In this document: in pieces, positions 1 to 64,000 of the stretch
How the letters are laid out: the number at the start of each line of letters is the position of its first letter
How positions within the stretch are numbered: the first letter of the stretch is position 1
From: Flavobacteriaceae bacterium
Lineage (GTDB): Bacteria; Bacteroidota; Bacteroidia; Flavobacteriales; Flavobacteriaceae
NCBI GenBank assembly: GCA_003443635.1
Contig: CP031964.1
Location: 1,272,321 to 1,336,320, forward strand
Direction of reading: 5' to 3'
DNA: 64,000 bases
Notes under the pieces: generated by a model
What the model was told of the DNA's origin: nothing
Seen by the model: only the letters and a program-made list of their open reading frames with translations
Databases searched by the model: none
Made by a program: the position numbers and the translations under genes

Positions 1-479
1 CCAGTTAACCCTTGATTATTTTCATTATTGTTTAAAATAAAGTTACCGCCTACATCTTCTAACAATTCAAATGAATTTGAAATATCAATAGTTGAACGAC
101 TAACCTCTAAATCTCCACCAATAGAGATTAAATTATTAAATCCACTTAATAGACCTAATTGATTTTCCTCTAAAGAAATAAATAAATTTCCAGTTATTTC
201 ATTTACATTCTGAAATATAGTATTTGTATAATTTACGTTTGAAGTTAAATCAATAATAATAGATCCGTTAATAGTAGAACAGCCACCAAACATCCTAATG
301 AAATTAGTCACATCGTTATCACTAGATATTCTAAGAGTTTGATTATTAAAATCATTGCAGCTTAAAACAGGTACTGGAGGTTCTTCAATGATAGAGTCAT
401 CAATAGAGTCATCTGAAGAAGAGCAACTATAAAGAAATATTAAAATTATTGAGATTAAAAAGAGTTTTTTATAATTCAT
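1..479 (-). CDS. Partial surface lipoprotein, receptor-L-domain-like
   Basis: Reading the minus strand from the ATG at 477-479 gives an open frame of 159 codons that runs off the left edge, so the C-terminus is missing. The start has a lipoprotein signal: Lys-Lys, a hydrophobic stretch and a lipobox (LYSC) at about residues 16-19. A Ser/Asp/Glu-rich linker follows, which in Bacteroidota often marks surface-exposed lipoproteins. The rest has the rhythm of receptor L-domain / leucine-rich-like repeats (for example NVNEITGNLFISL, then NLISIGGDLEVS). A role in surface binding is an inference; no specific substrate can be named. Confidence 0.7.
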   Translation of the reverse strand, partial: MNYKKLFLISIILIFLYSCSSSDDSIDDSIIEEPPVPVLSCNDFNNQTLRISSDNDVTNFIRMFGGCSTINGSIIIDLTSNVNYTNTIFQNVNEITGNLFISLEENQLGLLSGFNNLISIGGDLEVSRSTIDISNSFELLEDVGGNFILNNNENNQGLT

Positions 480-562
480 AATTGATTCAAATAATTTGTC
501 ATTGTAAATAACTTAAATTAATAATTAAAATCCTACAAAAAGTTAATAATGAAAATCTTTAA

Positions 563-1258
563 TTAGCATAACCTCGCCAAATAGTCGTAATGCTCACCCT
601 CTAATACAAGTTCACATTGTAAACCAACGCTACTACAAGCTGCTTTTAATGTGTTAAAATCGAGATATAACCACTTTAAAGGTATTTCTTTTTCACTTTT
701 ATAACTCAAAAAATAATCAAGCTCACCATAATAATTAGAATTAGCATCAAACCAGTATCCACCATCTTCATCTTCATACATATATTTAATATCGCTAGAA
801 TCTATTAAAATTTGCCCATTAGGTTTGAGTAAACTTTTTAAATGTTTTAAATAGTTTGGAACTAAAAACAATTCTTGAAAAATACCAGTGCCGTTCATAA
901 GTAATAAGATGGTGTCAAAAGTTTCAACTTCCTTTAATACATTTTTTACTTCAGTATTAATAACTCCTCTTTGTTTACAGACATCAATAGCGCCTTTAGA
1001 AATATCGATTGCTTTAACTAATAGCTTTTTGCTTTGTAAATAGAGACTATGGCTCCCGCTTCCACAGCCTACATCTAACACAGCTCCTTTGGATAATTGA
1101 AGTGCTTTTTGTTCTAATTTAGGCATTTCATCATAGCTTCTAAATAGATAAGGAATAGGTAATACATCATCATCAGAAATGTTAGTAGAAGTGATGAGGT
1201 CTTCTGTATAGTTTTTGTTCTGATAATCTAATAAAGCTTGTCCAAATAAATCTTTCAT
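563..1258 (-). CDS. Class I SAM-dependent methyltransferase
   Basis: This 231-residue protein has a Rossmann-type methyltransferase core. Motif I (VLDVGCGSGSH) is at residues 60-70, the acidic ribose-binding residue is in VKAIDIS (Asp85), and a post-motif region follows (FDTILLLMNGTG, about 114-125). These bind S-adenosylmethionine. The methyl acceptor cannot be told from the sequence. It is transcribed divergently from the cysteine-cluster gene at 1315, with only 56 bases between the start codons, which hold a short inverted repeat (ATTCTG/CAGAAT, 1269-1289). The length is typical of small stand-alone methyltransferases of the methyltransf_11/25 type. Confidence 0.85.
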   Translation of the reverse strand: MKDLFGQALLDYQNKNYTEDLITSTNISDDDVLPIPYLFRSYDEMPKLEQKALQLSKGAVLDVGCGSGSHSLYLQSKKLLVKAIDISKGAIDVCKQRGVINTEVKNVLKEVETFDTILLLMNGTGIFQELFLVPNYLKHLKSLLKPNGQILIDSSDIKYMYEDEDGGYWFDANSNYYGELDYFLSYKSEKEIPLKWLYLDFNTLKAACSSVGLQCELVLEGEHYDYLARLC

Positions 1259-1314
1259 CGATTTTGTTATTCTGCATTAGATACAGAATCTATTTTAATT
1301 AGTAGTTTTACAAC

Positions 1315-1809
1315 ATGCAAGACATTATAAATAATCTGCCAAAGCTCGCCAAAGATAAGCATAAGGAAAACAAAACTTTTTTTACAAAGCTTAAAAAAAA
1401 GCCACCAAAGCAATTGGATTATATAATGCAAGAATTGCACGAAACTGAGTTTGAAAACACAGATTGTTTGCAATGTGCTAATTGTTGTAAAACCACTGGA
1501 CCATTATTTACTGATAAAGATATTGATCGTATTTCTAAACACTTTAAGCAAAAACCACAACAGTTTATTGAGCAATATTTACGTATAGATGAAGATAACG
1601 ATTATGTATTGCAAAATGTGCCTTGTACATTTTTGGGAACAGATAATTATTGCTCTATTTATGAAGTACGCCCTAAAGCATGTCGTGAGTTTCCGCATAC
1701 GGACAGAAAGAAATTTCAGCAAATATCTCATCTTACTTTAAAAAATGTTGAGATGTGCCCAGCGGCTTATAATATCGTTGAGGAGATGAAGAAAAGAATT
1801 AAAATCTAA
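1315..1809 (+). CDS. YkgJ-family cysteine cluster protein
   Basis: The 164-residue product has the cysteine pattern of the YkgJ (CxxCxxCC) zinc/iron-chelating family: Cys51, Cys54, Cys57 and Cys58 in CLQCANCC, then Cys104, Cys113, Cys123 and Cys148, the last three in NYC, KACREFP and EMCP contexts. Such clusters are thought to bind a metal ion or Fe-S centre; the biochemical role of the family is mostly unknown. The first 50 residues are lysine-rich and probably not part of the metal-binding core. It is followed after 33 bases by the desaturase-like gene on the same strand and may share its transcript. Confidence 0.85.
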   Translation: MQDIINNLPKLAKDKHKENKTFFTKLKKKPPKQLDYIMQELHETEFENTDCLQCANCCKTTGPLFTDKDIDRISKHFKQKPQQFIEQYLRIDEDNDYVLQNVPCTFLGTDNYCSIYEVRPKACREFPHTDRKKFQQISHLTLKNVEMCPAAYNIVEEMKKRIKI

Positions 1810-1842
1810 ATTCTTTTTATCTTTAACTAAACAAATTTATTA

Positions 1843-2679
1843 ATGTTGGAAAGCTTACTGAACTATTTTGAAACCATTCCTTCGCTGCATCGAAGTCTTA
1901 TTTTAATTGGCGGAATCACATTATTTTGGATTTTAGAAGGCATATTACCACTATTTAGGTTTAAGTATAAAAAATGGAAACATGCCATTCCTAATATATT
2001 CTTTACGTTAACAACTATAATAGTGAACTTTGCTTTAGCTTTCTTGCTATTAAGTTCAGCAGATTGGGTAAATGCAAACGATTTTGGAATTATTAATTGG
2101 CTTCCAGAAATGCCTTTGTGGTTGTATATTATTATTGGTCTACTATTAATAGATTTTATTGGTGCTTATTTGCCACATTATGTAGAGCATAAAGTAAAAT
2201 ATCTATGGATGATACATTTAGTACACCATAGTGATCATCATGTAGATACCACTACAGCTAATAGACATCATCCTTTAGAAAGTATAATTCGTTTTATATT
2301 TACGTTAGCTGGAGTATTTATTATTGGAACTCCGATAGCAATTGTAATGTTATATCAATCACTGTCTGTTGTGGCGACTCAATTTAATCACGCAAATATC
2401 AAATTGCCAAAAAAAGTGGATCATATGTTGAGTTATGTCATTGTATCACCAGATATGCATAAAGTACATCATCATTATGTATTACCGTATACAGACTCAA
2501 ATTATGGTAATATTTTCTCTATATGGGATCGTTTATTAGGAACGTTTATGATATTAGATACTGGTAAAATTGTGTATGGTGTAGATGTATTCCCAGATGA
2601 AAAGACAAATAGTAATATTAAAGATCTACTCAAACAACCATTTCAAGAATATAAAAAGCCAACTACTGGAATTGATTGA
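1843..2679 (+). CDS. Sterol desaturase / fatty acid hydroxylase family protein
   Basis: This 278-residue integral membrane protein has the histidine boxes of the fatty-acid-hydroxylase superfamily. They are HxxxH (His112-His116), HxxHH (HLVHH, 125-129), a further His cluster around 132-143 (DHH and RHH), and HxxHH (MHKVHHH, 206-211). These ligate a di-iron centre that activates O2 for C-H hydroxylation or desaturation of lipids. Hydrophobic segments near 18-35, 52-72, 93-110 and 152-175 place it in the membrane. The substrate is not evident; carotenoid, sterol-like or ether-lipid modification are all possible within the family. Confidence 0.88.
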   Translation: MLESLLNYFETIPSLHRSLILIGGITLFWILEGILPLFRFKYKKWKHAIPNIFFTLTTIIVNFALAFLLLSSADWVNANDFGIINWLPEMPLWLYIIIGLLLIDFIGAYLPHYVEHKVKYLWMIHLVHHSDHHVDTTTANRHHPLESIIRFIFTLAGVFIIGTPIAIVMLYQSLSVVATQFNHANIKLPKKVDHMLSYVIVSPDMHKVHHHYVLPYTDSNYGNIFSIWDRLLGTFMILDTGKIVYGVDVFPDEKTNSNIKDLLKQPFQEYKKPTTGID

Positions 2680-2894
2680 ATTAAATTTTGCAAATTAAAA
2701 TTTATTAACTCTCTAAGTATTAAGCCTAATAGGTTTTTGCAACTAATTTGTTAATGATTTTTTTGCTTAAAAAAAAGTTTTCAACAACTTATTAACATAA
2801 AATGTTCGTTCCTCTAATTTTTTATACACTTCATAGAGTATTTTTTATTCTAAAATTAAAAACAACTTAGTTTACATCGAGGGTTAATTAATTA

Positions 2895-2929
2895 CTGTGA
2901 TGTTATTTTTATAAATTATAACACATCAG
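2895..2929. repeat. Imperfect inverted repeat upstream of 2935 gene
   Basis: Arms CTGTGATGTTAT (2895-2906) and ATAACACATCAG (2918-2929) pair at 9 of 12 positions across an 11-base AT-rich spacer, just 5 bases before the TTG start of the next gene. It could be an operator or a 5' leader hairpin. The rest of the 255-base gap (2680-2934) is AT-rich, and I see no further gene in it. Confidence 0.35.
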
Positions 2930-2934
2930 ATCAT

Positions 2935-3321
2935 TTGAAAAAAAATACACTACTACTGCGTTTAGCAGTACTTTTTGGCTTTTTATCACACAAAAGTTTT
3001 TCTCAACAAAGTTATGCGACTATAGAGAAAAATGTAAATAAACGTGCTAGTAGCTTACATCACGATTTAAATAAAACAGGAGATACATTATTACTAAAAA
3101 GTGATAAGAAAATTAATTATGTATATTCTATTAATAAAGATTCTAAGCGTGAAGTTTACAATTTTATAAATGGAAACTGCCATGAAATTCCATTAACTCA
3201 TTTAACAGAAGGGAAACATACTTTTGTGGTGGGACAATCTTCTTTAAAAATTGTTTTTGTGGTAAGGATAAATAAAAATACTGAAATATCGTCTACACTT
3301 ACAGCTTCTAAAAATCAATAG
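2935..3321 (+). CDS. Secreted protein of unknown function, TTG start
   Basis: The 128-residue product is not recognised. It has a typical Sec signal peptide (KKNTLLLRLAVLFGF, with probable cleavage after SFSQ at about residue 24), so it is exported to the periplasm or beyond. The mature part has alternating polar/hydrophobic strands (KKINYVYSI, KHTFVVGQSSLKIVFVV) that suggest a small beta-rich domain. No ATG lies in frame upstream, and TTG at 2935 puts the signal peptide exactly at the N-terminus, so a TTG start is the best choice. It is convergent with the DUF1343 gene: the two stop codons are directly adjacent at 3321/3322. Confidence 0.6.
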   Translation: MKKNTLLLRLAVLFGFLSHKSFSQQSYATIEKNVNKRASSLHHDLNKTGDTLLLKSDKKINYVYSINKDSKREVYNFINGNCHEIPLTHLTEGKHTFVVGQSSLKIVFVVRINKNTEISSTLTASKNQ

Positions 3322-4563
3322 CTATTTATAAATTAAATACTTTGACCTTTTAATTTCAAATGCTTTAAGCCCATCTTGCCAAGTTGCTTTTATTTGAGAT
3401 TCAGTAAATTCATTTTCAATTTGCTGTTGAAGTTTTTTAGTGCCAGCAAGCTTAGTGAAGAAACCATTTTCAATAAAGAATTTACTTTTATCTGAAGTAG
3501 AATTGTATGCATTGATGATGTATTGTAGGTTGATTTCGTTTAAATTTCTTTCATTACTTAAATCAAATCCAATAGATTTTTCGCCTTGATGTTTTGGGTA
3601 TTTTGCACCTTCGTTTGGCTGAGGTGTAAATGAATATTTTGCAGTTTCATTTTTTAAAAATGGAGACCCGTAAATTTGAAACTGCTTATTTGTACCACGA
3701 CCAACACTTATATTTGTACCTTCAAAAAAACATAAACTAGGGTATAGATTAATGGCTTTATCGTTAGGTAAATTGGGGGATGGTTTTATAGGTAAACTGT
3801 ATGACATATCCCTACTATAGTTTTGAATAGAAATTATAGTAAGATCAGCCTGTACTTGATTTTTTAGCCAACCCTCTCCATTAATCATCTTTGCATATTC
3901 CCCAATAGTCATTCCATGTACAACAGGCACTGGGTGCATCCCAACAAAACTTTGATGTTCCAGCTCTAAAATAGGGCCATCAATATAATGACCATTTGGG
4001 TTTGGGCGATCTAATATTATAATAGGAATGTTTGCTTCTGCACAAGCTTCCATTACGAAATGTAAAGATGATATATAAGTATAGAAACGAGCACCTACAT
4101 CTTGAATATCAAAAACGATTATATCTATATTTTCCAGTTGCGTTTTTGTTGGTTTCTTATTGCTCCCGTAAAGAGATACGATAGGTAGCCCAGTTTTAGT
4201 ATCAATACCATCTTTTATAACTTCACCGGCATCTGCTGTACCTCTAAAGCCATGCTCTGGAGCAAATACTTTAGAAATACTAATGTTAAGGGTAGATAGA
4301 GAATCAACTAAGTGAGTATAATGAGTATTAGTTTTAAAAATCACACTAGTTTGATTAGCAACAATTCCAACACGTTTTCCGTTAAGTAGAGGTATATATT
4401 TATTTAATTGATTGGAACCTACAATAATATTTTTTTTGCTTTGAACTTTTACATCTGCATCAACTAATGTATTTGTATTGGATTTAGCTTTAGAGCCACA
4501 AGAAATTCCTAATAAAACAAATAATAAAACTGTATTTTTGAGAAATTTTAAAATCATTAGCAT
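3322..4563 (-). CDS. DUF1343 lipoprotein, NamZ-like exo-beta-N-acetylmuramidase
   Basis: This 413-residue protein matches the DUF1343 family. A founding member, Bacillus NamZ, is an exo-acting N-acetylmuramidase that releases MurNAc from the non-reducing end of peptidoglycan fragments. A lipobox (LLGISC, Cys at about residue 22) anchors it to a membrane. Family hallmarks visible are KRVGIVANQTS, FAPEHGFRGTADAGE, DIQDVGARFYTY, ILDRPNPNG, GMTIGEYAKM and SVGRGTNKQFQ. Length is normal for the family. A second ATG two codons in (4557) is an equally possible start. The likely role is recycling of cell-wall material. It is divergent from the permease gene, with only 3 bases between start codons. Confidence 0.85.
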   Translation of the reverse strand: MLMILKFLKNTVLLFVLLGISCGSKAKSNTNTLVDADVKVQSKKNIIVGSNQLNKYIPLLNGKRVGIVANQTSVIFKTNTHYTHLVDSLSTLNISISKVFAPEHGFRGTADAGEVIKDGIDTKTGLPIVSLYGSNKKPTKTQLENIDIIVFDIQDVGARFYTYISSLHFVMEACAEANIPIIILDRPNPNGHYIDGPILELEHQSFVGMHPVPVVHGMTIGEYAKMINGEGWLKNQVQADLTIISIQNYSRDMSYSLPIKPSPNLPNDKAINLYPSLCFFEGTNISVGRGTNKQFQIYGSPFLKNETAKYSFTPQPNEGAKYPKHQGEKSIGFDLSNERNLNEINLQYIINAYNSTSDKSKFFIENGFFTKLAGTKKLQQQIENEFTESQIKATWQDGLKAFEIKRSKYLIYK

Positions 4564-4566
4564 AGA

Positions 4567-5802
4567 TTGAATTACGAATATTTTATAGCAAAACGAATCA
4601 CTGGTAGTAAATCGTATAAAAGTAGTATATCGGGGCCAATTATAAAAATCGGAATTGTTGCAATTGCTATTGGTCTTATTGTTATGTTAATTGCTATTTC
4701 CACAGGAACTGGTTTGCAGAAAAAAATTAGGGAAAAAGCAATAGCTTTCAATGGGCATGTGATACTTTCTAATTTTGATAATAATACCTCAGAAGAATCT
4801 CAATTCCCAATATCTATAAATCAAGAATTTTATCCTGAATTTAAAGAGATTGAGGATATAAAACACATACAAGGAGTTGCATCTAAATCGGGAGTTATCC
4901 GTACAGAGAACGATATTGAAGGAGTGATATTAAAAGGCGTAGGTAAGGATTATGATTGGCATTATTTTGAAGAATATTTAATTGAAGGCAAGCTACCAGA
5001 ATATTCAGAACGAACGAGTAACGATATTATAATGTCAAGTTATACTGCGAATCGTTTAGGGTTACAATTAAATGATAGTTTTGAAATGGTATTTCTTCGT
5101 GCGAATACAGGCAGACACGCACAAAGAAGATTCAATATTGTTGGAATTTTTAGTTCTGGGTTTCAAGATTTAGATAAAACATTTTTATTAGGAGATATAC
5201 GTCATATTCAAAGATTAAACAGTTGGAAAGATAATGAAATAGGTAGTTTTGAGATTTTTATAGACAATTTTGATGATTTAGATGTTATTGGAACAGAAAT
5301 TTATCAAAAAACACCATCCACATTAAAAACAGAAAAAGTCTCAGAGCGTTATGCTGTGATTTTTGAATGGGTGAAAATTTTCGATAAAAATATTTATGGT
5401 ATTATCGTTATAATGATTATTGTGGCAGGCATTAATATGATTACTGCATTATTGGTACTTATACTCGAACGTACACAGATGATAGGAATTCTAAAAGCTT
5501 TAGGAAGTAATAATTGGAGTGTGCGAAAAATGTTTCTATACAATGCTTCATATCTAGTATTACGAGGATTATTTTGGGGAAATATTATTGGATTAAGTTT
5601 TTTGTTTATACAAAAACAATTTAAATTAATAAAGTTTCCAAACCCTGAAGAGTATAATATGACTTACGTTCCGGTGTATCTAAATCTAGATTATATTCTT
5701 TTATTAAATATTGGTACATTTATAATGTGTTTTATAATGCTTTTGGTGCCATCCTACATCATTACAAAAATTTCTCCAGTAAAAGCAATTAGGTTCGAGT
5801 AA
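4567..5802 (+). CDS. FtsX-like ABC transporter permease (LolC/LolE type)
   Basis: The 411-residue protein has one N-terminal membrane helix (about 24-46), a large periplasmic MacB-like domain (about 50-265) and three C-terminal helices (about 275-300, 330-350 and 370-395). It ends in the common SPVKAIRFE tail. This is the LolC/E architecture, which extracts lipoproteins from the inner membrane together with a LolD ATPase encoded elsewhere. The start is TTG at 4567: a stop codon lies in frame at 4558-4560, the next in-frame ATG would remove the first helix, and NYEYFIAKRI is the usual start of this family in flavobacteria. The gene is divergent from the DUF1343 gene and must share promoter DNA with its coding region. 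Confidence 0.88.
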   Translation: MNYEYFIAKRITGSKSYKSSISGPIIKIGIVAIAIGLIVMLIAISTGTGLQKKIREKAIAFNGHVILSNFDNNTSEESQFPISINQEFYPEFKEIEDIKHIQGVASKSGVIRTENDIEGVILKGVGKDYDWHYFEEYLIEGKLPEYSERTSNDIIMSSYTANRLGLQLNDSFEMVFLRANTGRHAQRRFNIVGIFSSGFQDLDKTFLLGDIRHIQRLNSWKDNEIGSFEIFIDNFDDLDVIGTEIYQKTPSTLKTEKVSERYAVIFEWVKIFDKNIYGIIVIMIIVAGINMITALLVLILERTQMIGILKALGSNNWSVRKMFLYNASYLVLRGLFWGNIIGLSFLFIQKQFKLIKFPNPEEYNMTYVPVYLNLDYILLLNIGTFIMCFIMLLVPSYIITKISPVKAIRFE

Positions 5803-5929
5803 ATTTAAATTTTTATTAAACTTCTTTATGTATATCGATTAAGAGAGAATTGAAAATGTTTAAGTAGATTGCTTGATCGCTAATACAATAAAAACTTACT
5901 TTTTAACTTACGACTTATAACTTTTAACT

Positions 5930-6010
5930 TAAATTTGCACCGTAATTTATACTTATGAAATAGTCATGAGAATTAGACTTATAATGATTTGATATACTAA
6001 TTTGACTATT
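5930..6010 (+). promoter_or_regulatory. Probable -7 box and leader inverted repeat before CBS-like gene
   Basis: TAAATTTG at 5930-5937 fits the Bacteroidota -7 consensus TAnnTTTG; no clear TTG is seen at the -33 position. The predicted leader of about 100 bases contains an 8-base inverted repeat, AATAGTCA (5959-5966) and TGACTATT (6003-6010). It could fold, but it resembles no riboswitch that I can recognise. Confidence 0.4.
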
Positions 6011-6045
6011 GCATCTGACCAATTTTAAAAAATAAGATATAACAG

Positions 6046-7404
6046 ATGAAATACGCTAAAAATATACTTGAAACTATTGGTAATACACCTTTAGTAAAAT
6101 TAAATAAATTAACACAAGAACTACCTTGCTTAGTGTTAGCGAAATATGAAACTTTTAATCCAGGGAATTCGGTAAAAGATCGTATGGCACTTAAAATGAT
6201 TGAAGATGCAGAAGCAGACGGTCGCTTAAAACCAGGAGGGACTATTATAGAAGGAACTTCAGGGAATACAGGAATGGGTTTAGCCTTAGCTGCTATAGTG
6301 AAAGGCTATAAAATGGTTTGTGTTATTAGCGATAAGCAAAGTAAAGAAAAGATGGATATTTTGCGTGCTGTAGGCAGTAAGGTTGTAGTATGCCCAACAA
6401 ATGTAGAACCTGAAGATCCACGTTCATATTATTCAACTTCAAAACGTTTGGCAGAAGAAACACCGAACAGTTGGTATGTAAATCAATATGACAATCCAAG
6501 TAATGCTGCTGCACATTACGAAAGTACTGGCCCGGAAATTTGGAAACAAACAGAAGGAAGGGTTACACATTTTGTTGTAGGTGTAGGCACAGGCGGAACA
6601 ATTTCTGGAGTAGGGAACTATTTAAAAGAACAAAATCCTAATGTAAAAGTTTGGGGAGTAGATACCTATGGAAGTGTGTTTAAAAAATATCACGAAACAG
6701 GTATTTTCGACGAAAATGAAATTTATCCATATATCACCGAAGGTATTGGAGAAGATATTTTACCAAAAAATGTTGATTTTGATGTTATTGATGGATTTAC
6801 CAAGGTAACCGATAAAGATGCTGCAATTTACACTCAAAAACTAGCAAAAGAAGAAGGGATGTTCTTGGGTAATTCTGCCGGATCAGCAATAAAAGGATTA
6901 CTTCAATTAAAAGAACACTTTACAAAAGACGATGTAGTCGTATTGCTATTTCATGATCACGGAAGTCGTTATGTAGGTAAAATGTTTAATGATGAATGGA
7001 TGAGAGATCGTGGGTTTATAGAAGATGAAATTACAATTGCTGCAGATCTTATTAAAGAGCATATAGATAAACCTTTAGTAACTGTAAAGACTGAAGAATT
7101 AGTATCTCATGCTATCGAGAGAATGAAGAAATTTAAAATTTCTCAAATTCCAGTAGAAGATACTTCTGGGTTTGTAGGTGCATTAGATGAAACGGATGTG
7201 TTACGTAAGTTTATGGAAAATAAAAATATTTCTGATTTACCGATTAAAGATGTAATGCATAAACCATTTCCAATTGTAAATAAAAATACACCTATTGAAG
7301 AAGTCTCAAAATTAATAGATAAAGATAACAATGCTGTTCTGGTAGACCTTGAAGATGGTAAATACCACATTATTACCAAGCATGATATTATTAGTGCTTT
7401 GTAG
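6046..7404 (+). CDS. Cystathionine beta-synthase-like PLP enzyme with CBS domains
   Basis: This 452-residue protein has the fold-type II PLP-enzyme core (about 1-325) followed by a CBS-domain pair (about 335-452). The PLP lysine is Lys44 in NSVKDRMA. The phosphate/substrate loop is EGTSGNTGMG at 69-78, and the glycine-rich loop GVGTGGTISG is at 179-188. Such enzymes condense serine (or O-acetylserine) with homocysteine or sulfide in sulfur amino-acid metabolism. The C-terminal CBS pair normally binds an adenosyl ligand and tunes activity. The domain order matches cystathionine beta-synthase rather than plain cysteine synthase (about 300-330 residues), but the sequence alone does not decide which donor is used. 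Confidence 0.88.
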   Translation: MKYAKNILETIGNTPLVKLNKLTQELPCLVLAKYETFNPGNSVKDRMALKMIEDAEADGRLKPGGTIIEGTSGNTGMGLALAAIVKGYKMVCVISDKQSKEKMDILRAVGSKVVVCPTNVEPEDPRSYYSTSKRLAEETPNSWYVNQYDNPSNAAAHYESTGPEIWKQTEGRVTHFVVGVGTGGTISGVGNYLKEQNPNVKVWGVDTYGSVFKKYHETGIFDENEIYPYITEGIGEDILPKNVDFDVIDGFTKVTDKDAAIYTQKLAKEEGMFLGNSAGSAIKGLLQLKEHFTKDDVVVLLFHDHGSRYVGKMFNDEWMRDRGFIEDEITIAADLIKEHIDKPLVTVKTEELVSHAIERMKKFKISQIPVEDTSGFVGALDETDVLRKFMENKNISDLPIKDVMHKPFPIVNKNTPIEEVSKLIDKDNNAVLVDLEDGKYHIITKHDIISAL

Positions 7405-7465
7405 TGTTAATTTTTATGTACAAATAATATTTGGAATTTATTTTTTGTAGTCCTATTTTTAGAGA

Positions 7466-8740
7466 ATGCAAGAAGATTTCTTACAGTATATATGGAAGTA
7501 TAAAAAATTTAATCCGTTCAATTTAAAAACTACTCAAAATGAACAGATTTCAATTGTTTCTGTAGGGCTGCATAATCATGATTCTGGACCAGATTTTTTT
7601 AATGCTCAACTAAAAATTGGAGAACAATTATGGGCAGGAAATGTTGAGGTTCATATTAATTCTAATGATTGGTATCTTCATAATCATGAAAAGGATAAAA
7701 CGTACGATAATGTAATCCTTCACATTGTATGGGAATACGATAATGATATTTATAGAAAAGATAATACATGTATTCCAACTTTAGAATTAAAAAATTATAC
7801 CTCACCTGAAACTTTAAATAATTATCATAAATTATTTTCTAAAACTCCAAAATGGATTAATTGCGAGAAAGATTTTAAAAATGTTGATAGTTTTATAGTC
7901 GAAAATTGGATAGAACGCTTGTATTTTGAGCGCTTAGAACGAACATCTCAAGATATAAAAATACTTTTAGAGAACTCAAAAAATAATTGGGAAGCTGTTT
8001 TATTTAAAATGTTAGCGAGGAGTTTTGGACTTAAAGTGAATGGAGATGCATTTTTTAGTATGGCAAATTCCTTTGATTTTTCAATACTAAGAAAAGTGCA
8101 ATCAAAACAATTGAGTGTTGAAGCTTTATTGTATGGACAATCTAATTTATTAGAAGACGATTTTCAAGAACCTTATTTTACAGAACTTAAAACAGAATAT
8201 GAGTTTTTAAAACAAAAATTTCAACTTTCAAATTCTGCAATAATACCAATTCAGTTTTTTAGATTAAGACCCCTTAATTTCCCAACTATAAGAATATCTC
8301 AATTAGCGAGTTTATATCATAGATCACAAAATTTATTTTCTAAAATAATAACAACCATTTCTATAAAAGAAATATATGACATATTTTCTGTTGAAGCTTC
8401 AGAGTTTTGGGATACACATTATACATTTCACACTGCTTCAAAGCAGAGAAAGAAAAAACTAACCAAATCGTTTATAGATTTACTATTGATAAATACGATT
8501 ATTCCGCTTAAATTTAGTTATGCAAAATATCAAGGAATAGAAATTAACGATACTATAATTACTTTAATTCAAAGTATTGCCTCAGAAAATAATACGATTA
8601 TTAATAAATTTAATTCATTTAAAAAGATATCGAAAACTGCTTTAGATTCACAAGCATTACTTCAACTAAAAAATAATTATTGTGATAAGAATAAGTGCTT
8701 ACAATGTGTTATAGGAAATACACTTTTAAATAGGAATTGA
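7466..8740 (+). CDS. DUF2851 family protein
   Basis: The 424-residue protein looks like DUF2851, a family confined largely to Bacteroidota and with no assigned function. Recognisable stretches are the N-terminal MQEDFLQYIWKYKKF, VGLHNHDSGPDFFNAQL and GNVEVHINSNDWYLHNH. The conserved His/Asp-rich N-terminal part recalls a metal or nucleic-acid binding site, but that is inference. It ends with a cysteine cluster (CDKNKCLQC), possibly a structural metal site. It starts a run of three closely spaced same-strand genes: the next starts 12 bases after its stop. Confidence 0.8.
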   Translation: MQEDFLQYIWKYKKFNPFNLKTTQNEQISIVSVGLHNHDSGPDFFNAQLKIGEQLWAGNVEVHINSNDWYLHNHEKDKTYDNVILHIVWEYDNDIYRKDNTCIPTLELKNYTSPETLNNYHKLFSKTPKWINCEKDFKNVDSFIVENWIERLYFERLERTSQDIKILLENSKNNWEAVLFKMLARSFGLKVNGDAFFSMANSFDFSILRKVQSKQLSVEALLYGQSNLLEDDFQEPYFTELKTEYEFLKQKFQLSNSAIIPIQFFRLRPLNFPTIRISQLASLYHRSQNLFSKIITTISIKEIYDIFSVEASEFWDTHYTFHTASKQRKKKLTKSFIDLLLINTIIPLKFSYAKYQGIEINDTIITLIQSIASENNTIINKFNSFKKISKTALDSQALLQLKNNYCDKNKCLQCVIGNTLLNRN

Positions 8741-8752
8741 TTAACTTGCGAT

Positions 8753-8980
8753 ATGAATATTTTCTATAAACTATTACTCTATTTTCAAAAACATGGTTAT
8801 TATGTTTGTCAACGTATTGCAGATCGTTTGGGTATTAGAGCAAAAGTGGTTAGAACATCTTTTATGTATTTAACTTTTGTAACAGTTGGTTTTGGTTTTG
8901 CGCTTTATTTGTTTCTCGCATTTTGGATGCGTATTAAAGATTTACTCTATACAAAACGCACTTCAGTTTTTGATTTATAA
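8753..8980 (+). CDS. Small PspC-like membrane protein
   Basis: This 75-residue protein has a basic, soluble N-terminal part containing CQRIADRLGIRAKVVR, then one strongly hydrophobic segment (about 41-61), then a short basic tail. The pattern resembles the PspC/'phage shock protein C' domain (a regulator of membrane-stress responses), of which many flavobacteria encode a very similar short version. It lies 12 bases downstream of the DUF2851 gene and 3 bases upstream of the potassium-channel gene, so all three are probably co-transcribed. The PspC assignment rests on general resemblance only. Confidence 0.65.
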   Translation: MNIFYKLLLYFQKHGYYVCQRIADRLGIRAKVVRTSFMYLTFVTVGFGFALYLFLAFWMRIKDLLYTKRTSVFDL

Positions 8981-8983
8981 TCT

Positions 8984-10000
8984 ATGCTTAGACTCAAACT
9001 ATTTAGATCTAAAACTAAAATAGCAATACTATTGTTATTGTTACTGGCGTGCATTGGTATTTTTGGATTTAAACTATTATCAGGATATAGTTGGGTAGAT
9101 GCATTATATATGACAGTAATTACAGTCACTACTGTTGGTTTTGGTGAAGTACGACCGTTAGACGATACATCAAAAGTGTTTACTGTATTTTTAATTATAG
9201 CAAGTGTAGTTATTGTTGGTTACGCCATTAAAGTGATCTCAGAATATATTTTAAGTAAAAATGATATAGAAGAATTAAAACAAAAGAAGATGCAAAAGAA
9301 AATTGATGCTTTAAAAAATCATATTATTATTTGTGGTTATGGTAGAAATGGGAGGCAAGCGGCTATAAAATTATTAGCGCATAATAAACCTTTTGTTGTT
9401 ATTGAAAAAGATAAAGACCTTATAGATAAACTCGAAAATGATCTAGTGCCATTTGTTTCAGGAAATGCAAATGAAGATGAAGTATTAATTCAAGCAGGAG
9501 TAGAGCGTGCCGCTTGTTTAATTTCAGCGTTACCTAATGATGCAGATAACCTATTTGTAGTATTGTCTGCGAGGCAGATTAATCAGAAAATGAATATTAT
9601 AAGTCGTGCATCTCAAGAAACATCCTATAATAAACTTAAACTTGCTGGAGCAAATAATGTAATTCTCCCAGACAAAATAGGAGGAGATCATATGGCTTCT
9701 TTAGTGGTAGTTCCCGATTTAATGGAATTTATAGATAACCTATCGATTGTTGGAAAAACAAATATAAATATTGAAGAAATTGAAGTTGAAAAATTGTACA
9801 ATACATCTCAAATAAAAACCATTAAAGATTTAGATTTACGAAACAAAACTGGATGCAACGTTATTGGATATAAGAACGAAAATGGTGAATATATTGTTAA
9901 TCCAGAAGCAACACTAAAACTAATGCCTAAATCTAAGATCATTGTTTTAGGGCGCCCAGAACAAATACATACACTTAATTCTCTATACAATATAGATTGA
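8984..10000 (+). CDS. Two-TM potassium channel with RCK (TrkA-N/TrkA-C) domains
   Basis: The 338-residue protein has two membrane helices (about 12-32 and 64-90) flanking a pore loop. Its selectivity filter TVGFGE (50-55) is the K+-channel signature with the usual Tyr replaced by Phe. A cytoplasmic TrkA-N Rossmann domain follows (GYGRNG at 118-123 after HIIIC; ribose-binding acidic end VVIEKD). A TrkA-C-like domain lies at about 255-338. This is the MthK/Kch-like layout, in which nucleotide or ion binding to RCK domains gates K+ flow. It is probably co-transcribed with the PspC-like gene. Confidence 0.9.
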   Translation: MLRLKLFRSKTKIAILLLLLLACIGIFGFKLLSGYSWVDALYMTVITVTTVGFGEVRPLDDTSKVFTVFLIIASVVIVGYAIKVISEYILSKNDIEELKQKKMQKKIDALKNHIIICGYGRNGRQAAIKLLAHNKPFVVIEKDKDLIDKLENDLVPFVSGNANEDEVLIQAGVERAACLISALPNDADNLFVVLSARQINQKMNIISRASQETSYNKLKLAGANNVILPDKIGGDHMASLVVVPDLMEFIDNLSIVGKTNINIEEIEVEKLYNTSQIKTIKDLDLRNKTGCNVIGYKNENGEYIVNPEATLKLMPKSKIIVLGRPEQIHTLNSLYNID

Positions 10001-10101
10001 TTTTCTTTTTAACAGCTTATGTTTTAAAAACTCATTTTTTTTTAGCATCTTGCTGTCCTTATATTAAAAACTAAATAATATACTAACTAATATTTTTTAT
10101 T

Positions 10102-11724
10102 ATGAAGAAATATCTTCTTTCAATTTTTACATTATTACCATTTTTAACATTTGCACAAGATAAAGGGCTAGACGAAAGGATAAACGACTGGTTTTTTCCA
10201 ATTGCAGTATGGTGGGAAAATCTAGTGTTAACGACTGTTCCTATTGGTGAATATAATGTTCCGGTAGTTGTACTTTTATTAGTAGCAGGAGCAAGTTTTT
10301 TTACTATTTATTTTAAATTCCCAAGCATCACTAAGTTTGGATTAGCAATAAACACAGTTCGTGGTAAATACGATGAAATTGAAGGACATGGAGTAGAAGA
10401 AAAAGTAGCAGTTAATATTGTAGATGGTGATTTGCCTGATACTATAAGAGATGAAAGTGAAGAAGGAGAAGTATCTCATTTCCAGGCTTTAGCAACAGCA
10501 GTTTCTGGAACCGTTGGTTTAGGTAATATTGCAGGGGTAGCCGTGGCAATTGCACTTGGTGGACCAGGAGCAACCTTTTGGATGATTGTTTGTGGATTAA
10601 TAGGTATGGCTACAAAATTTGTAGAATGTACTTTAGGTGTAAAATATAGAGATGTAGGTCCAGACGGAACAGTATATGGTGGTCCGATGTACTATTTATC
10701 AAAAGGATTAAAAGAAAGAGGGTTTGGAGGTATTGGTAAAGTATTAGGTGTACTTTTTGCAATTTTATGTATTGGCGCTTCATTTGGAGGAGGTAATGCA
10801 TTTCAATCTAATCAAGCAGCAGTACAGTTAAGCTCATTATTTAATTTACAAGGAGGCTCTACTGGAGTTGTAATTGGAATTATATTAGCTATTCTTGTTG
10901 GAATAGTAATTATTGGAGGAATAAAACGTATCGCTAAAATTACTGAAAAAATAGTGCCATTTATGGCAGGTATTTATGTGTTGGCAGCTTTAGTAATCAT
11001 ATTTGCTAACTTTAGTTATATAGATGATGCATTTGGACTAATCTTTAAAGGAGCATTTACACCATTTGCTGCAGTTGGAGGTTTTGTTGGAGTATTAATA
11101 GTAGGATTTCAACGAGCAGCATTTTCTAATGAAGCAGGAGCTGGTAGTGCTGCAATTGCACATTCTGCAGTAAAAACAAAATACCCTGCATCAGAAGGAG
11201 TAGTAGCATTACTAGAGCCATTTATTGATACAGTTGTAATTTGTACAATGACAGCTTTAGTAATTATTTTCTTTAATATAGATGGTGCTAATATGCAAAG
11301 TATATTTGAATATGGATCAGTTCAAGGAAGTAATGTTATATTAAATGGTACTGGAGAACAATTAGGAGGAGTAGATTTAACTTCTAAAGCATTTGATTCT
11401 GTAATACCAGGATTCTCATATATTTTAACAATAGCGATTGTGTTATTTGCATTCTCTACAATGATTTCTTGGTCTTATTATGGCTTACAATCATGGAAGT
11501 ATTTATTTGGAAGAGGTAAAAGAGCAGATATGGCTTATAAAATCTTATTCTTAGTATTTGTTGTTATTGGAGCTGCTGCGACATTAGACGCTGTTATTAA
11601 ATTCTCTGATGCAATGATATTAGCATTGGTATTCCCTAATATGATAGGATTATTTTTCTTATTCCCTAAAGTTAAAGAAGAAGTTGCTAGATATATGAAA
11701 GCAATTAGAACATCTAAAGAATAA
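10102..11724 (+). CDS. Alanine/glycine:cation symporter (AGCS family)
   Basis: This 540-residue polytopic protein belongs to the AGCS (sodium:alanine symporter) family. The signature stretches are FQALATAVSGTVGLGNIAGVA, TKFVECTLGVKYRD, GPMYYLSKGL and GFQRAAFSNEAGAGSAAIAH. About ten hydrophobic helices are visible. It imports alanine or glycine with Na+ or H+. A cleavable signal-like N-terminus (MKKYLLSIFTLLPFLTFAQ) precedes the first transport helix, an addition often seen in the Bacteroidota branch. About 100 residues between the first helix and the core are acidic (roughly 85-125). It is followed after 36 bases by the HhH gene. Confidence 0.92.
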   Translation: MKKYLLSIFTLLPFLTFAQDKGLDERINDWFFPIAVWWENLVLTTVPIGEYNVPVVVLLLVAGASFFTIYFKFPSITKFGLAINTVRGKYDEIEGHGVEEKVAVNIVDGDLPDTIRDESEEGEVSHFQALATAVSGTVGLGNIAGVAVAIALGGPGATFWMIVCGLIGMATKFVECTLGVKYRDVGPDGTVYGGPMYYLSKGLKERGFGGIGKVLGVLFAILCIGASFGGGNAFQSNQAAVQLSSLFNLQGGSTGVVIGIILAILVGIVIIGGIKRIAKITEKIVPFMAGIYVLAALVIIFANFSYIDDAFGLIFKGAFTPFAAVGGFVGVLIVGFQRAAFSNEAGAGSAAIAHSAVKTKYPASEGVVALLEPFIDTVVICTMTALVIIFFNIDGANMQSIFEYGSVQGSNVILNGTGEQLGGVDLTSKAFDSVIPGFSYILTIAIVLFAFSTMISWSYYGLQSWKYLFGRGKRADMAYKILFLVFVVIGAAATLDAVIKFSDAMILALVFPNMIGLFFLFPKVKEEVARYMKAIRTSKE

Positions 11725-11760
11725 AAATAATTCCTTAAATTCGTCTTTAAATCTTTAAAG

Positions 11761-12633
11761 ATGAATAAATTAAAATCCCACTTCCAGTTTTCTAAAAAAC
11801 AACGAAGTGGGATTTTTATATTACTACTACTTATTATAATATGTCAATGTATTTACTTTTTTATAGAAATACCTCCAGAAGATATTGCAATTGATGATAA
11901 CGAATTACAACGATTTCAAAAAGAAATAGATTCACTTCGTTTAGTTCGACTTGAAAATAATAAACCTAAAATTTATCCATTTAATCCAAATTTTATTACA
12001 GATTATAAAGGCTATACTTTAGGAATGACTAATGAAGAAATTGATAGACTCTTGAAGTTTAGAAGTAAAGATCGATGGATTAATTCCTCAAAACAATTTC
12101 AAGAAATAACCAAAATTTCAGATTCTTTATTGAGAGCTATTTCTCCATATTTTAAATTCCCTAATTGGATAAAAACCCCTAAGCCAATAGCTTTAAACGC
12201 AAGTAATACTATTATTAAAACATATACTCAAAAACGAGATTTAAATACCGCTACAACATTACAACTTCAAAGAGTTTATGGGATAGGTAAAACATTATCT
12301 AAACGTATTGTTGATTATAGAAACAAATTTAAAGGCGGTTTTATTTCAGATATTGAGCTTCAAGATATCTATGGTTTATCTTTAGAAACTATACGGCAAT
12401 TAACAAATGAATTTACAGTTAAAACACCTAGAAAAGTTAGAAAGGTAAATTTAAATACTGCGACTAAAAATGAGCTGGTGACCATTCAATATATTGATTA
12501 CGAATTAGCTGATGAAATTATTGAACAAAGAGTATTGAGGGAAGGATTTAAAACCTTAGATGAATTAACAAAAGTTAAAGGTTTTCCAGGAAATAAGATT
12601 GATATAATTAAATTATATTTGACCCTCAATTAA
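11761..12633 (+). CDS. Membrane-anchored helix-hairpin-helix protein (ComEA-like)
   Basis: The 290-residue protein has an N-terminal membrane anchor (about 17-36) and repeated helix-hairpin-helix units, at about 160-200 (DLNTATTLQLQRVYGIG) and 230-290 (VNLNTATKNELVTIQYID). A degenerate unit lies near 85-125. HhH motifs bind DNA without sequence specificity. ComEA-like proteins carry incoming DNA across the envelope in natural transformation, so DNA uptake is a reasonable but unproven role. In flavobacteria this gene is commonly found next to an acyl-CoA dehydrogenase, as here (19-base gap). Confidence 0.8.
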   Translation: MNKLKSHFQFSKKQRSGIFILLLLIIICQCIYFFIEIPPEDIAIDDNELQRFQKEIDSLRLVRLENNKPKIYPFNPNFITDYKGYTLGMTNEEIDRLLKFRSKDRWINSSKQFQEITKISDSLLRAISPYFKFPNWIKTPKPIALNASNTIIKTYTQKRDLNTATTLQLQRVYGIGKTLSKRIVDYRNKFKGGFISDIELQDIYGLSLETIRQLTNEFTVKTPRKVRKVNLNTATKNELVTIQYIDYELADEIIEQRVLREGFKTLDELTKVKGFPGNKIDIIKLYLTLN

Positions 12634-12652
12634 AAAAAACAAGAAATTAGAG

Positions 12653-13819
12653 ATGAGTAATATGTACTTCACAGAAGAGCATCAATTATTTAGAGAAAGT
12701 CTTCAAGACTTTTTAAAAAAAGAAGTAGTTCCTCATATTGAGAAATGGGAAGAAACGGGTCATATAGAACGTTTTATTTGGGAGAAATTTGGAGAAATGG
12801 GTTATTTTGGACTTTCGTATCCAGAAGAATATGGAGGATTAGATTTAGATTTATTCTATACTGTAATATGGTTAGAAGAATTACAAAAAATAAATTCTGG
12901 TGGTTTTGCTGCAGCTATGTGGGCACACGCTTATTTAGCAATGACACACCTTAATAAAGAAGGAAATCATGATATAAAACAACGCTATTTAGCACCGAGT
13001 ATTACTGGAGAAAAAATAGGATGCCTTTGTATTACAGAGCCTTTTGGAGGGAGCGATGTGGCAGGAATGCGAACTACTGCTGTGAAACAAGGTGATACAT
13101 ATGTGATTAATGGATCTAAAACATTTATTACAAACGGAGTATACAGTGATTATTTGGTTGTTGCCGCTAAAACATCTCCAGATTTAGGAAATAAAGGACT
13201 TAGTATTTTTGTCATGGATAGAGATACCCCTGGCATCTCTGCTACTAAGTTAGATAAACTAGGATGGAGAGCATCAGATACAGGTGAGATTGCATTTGAT
13301 AATGTTGTGGTATCTGTATCCAATTTAATGGGAGAAGAAGGCAAAGGATTTCCTTATATAATGCAGCATTTCGCTTTAGAACGTTTAATAATGGGTATAA
13401 ATGCTCATGCAAGATCAGAGTATGCTTTAGAATATGCTATTCAATACATGAAAGAACGTCAAGCATTTGGTAAGACTATAGATAAATTTCAAGCATTACG
13501 TCATTCCGTTGCAGATATGGCAGCAGAGATTGAAGTAAGTAAAGAGTTTAATTACTCAGTTGCAAAACGTCTTAATGATGGTGAATATGTTGTTAAAGAA
13601 GCAACGATGTCTAAATTAGTATCTACTAAAATGGCAGACAGAGTAGCTTATGATTGCCTGCAGTTATTAGGAGGATATGGTTATATGGAAGATTATCCAT
13701 TAGCTAGAATTTTAAGAGATAGTCGTTTAGGTCCAATAGGTGGAGGAACTTCAGAAATCTTAAAGGAGATTATTGCTAAAATGATAATAGATAATAAAGA
13801 TTATAAGCCGGCAACATAA
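12653..13819 (+). CDS. Acyl-CoA dehydrogenase, LCAD/IVD-like active site
   Basis: The 388-residue flavoprotein has the full acyl-CoA dehydrogenase layout: an N-terminal helical domain, a central beta domain with CITEPFGGSDVAGM (125-139), and a C-terminal helical domain with ERQAFGKTIDKFQ and GGYGYMEDYPLARILRD. It oxidises an acyl-CoA at C2-C3, passing electrons to ETF. The C-terminal position that carries the catalytic Glu in MCAD/SCAD is Gly here (GGGTSEI, 363-369). The Glu in HARSEYALEY (Glu256) aligns with the helix-G base of long-chain and isovaleryl-CoA dehydrogenases, so the enzyme should be active but of that sub-type. A degenerate copy of its last 17 codons lies just downstream. Confidence 0.9.
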   Translation: MSNMYFTEEHQLFRESLQDFLKKEVVPHIEKWEETGHIERFIWEKFGEMGYFGLSYPEEYGGLDLDLFYTVIWLEELQKINSGGFAAAMWAHAYLAMTHLNKEGNHDIKQRYLAPSITGEKIGCLCITEPFGGSDVAGMRTTAVKQGDTYVINGSKTFITNGVYSDYLVVAAKTSPDLGNKGLSIFVMDRDTPGISATKLDKLGWRASDTGEIAFDNVVVSVSNLMGEEGKGFPYIMQHFALERLIMGINAHARSEYALEYAIQYMKERQAFGKTIDKFQALRHSVADMAAEIEVSKEFNYSVAKRLNDGEYVVKEATMSKLVSTKMADRVAYDCLQLLGGYGYMEDYPLARILRDSRLGPIGGGTSEILKEIIAKMIIDNKDYKPAT

Positions 13820-13906
13820 TATATTGAATGTCATTTTAGCAAAAATCATTTTTAATTATTGCTAAAATGATAATAGACAATAAAGATTATGAGCTAACGA
13901 TATAAT
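13769..13906. repeat. Direct repeat of the dehydrogenase 3' end plus hairpin
   Basis: Bases 13769-13820 (end of the dehydrogenase gene) recur at 13855-13906 with 45 of 52 identities, an offset of 86 bases. By eye all seven differences are transitions. Between the copies, TCATTTTAGCAA (13831-13842) is the exact reverse complement of TTGCTAAAATGA inside copy 2 (13859-13870), giving a 12-base stem. The arrangement looks like a duplication combined with an inverted segment, as template switching would leave. The second copy has its own stop codon and is not a gene. Confidence 0.75.
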
Positions 13907-13920
13907 TTAATGATTATTAA

Positions 13921-13950
13921 TTGTACATTATAAATTAGTTTATATATTTG
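13921..13950 (+). promoter_or_regulatory. rpsU promoter (TTG-N19-TATATTTG)
   Basis: TTG at 13921-13923 and TATATTTG at 13943-13950 match the Bacteroidota -33/-7 consensus (TTG, TAnnTTTG) with a 19-base spacer. Transcription should start at about 13954-13957, leaving a leader of about 30 bases that contains the Shine-Dalgarno sequence. Confidence 0.7.
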
Positions 13951-13970
13951 CATCCACAAAATCTAAAAGA

Positions 13971-13977
13971 GAGGAGG
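13971..13977 (+). promoter_or_regulatory. Strong Shine-Dalgarno sequence of rpsU
   Basis: GAGGAGG lies 10 bases before the ATG at 13988. It is the only strong Shine-Dalgarno sequence I noticed in the window. In Bacteroidota the 16S anti-SD is known to be sequestered on the ribosome with the help of protein bS21, and rpsU of flavobacteria keeps an SD for autogenous control. This site fits that model exactly. Confidence 0.8.
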
Positions 13978-13987
13978 TTAAGACACT

Positions 13988-14182
13988 ATGTTAATAATAC
14001 CAATTAAAGAAGGAGAAAATATAGATAGAGCGTTAAAACGTTTTAAGAGAAAGTTTGATAAAACTGGAACAAAACGTCAACTACAAACACGTAAGCAGTT
14101 TATAAAGCCTTCAGTGAAACGTAGAGCGCAAATTCAAAAAGCACAATACATCCAACACTTAAGAGATGCAGAAGAAATCTAG
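13988..14182 (+). CDS. rpsU: 30S ribosomal protein S21 (bS21)
   Basis: The 64-residue basic protein begins MLIIPIKEGENIDRALKRF, the standard S21 N-terminus, and has the arginine/lysine-rich C-terminal half. Tyr54, reported to hold the 16S rRNA anti-Shine-Dalgarno bases in flavobacterial ribosomes, is present (KAQYIQHLRD). The protein sits on the 30S platform. The gene has its own promoter, a strong SD and a terminator 26 bases after the stop, so it is monocistronic. The likely control is autogenous: ribosomes lacking bS21 have a free anti-SD and translate this mRNA well. Confidence 0.96.
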   Translation: MLIIPIKEGENIDRALKRFKRKFDKTGTKRQLQTRKQFIKPSVKRRAQIQKAQYIQHLRDAEEI

Positions 14183-14207
14183 TAAGTAGTTGTAAATAAT
14201 ATTTAAG

Positions 14208-14237
14208 ATCCCACAATGTAAATTGTGGGATTTTTTT
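14208..14237 (+). terminator. Rho-independent terminator of rpsU
   Basis: A perfect 10-base stem ATCCCACAAT (14208-14217) / ATTGTGGGAT (14222-14231) with loop GTAA is followed by a run of seven T. Confidence 0.92.
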
Positions 14238-14291
14238 ATACTTAAATTTTTAAAGTTTTGTATTTTTATAAAAACCTTATTGATAATATTT

Positions 14292-15182
14292 ATGTCTTTT
14301 CAAACTTTTATAGATTACCTTCAACTTGAAAAGAATTATTCTTCACATACCATAAATGCTTATCAAAAAGATTTAGAAAGTTTTCAGCAATTTTTAAAAG
14401 AAGAGTTTGATGTTTCAAATATCTCTAAAGTTCATTATAATGAAATTAGAAATTGGATTGTAAAATTAGTAGAAAGTGGTTTATCTAATCGAACAATTAA
14501 TAGGAAAATATCATCTTTAAATGCTTATTATAAATATCTAATGAAAATTAAAGATTTAAAAATAAATCCTTTAACAAAACACAAATCATTAAAAGTGAGT
14601 AAGAAGGTGCAAATACCTTTTTCTGAAACAGAAATTACAGAAGTATTAGAGAATTTAGACTTTGATAATTCATTTGAAGGTGTTCGTGATAAATTAATTA
14701 TAGAACTCTTTTATACTACAGGCATCCGACGAATAGAATTAATCCAATTAAAATTGAAAGACATAGATTTATCTAATAATACAATTAAAGTGTTGGGGAA
14801 AAGAAATAAGGAGCGTTTTTTGCCGTTATTAGATACATTAATAAGCACAATAAACGCTTATTATAAAAAGCGACAAGAACTAGAAATTATAAAAGATTAT
14901 GAGTTTGTTTTTTTAACTAAAAAAGGATTAAAAATTTATGAAACACTTGTTTATCGAATAATAAATGATTATTTTAGTAAAGCATCTACAAAAGTAAAAA
15001 AGAGTCCACATATCCTACGGCATTCATTCGCGACTCATTTGCTAAATCAAGGTGCTGATTTAAATGGTGTAAAAGAACTTCTTGGTCATTCTAGTTTAGC
15101 TGCAACACAAATTTATACTCATAATAGTATTGCAGAATTAAAAAAAGTGTATTCTAAAGCACATCCAAGAAATAAAAATTAG
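14292..15182 (+). CDS. Tyrosine recombinase, XerC/XerD type
   Basis: From the ATG at 14292 the protein has 296 residues, the usual Xer length. The frame is open from 14223, but an earlier start would lie inside the rpsU terminator. The N-terminal SAM-like core-binding domain spans about 1-95. The catalytic residues are Arg146 (TTGIRRIEL), Lys170, His240 and Arg243 (HILRHSFATH), His266 (LLGHSS) and the nucleophile Tyr275 (IYTH). Xer recombinases resolve chromosome dimers at dif before division. The setting between rpsU and hpf is the standard flavobacterial location, so this is a housekeeping Xer and not an island integrase. Whether it is XerC or XerD cannot be settled here. Confidence 0.9.
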   Translation: MSFQTFIDYLQLEKNYSSHTINAYQKDLESFQQFLKEEFDVSNISKVHYNEIRNWIVKLVESGLSNRTINRKISSLNAYYKYLMKIKDLKINPLTKHKSLKVSKKVQIPFSETEITEVLENLDFDNSFEGVRDKLIIELFYTTGIRRIELIQLKLKDIDLSNNTIKVLGKRNKERFLPLLDTLISTINAYYKKRQELEIIKDYEFVFLTKKGLKIYETLVYRIINDYFSKASTKVKKSPHILRHSFATHLLNQGADLNGVKELLGHSSLAATQIYTHNSIAELKKVYSKAHPRNKN

Positions 15183-15218
15183 AACCTACAAATATTGTCT
15201 AACTAAAAAAACAAAAAG

Positions 15219-15521
15219 ATGAAAGTAAACACACAATCCGTTAACTTCAATGCAGATCAAAAATTAATAGATTTTATTCAAAAACGAATGAATAAATTAG
15301 ATCAATATTACGATAAAGTTATAAAATCAGATGTTTTTTTAAAAGTTGAAAATACAAGTGATAAAGAAAATAAAATTTTTGAAGCAAAAATTAGCGTCCC
15401 TGGAGATAGTTTTATCGTAAAAAAACAATGTAAGTCATTTGAAGAAGGTACAGATTCGGCAGTAAATTCACTTGAAAGGCAGTTAAAAAAGCGTAAAGAA
15501 AAATTAAGATCACATTTATAG
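15219..15521 (+). CDS. hpf: Ribosome hibernation-promoting factor, short form
   Basis: The 100-residue protein has the single HPF/RaiA domain: beta-alpha-beta-beta-beta-alpha with SVNFNADQKLIDFIQKRM, FEAKISVPGDSFIVKKQC and the basic C-terminal helix ERQLKKRKEKL. It binds the 30S decoding region and inactivates or dimerises ribosomes under starvation. It lacks the C-terminal dimerisation domain of long HPF. It follows the recombinase after 36 bases and is probably co-transcribed. It is closed by the hairpin at 15574. Confidence 0.9.
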   Translation: MKVNTQSVNFNADQKLIDFIQKRMNKLDQYYDKVIKSDVFLKVENTSDKENKIFEAKISVPGDSFIVKKQCKSFEEGTDSAVNSLERQLKKRKEKLRSHL

Positions 15522-15543
15522 ATAAAATTTTTCAAAAAATGTT

Positions 15544-15572
15544 TTGAATAAATAAATAAATATATACATTTG
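15544..15572 (+). promoter_or_regulatory. tRNA-tuf operon promoter (TTG-N18-TACATTTG)
   Basis: TTG at 15544-15546 and TACATTTG at 15565-15572 fit the Bacteroidota -33/-7 consensus with an 18-base spacer. Transcription should begin at about 15576-15579, upstream of the first tRNA, and within the 5' arm of the following hairpin. Confidence 0.75.
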
Positions 15573-15573
15573 C

Positions 15574-15600
15574 AGTCCGTTAGAAATAGCGGACTTTTTT
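15574..15600 (+). terminator. hpf terminator overlapping the tRNA promoter start site
   Basis: AGTCCGTTA (15574-15582), a GAAA tetraloop and TAGCGGACT (15587-15595) form a 9-base stem (one G-T pair) followed by six T. It is a typical terminator for transcripts arriving from hpf. Because the tRNA promoter would start RNA inside the 5' arm, transcripts from that promoter may escape it. Confidence 0.8.
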
Positions 15601-15635
15601 ATGCTAAACTTTTAGACTAAAAAAGAACAAAAAAA

Positions 15636-15709
15636 GCCGATGTAGCTCAGCTGGCTAGAGCAGCTGATTTGTAATCAGCAGGTCGTGGGTTCGAGTCCCT
15701 CCATCGGCT
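15636..15709 (+). tRNA. tRNA-Thr (anticodon TGT)
   Basis: A 74-base cloverleaf: acceptor GCCGATG/CATCGGC, discriminator T, anticodon stem GCTGA/TCAGC with loop TTTGTAA, and T-arm with GTTCGAG. No CCA is encoded. It reads ACA (and other ACN by wobble). It is first of the four tRNAs before tuf. Confidence 0.96.
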
Positions 15710-15733
15710 CTTTTATTACAGAACACTAAAGAG

Positions 15734-15763
15734 TTAAATCTTTAATTTAAATTAAAGATTTAA
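15734..15763. repeat. 30-base perfect palindrome between tRNA genes
   Basis: TTAAATCTTTAATTT is followed directly by its exact reverse complement, giving 15-base arms with no spacer, within the 142-base gap between tRNA-Thr and tRNA-Tyr. It may fold in the precursor RNA as a processing or stabilising hairpin, or be a protein-binding site. Confidence 0.7.
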
Positions 15764-15851
15764 TACAGGGAAACAAAATCTAAAGTGTAGTCAACATAAT
15801 TCCCTTTATATTGACTTAAGTTCTTTAAAAGAGTGATTAAAATATAATATA

Positions 15852-15933
<82 letters not shown>

Positions 15934-15967
15934 CTATATTTTGACTAATGGATTTTTAAAAATTAAT

Positions 15968-16040
15968 GCGAGAGTAGCTCAGTTGGTAGAGCGTCAGCCT
16001 TCCAAGCTGAATGTCGCCGGTTCGAACCCGGTCTCTCGCT
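15968..16040 (+). tRNA. tRNA-Gly (anticodon TCC)
   Basis: A 73-base cloverleaf: acceptor GCGAGAG/CTCTCGC, discriminator T, anticodon stem TCAGC/GCTGA with loop CTTCCAA. It reads GGA (GGN by wobble). Confidence 0.96.
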
Positions 16041-16050
16041 CTAGTTTTTA

Positions 16051-16122
16051 GCCGGTGTAGCTCAGGGGTAGAGCGTTTCCTTGGTAAGGAAGAGGTCACG
16101 GGTTCAAATCCCGTCATTGGCT
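16051..16122 (+). tRNA. tRNA-Thr (anticodon GGT)
   Basis: A 72-base cloverleaf: acceptor GCCGGTG/CATTGGC (with G-T pairs), discriminator T, anticodon loop TTGGTAA. It reads ACC/ACU. It is only 10 bases after tRNA-Gly and 62 bases before tuf. Confidence 0.95.
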
Positions 16123-16184
16123 CTTTTAAAATTTATAAAATTGAACACTAATATTATTATATAACTAAGATTAAATTTTAAATC

Positions 16185-17372
16185 ATGGCAAAGGAAACTT
16201 TCGATCGTTCCAAACCACACCTTAACATAGGTACTATTGGACACGTTGATCACGGTAAAACAACTTTAACTGCTGCTATTACAAAAGTATTAGCTGATGC
16301 AGGTTTATCTGAAGCTAAAGCATTCGATCAAATCGATAACGCTCCAGAAGAAAAAGAAAGAGGAATCACAATTAATACATCTCACGTAGAATACGCAACA
16401 GCTAATCGTCATTACGCTCACGTTGACTGTCCAGGTCACGCAGATTACGTAAAGAATATGGTAACTGGTGCTGCTCAAATGGATGGTGCTATTTTAGTGG
16501 TTGCTGCTACAGATGGACCTATGCCACAAACTCGTGAGCATATCTTGCTTGGTCGTCAAGTAGGTATTCCTCGTATCGTTGTTTTCTTAAACAAAGTTGA
16601 TATGGTTGATGATGAGGAGTTATTAGAGTTAGTTGATATGGAAGTTAGAGATCTTCTTTCTTTCTATGAATATGATGGTGATAATGGGCCAGTAATTTCA
16701 GGTTCTGCTTTAGGTGCACTTAACGGTGAGCAAAAATGGGTAGATACTGTTATGGAATTAATGGAAGCTGTAGATAACTGGATTGAAGAGCCGACTCGTG
16801 AAGTAGATAAAGATTTCTTAATGCCAATTGAAGATGTATTCTCAATTACTGGACGTGGTACTGTTGCAACTGGTCGTATAGAGACTGGAATTGCTAACAC
16901 TGGAGATCCAGTTGAGATTATTGGTATGGGTGCTGAAAAATTAACTTCTACTATTACAGGAATTGAAATGTTCCGTCAAATATTAGATAGAGGAGAAGCT
17001 GGAGATAATGCAGGTATCTTATTAAGAGGTATTGAGAAAACTCAAATCTCTAGAGGTATGGTAATCTGTAAGCCAGGATCTGTAACACCACATGCTAAAT
17101 TTAAAGCAGAGGTTTATATCCTTAAGAAAGAAGAAGGTGGACGTCATACTCCATTCCATAATAACTACCGTCCACAGTTTTATGTACGTACAACTGATGT
17201 AACTGGAAACATTGCGCTTCCTGATGGAGTAGAAATGGTAATGCCTGGAGATAACTTAACTATAAAAGTTGAGTTAATTAATACAATTGCAATGAATGTT
17301 GGACTACGTTTCGCAATCCGTGAAGGTGGTAGAACAGTAGGTGCAGGTCAGGTAACTGAGATTTTAGACTAA
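16185..17372 (+). CDS. tuf: Elongation factor Tu
   Basis: The 395-residue GTPase delivers aminoacyl-tRNA to the ribosome. G1 is GHVDHGKT (19-26), G2 ERGITINT, G3 [12 protein letters not shown] and G4 NKVD, followed by beta-barrel domains 2 and 3 ([25 protein letters not shown]). The length is standard. It sits inside a tRNA operon (four tRNAs before, tRNA-Trp after), the classic tufB arrangement. A hairpin at 17397-17424 separates it from tRNA-Trp. Confidence 0.98.
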
Positions 17373-17396
17373 ACAAAGTTTATAATTATAAAAGTT

Positions 17397-17424
17397 AAGG
17401 TGTTTCGATTTTTCGGAATGCCTT
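17397..17424 (+). other. Hairpin between tuf and tRNA-Trp
   Basis: AAGGTGTTTCGA (17397-17408) pairs, with G-T wobbles, with the segment TCGGAATGCCTT (17413-17424). No T-run follows, so a processing site or mRNA stabiliser is likelier than a terminator. Confidence 0.5.
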
Positions 17425-17435
17425 GACTTATATTT

Positions 17436-17508
17436 ACGGGTTTAGCTCAGTTGGTAGAGCACTGGTCTCCAAAACCAGGTGTCGTGAGTTCGAGTCTCTC
17501 AACCCGTG
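17436..17508 (+). tRNA. tRNA-Trp (anticodon CCA)
   Basis: A 73-base cloverleaf: acceptor ACGGGTT/AACCCGT, discriminator G, anticodon stem CTGGT/ACCAG with loop CTCCAAA. It reads UGG. Its place between tuf and secE is the conserved bacterial order. Confidence 0.97.
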
Positions 17509-17567
17509 CTGATTAAACAAGATTAGAAAGTTTTTAAATAACTTCTAAAATTGTGAATGAAAAAGTT

Positions 17568-17607
17568 TTGAGTATTTAATAATTGTTAAGTCGATGATAA
17601 TACTCAA
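17568..17607. repeat. Inverted repeat in the secE leader
   Basis: TTGAGTATT (17568-17576) and AATACTCAA (17599-17607) form a perfect 9-base stem around a 22-base loop, ending 20 bases before secE. It has no T-run and may be a leader hairpin of the secE-nusG-rpl operon. Confidence 0.5.
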
Positions 17608-17627
17608 TACTTATAAATAAAAACATA

Positions 17628-17822
17628 ATGGCAGGAATTGTAAATTATATAAAAGAATCATTTGGAGAGTTAAAGAATAATGTGACTTGGCCAGTATGGG
17701 CTGAAGCACAACGATTAACAGTTGTAGTAGCTGTTTTTTCAATTATTTTTTCACTAGCTATTTGGGGTGTAGATACTGTGTTCAGTAAAGTTGTAAGTGT
17801 ATATTTTGATTGGATTAAATAA
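17628..17822 (+). CDS. secE: Preprotein translocase subunit SecE
   Basis: The 64-residue single-span protein is the minimal SecE. An amphipathic N-terminal part (IKESFGELKNNVTWPVWAEA) carries the conserved V-T-W-P element, and one membrane helix follows (about 28-55). It clamps the two halves of SecY in the inner-membrane translocon. It lies between tRNA-Trp and nusG, the universal location, and is separated from nusG by 11 bases. Confidence 0.95.
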   Translation: MAGIVNYIKESFGELKNNVTWPVWAEAQRLTVVVAVFSIIFSLAIWGVDTVFSKVVSVYFDWIK

Positions 17823-17833
17823 AACAATTTGCA

Positions 17834-18391
17834 ATGGCAGAAAATAGTATTGATAAAAAGTGGTATGTGGTTAGAGCTGTAAGCGGGCAAGAAAACAAAA
17901 TCAAAGCTTATATAGAAACTGAGATCTCTAGATTAGGTTTAGGGGATTATGTAAATCAGGTATTAGTACCTACAGAAAAAGTGATTCAGATTCGCAATGG
18001 GAAAAAAATAAATAAAGAAAAAGTATATTTTCCTGGGTATATAATGATTCAAGCCAATTTAAGCGGTGAGATTCCTCATATTATAAAATCTATTACTAAC
18101 GTTATAGGTTTTTTAGGAGAAACTAAAGGTGGAGATCCAGTACCATTACGACAATCTGAAGTAAACAGAATGTTAGGTAAAGTTGATGAACTATCTGTTG
18201 AAGCAGATGCAAATGTTGCAATACCATTTGTAATTGGCGAAACTGTAAAAGTAGTTGATGGTCCATTTAATGGATTTGATGGTACTATTGAAAAAATAAA
18301 TGAAGAAAAGCGTAAACTAGAAGTAATGGTTAAGATTTTTGGAAGAAAAACACCATTAGAGTTAAGTTATATGCAAGTAGAGAAAGTATAA
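17834..18391 (+). CDS. nusG: Transcription termination/antitermination factor NusG
   Basis: The 185-residue protein has the N-terminal NGN domain (KKWYVVRAVSGQENKIKAYI, then KVYFPGYIMIQ) that binds RNA polymerase. A C-terminal KOW domain follows (FVIGETVKVVDGPFNGFDGT, about 135-185), which contacts Rho or ribosomal protein S10. Length and position after secE are standard. A weak hairpin with a T-run follows the stop (18400-18425). Confidence 0.97.
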   Translation: MAENSIDKKWYVVRAVSGQENKIKAYIETEISRLGLGDYVNQVLVPTEKVIQIRNGKKINKEKVYFPGYIMIQANLSGEIPHIIKSITNVIGFLGETKGGDPVPLRQSEVNRMLGKVDELSVEADANVAIPFVIGETVKVVDGPFNGFDGTIEKINEEKRKLEVMVKIFGRKTPLELSYMQVEKV

Positions 18392-18399
18392 TAATTGTT

Positions 18400-18425
18400 A
18401 CACATATATTATAGATGTGTTTTTT
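18400..18425 (+). terminator. Weak terminator/attenuator between nusG and rplK
   Basis: ACACAT (18400-18405) and ATGTGT (18415-18420) form a 6-base stem with a 9-base AT-rich loop, followed by a T-run of six. The short stem suggests partial termination. Confidence 0.5.
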
Positions 18426-18468
18426 AAGGCTTCCAATTTTAAAAAACATATTAAATTAAATTAAAAAA

Positions 18469-18909
18469 ATGGCAAAAGAGTTAAGTAAAGTAGTTAAGCT
18501 ACAAGTTAGGGGAGGTGCAGCGAATCCGTCGCCACCGGTTGGACCCGCTTTAGGTGCCGCTGGAGTTAATATCATGGAGTTCTGTAAGCAGTTTAATGCT
18601 AGAACACAAGATAAACCAGGTAAAGTTTTACCGGTAGTAATATCGGTTTACAAAGACAAATCATTTGACTTTGTAATTAAAACACCACCAGCAGCAGTAC
18701 AATTATTAGAAGCGGCCAAAGTAAAAAAAGGTTCAGGAGAACCAAATAGAAAAAAAGTAGCGAAAGTTACTTGGGATCAAGTTAAAGCTATTGCAGAAGA
18801 TAAAATGCAAGATTTAAATGCATTTACTGTTGATTCAGCTATGAAAATGGTTGCAGGTACAGCTAGATCTATGGGAATAACTGTTAAAGGAGGAGAAGCT
18901 CCTAACTAA
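18469..18909 (+). CDS. rplK: 50S ribosomal protein L11
   Basis: The 146-residue protein shows the L11 N-terminal domain ([20 protein letters not shown], with the flexible proline-rich turn) and the rRNA-binding C-terminal domain ending in [13 protein letters not shown]11 forms the base of the stalk and the GTPase-associated centre. It heads the rplK-rplA-rplJ-rplL cluster; rplA follows after 17 bases. Confidence 0.98.
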
Positions 18910-18926
18910 TCTAAAAAATTTTTGAA

Positions 18927-19616
18927 ATGGCAAGATTAACAAAAAAACAGAAAGAAGCTGTAGCTAAAATCGATAAGAACAAAGTATACAGCCTACAAGA
19001 AGCGTCACAATTAGTAAAAGATATTACTACTACAAAATTTGATGCCTCTATAGATTTAGCAATTCGTTTAGGAGTAGATCCTAGAAAAGCTAACCAAATG
19101 GTAAGAGGTGTAGTATCTCTTCCTCATGGTACAGGAAAAGACGTTAAAGTTTTAGCATTAGTAACACCAGATAAAGAAGCAGATGCAAAAGCTGCTGGAG
19201 CTGATTATGTTGGTTTAGATGAGTACTTAGATAAAATTAAAAGCGGATGGACTGATGTAGATGTAATTATTACAATGCCAAGTGTAATGGGTAAATTAGG
19301 ACCTTTAGGACGTGTTTTAGGACCAAGAGGATTAATGCCTAACCCAAAAACTGGTACGGTAACTATGGATATAGCTAAAGCAGTAACAGAAGTAAAAGCT
19401 GGTAAAATAGATTTTAAAGTTGATAAAACTGGAATTGTTCATGCAGCTATAGGAAAAGCATCATTTAGTGCAGAGAAAATTGAAGGTAATGCACAAGAAT
19501 TACTTTCAACTATAATGAAATTAAAACCAACTGCTGCTAAGGGAACTTATGTAAAAAGTATTTTTATGTCAAGTACAATGAGCCCTAGTATTGCTGTTGA
19601 TTCTAAAATAGGTTAA
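18927..19616 (+). CDS. rplA: 50S ribosomal protein L1
   Basis: The 229-residue protein has the L1 two-domain pattern with [20 protein letters not shown] near the N-terminus and [19 protein letters not shown] in the centre. L1 binds 23S rRNA at the mobile L1 stalk and assists release of deacylated tRNA. In many bacteria it represses the L11-L1 mRNA; no clear L1-type leader site was recognised here. Confidence 0.98.
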
Positions 19617-19638
19617 TTAGTAGTTAAAGATTTTTATA

Positions 19639-20160
19639 ATGACAAGAGAAGAAAAATCACAAGTAATCGAAGAGTTAACTGCTCAATTATCAGAAAATGC
19701 TAATATTTATTTAGCAGATATTTCAGGATTAAACGCAGGGACTACTTCAGATTTACGTCGTGCTTGTTTTAAAGCAGATGTAAAATTAGCAGTTGTTAAG
19801 AACACATTGCTTGAAAAAGCAATGGAAGCTTCAGAAAAAGATTTTGGAGAATTACCTACAACATTAAAAGGTAATACTTCAGTAATGTATTCTGAAACTG
19901 GAAATGCTCCAGCTAAAGTAATTAAAGCGTTTCGTAAAAAATCAGATAAACCACTTTTAAAAGGTGCATTTATTGAGGAAGCGGTTTATTTAGGCGATGA
20001 GCAATTGGATATGTTAGTAGATATCAAATCTAGAGAAGAACTTATCGGAGATATTATTGGATTATTACAATCTCCTGCTAAGAATGTTGTTTCGGCACTT
20101 AAATCTAGTGGAGGTAAATTATCAGGTATCCTAAAAACATTATCTCAAAAAGAGGGATAA
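19639..20160 (+). CDS. rplJ: 50S ribosomal protein L10
   Basis: The 173-residue protein begins MTREEKSQVIEELTAQL and contains ADVKLAVVKNTLLEKA, typical of L10. L10 anchors L7/L12 dimers at the base of the stalk through its C-terminal helix. It starts 22 bases after rplA, so the long L10 leader seen in enterobacteria is absent. Confidence 0.97.
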   Translation: MTREEKSQVIEELTAQLSENANIYLADISGLNAGTTSDLRRACFKADVKLAVVKNTLLEKAMEASEKDFGELPTTLKGNTSVMYSETGNAPAKVIKAFRKKSDKPLLKGAFIEEAVYLGDEQLDMLVDIKSREELIGDIIGLLQSPAKNVVSALKSSGGKLSGILKTLSQKEG

Positions 20161-20224
20161 TTTAAATAGTACGCACTTTTTACAAAATAAATTAAATTAA
20201 AAAAATTATTAAAACGATAGAAAA

Positions 20225-20602
20225 ATGGCAGATTTAAAAGATTTCGCAGAACAGTTAGTAAACTTAACAGTAAAAGAAGTTAACGAATTAGCTGGAATAT
20301 TAAAAGAAGAATATGGTATCGAACCTGCTGCTGCTGCAGTAGCTGTTGCTGCTGGTGGTGGAGCTGCTGGTGGAGAAGCTGCTGAAGAGCAAACAGAATT
20401 TGATGTAATCCTTAAAGCCGCTGGTGGTTCTAAATTAGCAGTTGTGAAATTAGTTAAAGAATTAACTGGTTTAGGATTAAAAGATGCTAAAGAATTAGTT
20501 GATGGAGCGCCTAAAGCAATCAAAGAAGGTGTATCTAAAGACGAAGCTGAAGGTCTTAAAACTTCTTTAGAAGAAGCTGGAGCAGAAGTTGAGCTTAAGT
20601 AA
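20225..20602 (+). CDS. rplL: 50S ribosomal protein L7/L12
   Basis: The 125-residue acidic protein has an N-terminal dimerisation helix, an Ala/Gly-rich hinge ([16 protein letters not shown], about 36-51) and the conserved C-terminal domain ([39 protein letters not shown]). Multiple copies form the ribosomal stalk that recruits GTPase factors. The hairpin downstream may allow more L7/L12 than RNA polymerase to be made. Confidence 0.98.
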
Positions 20603-20624
20603 GCTTAACTAATCTACTACATAT

Positions 20625-20666
20625 GGTTTAGGTCTGGAGTACAAGCTCTAAGACCTAAACCCTTTT
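20625..20666 (+). terminator. rplL-rpoB attenuator hairpin
   Basis: A perfect 11-base stem GGTTTAGGTCT (20625-20635) / AGACCTAAACC (20651-20661) with a 15-base loop is followed by CTTTT. It sits in the 123-base gap between rplL and rpoB. By analogy with other bacteria it probably terminates part of the transcripts, lowering rpoBC output relative to ribosomal proteins. Confidence 0.75.
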
Positions 20667-20725
20667 GTGTATATAAAAGTAATGTACACGTAAAACTATT
20701 ATTTTAATCAAAATTTCGTTCGTCG

Positions 20726-23700
20726 ATGTTAGCAAAACAAGCTGAAAGATTAAATTTCTCATCTATTAAAAATAGAACAGAATATCCTGACTTTTTGGAT
20801 ATTCAGATTAAATCCTTCCAGGATTTTTTCCAGTTAGAGACTAAATCAGAAGAAAGAGGTGATGAAGGGTTATATAATACCTTCATGGAGAACTTCCCGA
20901 TTACAGATACTCGTAATCAATTTGTCTTAGAGTTTTTAGATTATTTTATCGATCCACCAAGATATACAATAGAAGAATGTATAGAAAGAGGATTAACATA
21001 CAGTGTCCCACTTAAGGCAAGGCTTAAGTTGTACTGTACAGACCCTGAACATGAGGATTTCGAGACCATTGTCCAGGATGTGTATTTAGGTACAATACCT
21101 TATATGACTCCAAGTGGTACATTTTGCATAAATGGTGCAGAACGTGTAGTAGTTTCTCAGTTACATCGTTCGCCAGGGGTTTTCTTTGGACAATCTTTTC
21201 ATGCTAATGGAACAAAATTATACTCAGCAAGAGTAATTCCTTTTAAAGGATCTTGGATAGAGTTTGCTACCGATATTAATAGTGTAATGTATGCTTATAT
21301 CGATAGAAAAAAGAAACTACCAGTAACAACACTTTTTAGAGCTATTGGTTTTGAAAGAGATAAAGATATTCTTGAAATATTTGATCTTGCAGAAGAAGTA
21401 AAAGTATCTAAATCTGGATTAAAAAAGGTAATCGATCGTAAATTAGCGGCACGTGTACTTAATACATGGCATGAAGATTTCGTAGATGAAGATACTGGAG
21501 AAGTTGTATCTATCGAACGTAATGAAATTGTTTTAGATAGAGATACTATATTAGATAAAGAAAATATAGAAGAAATAATTGAAGCTGGAGTAAAAACAAT
21601 TCTTTTACATAAAGAAGATGGACAATCTGGTGATTATGCAATTATTCATAATACATTACAAAAAGACCCTACAAACTCAGAAAAAGAAGCTGTAGAACAC
21701 ATTTATCGTCAATTACGTAATGCTGAGCCGCCAGATGAGGAAACAGCACGTGGTATTATAGATAAATTATTCTTTAGTGATCAACGTTATAACTTAGGTG
21801 AAGTTGGTCGTTATAGAATGAATAAAAAATTAGGATTGGATATCGGAATGGATAAGCAAGTGCTTACTAAAGAAGATATCATAACTATTATAAAGTATTT
21901 AATAGAACTTATTAACTCTAAAGCAGAGATTGATGATATTGATCATTTATCTAACCGTCGTGTACGTACAGTAGGAGAACAATTATCATCTCAATTTGGA
22001 GTTGGTTTAGCACGTATGGCTCGTACTATTCGTGAGCGTATGAATGTTCGTGATAATGAAGTATTTACACCTATCGATTTAATTAATGCTAAAACATTAT
22101 CATCTGTAATTAATTCGTTCTTTGGTACAAATCAGTTATCTCAATTTATGGATCAAACGAATCCATTAGCAGAGATTACACATAAGCGTCGTTTATCGGC
22201 ATTAGGACCTGGAGGTTTATCTCGTGAAAGAGCTGGTTTTGAGGTGCGTGATGTACACTATACACATTACGGACGTCTTTGCCCAATTGAAACACCAGAA
22301 GGACCAAATATTGGATTAATATCCTCTTTAAGTGTATACGCTAAAGTAAATAACTTAGGGTTTATCGAAACGCCATATCGTAAAGTAGATAACGCCGTAG
22401 TAGATATAAAAGGAGCTCCAATATATTTAAGTGCAGAAGAAGAAGAAGAACAATTAATTGCTCAAGCTAATATTCCTGTTGATGAAAATGGTAAAATATT
22501 ACAAGAGAAAGTAATTGCTCGTATGGAAGGTGATTTCCCTGTAGTTGAACCAACAGATGTACATTATACAGATGTTGCGCCAAACCAAATATCATCTATA
22601 TCAGCATCTTTAATACCTTTCTTAGAGCACGATGATGCCAATCGTGCTTTAATGGGGTCTAATATGATGCGTCAAGCTGTACCATTATTACGTCCTGAAG
22701 CACCAATTGTTGGAACAGGATTGGAGCGCCAGGTAGCATCAGACTCAAGAGTATTAGTAAATGCAGAAGGAGTAGGTGTAGTTGAATATGTTGATGCTAA
22801 CGAAATTACTATTAAATATGAACGAACAGATGAAGAAGCTATGGTTAGCTTTGATTCTGATACGAAAACATATCCGTTAACAAAATTCAGAAAAACCAAT
22901 CAAGGAACTTCTGTTAGCCTTAAAGCAATTGTTAGAAAAGGAGATAAAGTAACTAAAGGACAAGTATTGTGTGAAGGTTATGCAACTCAAAATGGTGAAT
23001 TAGCTTTAGGTAGAAATATGAAAGTAGCCTTTATGCCATGGAAAGGGTATAATTTTGAGGATGCAATTGTAATTTCTGAAAAAGTAGTACGTAACGATGT
23101 TTTCACATCTATCCATATTGATGAATATTCATTAGAGGTAAGAGATACAAAACTTGGTAATGAAGAATTAACAAACGATATTCCTAACGTTTCAGAAGAA
23201 GCTACAAAAGATCTTGATGAAAACGGGATGATTCGTGTTGGTGCAGAAATTAAACCAGGAGATATTCTTATTGGTAAAATAACACCAAAAGGAGAAAGTG
23301 ACCCTACACCAGAAGAAAAATTATTAAGAGCAATTTTTGGAGATAAAGCTGGAGATGTTAAAGATGCTTCATTAAAAGCATCCCCTTCTTTACATGGTGT
23401 TGTAATTGATAAAAAATTGTTTGCAAGAGCAATTAAAGATAAACGTAAAAGAGCTAAGGACAAAGAAGATATTACTCAATTAGAGGATATTTATGATAAT
23501 AAATTTGACGATTTAAAAGCAATTTTAATTGATAAGTTATTTGTAATCGTAGGAGGGAAAACTGCTCAAGGTGTATCTAACGATTTAGGTGAAGAAGTAT
23601 TTCCTAAAGGAAAGAAATTTACACTTAAAATGTTAAATGCTGTAGATGATTATGCACATTTAGTTTCTGGTAAATGGACAACAGATGATCATACAAATAA

Positions 23701-24538
23701 ACTTGTAGCTGACTTAATTCATAACTATAAAATTAAAGAAAACGATTTACAAGGATCTTTAAGAAGAGAGAAATTTACGATTTCTGTTGGAGATGAATTA
23801 CCTGCAGGTATTATAAAACTTGCTAAAGTTTATATCGCTAAAAAACGTAAACTTAAAGTAGGAGATAAAATGGCAGGACGTCATGGTAACAAAGGTATTG
23901 TTGCTCGTATCGTTCGTCATGAAGATATGCCATTCTTAGAAGATGGGACACCAGTAGATATTGTATTAAATCCATTAGGTGTACCTTCTCGTATGAATAT
24001 TGGTCAGATATACGAAACTGTATTAGGATGGGCTGGACAAAAATTAGATCGTAAATATGCGACACCTATTTTTGATGGGGCTACCTTAGATCAAATTAAT
24101 GGATTTACAGATGAAGCTGGAATCCCAAGGTTTGGACATACCTATCTTTATGATGGAGGTACAGGAGATCGTTTTGATCAACCAGCAACAGTAGGAATTA
24201 TCTATATGCTTAAACTAGGGCATATGGTAGACGATAAAATGCACGCACGTTCTATAGGACCATACTCTTTAATTACACAGCAACCTTTAGGTGGTAAAGC
24301 ACAATTTGGAGGACAACGTTTTGGAGAGATGGAAGTATGGGCACTTGAAGCTTATGGAGCTTCTGCGACATTAAGAGAAATCTTAACAGTAAAATCTGAT
24401 GATGTTATTGGTAGAGCTAAAACTTACGAAGCTATCGTAAAAGGAGAGCCAATGCCAGAACCTGGTTTACCAGAATCTTTCAACGTATTAATGCACGAAT
24501 TGAAAGGACTTGGATTAGACATAAGATTAGAAGAATAA
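20726..24538 (+). CDS. rpoB: DNA-directed RNA polymerase subunit beta
   Basis: The 1270-residue beta subunit is complete. The rifampicin-pocket region ([19 protein letters not shown], then [13 protein letters not shown]) starts at about residue 467, and [16 protein letters not shown] follows. The C-terminal [30 protein letters not shown] and [13 protein letters not shown] blocks are all present. No rifampicin-resistance type change stands out in the core pocket (the Asp, His and Ser positions are the usual residues). The 94-base gap to rpoC carries two hairpins. Confidence 0.99.
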
Positions 24539-24601
24539 CCAAACCCCTGTGTAAACAGGGGGCATATTGGTTTTTCAGAGGTTACCAAATAAAGACCTCT
24601 G
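24537..24601 (+). other. Two hairpins in the rpoB-rpoC gap
   Basis: Hairpin 1: CCCCTGT (24544-24550), tetraloop GTAA, ACAGGGG (24555-24561), with an outer stem AACCAA (24537-24542) / TTGGTT (24567-24572) leading into a T-run. Hairpin 2: CAGAGGT (24576-24582) / ACCTCTG (24595-24601). Hairpin 1 with its T-run could act as a partial terminator, and either could be an RNase processing site. Confidence 0.65.
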
Positions 24602-24632
24602 CTATAAAAAAACAAAGATTATTATCAGCATT

Positions 24633-27600
24633 ATGGCAAGAAAGCAAGATAAGAATACAGTACAACAGAGATTTAATAAAATTTCAATAGGTTTAGCATC
24701 TCCAGAGTCAATTTTGGCTGCATCTCGTGGAGAGGTATTAAAACCAGAAACTATAAACTATAGAACGCATAAACCAGAACGTGATGGTTTATTTTGTGAG
24801 CGTATTTTTGGCCCTGTAAAGGATTATGAATGTGCTTGTGGAAAATATAAACGTATTCGATACAAAGGTATTGTATGTGACCGTTGTGGAGTAGAAGTTA
24901 CTGAAAAGAAAGTACGTCGTGATCGTGTAGGACACATTAATCTAGTCGTACCTGTAGCTCATATATGGTATTTCCGTTCATTACCAAATAAAATAGGATA
25001 CCTTCTTGGATTACCATCTAAGAAATTAGATATGATTATTTATTATGAGCGTTATGTGGTAATTCAACCAGGAAATGCTAAAAATGAAGAAGGAGAACCA
25101 TTACAAAAAATGGATTTCTTAACAGAGGAAGAATATTTAAATATCCTTGAAGCTCTTCCGCAAGAAAATCAATATTTAGACGATACAGACCCGGAGAAAT
25201 TTATTGCTAAAATGGGTGCAGAATGTTTAATTGAATTATTATCTCGTATAGATTTAGATTCATTATCATTCGAATTACGTCATAAAGCAAATACAGAGAC
25301 ATCTAAACAACGTAAAACTGAAGCGTTAAAGCGTTTACAAGTAGTTGAAGCATTAAGAGATGCTAATAAGAATAGAGAGAATAATCCAGAGTGGATGATT
25401 ATGAAAGCTATTCCAGTAATTCCACCAGAATTACGCCCGTTAGTACCATTAGATGGAGGTCGTTTTGCAACATCAGATTTAAACGATTTATATCGTCGTG
25501 TAATTATTCGTAACAATCGTCTTAAGAGATTGGTTGAAATAAAAGCACCAGAAGTGATTTTACGTAATGAAAAGCGTATGCTACAAGAGTCTGTAGATTC
25601 ATTATTTGATAACACACGAAAATCATCTGCAGTAAAAACAGATTCTAATAGACCATTAAAATCATTATCAGATTCACTTAAAGGTAAACAAGGACGTTTT
25701 CGTCAAAACTTACTTGGTAAACGTGTAGATTATTCAGCACGTTCGGTAATTGTTGTTGGACCAGAATTAAAATTATTTGAATGTGGATTGCCTAAAAACA
25801 TGGCAGCAGAATTATATAAACCTTTCGTGATTCGTAAGTTGATCGAAAGAGGAATTGTAAAAACTGTAAAATCTGCAAAGAAAATTATAGATAAAAAAGA
25901 ACCTGTAGTTTGGGATATTTTAGAAAACGTTTTAAAAGGACATCCAGTACTTTTAAATCGTGCTCCTACACTTCACAGACTTGGTATACAGGCATTTCAG
26001 CCTAAATTAATTGAAGGTAAAGCAATACAGCTACATCCATTAGTTTGTACTGCCTTTAATGCCGATTTTGATGGAGATCAAATGGCTGTACATTTACCAT
26101 TAGGACCAGAAGCTATTCTTGAAGCACAATTATTAATGTTGGCGTCTCATAATATCTTAAATCCTGCTAATGGATCACCAGTTACTGTACCTTCTCAGGA
26201 TATGGTACTTGGTTTATACTATATGACAAAATTACGTAAGTCTACTCCAGAATTAAATATTAAAGGAGAAGGCTTAACATTTTACTCTCCTGAAGAAGTT
26301 ACTATTGCTTATAATGAGAAAAGAGTAGATTTAAATGCATCTATTAAAGTTAGAACGATAGATTTTAATGAAGAAGGAACTTTATCAAATCAAATAATTG
26401 AAACTACTGTTGGCCGTGTATTATTTAATGAAAAAGTACCAGCAGCTGCAGGATATATTAATGAGGTATTAACCAAAAAATCTCTTAGAGATATTATTGG
26501 TAATATCTTAAAAGTAACTAGTGTACCAGAAACGGCAGCTTTCCTTGATGAAATTAAATCTTTAGGATATAATTTTGCATTTAAAGGAGGTTTATCGTTT
26601 AGTTTAGGAGATATTATTATTCCACCAGAAAAGCATACAATGATCGATTCTGCTAATAAACAAGTAGATGGTATTATGGGTAACTATAATATGGGATTAA
26701 TAACTAATAACGAACGTTATAATCAAGTTATTGATATTTGGACATCTACAAATGCAGAATTAACAGAATTATCCATGAAACGAATTCGAGAGGATCAACA
26801 AGGATTTAATTCGGTATTTATGATGCTTGATTCTGGAGCTAGGGGATCTAAAGAACAGATTCGTCAGCTTACAGGTATGCGTGGATTAATGGCAAAACCT
26901 AAAAAATCTAATGCAGGAGGTGGAGAGATTATTGAAAATCCAATTCTTTCTAACTTTAAAGAAGGATTATCAATCTTAGAATATTTTATCTCTACACACG
27001 GTGCTCGTAAAGGACTTGCAGATACTGCTTTAAAAACAGCAGATGCAGGATACTTAACACGTCGTTTAGTAGATGTATCTCAAGATGTTATTGTAAACAT
27101 TGAAGATTGTGGTACTTTAAGAGGAATTACAGTAGAACCACTTAAGAAAAATGAAGAAGTTGTCGAAACTTTAGAAGAAAGAATTGTTGGCCGTACATCT
27201 TTACATAATGTATATAATCCATTAACAGAAGAACTATTAGTAAGTTCTGGTGAGCACATTAATGATGTGATTGCAAAACGTATTGAAGATTCTCCAATAG
27301 AGGCAATCGAAGTGCGTTCTGCATTAACTTGCGAAGCTAAAAAAGGTATCTGTAGCAAATGTTATGGACGTAATTTAGCAACTGGTAAAATGGTACAGCG
27401 AGGAGAAGCAGTTGGAGTAGTAGCTGCACAATCTATTGGTGAACCAGGAACACAATTAACACTTCGTACATTCCACGTAGGTGGTATTGCAGGTAACATT
27501 TCTGAAGAGAATAGATTAACAGTTAAGTTTAATGGAATTGCTGAAATCGAAGATCTTAAAACTGTTAAAGGTGAAGATAATGAAGGTAATGAAGTAGATG

Positions 27601-28937
27601 TTGTTATTTCTAGAACATCAGAAGTAAAACTTATCGATGAGAAAACAGGAATTGTATTGAGTACCAATATCATTCCTTATGGATCATATATTTACGTTAA
27701 AAACAAACAAAAGTTAAAAGCTGGAGATGTTGTTTGCCAATGGGATCCATATAATGGTGTGATTATTTCAGAATTTGCTGGTAAAGTAAGATATGAAAAT
27801 ATTGAGCAAGGTGTAACATACCAAGTTGAGATTGATGAGCAAACCGGTTTCCAAGAAAAAGTAATTTCTGAATCTAGAAACAAAAAATTAATTCCAACTT
27901 TATTAATTGAAGATACAAATGGAGATGTGATACGTTCGTATAACTTACCAGTTGGAGCTCACTTAATGACTGACGATGGAGATAAAATTAATGTAGGTAA
28001 GATTTTAGTTAAAATACCTCGTAAATCTGCAAAAGCAGGAGATATTACAGGAGGTTTACCTCGTGTAACTGAATTATTTGAAGCACGTAATCCATCTAAT
28101 CCAGCTATTGTAAGTGAAATCGATGGTGTAGTATCTTTCGGTAAAATTAAGCGTGGTAATCGTGAGATTATTGTTGAATCTAAACTGGGAGATATTAAGA
28201 AATACTTGGTAAAATTATCAAATCAAATTTTAGTACAAGAAAATGATTTTGTAAAAGCAGGTATGCCATTATCAGATGGTTCAATAACACCTAACGATAT
28301 TTTAAATATTAAAGGCCCTTCTGCTGTACAACAATACTTAGTTAATGAAGTACAAGAAGTATATCGATTACAAGGTGTGAAAATTAATGATAAGCATTTT
28401 GAAGTTGTTGTAAGACAAATGATGCGTAAAGTTAGAATTAACGATTCTGGTGATACGATCTTCTTAGAAGACCAATTAGTTCATAAAGCTGATTTTATTG
28501 AAGAGAATGATGATATCTTTGGTAAGAAAGTTGTTGAAGAATCTGGAGATTCAGAAAACCTTAAAGCTGGACAAATTGTAACAGTTAGAGAGCTGAGAGA
28601 TGAGAATTCTATCTTACGTCGTGAAGATAAGAAACTTGTTGAAGCTAGAGATGCTCAACCAGCAACTGCAACACCTATATTACAAGGTATTACTAGGGCT
28701 TCATTACAAACGAAATCATTTATCTCAGCAGCATCGTTCCAGGAAACAACTAAAGTTCTTAATGAAGCTGCGGTAAGTGGTAAAGTTGATGCTTTAGAAG
28801 GATTAAAAGAGAATGTGATTGTTGGACATAAAATCCCTGCAGGAACAGGACTTAGACATTATGATGATATCATCGTAGGATCTAAAGAGGAGTTTGATGA
28901 AATGATGCAAGCAAAACAAGAAATGAATTATAATTAA
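24633..28937 (+). CDS. rpoC: DNA-directed RNA polymerase subunit beta'
   Basis: From ATG 24633 ([12 protein letters not shown]) the protein has 1434 residues. The frame stays open to 24567, but that extension runs through hairpin 2 and is not typical of RpoC. The N-terminal zinc site is [20 protein letters not shown]. The active-site Mg2+ motif [10 protein letters not shown] starts at residue 476. The second zinc site is in [15 protein letters not shown]. The C-terminal repeats end with QAKQEMNYN. It forms the catalytic cleft together with beta. Confidence 0.98.
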
Positions 28938-29014
28938 ATAAGAAATCCATAAATGGATAAGCTTATGAATGTTCACGAAAGTGAAATCTTATAAATCAGA
29001 TCTTTAATATAAAA

Positions 29015-29051
29015 AAGAGTCCCTTAATAAGTTTTATTATAGGGACTCTTT
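29015..29051 (+). terminator. Terminator after rpoC
   Basis: AAGAGTCCCT (29015-29024) pairs with AGGGACTCTT (29041-29050). The inner part TAATAA/TTATTA (29025-29030/29034-29039) extends the stem around a 3-base loop. The T-run is short, but the stem is long. Confidence 0.75.
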
Positions 29052-29114
29052 CATAAAATAAAACTTGAATAATTGAAGCTTTTATTAAGCTAAAATTGAA
29101 AAAATAATACAATA

Positions 29115-29432
29115 ATGGCAGACGAAAAAAATACACCTAAACAAGGGCAAATAAATATAGAATTAGATGAAAAGGTTGCAGAAGGAACATATTCTAATTT
29201 AGCAATTATTAACCACTCAGTATCTGAATTTGTTTTAGACTTTATAAGTGTAATGCCAGGAATACCAAAAAGTAAGGTGAAATCTAGAATTATTTTAACA
29301 CCACAACATGCTAAGCGTTTAGCAAAAGCTATAAGTGATAATGTAAAACGTTTTGAAAAAGCTCATGGTGAAATTAAAGATTACGAACAACCACCTATGC
29401 CCCTTAATTTTGGGCCAACAGGTCAAGCATAA
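29115..29432 (+). CDS. DUF3467 domain-containing protein
   Basis: This 105-residue protein matches DUF3467: INIELDEKVAEGTYSNLAII, then FVLDFISVMPGIPKSKVKSR and LTPQHAKRLAKAISDNVKRF. The family is small, widespread in Bacteroidota and of unknown function. It is regularly found downstream of rpoC, as here, although the terminator at 29015 suggests separate control. No membrane segment or signal peptide is seen, so it is cytoplasmic. Confidence 0.85.
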   Translation: MADEKNTPKQGQINIELDEKVAEGTYSNLAIINHSVSEFVLDFISVMPGIPKSKVKSRIILTPQHAKRLAKAISDNVKRFEKAHGEIKDYEQPPMPLNFGPTGQA

Positions 29433-29454
29433 AAAGAAATTAAAAACCCCTTTT

Positions 29455-29685
29455 TTATGCCTTGTTATTGTTTAGTTGATACTGTAAAGCACCAGAAGGG
29501 CATCGTTTTACTTGTTTGATAATACGCTTATAATTAGCTCCTTCGAGATTGATCCAAGGAATTACAGAACTTCTAAATACATCTGATAACTCATTTGCGC
29601 ATATTTCTGCGTGAATACATTTACAGGGTTCGAAACTAACAGTAATTTTTTTATTACTATAAGTAGTGTTTACTTTTGTTTCCAT
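29455..29685 (-). CDS. Divergent 4Fe-4S mono-cluster protein
   Basis: The 76-residue protein fits the Fer4_19 'divergent 4Fe-4S mono-cluster' family. Cys21, Cys23 and Cys29 are in CKCIHAEIC, a hydrophobic PWINLEGA lies mid-chain, and Cys62 is in RCPSGALQY. These four cysteines would hold one Fe-S cluster, giving a ferredoxin-like electron carrier or sensor. It converges on the DUF3467 gene, with 22 bases between the stop codons and no obvious hairpin. The partner is unknown. Confidence 0.85.
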   Translation of the reverse strand: METKVNTTYSNKKITVSFEPCKCIHAEICANELSDVFRSSVIPWINLEGANYKRIIKQVKRCPSGALQYQLNNNKA

Positions 29686-29862
29686 TTTAGTTCATATTTG
29701 GGGTTATGAATCTTAATTGTAATTAATAATTTAGATGAATATTTTAAATAAATAATCGATTAAATGTATAAAAAATACGATAAAAAACAAATTTTTAACG
29801 ATAAAAAGTAATTTTAATAAGTTTTATTCTAACTTTTTATATCAAGAATTTATATTAAAAAA

Positions 29863-31452
29863 CTACTTGAATTCAGAAGTAAGATGAAATTTTATTGTTG
29901 GGTATTTTTGCTCAGTCATTTGTAAAGAAAATAAAGAATCTGCTAAAAACACCAATTGATTTTGTTTGTCATTAGCTAAAAAACGTTGCTTTACACGTTT
30001 AAACTCCTTGTATTCGTCATTATTTTCATCTTCAGGTTCAACCCAACAAGCTTTATGTACATTTAAATTTTCATAAGTGCATTTTGCACCATATTCATGT
30101 TCTAATCTATATTGTATAACTTCGTATTGTAAAGCTCCAACAGTGCCTATTACTTTACGACCATTAAGTTTTAAAGTAAATAGTTGTGCAACACCTTCAT
30201 CCATTAATTGATCAATTCCCTTAGCTAATTGTTTTGATTTTAATGGATCTGCATTATTAATATATCTAAAATGCTCTGGTGAGAAACTAGGAATTCCTTT
30301 ATAATTAATAATCTCTCCTTCTGTTAAACAATCTCCAATTTTAAAATTACCTGTATCGTGTAATCCAACTATATCTCCAGGATATGAGATATCTACTATC
30401 TCTTTCTTTTCTGCAAAAAATGCATTTGGACTTGAAAACTTTAATTTCTTATTATGACGTACATGAAGATAAGGTGCATTACGTTTAAATTCTCCAGACA
30501 CTATTTTTATAAAAGCTAAACGATTTCTATGATTTGGATCCATGTTGGCATGTATTTTAAATACAAAACCAGTAAATTTATTTTCATCGGGAGCCACTAA
30601 TCGTTCTTCACTTTGTTTAGAGCGAGGTTTAGGAGCAATTTCAACAAAACAATCTAATAACTCTCGTACTCCAAAATTATTTAGAGCAGAACCAAAAAAT
30701 ACAGGTTGTAACTCACCGTTAAGGTATGTTTTATTATCAAACTTAGGATAAATACCTTCTACAAGTTCAATTTCATCTCGTAATGTTTGTGCAGCATTTT
30801 CACCAATTAAGTGTTCTAATTTTGAAGAGGCTAAATCTTTAATTTCGATTGTTTCTTCAATATTTTTTCGACTATCTCCACTAAAAAGATTTACATTCTT
30901 TTCCCAAATATTATAAATACCTTTAAAATCATATCCCATACCTATGGGAAAACTTAAAGGGGTTACTTTTAATTTTAATTTTTGCTCAATCTCATCTAAT
31001 AAATCAAATGCATCTTTTCCTTCTCTATCTAATTTATTAATAAATACAATTATAGGGATATTACGCATTCTACAAACCTCTACTAATTTTTCAGTTTGCT
31101 CTTCGACACCCTTAGCAACATCTATAACAACAATAACACTATCTACAGCTGTAAGCGTTCTAAAAGTATCTTCAGCAAAATCTTTATGACCAGGAGTATC
31201 TAGTATATTAACTTTTATGCCGTTATACTCAAATGCCAAAACAGAAGTAGCTACAGAAATACCACGTTGTCGTTCTATTTCCATAAAATCACTAGTAGCT
31301 CCTTTTTTTACCTTATTACTTTTTACTGCTCCAGCTTCCTGTATAGCGCCTCCAAAAAGTAATAATTTTTCAGTAAGTGTAGTCTTTCCAGCATCTGGGT
31401 GGGATATAATACCAAATGTTCGCCTTCTATTAATTTCTTCAATAAAACTCAT
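29863..31452 (-). CDS. prfC: Peptide chain release factor 3
   Basis: From ATG 31452 (MSFIEEINRRRTFG) the protein has 529 residues, the normal RF3 length. The open frame extends 23 codons further upstream, but those residues are hydrophobic and not part of RF3. The GTPase motifs are HPDAGKTTLTEKLL, DTPGHKDFAEDT and INKLDREGKD, and the elongation-factor-like domains 2 and 3 follow (GAKCTYENLNVHKACWVEPE). RF3-GTP recycles RF1/RF2 from the ribosome after peptide release. A -7-like box TATCTTTG (31473-31480, minus strand) lies upstream. Confidence 0.95.
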   Translation of the reverse strand: MSFIEEINRRRTFGIISHPDAGKTTLTEKLLLFGGAIQEAGAVKSNKVKKGATSDFMEIERQRGISVATSVLAFEYNGIKVNILDTPGHKDFAEDTFRTLTAVDSVIVVIDVAKGVEEQTEKLVEVCRMRNIPIIVFINKLDREGKDAFDLLDEIEQKLKLKVTPLSFPIGMGYDFKGIYNIWEKNVNLFSGDSRKNIEETIEIKDLASSKLEHLIGENAAQTLRDEIELVEGIYPKFDNKTYLNGELQPVFFGSALNNFGVRELLDCFVEIAPKPRSKQSEERLVAPDENKFTGFVFKIHANMDPNHRNRLAFIKIVSGEFKRNAPYLHVRHNKKLKFSSPNAFFAEKKEIVDISYPGDIVGLHDTGNFKIGDCLTEGEIINYKGIPSFSPEHFRYINNADPLKSKQLAKGIDQLMDEGVAQLFTLKLNGRKVIGTVGALQYEVIQYRLEHEYGAKCTYENLNVHKACWVEPEDENNDEYKEFKRVKQRFLANDKQNQLVFLADSLFSLQMTEQKYPTIKFHLTSEFK

Positions 31453-31602
31453 AAATATATTCCAAATGGCTGCAAAGATAGTATTAATAAAGAGAATGAT
31501 AAATTTATTTACAAACTGCAAACTTTAATAAAGAAGATAATAAGAGATCTAAAGTTTAAAACTTTACTTTTTAAATAATTTTATTAAGTGTTTATAAACA
31601 AA

Positions 31603-31617
31603 TTATCGATTAAACGA
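31603..31617 (+). promoter_or_regulatory. TTATCGATTAA-type motif upstream of the adhesin promoter
   Basis: TTATCGATTAAACGA at 31603-31617 recurs almost exactly on the minus strand at 31731-31744 (TTATCGATTAACGA), flanking the adhesin promoter. A related TAATCGATTAAA is at 29753-29764. The placement suggests a regulator-binding site, but this is inference. Confidence 0.4.
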
Positions 31618-31700
31618 CATTAAATATCGATGTAATGTTGAATTTTGTAGGAATTCAGTCAAGAAATTATGTTAAATTTTTAAATTTTGTAAGATTTTTG

Positions 31701-31730
31701 TTGTGAGAGTAAAAAATTACATTACATTTG
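31701..31730 (+). promoter_or_regulatory. Adhesin operon promoter (TTG-N19-TACATTTG)
   Basis: TTG at 31701-31703 and TACATTTG at 31723-31730 fit the Bacteroidota consensus with a 19-base spacer. Transcription should begin at about 31734-31737, about 80 bases before the ATG. Confidence 0.75.
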
Positions 31731-31735
31731 TCGTT

Positions 31736-31764
31736 AATCGATAAAAATGAACACTTTATCGATT
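31736..31764 (+). other. 5'-terminal leader hairpin of the adhesin mRNA
   Basis: AATCGATAAA (31736-31745) and TTTATCGATT (31755-31764) make a perfect 10-base stem with a 9-base loop, starting at or near the predicted first transcribed base. It could protect the 5' end of the long mRNA, or be an operator. Confidence 0.6.
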
Positions 31765-31818
31765 TTTGATTAAAAATATAAAACTAAGCTATTAAGTAAA
31801 ACTATACCCAACAATATC

Positions 31819-34800
31819 ATGAAAATTATTAATCAAATAATTACTCAAAAACTGAAAGTACTTATCACTATAAGTTTAATATTTAGTTCTTTTAATATTT
31901 TTTCACAATCAACTCCAATTTTTCCAAATCCGGCAGGAGTGCCTGAATTAATATCTGGCACTGACCTTCAAGTTGGAGCAAGATACCTTTATAGAGATGT
32001 TCAGATTAATGTTAATGGTACAGGAAGTAATGCAGATGCTTTATTAACAATTATTGATATTAATAATATAACTGTTAATAATGTTGATTCAACATTAGGA
32101 GTTGAGAATCGTTTTGAACCTTCTACAACAACAACCGCAGCAGGTGGTTTTGTTGAATGGGAATTAATATTTGTTCAATCAGGTACTGCAACAGCTATTA
32201 GTGATGGAACTTCTATTCCTTTAGATTCTTTTACATTAGAAGCTATAGATGTAGATGGAGATGAGTTTTTTGAAGTAGTAGTTCCAGATAGTTATACTTT
32301 AGAGACTACTCCAGCTTCTGAATTAGTAGTTTCTACCAATGGAAACTTTACACGTTTTCAAAGTGATGCAGATTTTGCAGCAGGTATTGATGTAGCAAAT
32401 ACTGAATTTGTAGTGGCTGTTACTTATACTAATGTAAGTACTGTAAGATTTAAAAATGGAAGATCAATAAGTGGAGGATTAAGACAGAATTCAGTAAGCT
32501 TTTTAGGAGAAGTTAATTTCGCTAATCCTAATACTGTAACTGTAAATAATGCACCAATAGTGATTAATAATATCGGAAATACAGTTTTAGAAAATTCAAC
32601 AGGCAATTCTGCCATTAATGTATTAATTGGATCTTCAGATATCGAAGGAAATATAGATTCAGCAACTGTAGCATTAATAGATCCAAATGATCCCACTAAT
32701 GTAGGTGTAGTTGGAACGCCATTAATAATTGTGGGGGTTGGAACTTATACTATTGATAATTTAGGGAACGTAATTTTTACGCCAGCTACTAGTTATATTG
32801 GAAATGCGAATGTTAATTTTAGAGTAGAAGATGCATTAGGAGCAACTTCTAATACAGCTGTTTTAGAAATTACAGTTTTAGGAGATGCAGATGCTGATGG
32901 TATTGATGATGTTACAGATTTAGATGATGATAATGATGGCATAACTGATTTAGTTGAAAGCGGAGGAAATGATCCCGATGGAGATGAAGATAATGATGGT
33001 ATTCCTAATTATAGAGATAATAGTGATGATGGAAATGGTGGTCTGGGAGGAACAACAGATTATACAGATACAAATAATGATGGTATTCCAGATGTTTATG
33101 ACCTTGATGGAGATGGAGTTCCAAATCATTTAGATTTAGATAGCGATAATGATGGCATTTACGATGTTGTAGAAATAGGTAATGATATCTTAGATGGAAA
33201 TGATGATGGTCAAATAGATGGAGTAGTTGGAGCTAACGGTATTCCAGATGCAGCAGAAGATAGTGGTATAGATGGTAATGGTGTAAGTGGAAATCCGATA
33301 GATACTGATGGAGATGCAATACCAAACCATTTAGATGTAGATTCAGATAATGATAATTGTCCAGATGCTAACGAAGCTTATAATATTGCAAATGCAGATA
33401 CAAATGGAGATGGTACATTTGGCGGAGTTATTGGAGCTGGACAAGTAAACCCAAATGGAACTGTTAATGTAACTGGAATAGATTATACGATAGGAACAAA
33501 TGTTAATGTAGTAACAGCAGTACAAGTGACTATAGATGTAGCTCCCGTTAATCAAGTTGTTATTGCAGGAAATAATGTAACATTTAGTGTTGTAGCAAGT
33601 GCGATAAGTACAACAACATTTAGTGGAGGTGTTCCAAATTTTAATATTCCACCAGCATCTGATGTATCTACGAGTATAACATATCAATGGCAAGTAGACT
33701 CAGGCTCTGGTTTTACAGATATACCAGGAGAAACGAACCCTACATTAGTTCTTACTGCAGTTCCGTCAACAGATAATGGAAATGTATATAGAGTTATTGT
33801 AAATCACCCAGATAATATTTGTGTTAATGAACAACCAAGCGCTATTTTAACAGTAGAATCGCCAGCTTTAGATGCACAAAAAACAGCAGCTATTACAGAC
33901 GATGGAGATGGTATATTAGGCGCAAATGATATAATTACTTACACAATCACTGTAGAGAATACAGGTAATGTAGTATTAAACAATATAATTTTATCAGATT
34001 TCTTTCAAAGATTGGGAGGAGGATTATTAGCTTTAGATTCTGGACCAACATTTGTGAGTGCTGATCAAGGAAGTGCTGAAGGAGATTTATTAATTGGAGA
34101 AATAGCAAATTATACGGCAACTTATACAATAACACAAGCTGATGTAAATGCAGGAGGAGTTATTAATAGAGTAACAGCAATGGGAGATACTCCAGCCGGA
34201 GTTATGGTAAATGATACTGCTGATGATGGAGATGATGCAGATGGAGATACAGATGATGATCCAACAGTAACAATAATTCCTCCAGTTCCAGAATTAACTT
34301 TAACAAAAACAGGAGTTATAGGTGGAACAGGAATTTTGGGAGACGTAATTACTTATACATTTAGTGTAGAGAATACAGGAAATGTAACGATTAATAATGT
34401 TATAATAGATGATCCGTTAACGGGCTCTGTAGGGTTGGTAATAACACCGAGTACGCTAGCTCCAGGAGAAACAGGTACAGCAACAGCGACTTATACAATA
34501 ATACAAGCAAATATAGATGCAGGTTTTGTAGAGAATAGTGCAACAGTAACTGGTCAAGATGGTGCAGGAATTGATGTAACAGATATTTCTGATGCAGGAG
34601 ATGAAACAGTAGAAACACCAGATGGTAATGGAGGCACAGATGGAGATACAACTAATGATCCAACGGTAATCATACTACAACAAAATCCAGAATTAACTTT
34701 AACAAAAACAGGAGTTTTGTTAGGAGGAGTAATTGTAGGAGATGAGATAGAGTATACGTTTAGTGTAGAAAACACTGGAGATGTAACTATCGATAATATA

Positions 34801-37428
34801 ATAATAGATGATCCATTAACAGGTTCTGTAGGGTTGCCAGTAGCACCAAGTACATTAGCTCCAGGAGAAACAGGCACAGTAACTGCTCGTTATACAATAA
34901 CACAAGCAAATATAGATGCAAGTTTTGTAGAGAATAGTGCTACAGTAACTGGGCAAGATCCTGATGGGATAGATGTAACAGATATATCTGATGCAGGAGA
35001 TGAAGCAGTAGAAACACCAGATGGAAATGGAGGTACAGATGGAGATACAACCAATGATCCAACGGTTATTTTATTGTCAGCCCCAGAATTAACCTTGACA
35101 AAAACAGGAGTTTTATTAGGAGGTGTAATTGCAGGAGACGAAATAGAATATACATTTAATGTAGAGAATACAGGAAATGTAACGATTAATAATGTAACAA
35201 TAGACGATCCACTAACAGGTTCTGTAGGATTGCTAGTAACACCTAGTACATTAGCTCCAGGAGAAACAGGTACAGTAACTGCTCGTTATACAATAACACA
35301 AGCAGATATAAATGCAGGTTTTGTAGAGAATAGTGCAACAGTAACTGGTCAAGATGATGCAGGAATTGATGTAACAGATGTATCTGATGCAGGAGATGAA
35401 GCAGTAGAAACACCAGATGGAAATGGAGGTACAGATGGAGATACAACCAATGATCCAACGGTTATTTTACTACCTTCAAATCCAGGGTTAACTTTAACTA
35501 AAACAGCGCAAATAAGTAGATCTGGAGCAATAGGAGATGATATTATTTACACATTTACAGTACAGAATACAGGAAATATAGCTATAAATAATATTACTGT
35601 TGAAGATGTACTAACAGGATCAGTAGGTGTAAATACATTAGTGATAAATCCTAGTACATTAGCTCCAGGAGAAATAGGAACAGCAACAGCTACATATATA
35701 ATAACACAAGCAGATTTAGATCGAGGTTTTATTGAGAATAGTGCAACAGTTACTGGTCAAGATCCTGATGGAATTAATGTAACAGATATATCTGATGCAG
35801 GAGATGAAACAATAGAAACACCAGATGGTAATGATAATACAAATGGAGATCCGACTGATGATCCAACTGTAGTAATTTTAAATCAAAATTCTGATCTCAC
35901 TCTAACAAAAACGGGTGTGGTTACTGGAGCAGGGTTAGTTGGTGATGAAATAACATATACATTTAGGGTAGAAAACACAGGAAATCAAACTATTACAAAT
36001 GTAACAATAGACGATGTATTAACAGGATCTACAGGTGTAAATGTTATTGTTTTGAATCCAAGTACTTTATTTCCTAATGATGTTGGAATAGCTACAGCTA
36101 CATATATAATAACACAAACAGATATAGATGCAGGATTTGTGCAAAATAGTGCAACGGTAACTGGTCAGAATCCAGCAGGTAATGATATAACAGATGTGTC
36201 TGATGCTGGTGATGAAAACATTGAAACTCCAGATGGAAATGGTAATACTAATAGTGACCCAACTGATGATCCAACAGTAATTAGAGTGCCTCTTACTGCA
36301 AGTATTGAAGCAGAAAAAACTGCTGTAGTTACTGATAATGGAAATGGAGAACTAGGAGCAGGAGATTTAATTACTTATACAATAACAATAACTAATACAG
36401 GTGATCTAACTTTAAATAATGTGGCACTAATAGATACATTATTAGATGTTGATGGAAATACATTGAATTTAGATTCAGGCCCAAGTTTTGTAAATGCAGA
36501 TTTAGGAAGTTTAGAAGGCAATTTGTTAGCAGGAGAAGTTGCAACTTATACAGCAACTTACACAATTACTCAAAGTGATGTTCAAGCTGGCGGAGTTACA
36601 AATAGTGTACTAGTTAGTGGTGATGAACCATTTACAAATGTTACAGTGAATGATGTAAGTGATGACGGAGATGATACAGATGGTAACACAGATGATGATA
36701 CTACAGATGTTTTAATTACTGCAAATCCAGAATTAACTTTAACAAAAACAGCAAATGTTGCAGGCACAGGTACTGTAGGTGATGTGATTACCTATACATT
36801 TAGTGTTTTAAATTCAGGAAATGTTACGATAACTAATATTACAATTGATGATGCATTAACAAACTCAACAGCATTGATAATTACTCCAAATTCACTAGAA
36901 CCTGGAGAAGTAGGAGTTGCTACTGCTACTTATACAATTACTCAATTAGATGTAGATCAAAGATTTGTAGAAAATAGTGCGATAGTAAATGGAGAAGATT
37001 TAGAGGCGAATACTATTTCAGATATATCTGATGCAGGAAATGAAACGGTAGAAACCCCTGATAGTAACGGAAATACAAATGGAGACCCAACTGACGACCC
37101 GACAGTAACAATACTAACACCTCAATCTAGTGGCATAGTAGTTTTTGATGGAATTTCTCCAAATGGAGATGGTGTAAACGATGTATTTAGAGTAGAAGGC
37201 TTACAAAATTTCCCTAATAATAATGTAAAAATCTTTAATAGATGGGGAGTTGAAGTATTTAGTCAAGGTAGATACCATTTAGGTCCATTTTTTAGTGGAA
37301 GATCAGATGGAAGAGCTACAATTAGAACAAATGAAGAATTACCTGCAGGAGTGTATTACTATGTAGTAACTTATGAAATAGATGGTAGAACAGAAAGTCA
37401 GGCAGGGCCATTATATATAACACGATAA
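31819..37428 (+). CDS. Giant secreted repeat protein, T9SS type-B substrate
   Basis: The 1869-residue protein has a Sec signal peptide (ending IFSQ at about residue 30) and an N-terminal region of about 320 residues without a recognised domain. A calcium-binding thrombospondin-3-like Asp-rich stretch follows (about 355-530, e.g. DLDDDNDGITDLVE and DVDSDNDNCPDANE). Next come eight DUF11/DUF7507-type beta repeats of about 130 residues (about 684-1767). The C-terminal domain of about 95 residues (FDGISPNGDGVNDVF, IFNRWGVEVF, PAGVYYYVVTY) is the gliding-motility-associated type-B sorting signal. It should be exported by the type IX system and held at the cell surface by its neighbours. A role in adhesion or as a surface layer is inferred. 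Confidence 0.9.
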   Translation: MKIINQIITQKLKVLITISLIFSSFNIFSQSTPIFPNPAGVPELISGTDLQVGARYLYRDVQINVNGTGSNADALLTIIDINNITVNNVDSTLGVENRFEPSTTTTAAGGFVEWELIFVQSGTATAISDGTSIPLDSFTLEAIDVDGDEFFEVVVPDSYTLETTPASELVVSTNGNFTRFQSDADFAAGIDVANTEFVVAVTYTNVSTVRFKNGRSISGGLRQNSVSFLGEVNFANPNTVTVNNAPIVINNIGNTVLENSTGNSAINVLIGSSDIEGNIDSATVALIDPNDPTNVGVVGTPLIIVGVGTYTIDNLGNVIFTPATSYIGNANVNFRVEDALGATSNTAVLEITVLGDADADGIDDVTDLDDDNDGITDLVESGGNDPDGDEDNDGIPNYRDNSDDGNGGLGGTTDYTDTNNDGIPDVYDLDGDGVPNHLDLDSDNDGIYDVVEIGNDILDGNDDGQIDGVVGANGIPDAAEDSGIDGNGVSGNPIDTDGDAIPNHLDVDSDNDNCPDANEAYNIANADTNGDGTFGGVIGAGQVNPNGTVNVTGIDYTIGTNVNVVTAVQVTIDVAPVNQVVIAGNNVTFSVVASAISTTTFSGGVPNFNIPPASDVSTSITYQWQVDSGSGFTDIPGETNPTLVLTAVPSTDNGNVYRVIVNHPDNICVNEQPSAILTVESPALDAQKTAAITDDGDGILGANDIITYTITVENTGNVVLNNIILSDFFQRLGGGLLALDSGPTFVSADQGSAEGDLLIGEIANYTATYTITQADVNAGGVINRVTAMGDTPAGVMVNDTADDGDDADGDTDDDPTVTIIPPVPELTLTKTGVIGGTGILGDVITYTFSVENTGNVTINNVIIDDPLTGSVGLVITPSTLAPGETGTATATYTIIQANIDAGFVENSATVTGQDGAGIDVTDISDAGDETVETPDGNGGTDGDTTNDPTVIILQQNPELTLTKTGVLLGGVIVGDEIEYTFSVENTGDVTIDNIIIDDPLTGSVGLPVAPSTLAPGETGTVTARYTITQANIDASFVENSATVTGQDPDGIDVTDISDAGDEAVETPDGNGGTDGDTTNDPTVILLSAPELTLTKTGVLLGGVIAGDEIEYTFNVENTGNVTINNVTIDDPLTGSVGLLVTPSTLAPGETGTVTARYTITQADINAGFVENSATVTGQDDAGIDVTDVSDAGDEAVETPDGNGGTDGDTTNDPTVILLPSNPGLTLTKTAQISRSGAIGDDIIYTFTVQNTGNIAINNITVEDVLTGSVGVNTLVINPSTLAPGEIGTATATYIITQADLDRGFIENSATVTGQDPDGINVTDISDAGDETIETPDGNDNTNGDPTDDPTVVILNQNSDLTLTKTGVVTGAGLVGDEITYTFRVENTGNQTITNVTIDDVLTGSTGVNVIVLNPSTLFPNDVGIATATYIITQTDIDAGFVQNSATVTGQNPAGNDITDVSDAGDENIETPDGNGNTNSDPTDDPTVIRVPLTASIEAEKTAVVTDNGNGELGAGDLITYTITITNTGDLTLNNVALIDTLLDVDGNTLNLDSGPSFVNADLGSLEGNLLAGEVATYTATYTITQSDVQAGGVTNSVLVSGDEPFTNVTVNDVSDDGDDTDGNTDDDTTDVLITANPELTLTKTANVAGTGTVGDVITYTFSVLNSGNVTITNITIDDALTNSTALIITPNSLEPGEVGVATATYTITQLDVDQRFVENSAIVNGEDLEANTISDISDAGNETVETPDSNGNTNGDPTDDPTVTILTPQSSGIVVFDGISPNGDGVNDVFRVEGLQNFPNNNVKIFNRWGVEVFSQGRYHLGPFFSGRSDGRATIRTNEELPAGVYYYVVTYEIDGRTESQAGPLYITR
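33868..37120 (+). repeat. Eight tandem coding repeats (about 396-440 bp each)
   Basis: Repeat starts are near 33868, 34291, 34690, 35086, 35485, 35893, 36304 and 36730. Repeats 1 and 7 are one type (KTAAITDDGDG..., with LDSGP and a DGD-rich end). Repeats 2-6 and 8 are another (LTLTKTG..., with ITYTF.VENTGN, STLAPGE and VENSATVTGQ). Bases 34985-35073 and 35381-35469 are identical over 89 bases (offset 396), which points to a recent duplication or conversion between repeats 3 and 4. Confidence 0.88.
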
Positions 37429-37485
37429 ATACAATTAAAAATATTTTTAGAAAAGAAATCCCCTTTGAATTAAAATTATAAAAAA

Positions 37486-38421
37486 ATGAAAAAATCTTCA
37501 ATTATAATACTGTTCTTACTGACACTTGTGTCGGTATCTTATGCGCAACAAGATGCTCAGTATACTCAATATATTTATAATACATCAACTATAAATCCAG
37601 CTTATGCAGGGTCTAGAGGAGCATTGAGTTTAAATAGTTTATATAGAACCCAGTGGGTTGGTTTAGAAGGCGCACCTCGTACATTTACACTTGCAGGTCA
37701 TACTCCATTACGAAATGAAAAATTAGGATTAGGAGTGTCTATTGTAAGAGATGATATTTTTATTGTAGATGAAACTTTTGTTGATATTGATTTCTCATAT
37801 ACTATTAATACATCAGCCCATGCAAAATTAGCCTTTGGACTTAAAGGAGGAGTGAGATTACTGAATATTGATTTTAGTAGATTAAATCCAGAAAGTAGTT
37901 TTGATAATAATTTTGCCAATGGAAGTAATGTTGATAATCAATTTTCACCTAATATCGGCGTAGGAGTATACTATAGTACAGATAAGTTTTATGTAGGGTA
38001 TTCGGCGCCATCATTACTTCAAACAGAATACTTTGATGAATCATCTAATACAAACAGATCATTTTTAGCTAAAGATAGAGTAAATCATTATTTAATTGCA
38101 GGTTATGTGTTTGATATCCATAGATATATAAAATTTAAGCCAGCAACATTATTTAAAGCTGTAAGCGGAGCTCCACTACAAGCTGATTTTTCTGCTAACT
38201 TTTTATATAACGAAAAATTTACCGCTGGTGTAGCTTATAGGTGGGGAGCATCAGTAAGTGCTTTAGCAGGGTTTCAAGTTTCTGACGAACTTATGATTGG
38301 TTATGCTTATGATAGAACAGTTACTACATTAAATAATTTTAATAGTGGATCGCATGAAATCTTTTTACGATTTGAATTTAAATCACGTAAGAGTGGTGTT
38401 GTTTCACCGAGATTCTTTTAA
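37486..38421 (+). CDS. PorP/SprF family outer-membrane protein
   Basis: The 311-residue protein has a signal peptide (ending VSYAQ) and the PorP/SprF hallmarks: QDAQYTQYIYNTSTINPAYAG, then SLYRTQWVGLEGAPRTFTL, and a beta-barrel pattern with the final strand EIFLRFEFKSRK. SprF is required for secretion of the SprB adhesin in Flavobacterium johnsoniae, and PorP-like proteins accompany type-B T9SS substrates. It lies 57 bases after the giant secreted protein and 27 bases before the OmpA gene, so it is probably the dedicated outer-membrane partner of the former. Confidence 0.92.
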   Translation: MKKSSIIILFLLTLVSVSYAQQDAQYTQYIYNTSTINPAYAGSRGALSLNSLYRTQWVGLEGAPRTFTLAGHTPLRNEKLGLGVSIVRDDIFIVDETFVDIDFSYTINTSAHAKLAFGLKGGVRLLNIDFSRLNPESSFDNNFANGSNVDNQFSPNIGVGVYYSTDKFYVGYSAPSLLQTEYFDESSNTNRSFLAKDRVNHYLIAGYVFDIHRYIKFKPATLFKAVSGAPLQADFSANFLYNEKFTAGVAYRWGASVSALAGFQVSDELMIGYAYDRTVTTLNNFNSGSHEIFLRFEFKSRKSGVVSPRFF

Positions 38422-38448
38422 AAATACTAACTATTACCCCATTTAATT

Positions 38449-40413
38449 ATGAAAGCCATAAAAAATACATTCCTATTAAGCCTACTTATACTGGTATCTG
38501 TATTTACAGATGCACAGAATAGTAAAGCAATAGAAAAAGGAAATACACTGTTTAAGAAGTATGCTTATGATGAAGCAATCAAAGTTTATCTTGAAGCACT
38601 TGATAATGATGAAAGATCAACAGACTTATTTGCTAATCTGGCAGATTCATATTATGAAAATGCAGATATGCAAAATGCTGTAAAATGGTATGATACATTA
38701 TTTATGCAAGACAGATCTTTAATAAAAGGAGAATATTATTTTAGATACTCTCAAGCCCTAAAAGCTAAAGGAGAGTATGATAAAGCAGATTTATGGCTAG
38801 AGCGTCTAGCAGAGCTAAATTCAGACGATTCTAGAGCAGCTTCTCTTAAATATGATATTGACTATTTGAAAAAAATAGAAAAACAATCGGGACGCTATGA
38901 AACAAATCTAGCATCAATTAATACACCATATTCAGATTTCGCAGCTAATTATGGAGACAAAAATATTTTATTTTCATCAGCAAGAGATAAAGGAGTTCAT
39001 GTTAAAAGAAGTCATACTTGGACAGGATTACCTTTTTTAGAATTATTTTCTGCTCAAGTAGATGAAAATGGAAATCTGATTGATGCAAAAAAACTAAAAG
39101 GAGATTTTAATAGTAAATACAACGAATCTACAGCTATCGTAACTAGAGATGGAAATACAATGTATTTTACTCGTAATAGTTATGATGAAGGGTATCAAAA
39201 AGATAGAACAGGAATTATTAGACTAAAGTTGTATAAGTCTACAAAAGTAGATAGCACCTGGGGTAACATTATAGAATTACCATTTAACAATACGGAATAT
39301 TCTGTAGCTCATCCTTCATTATCTTCAGATGAGAAGAAATTGTATTTTGCTTCAGATATGCCTGGAGGAGTTGGATTAAGTGATATATATGTTGTTGATA
39401 TTAATGATGATGGCACATATGGTGCTCCCAAAAACTTGGGCAATAAAATTAATACAGAAGGAAGAGATACGTTTCCGTTTATAAGTAAAAAAGGTGATTT
39501 ATACTTTTCATCAGATGGTCACTTAGGCCTAGGAGGTTTAGATGTATTTGTAATGCTAAACCCTGAAAACCCTGAATATCCAGCCAGTGCGACAGATAAG
39601 ATTTTTAACGTAGGAAGACCAATTAATGGAGAGAAAGACGACTTTGCTTTTGTAATAAACAATGATACAGATTTAGGCTATTTTACATCTAATAGAGATG
39701 GAGGTGTTGGAAGTGATGATATTTATACTTTAAAAGAATTAGAGTCATTACGATTTGAATGTACTACAGAAGTAACAGGAAAAGTTGTTAATGAAAAAAC
39801 AGGTAAAGCCGTTTCAAATGCAACGATAGTTGTTTCAAATACAACAAATTCTAATACAGTTTTTAACCTAACTTCTGACGCTAATGGAGATTTTACTTTT
39901 GAAATAGACTGTTTAAAAGAAAACACATATAAAATAACTGTCGAAAAAGAAAGATTTATCGGTAATGAAGACACATTTACAGTTAATCCAAAATCAGGAT
40001 CAACATTACCAGTAAACTTAAAATTAACACCAATCTTAGGAGCAGATCTTTTTAAATTATTAAACTTAGATCAAATCTATTTTGATTATAACGATGATGC
40101 AATTCGCCCTGATGCTGAGATTGAATTAACTAAAATTATCGAATTTTTAAGAGAAAACCCTAGTGTTAAAATAGATGTTAGATCTCATACAGATAGTAGA
40201 GGGTCTGAAAAATTTAACCTTAGATTATCTAAAAGAAGAAATGCATCTACAATAGAGTATATTATAAATAAAGGTGAGATTTCTTCAGATAGAATTACAG
40301 GAAATGGTTATGGAGAAACTCAATTATTAAATAAATGTGCTGATGATATTGAATGTAGCGATGAAGAGCATGATATAAATAGAAGAAGTGAGTTTATTGT
40401 AATAAAAGATTAA
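38449..40413 (+). CDS. OmpA-family protein with TPR, PD40 and OmpA C-terminal domains
   Basis: The 654-residue secreted protein (signal peptide ending FTDAQ) has TPR-like helices (about 25-140) and a WD40/PD40 beta-propeller region (about 155-425; FFSSAR/YFASDMPGG-type blades). A carboxypeptidase-regulatory-like beta sandwich follows (about 440-525, TGKVVNEKTGKAVSNATIVV). The OmpA-C peptidoglycan-binding domain is at about 540-654 (VDVRSHTDSRGSE-like: IDVRSHTDSRGSEKFNLRLS). It should tether the secretion or adhesin complex to the cell wall. It is the third gene of the operon and is closed by the terminator at 40440. Confidence 0.92.
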   Translation: MKAIKNTFLLSLLILVSVFTDAQNSKAIEKGNTLFKKYAYDEAIKVYLEALDNDERSTDLFANLADSYYENADMQNAVKWYDTLFMQDRSLIKGEYYFRYSQALKAKGEYDKADLWLERLAELNSDDSRAASLKYDIDYLKKIEKQSGRYETNLASINTPYSDFAANYGDKNILFSSARDKGVHVKRSHTWTGLPFLELFSAQVDENGNLIDAKKLKGDFNSKYNESTAIVTRDGNTMYFTRNSYDEGYQKDRTGIIRLKLYKSTKVDSTWGNIIELPFNNTEYSVAHPSLSSDEKKLYFASDMPGGVGLSDIYVVDINDDGTYGAPKNLGNKINTEGRDTFPFISKKGDLYFSSDGHLGLGGLDVFVMLNPENPEYPASATDKIFNVGRPINGEKDDFAFVINNDTDLGYFTSNRDGGVGSDDIYTLKELESLRFECTTEVTGKVVNEKTGKAVSNATIVVSNTTNSNTVFNLTSDANGDFTFEIDCLKENTYKITVEKERFIGNEDTFTVNPKSGSTLPVNLKLTPILGADLFKLLNLDQIYFDYNDDAIRPDAEIELTKIIEFLRENPSVKIDVRSHTDSRGSEKFNLRLSKRRNASTIEYIINKGEISSDRITGNGYGETQLLNKCADDIECSDEEHDINRRSEFIVIKD

Positions 40414-40439
40414 ATAGTGGCTATTAATCAGTAAAAAAA

Positions 40440-40465
40440 GAGCGCCTTTAAGGCGCTCTTTTTTT
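40440..40465 (+). terminator. Terminator of the adhesin-sprF-ompA operon
   Basis: GAGCGCC (40440-40446), loop TTTAA, GGCGCTC (40452-40458), then seven T; the A-run on the left makes the stem longer. A strong intrinsic terminator. Confidence 0.95.
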
Positions 40466-40520
40466 ATTTTATGAAATGATTATTATTATTTTATGGTTTA
40501 ACGTGGTATTTTTGTTATCT

Positions 40521-41039
40521 ATGGAAGAACAAGTAATCCTTGTAAATGAAAATAATGAGCAAATTGGTTTAATGCCAAAACTTGAAGCTCATGAAAAAGC
40601 AGTGTTGCACAGGGCATTTTCAGTATTTATTTTTAACGATAATAATGAGTTAATGTTACAGCAACGTGCATTAAGTAAATATCACTCACCTGCTCTATGG
40701 ACAAATACATGTTGTAGCCATCAGCGTGATGGAGAGAGTAATATCGAAGCAGGAAAACGTAGGTTACAGGAAGAAATGGGTTTTGTAACTGAATTAAAAG
40801 AATCTATTTCATTTATTTATAAAGCACCTTTTGATAATGGTTTAACTGAGCACGAGTATGATCATGTATTAATAGGACATTATAATAATGAACCTGTTAT
40901 TAATAGTGTAGAGGTTGCAGATTGGAAATGGATGCCGTTAGAAGCCGTTAAAAATGATATAGAGATATCTCCAGAAATATATACTGAATGGTTTAAAATT
41001 ATATTCGATAAATTTTATGAATACATTAATATAAAATAA
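40521..41039 (+). CDS. idi: Isopentenyl-diphosphate delta-isomerase (type I)
   Basis: From ATG 40521 (MEEQVILVNENNEQIG) the protein has 172 residues, the usual type I IDI length. The frame is open from 40476, but the extra residues are hydrophobic and lie directly after the terminator. Nudix-like features are TNTCCSHQRDGE (metal-binding and catalytic Cys) and GKRRLQEEMGF. The enzyme interconverts IPP and DMAPP for isoprenoid synthesis. A -7-like TATTTTTG (40507-40514) sits only 6 bases before the ATG, so the mRNA may be nearly leaderless. queD begins immediately after the stop. Confidence 0.92.
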   Translation: MEEQVILVNENNEQIGLMPKLEAHEKAVLHRAFSVFIFNDNNELMLQQRALSKYHSPALWTNTCCSHQRDGESNIEAGKRRLQEEMGFVTELKESISFIYKAPFDNGLTEHEYDHVLIGHYNNEPVINSVEVADWKWMPLEAVKNDIEISPEIYTEWFKIIFDKFYEYINIK

Positions 41040-41450
41040 ATGAGGGTTACAGTTAGTAGAAGAGCTCATTTTAACGCAGCTCATAGATTATATCGTAAAG
41101 ACTGGAGTGATGATAAAAACGAAGCTGTATTTGATAAATGTAGTAATCCAAATTTTCATGGGCATAATTATGAACTTATAGCCAGTGTAACAGGAGAGAT
41201 AGATAAAGAAACAGGATATGTTATAGATATTAAAGTTTTAAAAGATCTTATTAAATCTGAGGTTGAAGATGCTTTTGATCATAAAAACTTAAATATAGAA
41301 GTTCCTGAATTTCAAAATTTAAATCCAACTGCAGAAAATATTGTAGTTGTTATTTATGATAAGCTCAAATCTAAGTTGGCATCTCATTTAGATTTAGAAA
41401 TCACACTTTACGAAACTCCTCGTAATTTTGTAAAATACTCAGGAGAATAA
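41040..41450 (+). CDS. queD: 6-carboxy-tetrahydropterin synthase / PTPS family
   Basis: The 136-residue protein has the PTPS/QueD zinc histidines (HFNAAHRL, and FHGHNYEL in the middle), the catalytic Cys in DKCSNPNFHGH, and FDHKNLN with the catalytic Asp-His. It makes 6-carboxytetrahydropterin for queuosine (7-deazaguanine) synthesis, or pyruvoyltetrahydropterin in related enzymes. Its ATG directly abuts the idi stop codon, and its stop overlaps the manA start by one base (TAATG), indicating translational coupling. Confidence 0.88.
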   Translation: MRVTVSRRAHFNAAHRLYRKDWSDDKNEAVFDKCSNPNFHGHNYELIASVTGEIDKETGYVIDIKVLKDLIKSEVEDAFDHKNLNIEVPEFQNLNPTAENIVVVIYDKLKSKLASHLDLEITLYETPRNFVKYSGE

Positions 41451-42421
41451 TGTCAGAGCTACTTTACCCTATAAAATTTACACCTATTTTAAAGAATAAG
41501 ATTTGGGGAGGTAGAAAGTTAAATAGTTTGCTAAATAAAGTTAGCGACTCCCCAAATGTTGGAGAAAGCTGGGAAATAAGCGATGTAAAAGGAGATATTT
41601 CAATAGTTAGTAATGGTCATTTAAGAGGACAATCTTTGAAAGATCTTTTAGGAACTTATAAAGAAAATTTAATAGGTAAAAAAAATTATAAAATATTTGG
41701 CGAAAGATTTCCACTTTTAATCAAATTTATAGACGCAAAAGAAAATTTATCTATACAATTACATCCTGATAATAAATTGGCAGCGGAACGTCATAATTCT
41801 TTCGGTAAAACTGAAATGTGGTATGTGATGCAGGCTGATACAAATTCAAATTTAATAGTAGGGTTTAATCAAAAAATAACTTCAGAAACATATTTAAGGC
41901 ATTTAAAAGAAAAATCACTAACTAAGATTTTAAATTTTGATAAAGTTACTTCAGGAGATGCATATTTTATAGAAACAGGTTGTGTACATGCCATTGGGGC
42001 TGGAGTATTGTTAGCAGAAATTCAACAAACTAGCGATGTCACATATAGAATCTATGATTGGGATAGAGTGGATGATAAAGGAAATTCTAGAGAATTGCAT
42101 AATGATTTAGCGATTGATGCTATTGATTTTAGCATGAAAGATAACTGTAGAGTACAATATTCAAAAACTAAAAATGAATTTAATAAAATGGTAAGCTGTA
42201 ATTATTTTACAACTAATTACCTTGATTTAGATTCAAAAATTGAAAAACAAAACAATCAAGATTCGTTTTTAATTTATATGTGTGTTGCTGGAGAAGCTAA
42301 AATCCATACATCAAATGGTATGGAAACAATATGTGAAGGAGAAACAATATTATTACCAGCGGCACTTAAAACGTTTAGTTTAAGTGGAAAGAATACAAAA
42401 CTTTTAGAAGTATATGTTTAA
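41450..42421 (+). CDS. manA: Mannose-6-phosphate isomerase, class I (short form)
   Basis: The 323-residue cupin enzyme interconverts mannose-6-P and fructose-6-P. Zinc ligands are visible in SIQLHPDNKLA (Gln, His) and FGKTEMWYVM (Glu), and the later His is in ETGCVHAIGAG. The N-terminal PIKFTPILKNKIWGG is typical of the bacterial short form of about 320 residues. It supplies mannose units for glycan synthesis. It is translationally coupled to queD by a TAATG overlap. Confidence 0.92.
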   Translation: MSELLYPIKFTPILKNKIWGGRKLNSLLNKVSDSPNVGESWEISDVKGDISIVSNGHLRGQSLKDLLGTYKENLIGKKNYKIFGERFPLLIKFIDAKENLSIQLHPDNKLAAERHNSFGKTEMWYVMQADTNSNLIVGFNQKITSETYLRHLKEKSLTKILNFDKVTSGDAYFIETGCVHAIGAGVLLAEIQQTSDVTYRIYDWDRVDDKGNSRELHNDLAIDAIDFSMKDNCRVQYSKTKNEFNKMVSCNYFTTNYLDLDSKIEKQNNQDSFLIYMCVAGEAKIHTSNGMETICEGETILLPAALKTFSLSGKNTKLLEVYV

Positions 42422-42458
42422 AATTACGTAGTTTTGCGCAAATTAAATTTAATAAAAA

Positions 42459-42725
42459 ATGGGAAACATAAGAAACCTAAAAAAAGATATTAATTATGTA
42501 CTTGGAGACATAATTGAAGCTGTTTATATCTGGGAGTATTCTAACACAGATAAGGATACTAAAAAAAGCGAAGCAATTATTGATGAAGCCATAGCTACAT
42601 TTGATGATTTAATTGAAAAGGTTAATGATAGAACTGTGGAAAATAAGAAATCACATTTTAAAGCTATTAATCAAGAACTTGAAAATAGAGGACGTGCATT
42701 AATTGAAAAAATCAATAAACTATAA
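42459..42725 (+). CDS. Small conserved helical protein of unknown function
   Basis: The 88-residue charged protein has no signal peptide or membrane helix and appears fully alpha-helical (NLKKDINYVLGDIIEAVYIW; EAIATFDDLIEKVNDRTVE; AINQELENRGRALIEKINKL). I do not recognise a named domain. Proteins of this look are common in Flavobacteriaceae. It lies 37 bases after manA on the same strand and before a strong terminator, so it is probably the last gene of the idi operon. Confidence 0.75.
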   Translation: MGNIRNLKKDINYVLGDIIEAVYIWEYSNTDKDTKKSEAIIDEAIATFDDLIEKVNDRTVENKKSHFKAINQELENRGRALIEKINKL

Positions 42726-42753
42726 TTTATAGAGTTTATATATTATAAAAAAA

Positions 42754-42782
42754 GCCAACTTAATAAAAAGTTGGCTTTTTTT
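42754..42782. terminator. Bidirectional terminator
   Basis: GCCAACTT (42754-42761) / AAGTTGGC (42768-42775) with a 6-base loop, preceded by an A-run and followed by seven T. It can stop transcription from the idi operon (plus strand) and from the DUF4369 gene (minus strand). Confidence 0.93.
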
Positions 42783-42784
42783 AT

Positions 42785-43495
42785 TTATTGATTTTGAGTT
42801 TCAAACTCTTTTCGTTCTTTAATAAATTTGTTTAATGCTTTGCCATATTTAGATCCAGAAATTGAATCAGGTAAAACATTATAAATAGTGTCTAAATATT
42901 TAATGTTAGCATCATAAATTTCAGATAATGCAATGTATGGGGCAACTTGATTATTCTTATTGTTTATAGCAAAATTTACAGCATATAAATATTTTCGTTT
43001 TAATATAGATCTGGACTTTATATTTATAGAATCAAGAGTAATAGTGTCGCCATCTCTCTCTGCTTCAAAACGCTTTTTTATTAACTCTAAATTTTGATTG
43101 TTGTATCTTGTAATTACATTATAAAACTCTTCTAGTTTCTGTTGCTGTGTAGAACCTTTAATAGTGGCATTAACAAAACGTTTAAGAGAAGTGTTTATTT
43201 CTGTAATTCCTTTATTAGCAAAAAAAGAAATGCTTTCTTGTTCTTTACTATTGTCATCTAAAACTAAATATAAAACTTCAGGTTCTTCTATATTTGTATG
43301 TAATTCAAAATTTGAATTATTACCGTTAATAGAAATAGAATCTAATTTAACTAATAAGGTGTCCTGTATTTTTTGAAGATATAAAGTTCCTTTTTTTAAA
43401 CCATCAATAGATCCTTTTACAGTTACATTTGAAGTATCCTTTGTACAAGAGTATATAAGAAGTGTAAATAATAATAAACTAAAAATCCTTTTCAT
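42785..43495 (-). CDS. DUF4369 lipoprotein
   Basis: The 236-residue protein has a lipobox (LLIYSC, Cys at about residue 17) and an N-terminal beta domain typical of DUF4369 (VTVKGSIDGLKKGTLYLQKI, then ELHTNIEEPEVLYLVL). A charged helical half follows. DUF4369 is often the N-terminal part of Bacteroidota thiol-disulfide oxidoreductases (TlpA/AhpC type), but no thioredoxin domain or CxxC is present here, so this is a stand-alone version of unknown role in the periplasm. Confidence 0.8.
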   Translation of the reverse strand: MKRIFSLLLFTLLIYSCTKDTSNVTVKGSIDGLKKGTLYLQKIQDTLLVKLDSISINGNNSNFELHTNIEEPEVLYLVLDDNSKEQESISFFANKGITEINTSLKRFVNATIKGSTQQQKLEEFYNVITRYNNQNLELIKKRFEAERDGDTITLDSINIKSRSILKRKYLYAVNFAINNKNNQVAPYIALSEIYDANIKYLDTIYNVLPDSISGSKYGKALNKFIKERKEFETQNQ

Positions 43496-43543
43496 TTAAT
43501 AAAAAATTATGCGAGCAAATATCTTATAATTATTTTTTAAATA

Positions 43544-44806
43544 CTAACCAGCAGCAGCTATTTTCATAACTTCTGCACATATTATTGCACCATAAGTACC
43601 TACAACATATCCAAAAACAGCTAAAAGAGCGCCTACAGTTGCTAAAGATGGGTGAAATGCAGCTGCGACTACTGGTGCAGATGCGGCACCACCTACATTG
43701 GCTTGACTGCCTACTGCTAAAAAGAAGTAAGGCGCTTTTATGAGTTTCGCAATTACAATTAATAGTACTGCATGGATGGTCATCCAAACTATTCCTATGA
43801 AAATTAGTCCAGGGTTATCAAATATTTGGCCCAAATCCATTTTCATCCCTATAGTTGCTACCAATATGTAAATAAAAACACTCCCTATTTTACTAGCACC
43901 AACTCCTTCATAATTTTTAGCTTTAGTAAAGGATAGTAAAATACCAATTAAAGTGGCAATTGTGATTAACCAAAAGAAACCACTTCCAAAAGAAGATAAA
44001 GCGCTTTTAGGATTGCTTATAATATCAAAACTCTTTAAATAATTAGAAATAACATCAGATCCAAAATGAGCCACGCCAACAGTACCAAAAGCAATGGCTA
44101 AAATTATTATTAAATCGGTTAAGCTTGGATTACGAGTAATTTTTTCAGTAAAAGTTTGTACTTTGTTTTGTAAATTGTCAATAGCAGTATTATCTGCTTT
44201 TAGCCATTTATCAATCTTCTTGCGTTTGCCAATACCTAATAAAATAATTGCCATCCATATGTTAGCAACTACAATATCTACTAACACCATACCTCCATAT
44301 TTCTCAGGATTAAACTCATATATTTCTAACATTGCTGCCTGATTTGCACCGCCACCAATCCAACTTCCAGCAATAGTAGATAATCCCCTCCATACAGCAT
44401 CAGGCCCAACACCTCCAACTGTTTCAGGTGAAAATATTGAAATTAATAATATAGCTATTGGTCCACCAATTATAATCCCAATTGTGCCTGTAAAAAACAT
44501 TACTAAAGCTCTCCACCCCAAATTAAAAATGGCTTTTAAATCTATACTAAGTGTTAAAAGCACTAGAGATGCTGGTAATAAATAACGACTGGCTATAAAA
44601 TAAGTTTGCGAGATTCCGTCAGAGATAAGCCCTACAGAATTAAATATAGCAGGAATTAAATAACACATTAATAAACCTGGCACATATTTATAAAATTTAG
44701 ACCAAAATCCTTCTTTTTTTGATTCTGTATAAAAAACAAAACCCAATGCTAGCATTAGGATTCCAAAAACAATTGCATCGTTTGTAATAATAGGCTGATT
44801 TTCCAT
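43544..44806 (-). CDS. DUF819 family membrane protein
   Basis: The 420-residue polytopic protein (about 10-11 hydrophobic helices) fits DUF819, a family with a transporter-like inverted-repeat look. Conserved glycine-rich segments are visible (GSWIGGGANQAAM and VGSQANVGGAASAPVV). Its substrate is unknown. It follows the DUF5916 gene after only 7 bases on the same strand, so both are probably one transcript. Confidence 0.85.
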   Translation of the reverse strand: MENQPIITNDAIVFGILMLALGFVFYTESKKEGFWSKFYKYVPGLLMCYLIPAIFNSVGLISDGISQTYFIASRYLLPASLVLLTLSIDLKAIFNLGWRALVMFFTGTIGIIIGGPIAILLISIFSPETVGGVGPDAVWRGLSTIAGSWIGGGANQAAMLEIYEFNPEKYGGMVLVDIVVANIWMAIILLGIGKRKKIDKWLKADNTAIDNLQNKVQTFTEKITRNPSLTDLIIILAIAFGTVGVAHFGSDVISNYLKSFDIISNPKSALSSFGSGFFWLITIATLIGILLSFTKAKNYEGVGASKIGSVFIYILVATIGMKMDLGQIFDNPGLIFIGIVWMTIHAVLLIVIAKLIKAPYFFLAVGSQANVGGAASAPVVAAAFHPSLATVGALLAVFGYVVGTYGAIICAEVMKIAAAG

Positions 44807-44813
44807 AATTAAT

Positions 44814-47033
44814 TTAAATATTTAACCAATACGTGAGCTTTAAATTTAGTGATCTAAATCTAGGTGCAAAAATATCTCCAGTAAAATAATTATCGTTATA
44901 AACAATAAACAGATCAGACAAAGGTGCAAAACGCCATTGTAAGCGTGTGTTTACGCTAAAATTGTCACGTTGATTACTATATTGAATAAAGGTGGCCCAA
45001 AACAAATTTTTAGTAAATGTAAAATCTAACCTTGGACCAATTAATATAATTGAAGCATTTGGAAAAGGATCTGGTAAATTAATCTCATCAAAATTTATTT
45101 GAGCAGATCCTGAAAAATAAGGTTGAATACGCCAAGTTAAATCAGCTCGAACTGAAAATCGTGTGCCATTAAAAAATTCGCCATAAGAGGGGCTTATATT
45201 ATAAGAAAAAGCTTGGCGTCTGTCTGAACGATAACTAATTTCAAAATTGGAGTATGTGTACCCTTCGTTTCCAGGTAATGGTATAGCACCCGGTGTTCCA
45301 GTAGGGTCAAAGTCATCAAATAAAAATGTAAACCGATTAGATAACGTAAATTCAATTTCAGAATTATTTTGATAAGTCGTTTGCCAACGAGTCATAATAT
45401 TATAATCGGAGTTTTGAAAATCCAATTCGGGTCGCCATATAAACTGTGGCGTTACTGATAAACGATGCCGTTGTGCTTTACCAGATTTAGGCCAGAAAGA
45501 TCTCTGTATTTGTGGATCTATACGTAAAATATCTCTTCGTCTAATAAAACCTAATTCAGATCTAAAATTATCACCCACATAAAGACCACTTAACCTAATA
45601 TTATAATATCTATTATTATATTCTGTGGATATTCCAGAAGAGAAATCATTAGTACTTACATTTGGGGAAAACGATTTATGAAAAAAATATTTACCGACCC
45701 ATGTATTATCTGCAGAGGCTAAATTATAATCCAATCCGATAAGACGATTAAAACGATCTTCTTCAGCAATGAAACTATCATCTTTCGTTGGTTGTTTATT
45801 TATAAATATAAAACTGACATTTGAACGACTAAATACTTTTTGTTGTAAAGCAATTACGGCATTATTTGTTGTAGGAATTTCGTTAGTTCGATCTTCGGCA
45901 GTCTGAACATTTAAAACACCAATACGAAGATTGTTGGTTAGCTTTCCACTTAATCGCGCTCCTGCAATAATATCATTTTCTATATTATTACCATTAATAT
46001 CGTTAGCAATTCCAATACGTCTGGAAAAAAAAGGATTTGCATCTCTATTATCTCCAAAATCTCCAAATAAATCACTATTCTCAATAAAAAATTGCCTTCG
46101 TTCTGGAAGAGATACTTCAAAACGTGTGAGATTAGTAACTTGTTGGTCTACTTCTACTTGTGAAAAGTCAGGATTTACTGTGAGATCTAAGTTTAAACTA
46201 TTACCAACTGTAAACTTCGCGTCTCCACCAATTTTAAAGTCGGAAGAAGATATATCTGTTTCAAAATCTTTCCCAACATTTCCACTCACAAAAGGGATTA
46301 AAGAAATGGGAGATTTAGATTTTCCTAAAGGACGCTCAAAAATCATATCTCCCATAAATGCTAAACTGAATATAGATTGATTTTGAGGAATATTAATCCA
46401 AGTATTTTGTTCGTTTGATTGAGTGTCGAAATGATAACTGTTAAAACGCCACTTGGTTTCACCTTCTTTATATTTAAAAGCAGAAAGCGGGATTCGCAAT
46501 TCGGAGATGTAATACCCATCATAAATTTTAGTGTCACCAATCCATTTAGTATCCCAAGCGGTATTAAATCCTCCACCTCTTCCGCCCCCACCAGAAATTA
46601 AAGCTTCTCGGCGAACACCATATGGATTGGTGCCAAAAAAGAATGCATTAGTACCATCGTTAAATGTATCAAAAAGCAAATTAATATTATCATTGCCTCG
46701 AGCTCTAAAATCACGCCTTAGAGAAGGAATAATATAATCTTTACCAGCCGCATTCACTTTTATTCCTACATATAAGTAACGATCATCAAAAAGCATACGG
46801 ATCTCTACTTGTTGTTGTGCTTGTAAAGAGTCTGTTGGAAAATACTGCCAAAAATTTGTAGCAGGCTCAGTTTGAGACCAGACTTTTTCATTTAAATCTG
46901 CATCTATGGTAATAGATTGTGTAATATATTTTACTTGAACTGTTTTATTTTTTGATTGAGAAAAACTAAAACAAACTGTAAATAATATTATTAGTGATAA
47001 AAAGTGTTTCAATGACGTGTTGGTTATTGCCAT
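44814..47033 (-). CDS. DUF5916 outer-membrane protein with CBM9-like domain
   Basis: The 739-residue protein has a signal peptide (ending CFSFS) and an N-terminal DOMON/CBM9-like sugar-binding domain (about 30-220, TIDADLNEKVWSQTEPATNF). A long C-terminal beta-barrel-like DUF5916 region follows, with NPDFSQVEVDQQVTNLTRFE, LPERRQFFIENSDLF and repeated aromatic strands up to LNLKLTYWLNI. It is probably an outer-membrane barrel with a periplasmic ligand-binding domain. Function is unknown; carbohydrate recognition is an inference from the N-terminal domain. Confidence 0.88.
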   Translation of the reverse strand: MAITNTSLKHFLSLIILFTVCFSFSQSKNKTVQVKYITQSITIDADLNEKVWSQTEPATNFWQYFPTDSLQAQQQVEIRMLFDDRYLYVGIKVNAAGKDYIIPSLRRDFRARGNDNINLLFDTFNDGTNAFFFGTNPYGVRREALISGGGGRGGGFNTAWDTKWIGDTKIYDGYYISELRIPLSAFKYKEGETKWRFNSYHFDTQSNEQNTWINIPQNQSIFSLAFMGDMIFERPLGKSKSPISLIPFVSGNVGKDFETDISSSDFKIGGDAKFTVGNSLNLDLTVNPDFSQVEVDQQVTNLTRFEVSLPERRQFFIENSDLFGDFGDNRDANPFFSRRIGIANDINGNNIENDIIAGARLSGKLTNNLRIGVLNVQTAEDRTNEIPTTNNAVIALQQKVFSRSNVSFIFINKQPTKDDSFIAEEDRFNRLIGLDYNLASADNTWVGKYFFHKSFSPNVSTNDFSSGISTEYNNRYYNIRLSGLYVGDNFRSELGFIRRRDILRIDPQIQRSFWPKSGKAQRHRLSVTPQFIWRPELDFQNSDYNIMTRWQTTYQNNSEIEFTLSNRFTFLFDDFDPTGTPGAIPLPGNEGYTYSNFEISYRSDRRQAFSYNISPSYGEFFNGTRFSVRADLTWRIQPYFSGSAQINFDEINLPDPFPNASIILIGPRLDFTFTKNLFWATFIQYSNQRDNFSVNTRLQWRFAPLSDLFIVYNDNYFTGDIFAPRFRSLNLKLTYWLNI

Positions 47034-47072
47034 TAAAAGTAAAGCGAATAATCTATAAGTTATTAAATAATA

Positions 47073-47249
47073 CTAAATTTTAGGATTTTTTTTAGAATCT
47101 TTAGGAGCTCTATTCTCTTTTTTTAAGTATTGCATTAGCATCCACTCAATCTGACCATTAGTGCTACGAAATTCATCTGCAGCCCATTTTTCGATGGCTT
47201 TGAGCATCTCTTCATTTATTCGCAAAGCGAAAGCTTTCTTTTTTGCCAT
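47073..47249 (-). CDS. Arc-type ribbon-helix-helix DNA-binding protein
   Basis: A 58-codon gene on the minus strand, ATG at 47247-47249 and TAG at 47073-47075. The product begins MAKKKAFALRINEEMLKAIE and has the Arc/MetJ fold signature: beta strand KAFALRI, helix EEMLKAIEKWAADE, then a turn and helix NGQIEWMLMQYL, with a basic tail. It should be a dimeric repressor that inserts its beta ribbon into DNA. Its ATG is one base after the stop of the upstream hydrolase gene, so it is the last gene of the SPFH operon and could regulate it (candidate operator at 49917-49937). Pairing of an Arc-type gene with an SPFH gene is, from memory, recurrent in Bacteroidota. Confidence 0.88.
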   Translation of the reverse strand: MAKKKAFALRINEEMLKAIEKWAADEFRSTNGQIEWMLMQYLKKENRAPKDSKKNPKI

Positions 47250-47250
47250 T

Positions 47251-48186
47251 TTATTGTTTTATAAATGCCTCAATAATAGTAATTAATTCTTCTGATAATG
47301 GAAAATCTGGAGATGTATAAGATTTTAAATTATCTTCTTCTTTAGTAATTGTTTTTAATACGTGATTCATATCTTTTATCATTACTAATTTAGATTTTGG
47401 ATTTGCATTATGTAAATTATAAGCATCTTTTTCTTTAACCTGGAGATCTTTAGTCCCATTTAAAATTAAAATAGGGAGTGTTAATTTTTTTATTTCCTCT
47501 TGAGGGTCTAATTTAAAATAACTACTTAAAAATTGATGGTTTTGTGCTGCAAATAATGATATAAGTGCTGGATTTACCTCTTTTATAGTTCCTGTTAATT
47601 TTAACTCGTCTATATGAGCTTTAGCAATCTTTCCAAAACTTGAATCTTGAGCCGTAATTTGCCTCACAATAGTTTTGTCTGCAGATTCTCCTAACCCAGC
47701 TAAAGAAATATACTTATCAATAACATTATTTATAGCCATCATGGCAACTAAAGAACCTTGACTATGGCCAATTAATGTAATATTATTAAATCGTTTGTCA
47801 TTTTTAAAGTTATTGATGATTGTACTCACATCGCTAACTAAATCTGAAAACTCATAAGATTTAAGAAGATATTTTACATTGTCTTGTGTAACGTTTCTTT
47901 TGTCATATCTAAAAAATGCAAAACCTTTACTATTTAATATGGAAGAAAGTTGTTTTATATAACTGCCTTTAACTCCTAGTTGGGGTTGATTCCCATTTCT
48001 ATTTGGATTTCCAGACCCTGGAACAAAAATAATTAAAGATTGTTTTTCAAGGTCTTCATTATAAGTTAATGTACCTGGAAGTTTAATACTATCATTCGTT
48101 ATAAGAATATCTTCTGACGTAATGGTATTTTGTGCAAATGAAAAACTAATTGTCAGAAATAGTAGTGTAAAAATATTGTGTTTCAT
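47251..48186 (-). CDS. Secreted alpha/beta-hydrolase
   Basis: The 311-residue protein has a signal peptide (ending SFSFAQ) and the alpha/beta-hydrolase triad: Ser142 in GHSQGS, Asp247 in NGTKDLQV and His275 in MNHVL. The oxyanion region is IIFVPGSGNPNRNG. It resembles the dienelactone-hydrolase / S9-like esterase group; the substrate is unknown. It overlaps the DUF1648 gene by 4 bases. It is a clear paralog of the gene at 50164-51090 (shared GHSQGS, KKL..PIL, NGTKDLQV and MNHVL blocks). Confidence 0.88.
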   Translation of the reverse strand: MKHNIFTLLFLTISFSFAQNTITSEDILITNDSIKLPGTLTYNEDLEKQSLIIFVPGSGNPNRNGNQPQLGVKGSYIKQLSSILNSKGFAFFRYDKRNVTQDNVKYLLKSYEFSDLVSDVSTIINNFKNDKRFNNITLIGHSQGSLVAMMAINNVIDKYISLAGLGESADKTIVRQITAQDSSFGKIAKAHIDELKLTGTIKEVNPALISLFAAQNHQFLSSYFKLDPQEEIKKLTLPILILNGTKDLQVKEKDAYNLHNANPKSKLVMIKDMNHVLKTITKEEDNLKSYTSPDFPLSEELITIIEAFIKQ

Positions 48187-48689
48187 AACTTATTAATTTT
48201 ACGTTGATATATTATTAGAATAATAGGAAGTATAATACTTACTCCTATAACAATAGGAAGGAACCAAGACCCTAACGATTCTACCTTTCCTTTTGAAAAT
48301 TGAATTTCTGAATACACTAAATAAGTAAATAATGAAGCACTTAAAAAATTAGTAATCCGTAAAACTTTTGTGCTAAACCTATAATTATTAAGAGCATTAT
48401 CTTCAGTAATATTTACCATATAATTATGAATGTGAGGAAATTTATTTAAAATAAACAAACCTATATAAATTATTGTCGAAATTATAGGTAATAACCATAG
48501 TGTTAGTTTATTTGAAAAACCATCTGCTTTTCCATTAGCATTAAAATGTGATGCGATAATCTCTGGTAAACTTTGATATTCTAAAATAAGATAAATCCAC
48601 ATTAATAGAAGTAGTGTAATAGAAAGTAATTCTATTAGAATATCTATAGATTGAAAAGGAACATTTATTTTAGGTCTATTAGCATTCAT
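48183..48689 (-). CDS. DUF1648 membrane protein
   Basis: The 168-residue protein has about four membrane helices (about 14-34, 61-82, 111-127 and 142-162). The DUF1648 signature segment LPEIIASHFNANGKADGFSNK lies between the first two. DUF1648 (SdpI-like) proteins are found in immunity/signal-transduction membrane proteins such as Bacillus SdpI; the role here is unknown. It overlaps the upstream DUF4177 gene by one base (TAATG) and the downstream hydrolase by four, indicating coupled translation. Confidence 0.85.
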   Translation of the reverse strand: MNANRPKINVPFQSIDILIELLSITLLLLMWIYLILEYQSLPEIIASHFNANGKADGFSNKLTLWLLPIISTIIYIGLFILNKFPHIHNYMVNITEDNALNNYRFSTKVLRITNFLSASLFTYLVYSEIQFSKGKVESLGSWFLPIVIGVSIILPIILIIYQRKINKL

Positions 48690-48847
48690 TACCTGTTTTT
48701 ATCTCGTTCAAGTATAATTAAGTTTTGTGCTTGATTCATATATTTAAATATCCAACCTTCTCTTGCATGAATATTAAGCAATTCTTCAAGATTCTGAACT
48801 CTATTTCTAAAACCTAGCTTAGGTGTTATAGTTTTATATTCTTTCAT
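48689..48847 (-). CDS. Small DUF4177-like protein
   Basis: A 52-codon gene on the minus strand, ATG at 48845-48847 and TAA at 48689-48691. The product starts MKEYKTITPKLGFRNRVQNL and has the DUF4177 pattern: an initial beta strand MKEYKT, a helix with LEELLNIHAREGW (the conserved 'G-W' turn), and a last strand LIILERD. DUF4177 function is unknown. Its stop overlaps the start of the DUF1648 gene by one base, and the broken glycine-rich gene ends 6 bases upstream. Confidence 0.78.
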   Translation of the reverse strand: MKEYKTITPKLGFRNRVQNLEELLNIHAREGWIFKYMNQAQNLIILERDKNR

Positions 48848-48853
48848 TGATTA

Positions 48854-49039
48854 TTATTTTTTTGTTGATTTAAAAAAGATAGAAATAAGCATTCCAATTC
48901 CACTACCTAAAGAAGTTCCTAATGCAATACCTAGACCAATATTATCAAAAACCACTCCCAAAATCACTCCAAAACTTGAACCTAACGCAGTTCCAATTGC
49001 TATTCAAACTCCTAACCCCATGCTTTTATCTTTTTTCAT
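48854..49039 (-). pseudogene. Small glycine-rich membrane protein gene with in-frame TGA
   Basis: From ATG 49037-49039 the minus strand encodes MKKDKSMGLGV, then a TGA stop (49004-49006), then 49 further in-frame codons (IAIGTALGSSFGVILGVVF, ..., GIGMLISIFFKSTKK) ending in TAA at 48854-48856. The full frame would be a 61-residue protein with two glycine-zipper-like membrane helices. The spacing to both neighbours (1 base after the SPFH stop, 6 bases before DUF4177) shows that this was a real operon member. A nonsense mutation is the simplest explanation; a sequencing error or readthrough is possible. Confidence 0.7.
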
Positions 49040-49040
49040 A

Positions 49041-49901
49041 TTATTGATTTAAAGTACCAGTATTTAAAACTGGTGAAGCATCTTTATCCCCACAAAGAAT
49101 TACCATAAGGTTACTTACCATTGCTGCTTTACGCTCTTCATCTAAATCAACAATTTCTTTTTTACCAAGCTCTTCTAAAGCCATTTCTACCATACTTACT
49201 GCACCTTCAACAATTTTATGTCGTGCAGCAACAATAGCAGTAGCCTGTTGACGTTTTAACATAGCATTTGCGATTTCCTGAGCATAAGCTAAATAACCTA
49301 TACGAGCTTCCAGAACTTCAATACCTGCTATAGAAAGGCGTTCGTCAATTTCTTTTTCTAATGCTTCACTTACCTCATTTACACTAGAGCGAAGCGTAAT
49401 ATCTTCTGCATGACCTTCATCAGCAAAATTATCGTAAGGATACATGCTTGCTAATTTTCGTACTGCTGCATCTGTTTGTACACGAACAAAGTTTTCGTAG
49501 TTATCTACATCAAAAGCAGCTTTGTAAGTATCTTGTACTCGCCAAACTAATATGGTGCTAATCATTATAGGGTTACCAAGTTTATCATTTACTTTTAAGC
49601 GTTCGCTATCAAAATTACTTGCCCTTAACGAAATCTTCTTTTTGCTATAGAATGGATTTACCCAATAAAACCCATTTTTATTAATAGTGCCTACATATTT
49701 TCCAAATAACAAGAGAACTCTAGAATTGTTTGGTTGTACCATTACAAAACCTGGAGCTATTAAAATTGGAATAGGCAGAAATAAAACAAATTCAGGATTC
49801 TTTGTGAAAATAGCAGCTGCAATAGTTCCAAAAAATAATACAAGGAACACAAATAGCATTAAGTAACCGTTTGCTGGAATAATAATCTTCTCTTCTTTCA
49901 T
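49041..49901 (-). CDS. SPFH/band-7 (prohibitin-stomatin-like) membrane protein
   Basis: The 286-residue protein has an N-terminal membrane region of two short hydrophobic stretches (about 12-30 and 38-52). An SPFH domain follows (about 55-215: NNSRVLLLFGKYVGTINKNG, VWRVQDTYKAAFDVDNYENF, LRSSVNEVSEALEKEIDERL, IEVLEARIGYLAYAQEIANA). A helical tail ends in LCGDKDASPVLNTGTLNQ. SPFH proteins form ring-like membrane scaffolds that guard proteases or organise microdomains. It is the first gene of a six-gene operon with 1-6 base gaps or overlaps throughout. Confidence 0.9.
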   Translation of the reverse strand: MKEEKIIIPANGYLMLFVFLVLFFGTIAAAIFTKNPEFVLFLPIPILIAPGFVMVQPNNSRVLLLFGKYVGTINKNGFYWVNPFYSKKKISLRASNFDSERLKVNDKLGNPIMISTILVWRVQDTYKAAFDVDNYENFVRVQTDAAVRKLASMYPYDNFADEGHAEDITLRSSVNEVSEALEKEIDERLSIAGIEVLEARIGYLAYAQEIANAMLKRQQATAIVAARHKIVEGAVSMVEMALEELGKKEIVDLDEERKAAMVSNLMVILCGDKDASPVLNTGTLNQ

Positions 49902-49916
49902 AAGTTTAAATTTATA

Positions 49917-49937
49917 ATGATATTAAATTGATATCAT
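49917..49937. promoter_or_regulatory. Palindromic operator candidate before the SPFH operon
   Basis: ATGATAT (49917-49923), 7-base spacer, ATATCAT (49931-49937): a perfect inverted repeat 15 bases upstream of the SPFH start codon. The half-site-containing word ATGATATTACA recurs at 49956-49966 and 50146-50156. It is a plausible repressor site; the Arc-type protein of the same operon is a candidate ligand. No TAnnTTTG box was found for this operon. Confidence 0.5.
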
Positions 49938-50080
49938 AAAGATATATAAAAATAAATGATATTACAAAATTTTACATTAAATATTTTTTTGGCATAGTAC
50001 TTGTATATTATATATTATAATTTTCATACTTATTTTTCTTAAATAAGATAGAGATTATATTTTTGGTTGGTTAGTTAGTA

Positions 50081-50115
50081 AAAAAAGCATCTCCTTTTGG
50101 AAGATGCTTTTTTTT
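50081..50115. terminator. Bidirectional terminator between hydrolase 2 and SPFH operon
   Basis: GCATCT-CC (50087-50094), loop TTTT, GG-A-AGATGC (50099-50107) with one bulged A, flanked by six A on the left and eight T on the right. In the minus direction it ends the transcript of the hydrolase at 50164. Confidence 0.85.
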
Positions 50116-50163
50116 AGTTACTAAAAAAATTAATTTAAATTTTTAATGATATTACATAATTGC

Positions 50164-51090
50164 TTATTTAACGAATTTTATAATCCCTTCTATAAGTTCT
50201 GGAGAAAGAGCTCTTAGTGGTTCATTATAAGATTTTGAATTTTCTAGATTATCATTACCTTTTATGGGTACAAGAACATGATTCATATTTTCAATAATTA
50301 AAAACTCAGAATCAGGATTGGCATTTTTTAATAAATTTGCTTCCTCTATAGGGACTTGTAAATCTTTAGTTCCATTAATTATTAAAATTGGCATATTTAA
50401 CTTTTTTATTTCTTCTTGCGGATTATACTGCATCCAATTTGCCATAAATAATTGAATATCTTTATTAAATATAGAAGCTAACGGAGGAGGATAATCATCA
50501 GTAGTTTTTCCTTCTTTTAAAATGGAGAATATACGCTTGCTATCTTTTGTGAAAACTGGGGCACTTGAGCTAATTTGATCTAAAATAATCATATCTATTG
50601 TATTTCCAGCACCAGCTATTGAGATATAGCCATCTGCACCTTCTTTGGCAGATAACATACCAATTAAACTACCTTGACTATGTCCAGCTATATAAATTTT
50701 GTTATACTTATTTTCGGTTTTAAAATATTTTAATACTGAAATTGCATCGGTTACAAAATCATCAAAAAGTATGTTTGGATCGACATTTCTTTTTTTAATT
50801 TGTTTAACCACACGTTTATCATATCTAAAAGTAGCAATGCCAGAATTTGATAGCCCTTGAGCCAGTTTTTTTAAAGAATTATTTTTTGCAAAGTTTTGAT
50901 TTCCATTTCTATCTGTAGGTCCAGAGCCTGCAATAATAATAACAAGATTTGGTTTTTCTATAGCGTTAGGAATTAATAATGTACCATCTATGTATACGTT
51001 TATAGGTACTTCTTGAGTAGTAAAATTTAATTCTTGAGAAAATAATGTTATACTAAATAAAAATAGTAAAAACTGTATTTTAAATTTCAT
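50164..51090 (-). CDS. Secreted alpha/beta-hydrolase, paralog of 47251-48186
   Basis: The 308-residue protein has a signal peptide (ending LFSQ) and the triad Ser138 (GHSQGS), Asp243 (NGTKDLQV) and His271 (MNHVL). The oxyanion-loop region is IIIAGSGPTDRNGNQNF. It shares most conserved blocks with the hydrolase inside the SPFH operon and so is a diverged duplicate. It stands alone: a terminator separates it from the SPFH operon, and a 700-base gene-free region lies upstream. Esterase or peptidase-like activity in the periplasm is inferred. Confidence 0.88.
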   Translation of the reverse strand: MKFKIQFLLFLFSITLFSQELNFTTQEVPINVYIDGTLLIPNAIEKPNLVIIIAGSGPTDRNGNQNFAKNNSLKKLAQGLSNSGIATFRYDKRVVKQIKKRNVDPNILFDDFVTDAISVLKYFKTENKYNKIYIAGHSQGSLIGMLSAKEGADGYISIAGAGNTIDMIILDQISSSAPVFTKDSKRIFSILKEGKTTDDYPPPLASIFNKDIQLFMANWMQYNPQEEIKKLNMPILIINGTKDLQVPIEEANLLKNANPDSEFLIIENMNHVLVPIKGNDNLENSKSYNEPLRALSPELIEGIIKFVK

Positions 51091-51323
51091 TTTAATTTAT
51101 GTTTAATGAAAGTTATTTTTTTATACTAAATACAAATGTTATAATTTATAACGTAATATATTAACCAATTCGTCTTTAATTTATAGTTAATAATAGATTT
51201 AATTTAACTCAAAAATTGTAATACACTAATTATTTAGAAAAATAAAAATGAATATTCAATAATAATTCTTGAGTGTTTTTGAATAATATTTAAAATTTTA
51301 ACACTTATTTTTTAACATTTTAT

Positions 51324-51354
51324 TTGTAAGTGTATTCATATAATTTTATATTTA
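51324..51354 (+). promoter_or_regulatory. Promoter candidate for intergenic RNA 1
   Basis: TTG at 51324-51326 and TATATTTA at 51347-51354 (one mismatch from TAnnTTTG) with a 20-base spacer. This would start RNA at about 51358-51361, just before the structured hairpin. Confidence 0.45.
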
Positions 51355-51359
51355 GAACT

Positions 51360-51475
51360 TCAAGGAGTTTATAGATAAGTATCTTAGTAATGCGTTGTCT
51401 ACCCTGTAGGCAGCTAAGATACTTTAACCCCTTTTTATTTAGAAAAAGAGAGAGCCTAAACCTCTCTCTTTTTTG
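51360..51475 (+). ncRNA. Candidate structured small RNA 1
   Basis: No open frame is present. AAGTATCTTAG (51377-51387) pairs with CTAAGATACTT (51414-51424) over 11 bases. Nested inside, TGTCTAC (51396-51402) pairs with GTAGGCA (51406-51412) with one G-T pair around the loop CCT, leaving an asymmetric 8/1 internal loop. A C/T-rich single-stranded segment and a strong terminator (51443-51474) follow. A promoter-like pair lies upstream. Together these are what a small RNA gene looks like. Known Rfam families of flavobacteria (such as the Flavo-1 motif) should be compared; I cannot tell whether it belongs to one. Confidence 0.55.
51443..51474 (+). terminator. Terminator of intergenic RNA 1
   Basis: AAAAAGAGAGAG (51443-51454), 7-base loop, CTCTCTCTTTTT (51462-51473) and further T. 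A 12-base stem followed by T; the A-run on the left could also serve the minus strand. Confidence 0.85.
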
Positions 51476-51643
51476 TAAATTCTCTAGATTTCCCTCTCTC
51501 TTTTTTTTTCAAAACTATTTAGTATAAATGAAAATACAGATGCATTTCATCGATGATTTGCTTATTTACGTCGTTAAATGTTAAAAAAAAGTGTATTTCG
51601 TCGAATAAATAATGTTTTTTAACGATACATTGAATTTATCTTT

Positions 51644-51794
51644 TACATTTGAAGTGTACTAAAAAAATAGTTTTTAGTTCAATGGATTAATTAATTAATA
51701 TTTGCTTATGTTGTTGATCTTAGTAACCCTAAATCTTTAAACATAAAAAATAAAGCAAATTAAGAAAAGTCGAGATTGAGGGATCTCGACTTTT
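51644..51794 (+). ncRNA. Candidate small RNA 2 (promoter box to terminator)
   Basis: TACATTTG (51644-51651) is a perfect -7 box, though no TTG lies at the expected distance upstream. It is followed by about 110 bases without a convincing open frame (the longest is MLLILVTLNL at about 51709), then by the terminator at 51765-51794. The region upstream (51541-51632) is rich in TTTAACG/CGTTAAA-like words. A small RNA or short leader peptide transcript is possible. The rest of the 703-base gene-free stretch (51091-51793), apart from RNA 1, shows nothing else that I recognise. Confidence 0.4.
51765..51794. terminator. Bidirectional terminator (alkB / RNA 2)
   Basis: AAAAGTCGAGAT (51765-51776), loop TGAGGG, ATCTCGACTTTT (51783-51794): a perfect 12-base stem. 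Its right arm ends at the last base of the alkB stop codon, so it serves alkB on the minus strand and any plus-strand transcript arriving from the left. Confidence 0.9.
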
Positions 51795-52396
51795 TATTTT
51801 ATATACCTGAACGTTAAATTAATTCGTGGTTTAACCTCTTTTTTTGTTTTTGGTATTTGATGTTTCCAAAATTCTTGAGTTGTCCCTTTCATAATTAATA
51901 AGCTTCCATGTTTTAGAATGAGTTTGTGTTTTAAATTTTTATCAGTTTTATGCTTTAATTGAAATACGCGTTCTGCTCCAAAGCTTATGGATGCTATTGT
52001 CGGATTCATCCCTAATTCTTTTTCATCATCAGAATGCCAACCATTACTATCATTACCATTTCTGTAAAGGTTTAATAAGCAAGTTGTAAAATTATGTTGT
52101 GTTATTTTTTCAATTTCAGTTTTAATAATCTTCAATTCTTTGGTAAATATATGAGGCTGCATTGTAATGTTAGAATAACTGTAAGATTTATTGTTATCCC
52201 CATATAGAGCTGTTAACCTAGGTTGTTTATACGTTTTTCCAAAAATAGTGATATTATCTTGCTGCCATTTTATGGTTTCAAAAAGTGTTTTAAAATATGA
52301 ATTGGAGACTTCTAAATTGAAAAAATTAGGATAATATATAAGAGAAGCGTTACGTATATCGATATTTATGGGTTCTGAAAGAGAAAATAATTCCAT
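51794..52396 (-). CDS. alkB: AlkB-type alpha-ketoglutarate-dependent dioxygenase
   Basis: The 200-residue protein has the Fe(II)/2-oxoglutarate signature HxD...H...R: His121 and Asp123 in GWHSDDE, His179 in WKHQIPKT, Arg191 and Arg197 in RINLTFR (2-oxoglutarate and iron-site arginines). The N-terminal nucleotide-recognition lid is present (PRLTALYGD, SYSYS). AlkB repairs N-alkylated bases (1-meA, 3-meC) in DNA by oxidative demethylation. It is divergent from the VanX-like gene, with 38 bases between starts. The size matches the AlkBH2/3-like bacterial proteins of about 200 residues. Confidence 0.93.
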   Translation of the reverse strand: MELFSLSEPINIDIRNASLIYYPNFFNLEVSNSYFKTLFETIKWQQDNITIFGKTYKQPRLTALYGDNNKSYSYSNITMQPHIFTKELKIIKTEIEKITQHNFTTCLLNLYRNGNDSNGWHSDDEKELGMNPTIASISFGAERVFQLKHKTDKNLKHKLILKHGSLLIMKGTTQEFWKHQIPKTKKEVKPRINLTFRYIK

Positions 52397-52434
52397 TTTG
52401 TAAATTTATTATAATTTAGCCAATCGCTATTAAT

Positions 52435-53115
52435 ATGAAAATGAAAGGGTTAATATTTTTTTTACTGATCTCATATCTTGGGTTTTCTCAATCTGAAAAC
52501 ACATTGCCAGCTGGTTTTGTTTATGTTAAAGAAGTTATTCCAACGGCAAGGGTAGAACTACGCTACGCTACTTCAGAAAATTTTGTAGGTAAACCTATAG
52601 ATGGTTACCATTCTGGTAAAGGGATATTGTCTAGAGAAGCTACTAAAGCTTTAAAGAAGGTACAACAAGAATTGTTAAGCTATGGTTATTCGATAAAAAT
52701 ATATGATGCATATCGCCCTCAACAAGCTGTAAATCATTTTGTACGCTGGGCTTCGGATTTAAATGATACTTTAATGAAGCATAATTACTACCCTAATGTG
52801 GAAAAAGAAAACTTGTTTAAAGAAGGGTATATTGCATCACATTCTGGTCATACAAAAGGAAGTACGTTGGATCTAACGTTAATAAGAATAGATACTGAAG
52901 AAGAAGTAGATATGGGGAGTTCTTATGACTTTTTTGGAAAAGAATCATGGGTATACCACGAACATGTTACTAAGAAGCAACGTGAAAATAGATTATTACT
53001 TAAATCTGTAATGAATAAACACGGATTTAAAAGTTATTCAAAAGAATGGTGGCATTTTACTTTAATAAATGAGCCCTTTCCAGATACATATTTTGATTTT
53101 ATAGTTGAAGAATAA
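52435..53115 (+). CDS. Secreted D-Ala-D-Ala dipeptidase, VanX-like (M15D)
   Basis: The 226-residue protein has a signal peptide (ending LGFSQ) and the M15 zinc site: His139 and Asp146 in SGHTKGSTLD, His207 in EWWHF, with catalytic Glu204. The substrate Arg is in IYDAYRPQ (Arg94). VanX-type enzymes cleave D-Ala-D-Ala. Being exported and far from any van cluster, it is more likely to digest peptidoglycan-derived dipeptides in the periplasm than to give glycopeptide resistance, which is irrelevant in an organism with an outer membrane. Confidence 0.9.
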   Translation: MKMKGLIFFLLISYLGFSQSENTLPAGFVYVKEVIPTARVELRYATSENFVGKPIDGYHSGKGILSREATKALKKVQQELLSYGYSIKIYDAYRPQQAVNHFVRWASDLNDTLMKHNYYPNVEKENLFKEGYIASHSGHTKGSTLDLTLIRIDTEEEVDMGSSYDFFGKESWVYHEHVTKKQRENRLLLKSVMNKHGFKSYSKEWWHFTLINEPFPDTYFDFIVEE

Positions 53116-53233
53116 CTTAATAAGAGTTAATTTTTCCTATTATGTATTCTCTTAAAATTTGTGTTTGAAGATTTAGTTTATATTTCTGCCTAATTCATAT
53201 AATAAGAAAATTAAACTCTAGAATATATAAAGA

Positions 53234-54262
53234 TTACTCTAAATTCAATACAGATTTTGATATATGCATCGTAACAAGCATATTAGGTAAATCGACCACT
53301 TCGGCAATTTGTAAATCCCCTGCTAATGAGCATAGCGCATAAGCTTCGTCAGTAGCTAATCCGTGTTCGTTTTCTAAATAGTTAACCATATATAAGGTTG
53401 CTTTTTTAGCAGCTTCATCAAGTGTAGGAGCGAAACCTGTTGTGGCATAATACTCTTCGGTTTCGTATTGTGGTTCTTTAATAGACTTATCTTTTAGTAA
53501 TTCAATTTCATAGACGATTCGTAGTGGTGTTTCAATAGCAGTGCCACAGACTTCCCCTAAGCCTTGTACTGCGTGTCCATCTCCAATTGAGAATAAACCG
53601 CCTTCAACAAATACGGGAAAATACATTACAGTACCTTCATTCATGTTAGGATCATCCATATTGCCACCATTGGCACGTGGTGGAATAGTACTTAATAATT
53701 CATTAGTATCTGGTGCCACTCCCATAACTCCTGGAAATGGATTTAACTGCAATTTGATGTCATCTTTAAAAGTTACTGAAGTTTTATCTTTCCCTAATTC
53801 GTATAGCTTTAAATATTTGACATCGATATCATCTACTAAAAATCCAAAACCTGGTAAAATAGCATTCCAACCCCAATCCCCTAATTCTATTTTATGAAGT
53901 GTCACTTTAAGTACATCACCGGGTTGTGCATCTTCAACATATACAGGTCCAGTTAGTGGATGAATAGGCTCAAAATCTAAAGAGTCTAGAGCTTCGATAG
54001 TAGAATTTAAATTAAATTGTCCATCACTAGCTTCCTCAGTAAACGCTTCAATTACTGCACCCGATTGTACTGTTAATACAGGTTCAATAGTATTACTAAA
54101 TTTGTTATGCGTTTGCTCTGTAGTTAATGTGTATTGTATTTGAGGTTCTGAAGCAGCGATCTCTTCTATTTCATTTTCTATTGTAATTTCTTGTGGTTGT
54201 TCTTTACAATTGTATGCGATGATAAGTATTGCAAAGCTTAAAATTATATTGGCTTTTTTCAT
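53234..54262 (-). CDS. Acetamidase/formamidase family lipoprotein
   Basis: The 342-residue protein shows FmdA/AmdA family features: LTGPVYVEDAQPGDVLKVTL, the glycine/proline-rich FPGVMGVAPD, PPRANGGNMD, VFVEGGLFSIGDGHAVQGLGE and GTAIETPLRIVYEI. The family hydrolyses short amides such as formamide or acetamide to ammonia. Unlike the cytosolic enzymes, this one starts with a lipoprotein signal (IIAYNC, Cys at about residue 19) and an acidic linker, so it is envelope-located. Substrate unproven. Confidence 0.88.
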   Translation of the reverse strand: MKKANIILSFAILIIAYNCKEQPQEITIENEIEEIAASEPQIQYTLTTEQTHNKFSNTIEPVLTVQSGAVIEAFTEEASDGQFNLNSTIEALDSLDFEPIHPLTGPVYVEDAQPGDVLKVTLHKIELGDWGWNAILPGFGFLVDDIDVKYLKLYELGKDKTSVTFKDDIKLQLNPFPGVMGVAPDTNELLSTIPPRANGGNMDDPNMNEGTVMYFPVFVEGGLFSIGDGHAVQGLGEVCGTAIETPLRIVYEIELLKDKSIKEPQYETEEYYATTGFAPTLDEAAKKATLYMVNYLENEHGLATDEAYALCSLAGDLQIAEVVDLPNMLVTMHISKSVLNLE

Positions 54263-54346
54263 TTTATCGGTTGTGTTATGTGTTATAAATTGAATTTATG
54301 ATTATAAGTTCTTTAAATTTCAATTGCCTACTACTTTGCTCAGACC

Positions 54347-56602
54347 TCATTCAACCTCCCATTCTGATTTCCAATCGCCTTGTGTTTTTAAATAGGTAAT
54401 CACTTCCGCACGCGCTTTATGCACATCATCTAACACCTCTTTTTCATAGGCTTTAACTTCTGGTGTGTCTTTATATAATAAGTAATACGATTCTATTTGT
54501 TGTTGTTTCCATAGATACTTATGATTTTTCTCAAAATAGATATTTCGTAAGGTATTAGCAAAAGTTTCAGCATTGCCTTGTAAAGCAGCACATATCATCT
54601 CATGATCTTCTTTAGTATTGTAAGCAGCTGACATAATACTGCCTGGTTTAAGCGTGTCAAAGAGTGAACATAATTTTGAAGCTATGTTTTGTTTTAAGGA
54701 TGTATTACCTTCTAAGTCAGCAATGACAGCATATTTTAAAAGTACTCCAATTTGATTAATATCATTTTGGTCTTCAAATGAGTTTCTACTAGGTTGGTAA
54801 TCAGGATTAACTATGTCTGGAAACGTATCTTCTATAATCGTTTTTGCTTTATCGCTATTTCCAGATATTAAGTACATATAGGATAAAACGTCACTTATAG
54901 GACGATTAGATACTTCTCCAAAACGTTCTTTGAAGCCTTCTAAAAGTTGAATATTAATAGCAGCATTTCCTTTTATACTATTTATATTGACAAATAGCCC
55001 AATGGTGTTAAGACTTTCACGATAATGTGTCATGCTTATATTCAAATAGTAATCAGCAGCAGGGATCATATCTAAATCTATAAAAGCTCTAGTGAGCCCA
55101 TTAAGAAGTATTCGATTTAAGCTGTCTTTTTTATAGGCATTATATATGGTTTTGAAACTCCCCACAAGATCGCCATAAGGTTTTGAGCGTAATAACTCAG
55201 CTTTATTATTATGCGCATTTGCAAATTTTGGTGAACGTTTAATAAGGTCATCTAAAACACCTAAACCTTCTTCATATTTTTCATTACCTATATGAAAATC
55301 AGCTAAATTACTACTAATGACATCACTTAAAGGATCGAGCTCATGCGCTTTCAAAATATATTGATACGCTTTTTCGCCATCGTACTCTTGATATATATGT
55401 ACAATATGATTGTATATGTAGGCATTGTTGGGCTCATACTCCAATCCTTTTTGGAACGCTTTCAAGGCTTCTTCATCACTATTTGGTATAATATCTAATT
55501 GTTTGTAATAGCCTAATGCTCTGTATGCGACCCCTAAATTGTTGTTGAATTGTAATGCTTTATCTACATTTTGTTTCATATTTATTGTAGTCTCTTCTAT
55601 GGATGGGCCTCCATATTCGATTAAGAAACCATAGGCAAGGGCTAGCCTAGAATACGCTAAACCAAAATCTTTGTCTAAGGCTATGGCATTTTTATAATGT
55701 TCTATAGCTTGTTGTATATCTTCAGGGCGTCTATTGGCTACTAACTGTGTCCCTTTTAAGTAGGCATTATAAGCCTCTAAGTTTTTTGTCGGAAAGCTTT
55801 TGATTTCTGTTTCTTCTTGCGGTAAAAGACGTACTTTAAGTTCGTTAAGTACGGTGCGCGATATTTCTTCTTGTATATCAAAGACATTATTGGCAGTAAG
55901 TTCTCGGTCATAGGTTTCTGACCAAAGATGAAAACCATCCTCTACCTTAATTAATTGCGCTGTAATACGAATTCGATTTCCAGACTTACGCACACTGCCT
56001 TCTAAAATATGATTTACATTTAACTCATTGCCAATTAGTGTGAGATTTTCATTTTGCCCCTTAAATTTGAATGATGAGGTGCGTCCAGCAACTTTCATAT
56101 CTTCTACTTTGGCAAGTATATTTAATAGCTCTTCCGATAACCCATCTGAAAAATATTCTTGATCCCCTTGAGGCGATAAATCAGCAAACGGTAATACCGC
56201 TATTGAGGTAGAGCCAATATCAAGGTCGCTTGAAGATGTATTATTAGCAAAGTATAGGCGCTCTACAATTAAAAAAATGATGGCTAAAGACAAAACACTA
56301 ATGATAATCTTGTTTAGCTTTTTACTCTTGGAAGCTTTAAATGTATTTATGGTGTCTGTAGATTCTACACTATCGGTTTTCTTTAAACCATCTGGTGTTA
56401 ATTCAAATGCCCAAGCAATGATAAGTGCAATAGGAAAACCAATGCCCACTAAAATAATAACTGTTGTGTCTAACCAATCGGGTAGCGATAAGGGTTTTTC
56501 AATAGCAACAATTATTTGAATAATAAGCCATCCTGCAATTGCATAAGCAGTAGCCACTTTAAAAACATTACGCCTTTTAAGTTCTTGGAAGAGTTTATTC
56601 AT
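54347..56602 (-). CDS. Membrane-anchored TPR protein with FlgO/TolB-like N domain
   Basis: The 751-residue protein begins MNKLFQELKRRNVFKVATA and has three hydrophobic helices (about 16-34, 45-66 and 97-114). A periplasmic FlgO-like domain follows (about 130-260: SIAVLPFADLSPQGDQEYFS, GLSEELLNILAKV, ILEGSVRKSGNRIRITAQLI). A long TPR array reaches the C-terminus (e.g. AYSRLALAYGF, ALKAFQKGLEYEPNNAYIYN). The same layout occurs in adenylate-cyclase-associated or winged-helix TPR regulators, but neither a cyclase nor a DNA-binding domain is present here. Its role is unknown; protein-protein interaction at the inner membrane is likely. Confidence 0.82.
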   Translation of the reverse strand: MNKLFQELKRRNVFKVATAYAIAGWLIIQIIVAIEKPLSLPDWLDTTVIILVGIGFPIALIIAWAFELTPDGLKKTDSVESTDTINTFKASKSKKLNKIIISVLSLAIIFLIVERLYFANNTSSSDLDIGSTSIAVLPFADLSPQGDQEYFSDGLSEELLNILAKVEDMKVAGRTSSFKFKGQNENLTLIGNELNVNHILEGSVRKSGNRIRITAQLIKVEDGFHLWSETYDRELTANNVFDIQEEISRTVLNELKVRLLPQEETEIKSFPTKNLEAYNAYLKGTQLVANRRPEDIQQAIEHYKNAIALDKDFGLAYSRLALAYGFLIEYGGPSIEETTINMKQNVDKALQFNNNLGVAYRALGYYKQLDIIPNSDEEALKAFQKGLEYEPNNAYIYNHIVHIYQEYDGEKAYQYILKAHELDPLSDVISSNLADFHIGNEKYEEGLGVLDDLIKRSPKFANAHNNKAELLRSKPYGDLVGSFKTIYNAYKKDSLNRILLNGLTRAFIDLDMIPAADYYLNISMTHYRESLNTIGLFVNINSIKGNAAINIQLLEGFKERFGEVSNRPISDVLSYMYLISGNSDKAKTIIEDTFPDIVNPDYQPSRNSFEDQNDINQIGVLLKYAVIADLEGNTSLKQNIASKLCSLFDTLKPGSIMSAAYNTKEDHEMICAALQGNAETFANTLRNIYFEKNHKYLWKQQQIESYYLLYKDTPEVKAYEKEVLDDVHKARAEVITYLKTQGDWKSEWEVE

Positions 56603-56672
56603 TTAGTTATGTTAATTGGTTAATTAATAGTTGAATGCGATAAAGTTACATCTTTAAATAATGAATAAAAAA

Positions 56673-57857
56673 TTATAGATAACTCAACCACCATTTATCT
56701 TTATTGTTCAATTTATATTTCATATACCATTTGCAAATAGGGTAGAGTAGTGCTACAATACCAATCCAAATAAGATAGGTTGTAAATAGAGAATAGCCAT
56801 AACCTTCAAACGGATTGCTACTGCCAGCAGATTGATTAAAAATCATAATCTTCCAATCTTTCCCAGTAATTAAAAGCCCAATTATAGCACCTGTATGTAT
56901 AATAAAAATATGTAAGATGTAATAAAAGAAGGGTACTCGACCAAACACCAATAAAAAATCTGTGATTTTATTTTTAATAGTTTCGATGCCGTATAAAAAT
57001 AAAAATGCTGGCCCTAAAGTAATTAATAAAAAGCCTAAAGAAGGTGGATATTTAGTGACATTAAAAAAAGAAATAATAGTTTTTGTTGTTGTTTCTTGTG
57101 CTGTCCAAGGAGATAAATCTGCATAAAAATTAAAACCCCTGAAGATGAAAAATAAAACAATACTTCCAAAACCTAAATATAGTAACCACTTTTTTCTAAA
57201 TGCTATTAAAGCTCCTTTCTTATAAAAATCACCAAAACAATATCCTAATAACATAACTCCAATCCAAGGTAATACAGGATAAGCAAACCATACAAAACGA
57301 CTCCCTAAACTAATCCCGTTAGATTGATGTAACATATACCAGATTACTGAAATTATATCTTGTCCATTTCTGGTAATGTCATCTAAAGCATTATGGCCAA
57401 AAACTAAAAGTAATCCTAAAATTAATATTAGACGTTTAGGTAAATATATAACTAAACCTAAGATAATCATTGAAAACCCAATAGCCCAAATAACCTGAAG
57501 ATTAGTGAAACTAAAACTCACATCAAACCACCATAAAAAATTATTTATAAAAATCTCAACAAAAATTAGCCATAAGCCACGTGTAATTAAAAACTTAGAT
57601 AATTGTTTTTTGGGTCTTGTTTGACCATATAAAAATGCCGAAGTTCCAGCTAAAAAAACAAAAACGGGCGCACAATAATGTGTTATAAAGCGTGTGAAAA
57701 ATAAAATAAGCGTAGTAGATTCTAAATTTTCTGGATAATTATTTGCAAGTGCATTAATATGAAAATAATCACGAACATGATCTAATGCCATAATAACCAT
57801 AACAAGTCCTCTTAAAATATCTATAGATTGTATTCTGGATGATTTTATTAAGGCCAT
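56673..57857 (-). CDS. DUF1624 / HGSNAT-like membrane acyltransferase
   Basis: The 394-residue protein has about ten membrane helices and starts with SRIQSIDILRGLVMVIMALD, the DUF1624 (heparan-alpha-glucosaminide N-acetyltransferase-like) signature, followed by HVRDYFH, whose His is likely functional. FLAGTSAFLYGQTR and GRVPFFYYILHIFIIHTGA are further conserved blocks. Such proteins are thought to transfer acetyl groups across the membrane to sugars. The acceptor is unknown. Confidence 0.87.
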   Translation of the reverse strand: MALIKSSRIQSIDILRGLVMVIMALDHVRDYFHINALANNYPENLESTTLILFFTRFITHYCAPVFVFLAGTSAFLYGQTRPKKQLSKFLITRGLWLIFVEIFINNFLWWFDVSFSFTNLQVIWAIGFSMIILGLVIYLPKRLILILGLLLVFGHNALDDITRNGQDIISVIWYMLHQSNGISLGSRFVWFAYPVLPWIGVMLLGYCFGDFYKKGALIAFRKKWLLYLGFGSIVLFFIFRGFNFYADLSPWTAQETTTKTIISFFNVTKYPPSLGFLLITLGPAFLFLYGIETIKNKITDFLLVFGRVPFFYYILHIFIIHTGAIIGLLITGKDWKIMIFNQSAGSSNPFEGYGYSLFTTYLIWIGIVALLYPICKWYMKYKLNNKDKWWLSYL

Positions 57858-57893
57858 ACCTTTATTAATTATTTAAATATAGCAATAATTAGG

Positions 57894-58247
57894 TTATAGG
57901 TAAGAATACGCCCAATACATCAATACAAATTGTAATGGTATACGAAGTATTAAAACCCATTTTGGGATACCAGCTGCAGCTTTTTTACCTGATAGCATAT
58001 AAAAATGCACGGATAAAAAGATAATGAGCATTATTATAATACTATAGATTGATATTGTTTTAAAAACAGGAATACATAATCCAATACCCAATATGACTTC
58101 TAAAATACCGCTTATGTAAACTAACAACCTATGTTTTGGTAAATATCGAGGCATTATTCTCATAAAAGCTTTTGGCTTAAAAAAATGCATTATACCAGCA
58201 AAAATGTAGATTAATGCCATAAAGTATAAATGCCAAAGGCTATTCAT
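57894..58247 (-). CDS. DoxX family membrane protein
   Basis: From ATG 58247 (MNSLWHLYFMALIYIFAGIM) the protein has 117 residues and four membrane helices, the DoxX/DoxX-like layout with HFFKPKAFMRIMPRYLP after the first helix. The frame is open to 58280, but the later ATG gives the natural membrane topology and an 8-base overlap with the upstream gene (ATGAATAG), typical of coupled translation. DoxX proteins are linked to thiol redox or quinone-related functions in other bacteria; the role here is uncertain. Confidence 0.85.
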   Translation of the reverse strand: MNSLWHLYFMALIYIFAGIMHFFKPKAFMRIMPRYLPKHRLLVYISGILEVILGIGLCIPVFKTISIYSIIIMLIIFLSVHFYMLSGKKAAAGIPKWVLILRIPLQFVLMYWAYSYL

Positions 58248-59229
58248 CTTTATAAACATTAAGATGCATGCCAATACCATAATTATTAATACCAGATTTT
58301 AAAAGACTAGAAGGCTTGGTTTGGCTTTCTTTTTCATGGCGTAACCAATAGTTACCATTAATAAACACTCGTTTTACATAAGTGCGATTTTCAGGTATTT
58401 CTTCTGTAAAGGGGAGTAGAGGTCTAAAATTGGTAGGGATTTTTACTATTCCGTTTTTAGATTTTATCTCTTTATATTTTTTATTTGGTAATAATTTACC
58501 TGCTTTATCTGTATAGCCTAATACTTGAATGGAAACAAAAATTCCATTTTTAGGGACGTAAATATCATAATCTGTAACATCTAATTCAAATACATCTTTG
58601 TTTTGTTCTGTAACTCTAAATGTTATATTCTCGTAACTTAATACATCTCCGGGTAGTCCTCTCTTATCACTATTATAAAACTGTACTCTAAATAAAGTTG
58701 AAAATGGCCGTTTTTTTGCTCCTGACCGTTTACGCTCTTTCCAATCGGAAGCTTCTATTTTTATAGGAAAAAAAACAGTTGTTATTTTTTTTGTTTGAGG
58801 TGTTGTATTTGGGAAAAATACTGCAATTTCAGATTCTATTGTTGGTAACCAACATTTAAAATAATCATTATGTACCTTAGGTTTTCTCTTTTCAACTTTA
58901 AATTTTCTGTTAATTTTTGTTTGAACAATAATTTCTTGTAATTCGTCAGCCTGAGCCTCTAAAAATAATGTTTTTGGTAAATTAAGTGTGGCAATTTTTA
59001 ACTCTTTATATCCTAATGCAGAAATATATAATGTGTCTATATCTGGATATATTTTTTTTGTAAATAAAAATGAACCATTATCATCTGCAAAAACCCCATT
59101 TCCGTTACCGAATGAAATAGTTGCAAAAGATATTGGAGATTGAGTTTTACTATCCTCTATTTTTGTTTGTGATACAGAAGATAGTACTACTAATAAAAAA
59201 CAGAATAGTAATACGTATCTTTTTAACAT
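58240..59229 (-). CDS. Carboxypeptidase-regulatory-like domain protein
   Basis: The 329-residue protein has a signal peptide (ending LSSVSQ) and an N-terminal CarboxypepD_reg-like beta sandwich (about 20-95: KIEDSKTQSPISFATISFGN, FADDNGSFLFTKK, YISALGYKELKI). A C-terminal part of mixed strands with no domain I recognise follows. The domain is best known as the N-terminal extension of TonB-dependent receptors, but no barrel follows here. It lies 6 bases downstream of the DUF885 gene and is probably co-transcribed with it and doxX. Confidence 0.82.
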   Translation of the reverse strand: MLKRYVLLFCFLLVVLSSVSQTKIEDSKTQSPISFATISFGNGNGVFADDNGSFLFTKKIYPDIDTLYISALGYKELKIATLNLPKTLFLEAQADELQEIIVQTKINRKFKVEKRKPKVHNDYFKCWLPTIESEIAVFFPNTTPQTKKITTVFFPIKIEASDWKERKRSGAKKRPFSTLFRVQFYNSDKRGLPGDVLSYENITFRVTEQNKDVFELDVTDYDIYVPKNGIFVSIQVLGYTDKAGKLLPNKKYKEIKSKNGIVKIPTNFRPLLPFTEEIPENRTYVKRVFINGNYWLRHEKESQTKPSSLLKSGINNYGIGMHLNVYKDE

Positions 59230-59235
59230 ATATTA

Positions 59236-61017
59236 TTATTTATTAGCTTCAATCCACTTATTAATTTTATCTTCTAAAATAGATAATGGAACTGAACCAG
59301 TTTCTAATACTTGATTATGATATTGACGAATATCAAACTTATCTCCTAAAGCTGCTGAAGCTTTTGCACGTAGTTCAAGAATTTTTAATTGTCCGATTTT
59401 ATAAGATAGTGCTTGACCTGGATTTGCCATATAACGCTCTATCTCCCTAGTAATATCTGCTTCACTTTCGGCTTCATTGTCTAAAGAGTATTGTATCGCT
59501 TGTTCACGTGTCCACCCTTTAGAATGTAACCCCGTATCGACTACCAAACGAACTGCACGATGCATTTCTGCTCCTAACATTCCAAATAATTGATAAGGAT
59601 CTGTATATAACCCTAGCTCTTTACCTAAAGATTCGGTATATAATGCCCAACCTTCTCCATATCCGCTATACCAAAGTGTTTTTCTAAATTCTGGTAACTC
59701 AGTACTTTCTTGAGTTAATGAAATTTGATAATGATGCCCAGGAATAGCTTCGTGTAAAAATAAAGATTCATCTGAGTATACATTATATTTTGTAGCATCT
59801 GGAATTGGGGTGTAAAAAATACCAGGTCGAGTTCCGTCCAAAGATCCTTGATTATATTCTGCACTTGCAGATTTTTCTCTAAAAGCTTCAGTACGCCTTA
59901 CCTCAAAAGCTGTTTTTGGTTTTACATCAAATAACTTTTCTATTTGTGGTTTCATACGCTCATGAATTGCATTAAAATTTGCAATTACCTCTTCGGGAGT
60001 AGTAAATGGCATTAATTCTTTTTTGTTTCTTACATAATTAAAAAAATCTTTTATAGAGCCTTCAAAACCAACTTCAGTTTTAATTTTTTCCATTTCAGAT
60101 AAAATACGTGCAACTTCACTTAACCCAAGATTATGAATCTCATCTGCAGTCATATCAGTAGTTGTATAAGTTTTTATTTGATGAGCATAATAAGCTTCTC
60201 CATTTGGAATAGCATCAATACCACTTGTGGTACGACCAGCTTCCATATATTCTGTATTCATAAATTTATGAAGGCTCTTATAGGCTGGGATTACCTTATT
60301 ATTAAGTATTGTTGTGAACGCATCAGTTAATGATTTTTTCTCTTCTTCAGAAAAAGAATCTGGAAATTGTTTTATTGGGTTGTAAAATAAATGTGAATTT
60401 AAATCGGTATTTGTTAATACATCTAATTGTGGTACTACTTTAGCAATTAAAGATTTTGGCAATACATACCCAGAAGCCATTCCTTCTCTCATTTTAGCTT
60501 CAGCTGAAGTCATCCATTGTAAATAACCTTCTAAACGCTGTAACCAATTGTTATAATCGTCAACTGTTTTAAAAGGTTGTGCTCCTTGTCCACTAGCTAA
60601 CTGTCCCACCATTAAATTTACAGACCACATTTGATCTATAGGAAAAAGATCTTGCCTAAATGTCAAGCGATCTAAATTTATCTCACAATCCCATTTTAAA
60701 ACTGCTTTACTCATTTTCTGGCTTTCAGATAAATCAGCGTCATTATATTTAGATAATTGATCTAGATAATTTGTATAGTAAACTTTTAATTCGTCATTAT
60801 ATGCTTTAGAAAGCGTATTTGGAAAACTATTATTATATCTATTATCTCCAGAAAATGTGGCATCTATCGGATTTAATTTTAAGCGTTCTTGATTATAATT
60901 ATCTAACATTTCGTCAAATGCAGAGCTAGTCGTTTCTGAATTATCAATATTAGAAGTTTCATTTTTACAAGCTATTACTATAGTAACAATAAATATTAAA
61001 GTGAAGAATTTTTTCAT
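59236..61017 (-). CDS. DUF885 zinc-metallopeptidase-like lipoprotein
   Basis: The 593-residue protein has a lipobox (VTIVIAC, Cys at about residue 17) and the DUF885 hallmark HEAIPGHHYQ (His422 to His429), a variant HExxxGH zinc site, with further blocks YSGYGEGWALYTESLGKELG and GHxxQ-like context. The C-terminal GQALSYKIGQLKILELRAKA is typical of the family. These are thought to be M32/M2-like metallo-carboxypeptidases acting on peptides in the envelope; direct biochemical proof in the family is limited. Confidence 0.9.
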   Translation of the reverse strand: MKKFFTLIFIVTIVIACKNETSNIDNSETTSSAFDEMLDNYNQERLKLNPIDATFSGDNRYNNSFPNTLSKAYNDELKVYYTNYLDQLSKYNDADLSESQKMSKAVLKWDCEINLDRLTFRQDLFPIDQMWSVNLMVGQLASGQGAQPFKTVDDYNNWLQRLEGYLQWMTSAEAKMREGMASGYVLPKSLIAKVVPQLDVLTNTDLNSHLFYNPIKQFPDSFSEEEKKSLTDAFTTILNNKVIPAYKSLHKFMNTEYMEAGRTTSGIDAIPNGEAYYAHQIKTYTTTDMTADEIHNLGLSEVARILSEMEKIKTEVGFEGSIKDFFNYVRNKKELMPFTTPEEVIANFNAIHERMKPQIEKLFDVKPKTAFEVRRTEAFREKSASAEYNQGSLDGTRPGIFYTPIPDATKYNVYSDESLFLHEAIPGHHYQISLTQESTELPEFRKTLWYSGYGEGWALYTESLGKELGLYTDPYQLFGMLGAEMHRAVRLVVDTGLHSKGWTREQAIQYSLDNEAESEADITREIERYMANPGQALSYKIGQLKILELRAKASAALGDKFDIRQYHNQVLETGSVPLSILEDKINKWIEANK

Positions 61018-61070
61018 TATATTTTTTTAATTTACCTGCTAAAGGTACTTAGAAAATAGAAAAAGACATA

Positions 61071-61098
61071 AAAAAACCGCCTTAATAAGTTAAGGCGG
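61071..61098 (-). terminator. Terminator of the DUF6249 gene
   Basis: CCGCCTTAA (61077-61085), loop TAAG, TTAAGGCGG (61090-61098). Six A at 61071-61076 give a T-run on the minus strand only, so it ends the gene at 61127-61471 before the DUF885 gene. Confidence 0.9.
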
Positions 61099-61126
61099 CT
61101 TGATTATGCGGTAGTTCGTTTTTTGA

Positions 61127-61471
61127 TTAGTCTACCCATTTTTTAGTTTGTGTGAAGCCTACATATAATCCAACCCCTGCCATAAAGAAAATTGTAGCTG
61201 GATATACAGAATGCCTGTCTAATGTAGTGTAAGCATCTAATATTGAAGCTAAAAAAACTCCTAAGCCTACCCCCATAGATAAAAAAGCTAAATTAAGAAC
61301 TAATACTTTCCAGATAGGTGCTGTATGTTCTTTGCCTTTAGCAAAAATAGTAGCATCTGCTCCTTTTTCGATTAAGGCTAAACGTTCTTTATTACGTGTT
61401 GAATAATATAAGTAAAATACTCCAAAAATTGCTCCAAATATTATTGGTACGATTATTAATTCTGATCCCAT
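61127..61471 (-). CDS. Small membrane protein (DUF6249-like) in the ECF sigma regulon
   Basis: From ATG 61471 (MGSELIIVPIIFGAIFGVFY) the protein has 114 residues and three membrane helices (about 4-24, 52-74 and 88-108), separated by a basic segment (STRNKERLALIEKGADATIF). It resembles DUF6249, a family of unknown function common next to ECF sigma genes in Bacteroidota. An ATG at 61510 is in frame, but it lies at the predicted transcription start of an ECF-type promoter, so 61471 is preferred. It is divergent from the sigma gene. Confidence 0.78.
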   Translation of the reverse strand: MGSELIIVPIIFGAIFGVFYLYYSTRNKERLALIEKGADATIFAKGKEHTAPIWKVLVLNLAFLSMGVGLGVFLASILDAYTTLDRHSVYPATIFFMAGVGLYVGFTQTKKWVD

Positions 61472-61517
61472 AAGTGTTGTTTTAAAATTGATATTTCTTA
61501 ATATGTTCATAGCTTAT

Positions 61518-61544
61518 GACGATCACTTTTAAGTTTCGGTTACA
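61518..61544 (-). promoter_or_regulatory. ECF-type promoter of the DUF6249-like gene
   Basis: On the minus strand TGTAACC (61538-61544) is followed after exactly 16 bases by CGTC (61518-61521). The same words and spacing occur before the sigma gene. This fits an ECF -35 (AACC core) and -10 (CGTC core). Confidence 0.75.
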
Positions 61545-61640
61545 GTTTTTTTAATTTTATTAAAATTTAACTTTATTTAAGTATTTATATATTTGATAAT
61601 GAGTGCTTAATGAATATATAAGATATTAAACGTATATTTA

Positions 61641-61667
61641 TGTAACCGATAAAACTAAAATGTCGTC
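61641..61667 (+). promoter_or_regulatory. ECF-type autoregulated promoter of the sigma gene
   Basis: TGTAACC (61641-61647), 16 bases, CGTC (61664-61667), only 11 bases before the ATG at 61679. The predicted transcript is nearly leaderless. The matching divergent promoter suggests that the sigma factor recognises both. Confidence 0.75.
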
Positions 61668-61678
61668 TTACATTAAAA

Positions 61679-62281
61679 ATGACCACCATCGACGATCAAA
61701 TTTATATAGATAAGATATTAAATGGCGATACCAATGCATTTGCAATTTTGGTGGATCGTTATAAAGACTTGGTGTTTACTTTAGCTTTACGAATGCTTAA
61801 AAATAAAGAAGAAGCTGAAGAAGTATCTCAAGATACATTTATTAAGACATACAAATCTTTGAATAGGTTTAAAGGTAATTCAAAATTTTCGACCTGGATT
61901 TATAGGGTAGCTTATAATACATGTCTAGATCGATTAAAAAAGAATAAACGCAAACAAAATACAGTAGCTATTGATGAATATACAGAACATCAGGTAAAGA
62001 CTATAGATAATGCTTTAGATAGAATTGAAACTCAAGAAAAACAACAAGCAATTAAAAATTGTTTAGAGTTACTTCCAAGCGAAGATAGTTTTTTACTAAC
62101 TTTATACTACTTTGAAGAACAATCGTTAGACGAAATAGCAAAAGTTGTAAATCTTACGCCTAATAATGTAAAAGTAAAACTGTTTAGAAGTCGTAAAAAA
62201 TTAGCAACGATTTTAAAACAACAATTAGATAACGAAACTATAGAAAGTTATGCAGGACAATACAGAGCAGCATTTAGATAA
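61679..62281 (+). CDS. ECF-type RNA polymerase sigma factor
   Basis: The 200-residue protein has sigma region 2 (about 20-90: LVDRYKDLVFTLALRML, EAEEVSQDTFIKTYKSLNRF, FSTWIYRVAYNTCLDRLKK). Region 4 follows (about 130-185: CLELLPSEDSFLLTLYYFEE, SLDEIAKVVNLTPNNVKVKL, FRSRKKLATIL) with its helix-turn-helix. ECF factors direct RNA polymerase to stress or envelope genes and usually are held by an anti-sigma factor. The next gene overlaps it by 32 bases, and its own promoter looks autoregulated. Confidence 0.93.
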   Translation: MTTIDDQIYIDKILNGDTNAFAILVDRYKDLVFTLALRMLKNKEEAEEVSQDTFIKTYKSLNRFKGNSKFSTWIYRVAYNTCLDRLKKNKRKQNTVAIDEYTEHQVKTIDNALDRIETQEKQQAIKNCLELLPSEDSFLLTLYYFEEQSLDEIAKVVNLTPNNVKVKLFRSRKKLATILKQQLDNETIESYAGQYRAAFR

Positions 62282-62666
62282 ATTGGCTGAAAAAATAATG
62301 AAGTCATCATTTTTAGAGCAACCATCTATGGATTTTACAGAACATTTGATGACGAAAATTGAAGCATCTACCTCTAAAGTAACAGCTTATAAACCATTAA
62401 TCTCAAAACATATATGGTTTACTATTGCTATTTTAATCATAGGAATTATTTCATATTCACTTTTAGGAACAGAATTGAAAACTTCAGAATGGCTTAATGC
62501 GATTGATTTTAGCATACTTTCAAATAATAAGGTAACAGAGACAGTATCTAATTTTTCGTTTAGTATATCTAACATTTTAATGTATGCCATTGTGTTTTTT
62601 GGTTTAGCCTTTTTTATACAAATAACTGTTCTTAAAAACTACCATCAAAAACGATTAAACTATTAA
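62250..62666 (+). CDS. Two-helix membrane protein, candidate anti-sigma factor
   Basis: The 138-residue protein starts inside the sigma gene (ATG 62250, 32-base overlap), has a soluble helical N-terminus (HLDKLAEKIMKSSFLEQPSM, then FTEHLMTKIEAS) and two membrane helices (about 51-70 and 108-126). I recognise no named domain such as ASD/ZAS. Position, overlap and cytosol-plus-membrane layout are what is expected of an ECF anti-sigma factor, but this is inference. A later in-frame ATG (62298) would avoid the overlap but cut the N-terminal helix. It is convergent with the next gene, with stop codons overlapping by 3 bases. Confidence 0.65.
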   Translation: MQDNTEQHLDKLAEKIMKSSFLEQPSMDFTEHLMTKIEASTSKVTAYKPLISKHIWFTIAILIIGIISYSLLGTELKTSEWLNAIDFSILSNNKVTETVSNFSFSISNILMYAIVFFGLAFFIQITVLKNYHQKRLNY

Positions 62667-63982
62667 TCTTTATAATACCAAAACGGAATACGAGAAATAC
62701 GAGTGTTAATAGTATCGTTTCTTCTAATTCTTAAACGATTAACTCCTAATATGTGTTTGCCATCTTCTAAAGCTTTTGTACTAACATAGGTTTCAAATCC
62801 TAGCTTTCCATTTTTACTCTTAGCTAAAATAAAATTAGTGTCATAATCAGTAGTATCTATTCTTACAGAATAAATATCGTTGAATGTTTTTAAATAAGAC
62901 CGTCTTAAACTATCTCTTTTGCGAAAGTTAATGTTTGTACCAAAGCTAATACCTGAGGTTAATCCTCTAGCATCTTCTTCAGGTCTTAATTTAGGATTAA
63001 AATCAAAAATATTATCTTCAATATTTTCAGAATACAAAACAAAAACTTTTATATAATTTTCTGAAATCACTTTTGATTGAATAGCTACATTATCTATAAA
63101 TCCATTAGTCTCATCTAATAAGTTTTCATAATTGTTGTTATTTGCAACATAACTATTTGATGATATATCTGAATGAAGATAATTTGAGACTTTGTAATTA
63201 AAAGAAGTTGCTAATGCAATTAAAATATAAAATGGCACTAATGCCAAGCTGAGGCGTTTTCCAAATTTGTTATCTAAAAAGTTATAAACTAGTGGGCGAT
63301 ACAAAAAAGATAAAGTTATAAAGCTAAACACCCAATATACTGGAAAATATATTTTAGACAACCATTTTTTCTTTTTAAGAAAACCAAGAGTAATAAAATC
63401 GAGAAGCGTTAAAAGTAAGCCAATAGAAATAAAAACGACAGCGGAAACACCAACTCCGAGAGATAGCCAATTTGGTAAGTTATCGTTGTCTATTAATTGA
63501 GTTGAAATTAAAACAATGGTTAATACGGTAAAAGTAATTGCTAATACATAAAATATGAGTAAAAATGATACTGCAAAAATAACACTACAATAATTTTCTA
63601 GAGTACCAATATATTTGTCAAAAGAGCCAACTCGTTTTTTTAAATATTTTGTGAATTTTGCACTGTATTTTAGGCTATCATAATCAATATCACCAGAAAC
63701 ATAGCGTAATCCTAAAGCACCAATCCATAAGCCTCGTAATAATACATGAAGTAATAAATTGAAAATTAATATCGAACAAGATATTAATGCAATTAATAGA
63801 GTAACAAATTTATAAATTTGTTGACTATTTTGCGCTTCGTTAAACCCTTCGGAAATTGTAGGAATTGCTGTAAATAAACCAAAAATGGCAAAACCAGAGA
63901 TTAATAATTCTAACTGCCAACTTTCTTCTTGAAGTTTTTGAAGTAGCTTTTTAAATTCTGGTTTAGTATAGTCATTATTCAT
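62663..63982 (-). CDS. Polytopic membrane protein of unknown function
   Basis: The 439-residue protein has about six membrane helices (about 24-40, 57-82, 132-162, 171-200, 212-236 and 243-263). A periplasmic-type beta-rich C-terminal half of about 170 residues follows (VIQSKV-like strands: NVAIQSKVISENYIKVFVLY, then GLTSGISFGTNINFRKRD, and the end SRIPFWYYKD). I do not recognise a family. The ATG at 63980-63982 is 18 bases from the window edge, so its upstream region is not visible. It lies tail to tail with the sigma/anti-sigma pair. Confidence 0.75.
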   Translation of the reverse strand: MNNDYTKPEFKKLLQKLQEESWQLELLISGFAIFGLFTAIPTISEGFNEAQNSQQIYKFVTLLIALISCSILIFNLLLHVLLRGLWIGALGLRYVSGDIDYDSLKYSAKFTKYLKKRVGSFDKYIGTLENYCSVIFAVSFLLIFYVLAITFTVLTIVLISTQLIDNDNLPNWLSLGVGVSAVVFISIGLLLTLLDFITLGFLKKKKWLSKIYFPVYWVFSFITLSFLYRPLVYNFLDNKFGKRLSLALVPFYILIALATSFNYKVSNYLHSDISSNSYVANNNNYENLLDETNGFIDNVAIQSKVISENYIKVFVLYSENIEDNIFDFNPKLRPEEDARGLTSGISFGTNINFRKRDSLRRSYLKTFNDIYSVRIDTTDYDTNFILAKSKNGKLGFETYVSTKALEDGKHILGVNRLRIRRNDTINTRISRIPFWYYKD

Positions 63983-64000
63983 TTTGTAAAATGTTGGTTA

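Follow-up and report, generated by a model that had tools for sequence, protein, structure and literature searches.

An alpha/beta hydrolase gene and a 2OG-Fe(II) oxygenase gene flank 703 bases without an obvious gene. Does this gap encode a structured RNA, and if so, in which segment? A preliminary description placed an undescribed structured RNA gene in this gene-free stretch, at positions 51324 to 51475 of the window (the whole 64,000-nucleotide stretch of DNA that was analysed). Its account of the stretch fits, but the comparative evidence falls on 51656-51796, a segment that it had not flagged. The gap would hold two separate RNA-like units, the flagged hairpin and a conserved RNA about 180 bases further on. 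We consider a conserved small RNA gene at 51656-51796, together with a lineage-specific terminated stem in the flagged segment, to be jointly the best explanation, with a probability of about 0.58. The genes around the gap and the features of the flagged segment are:

50164-51090, minus strand: alpha/beta hydrolase gene (PF12146)
51324 (TTG) and 51347-51354 (TATATTTA), plus strand: TTG-N20-TATATTTA, promoter-like site attributed to the flagged hairpin
51363-51432, plus strand: flagged hairpin (fold and shuffles)
51443-51474, plus strand: terminator-like hairpin with T run, 3′ of the flagged hairpin (arms and shuffles)
51794-52396, minus strand: 2OG-Fe(II) oxygenase gene (PF13532)
52435-53115, plus strand: D-Ala-D-Ala dipeptidase gene, next after the oxygenase gene (PF01427)

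The flagged hairpin and its search for relatives

The hairpin has the geometry first ascribed to it: an 11-base outer stem (51377-51387/51414-51424) and a 7-base inner stem (51396-51402/51406-51412), with a CCT loop and an asymmetric 7-base internal loop between the stems. The predicted fold adds a U-G pair and an imperfect outer helix (51362-51369/51426-51433). The MFE of 51324-51475 is -41.3, compared to -24.6 ± 3.6 in 200 shuffles, none of which folded as low (z = -4.66). Taken alone, the hairpin (51360-51433; z = -3.6) was equalled by one of 1000 shuffles and the terminator (51440-51478; z = -4.8) by none of 1000. A hairpin energy beyond nearly all shuffles argues for some function. When 74-base frames were ranked by MFE (plus strand, 10-base steps, coding DNA included), the best frame over the hairpin came 31st of the 6393 frames in the window; its fold is strong for the window, not unique.

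The proposed downstream terminator has perfect 12-base arms (51443-51454 and 51462-51473), with the T run belonging to the 3′ arm, and folds as given above, but it is absent from the output of a simple terminator scan on either strand. Its 3′ arm recurs about 30 bases downstream (CCTCTCTCTTTTTT; window 51461-51508), which gives the 5′ arm two possible partners. The gap has no obvious gene; the sole frame of at least 40 codons that overlaps the flagged segment (45 codons) reads through the terminator. The promoter fared less well. TTG-N20-TATATTTA is the only site in the gap within one mismatch of TTG-N17-23-TANNTTTG, but with one site found in the 703 bases, compared to a mean of 1.9 in dinucleotide shuffles, it is no better than chance. 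It also carries an A in place of G(-5), which the available text of PMC6847099 gives as nearly invariant in the Bacteroidetes -7 box of F. johnsoniae promoters.

Searches for related sequences found none. Against Rfam 15, the whole window returned five tRNAs at the gathering cut-off and no match over the hairpin; at E <= 10, the best hairpin matches were STnc400, with 16.5 bits against a cut-off of 80, and sraA, with 18 bits against 56, and a known RNA family was rejected because all scores lay below the gathering cut-offs. By blastn, a second copy was absent from the organism's own genome, and 59 related genomes held no relative, five of them having short pieces only. Twelve secondary blastn loci were inspected: two (L009 and L012) match the flagged terminator alone, and the remaining 10 are short A/T-rich matches, mostly within long open frames. 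A covariance model, R1, built from the hairpin's single sequence, gave no credible match in 298 other family genomes, with five genomes at E values of 0.06 to 0.38; the weak matches L017-L021, when folded, differ in structure from the flagged hairpin. One of these chance matches, in another family genome (L021, about 1481-1570), is an unrelated hairpin that folds strongly and has one T-rich arm. With laxer filters in 40 genomes, the own genome was the sole R1 match. In phages and plasmids, matches to the flagged query were confined to the terminator part among the eight listed of 21 records, and viral contigs had no exact match to a 21-base core of the hairpin.

Ten distinct relatives keep the order of hydrolase gene, gap and oxygenase gene and have the dipeptidase gene in the vicinity (L023 and L052 come from a single genome and were counted once). 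Their gaps span 344 to 394 bases, compared to 706 here by the same tblastn-end measure, and the roughly 300 extra bases include the flagged hairpin. The closest relative compared is distant, with 67% oxygenase identity. At E <= 0.01, the hairpin query matched its own gap and no other among 110 oxygenase loci, a count that includes its own locus and in which loci without the hydrolase gene are represented by 800 bases only.

By the preliminary description's own measure, conservation with compensating changes in related genomes, the flagged hairpin is unsupported: blastn, R1 and the syntenic gaps yielded no relative, and without a findable homologue there is no covariation. The description had left a choice between a member of a known family and something new; no Rfam 15 family was reached, and no relative appeared in the genomes searched. 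The hairpin may have arisen recently as an RNA, or it may be a stem without function. Together with its terminator (about 51358-51478), it would form a lineage-specific unit in DNA missing from the syntenic relatives, most likely a terminated stem that is young or has no function and lies outside any family found. The reading first proposed, in which a small RNA of about 115 bases is dedicated, functional and specific to this lineage, is possible at well under even odds. The hairpin and the terminator each fold far better than shuffles, and a suitably spaced promoter-like site is present upstream, but that site is at chance level and without G(-5), and the genomes searched contain no relative.

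A conserved candidate RNA at the end of the gap

The last 160 bases of the gap match 17 other loci of the oxygenase set, apparently from 16 distinct genomes, at 80-86% identity. The features of this segment, all on the plus strand, are:

51541-51553 and 51592-51604, plus strand: two boxes matching TGYATTTCRTCGA, upstream of the conserved RNA (17-locus alignment)
51644-51651, plus strand: TACATTTG, predicted -7 box of the promoter for the conserved RNA (TAHHTTTG, 39 of 39 copies)
51656-51796, plus strand: conserved candidate small RNA gene (blastn, alignments, covariation)
51678-51705, plus strand: near-invariant A/U-rich segment (alignment, covariation count)
51765-51795, plus strand: terminator hairpin, overlapping the oxygenase stop codon (covariation)

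Among 299 family genomes, own included, blastn matched the conserved RNA in 111 at E <= 1e-3 and strongly in 96 (E <= 8.3e-7), with short, weak pieces only in the other 15. One of these 15, G243, has a divergent copy (locus L168) according to R2, the covariance model built for the conserved RNA. In an order-wide draw, R2 matched at least seven of 296 genomes, own included, all of them Flavobacteriaceae; this count is a lower bound, obtained with stricter filters and 10 candidates scored per genome. Five of 26 named genomes matched R2 (an uncultured Algibacter, Algibacter marinivivus and three unclassified Flavobacteriaceae), a set chosen with L052, L065, L082, L107 and L124 known to be positive, and those are the five that matched. 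R2 matched none of the five named Flavobacterium genomes and none of the 16 other named genomes, including Flagellimonas, Maribacter, Gramella, Dokdonia and Cellulophaga. In genus g146, the search found pieces of only 24 to 45 bases, in six of 61 genomes. The conserved RNA is thus patchy within the family. Elsewhere in the own genome, a 40-base stretch (C1:1190537-1190576, minus strand) matches the A/T-rich part of the conserved RNA at 83% identity (E = 4.6e-4), by chance or as a partial relative.

We aligned 39 copies, comprising the window and its 38 distinct best matches rather than a sample of all 96. From 51 blastn rows, five own-genome loci and eight copies with an identical core were left out, and a fixed length defined where L159 and L028 end. 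A TAHHTTTG box is present in all 39 copies, with HH being CA in 18, CT in nine, TA in seven, TC in three, CC in one and TT in one, and precedes GTAC at a distance of four bases in 38 of them. The position of this box and the -7 numbering in the available text of PMC6847099 together predict a transcription start at 51656.

The 5′ part of the RNA consists of a short hairpin (ACTA...TAGT) followed by the near-invariant TTCAATGGATTAATTAATTAATATTTGC; the last six bases of the near-invariant segment (51700-51705) pair with 51755-51760. An ATTTGC/GCAAAT stem is invariant except for two wobble changes, and the inner stems have standard pairs in 90% and 87% of cells. Within the terminator hairpin, the loop segment TTGAGGGA (51776-51783) is the same in 38 of the 39 copies, and the TTGAGGG in it is present in all 39.

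Across the whole structure, 96.6% of cells hold standard pairs, compared to at most 50.8% with slid partners. Nine of the 33 pairs have changed on both sides, eight of them in the terminator helices (5 and 6), and the 12-pair terminator stem has such changes in seven pairs. At one of its pairs, 17 copies have U-A, 12 have A-U and 10 have G-C, while the enclosed TTGAGGG stays constant. Against 500 shuffles, a control that ignores the relatedness of the copies, four of five covariation measures exceeded every shuffle and the fifth, further pair types, was reached by 45. The window copy folds with a z-score of -4.8 as a whole and -1.8 without its terminator, where 48 of 1000 shuffles fold as low. 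Because the body alone reaches only -1.8, the structural evidence comes mainly from the terminator, and the remainder is sequence conservation.

The conserved RNA has both a promoter and a terminator, as sequence signals, and is conserved with compensating changes. Terminators require a stem and not a fixed loop. That this loop is nevertheless fixed suggests a site for pairing or for binding. Pairing of the loop with the ACCCTAAATC segment in a pseudoknot, judged by eye, was dropped since the segment is altered in L052, L028, L153 and L160.

Rfam 15 contains no evident counterpart: the best match to the window copy was MIR8562 at E = 2.7, 14 loci with conserved RNA copies returned three tRNAs only, and six loci searched at E <= 0.5 returned nothing beyond tRNA-related matches and RsaJ, with 22.9 bits against a cut-off of 100. 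We found no description of it in the largely open-access literature searched, and to that extent the conserved RNA is apparently undescribed.

Gene neighbourhood, upstream boxes and candidate targets

We surveyed the neighbourhoods of the 30 best-matching loci, own included, with flanks of about 1500 bases. A dipeptidase gene lies 3′ of the conserved RNA on the same strand in 29 of the 30, the remaining locus being at a contig edge. The oxygenase gene sits between the two, on the opposite strand, at 22 loci, and the hydrolase gene is found upstream at 21. At seven loci the dipeptidase gene is present without the oxygenase gene; at five of these (L134, L140, L149, L153 and L160) it starts within about 130 bases, and at L155 and L161 it is about 430 bases from the conserved RNA.

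Such a constant neighbour raises the alternative that the conserved RNA is a leader with a terminator, that is, an attenuator of the dipeptidase gene, and not a free small RNA. The same-strand order at 29 of 30 loci points that way, as do L134, L140, L149, L153, L160 and also L168, where the dipeptidase gene directly follows the RNA. But the window and the other loci that make up the 22 of 30 have an oxygenase gene of some 600 bases intervening on the opposite strand, and the distance of about 430 bases at L155 and L161 speaks against a leader as well. Attenuation is unlikely as the general role. At the loci where the dipeptidase gene lies close to the RNA, a leader role is possible; with the oxygenase gene in between, it is simpler to assume a free RNA.

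In the window, the two upstream boxes read TGCATTTCATCGA and TGTATTTCGTCGA; they are kept in relatives and are possible regulator sites. A pattern search found 11 exact TGYATTTCRTCGA matches in the genome, including the two before the conserved RNA. The pattern also precedes genes for a TPR protein whose C-terminus looks kinase-like (judged by eye), a MAM-domain protein and a CAP-domain protein, and other exact matches lie inside open frames (loci L177-L187). With one mismatch allowed, there are 40 matches, compared to 35 for a reversed-pattern control; these counts are close, so a TGYATTTCRTCGA regulon is only a lead.

The dipeptidase mRNA was considered as a target of the invariant loop and rejected: a 7-base complement inside the gene (window 52716) occurs in one of 29 motif copies, and none of the 29 regions around the dipeptidase gene start has a 6-base complement. 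The analysis turned up no target.

Origin of the flagged unit and place of the conserved RNA

Could the flagged segment be what is left of an insertion? Positions 51243-51434 are enclosed by a direct repeat of 13 bases (51230-51242 and 51435-51447), an exact repeat of this length arose in 17 of 500 shuffles, and the gap exceeds those of the 10 relatives by about 300 bases. The repeat, however, is A/T-rich and its significance marginal, and, the terminator excepted, similar DNA was not found in the own genome, in phages or in plasmids. We regard an insertion remnant as distinctly unlikely.

It is very unlikely, in our estimate, that the gap is a two-RNA regulatory locus, in which an ancient small RNA would be joined by a young flagged RNA, either modulating it or using the same protein partner. 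If true, the locus would hold an ancient RNA of an undescribed family that is controlled through its own upstream boxes. A direct relationship, in which the flagged hairpin would duplicate the adjacent conserved RNA or serve as its antisense partner (sponge), was rejected as extremely improbable: the two have one exact 10-base stretch in common (ATCTTAGTAA), but 71 of 500 shuffles reach the same similarity, and the strength of pairing with the conserved RNA is equalled or surpassed by 194 of 200 shuffles.

The preferred reading remains a conserved small RNA gene accompanied by a lineage-specific terminated stem. The conserved RNA would be transcribed from the TAHHTTTG box and would end at the covarying terminator. 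We infer that it belongs to a known general kind, the trans-acting small RNAs, and would act in trans, with its invariant loop and unpaired segment pairing with mRNAs or binding a protein.

To our knowledge, few small RNAs of Flavobacteriaceae have been studied so far. The closest description found is that of Rfp18 of Flavobacterium psychrophilum, given in the available text of PMC9723704 as an intergenic, independently transcribed, structured small RNA. By that description, on which our comparison is based, Rfp18 resembles the conserved RNA, a putative intergenic structured RNA of Flavobacteriaceae that would likewise be transcribed on its own. The region of Rfp18 predicted to pair lies in its third stem-loop, and the invariant loop of the conserved RNA lies in the last of its three hairpin regions (PMC9723704, available text). 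Rfp18 is reported there to be widely conserved in the genus Flavobacterium (PMC9723704), whereas the conserved RNA model has no match in the five named Flavobacterium genomes searched, all of species other than F. psychrophilum.

6S-Flavo RNA (RF01685) is, like the kind proposed for both gap elements, a small structured RNA gene of this group. The organism's own 6S-Flavo RNA is a single match far from the window (C1:2222754-2222883, 98.2 bits), and neither gap element matches its model. The Flavo-1 motif, a structured intergenic element that is widespread in Flavobacteriaceae according to the available text of PMC9723704, has no match in the gap at E <= 10 (Rfam).

The locus illustrates that the most eye-catching hairpin in a gap is not necessarily the one under selection. 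About one in three of the family genomes sampled carries the conserved RNA, and Rfam lacks it. With its fixed promoter box, fixed neighbourhood, covarying terminator and invariant loop of 7-8 bases, this candidate is a ready target for functional study in the Flavobacteriaceae.
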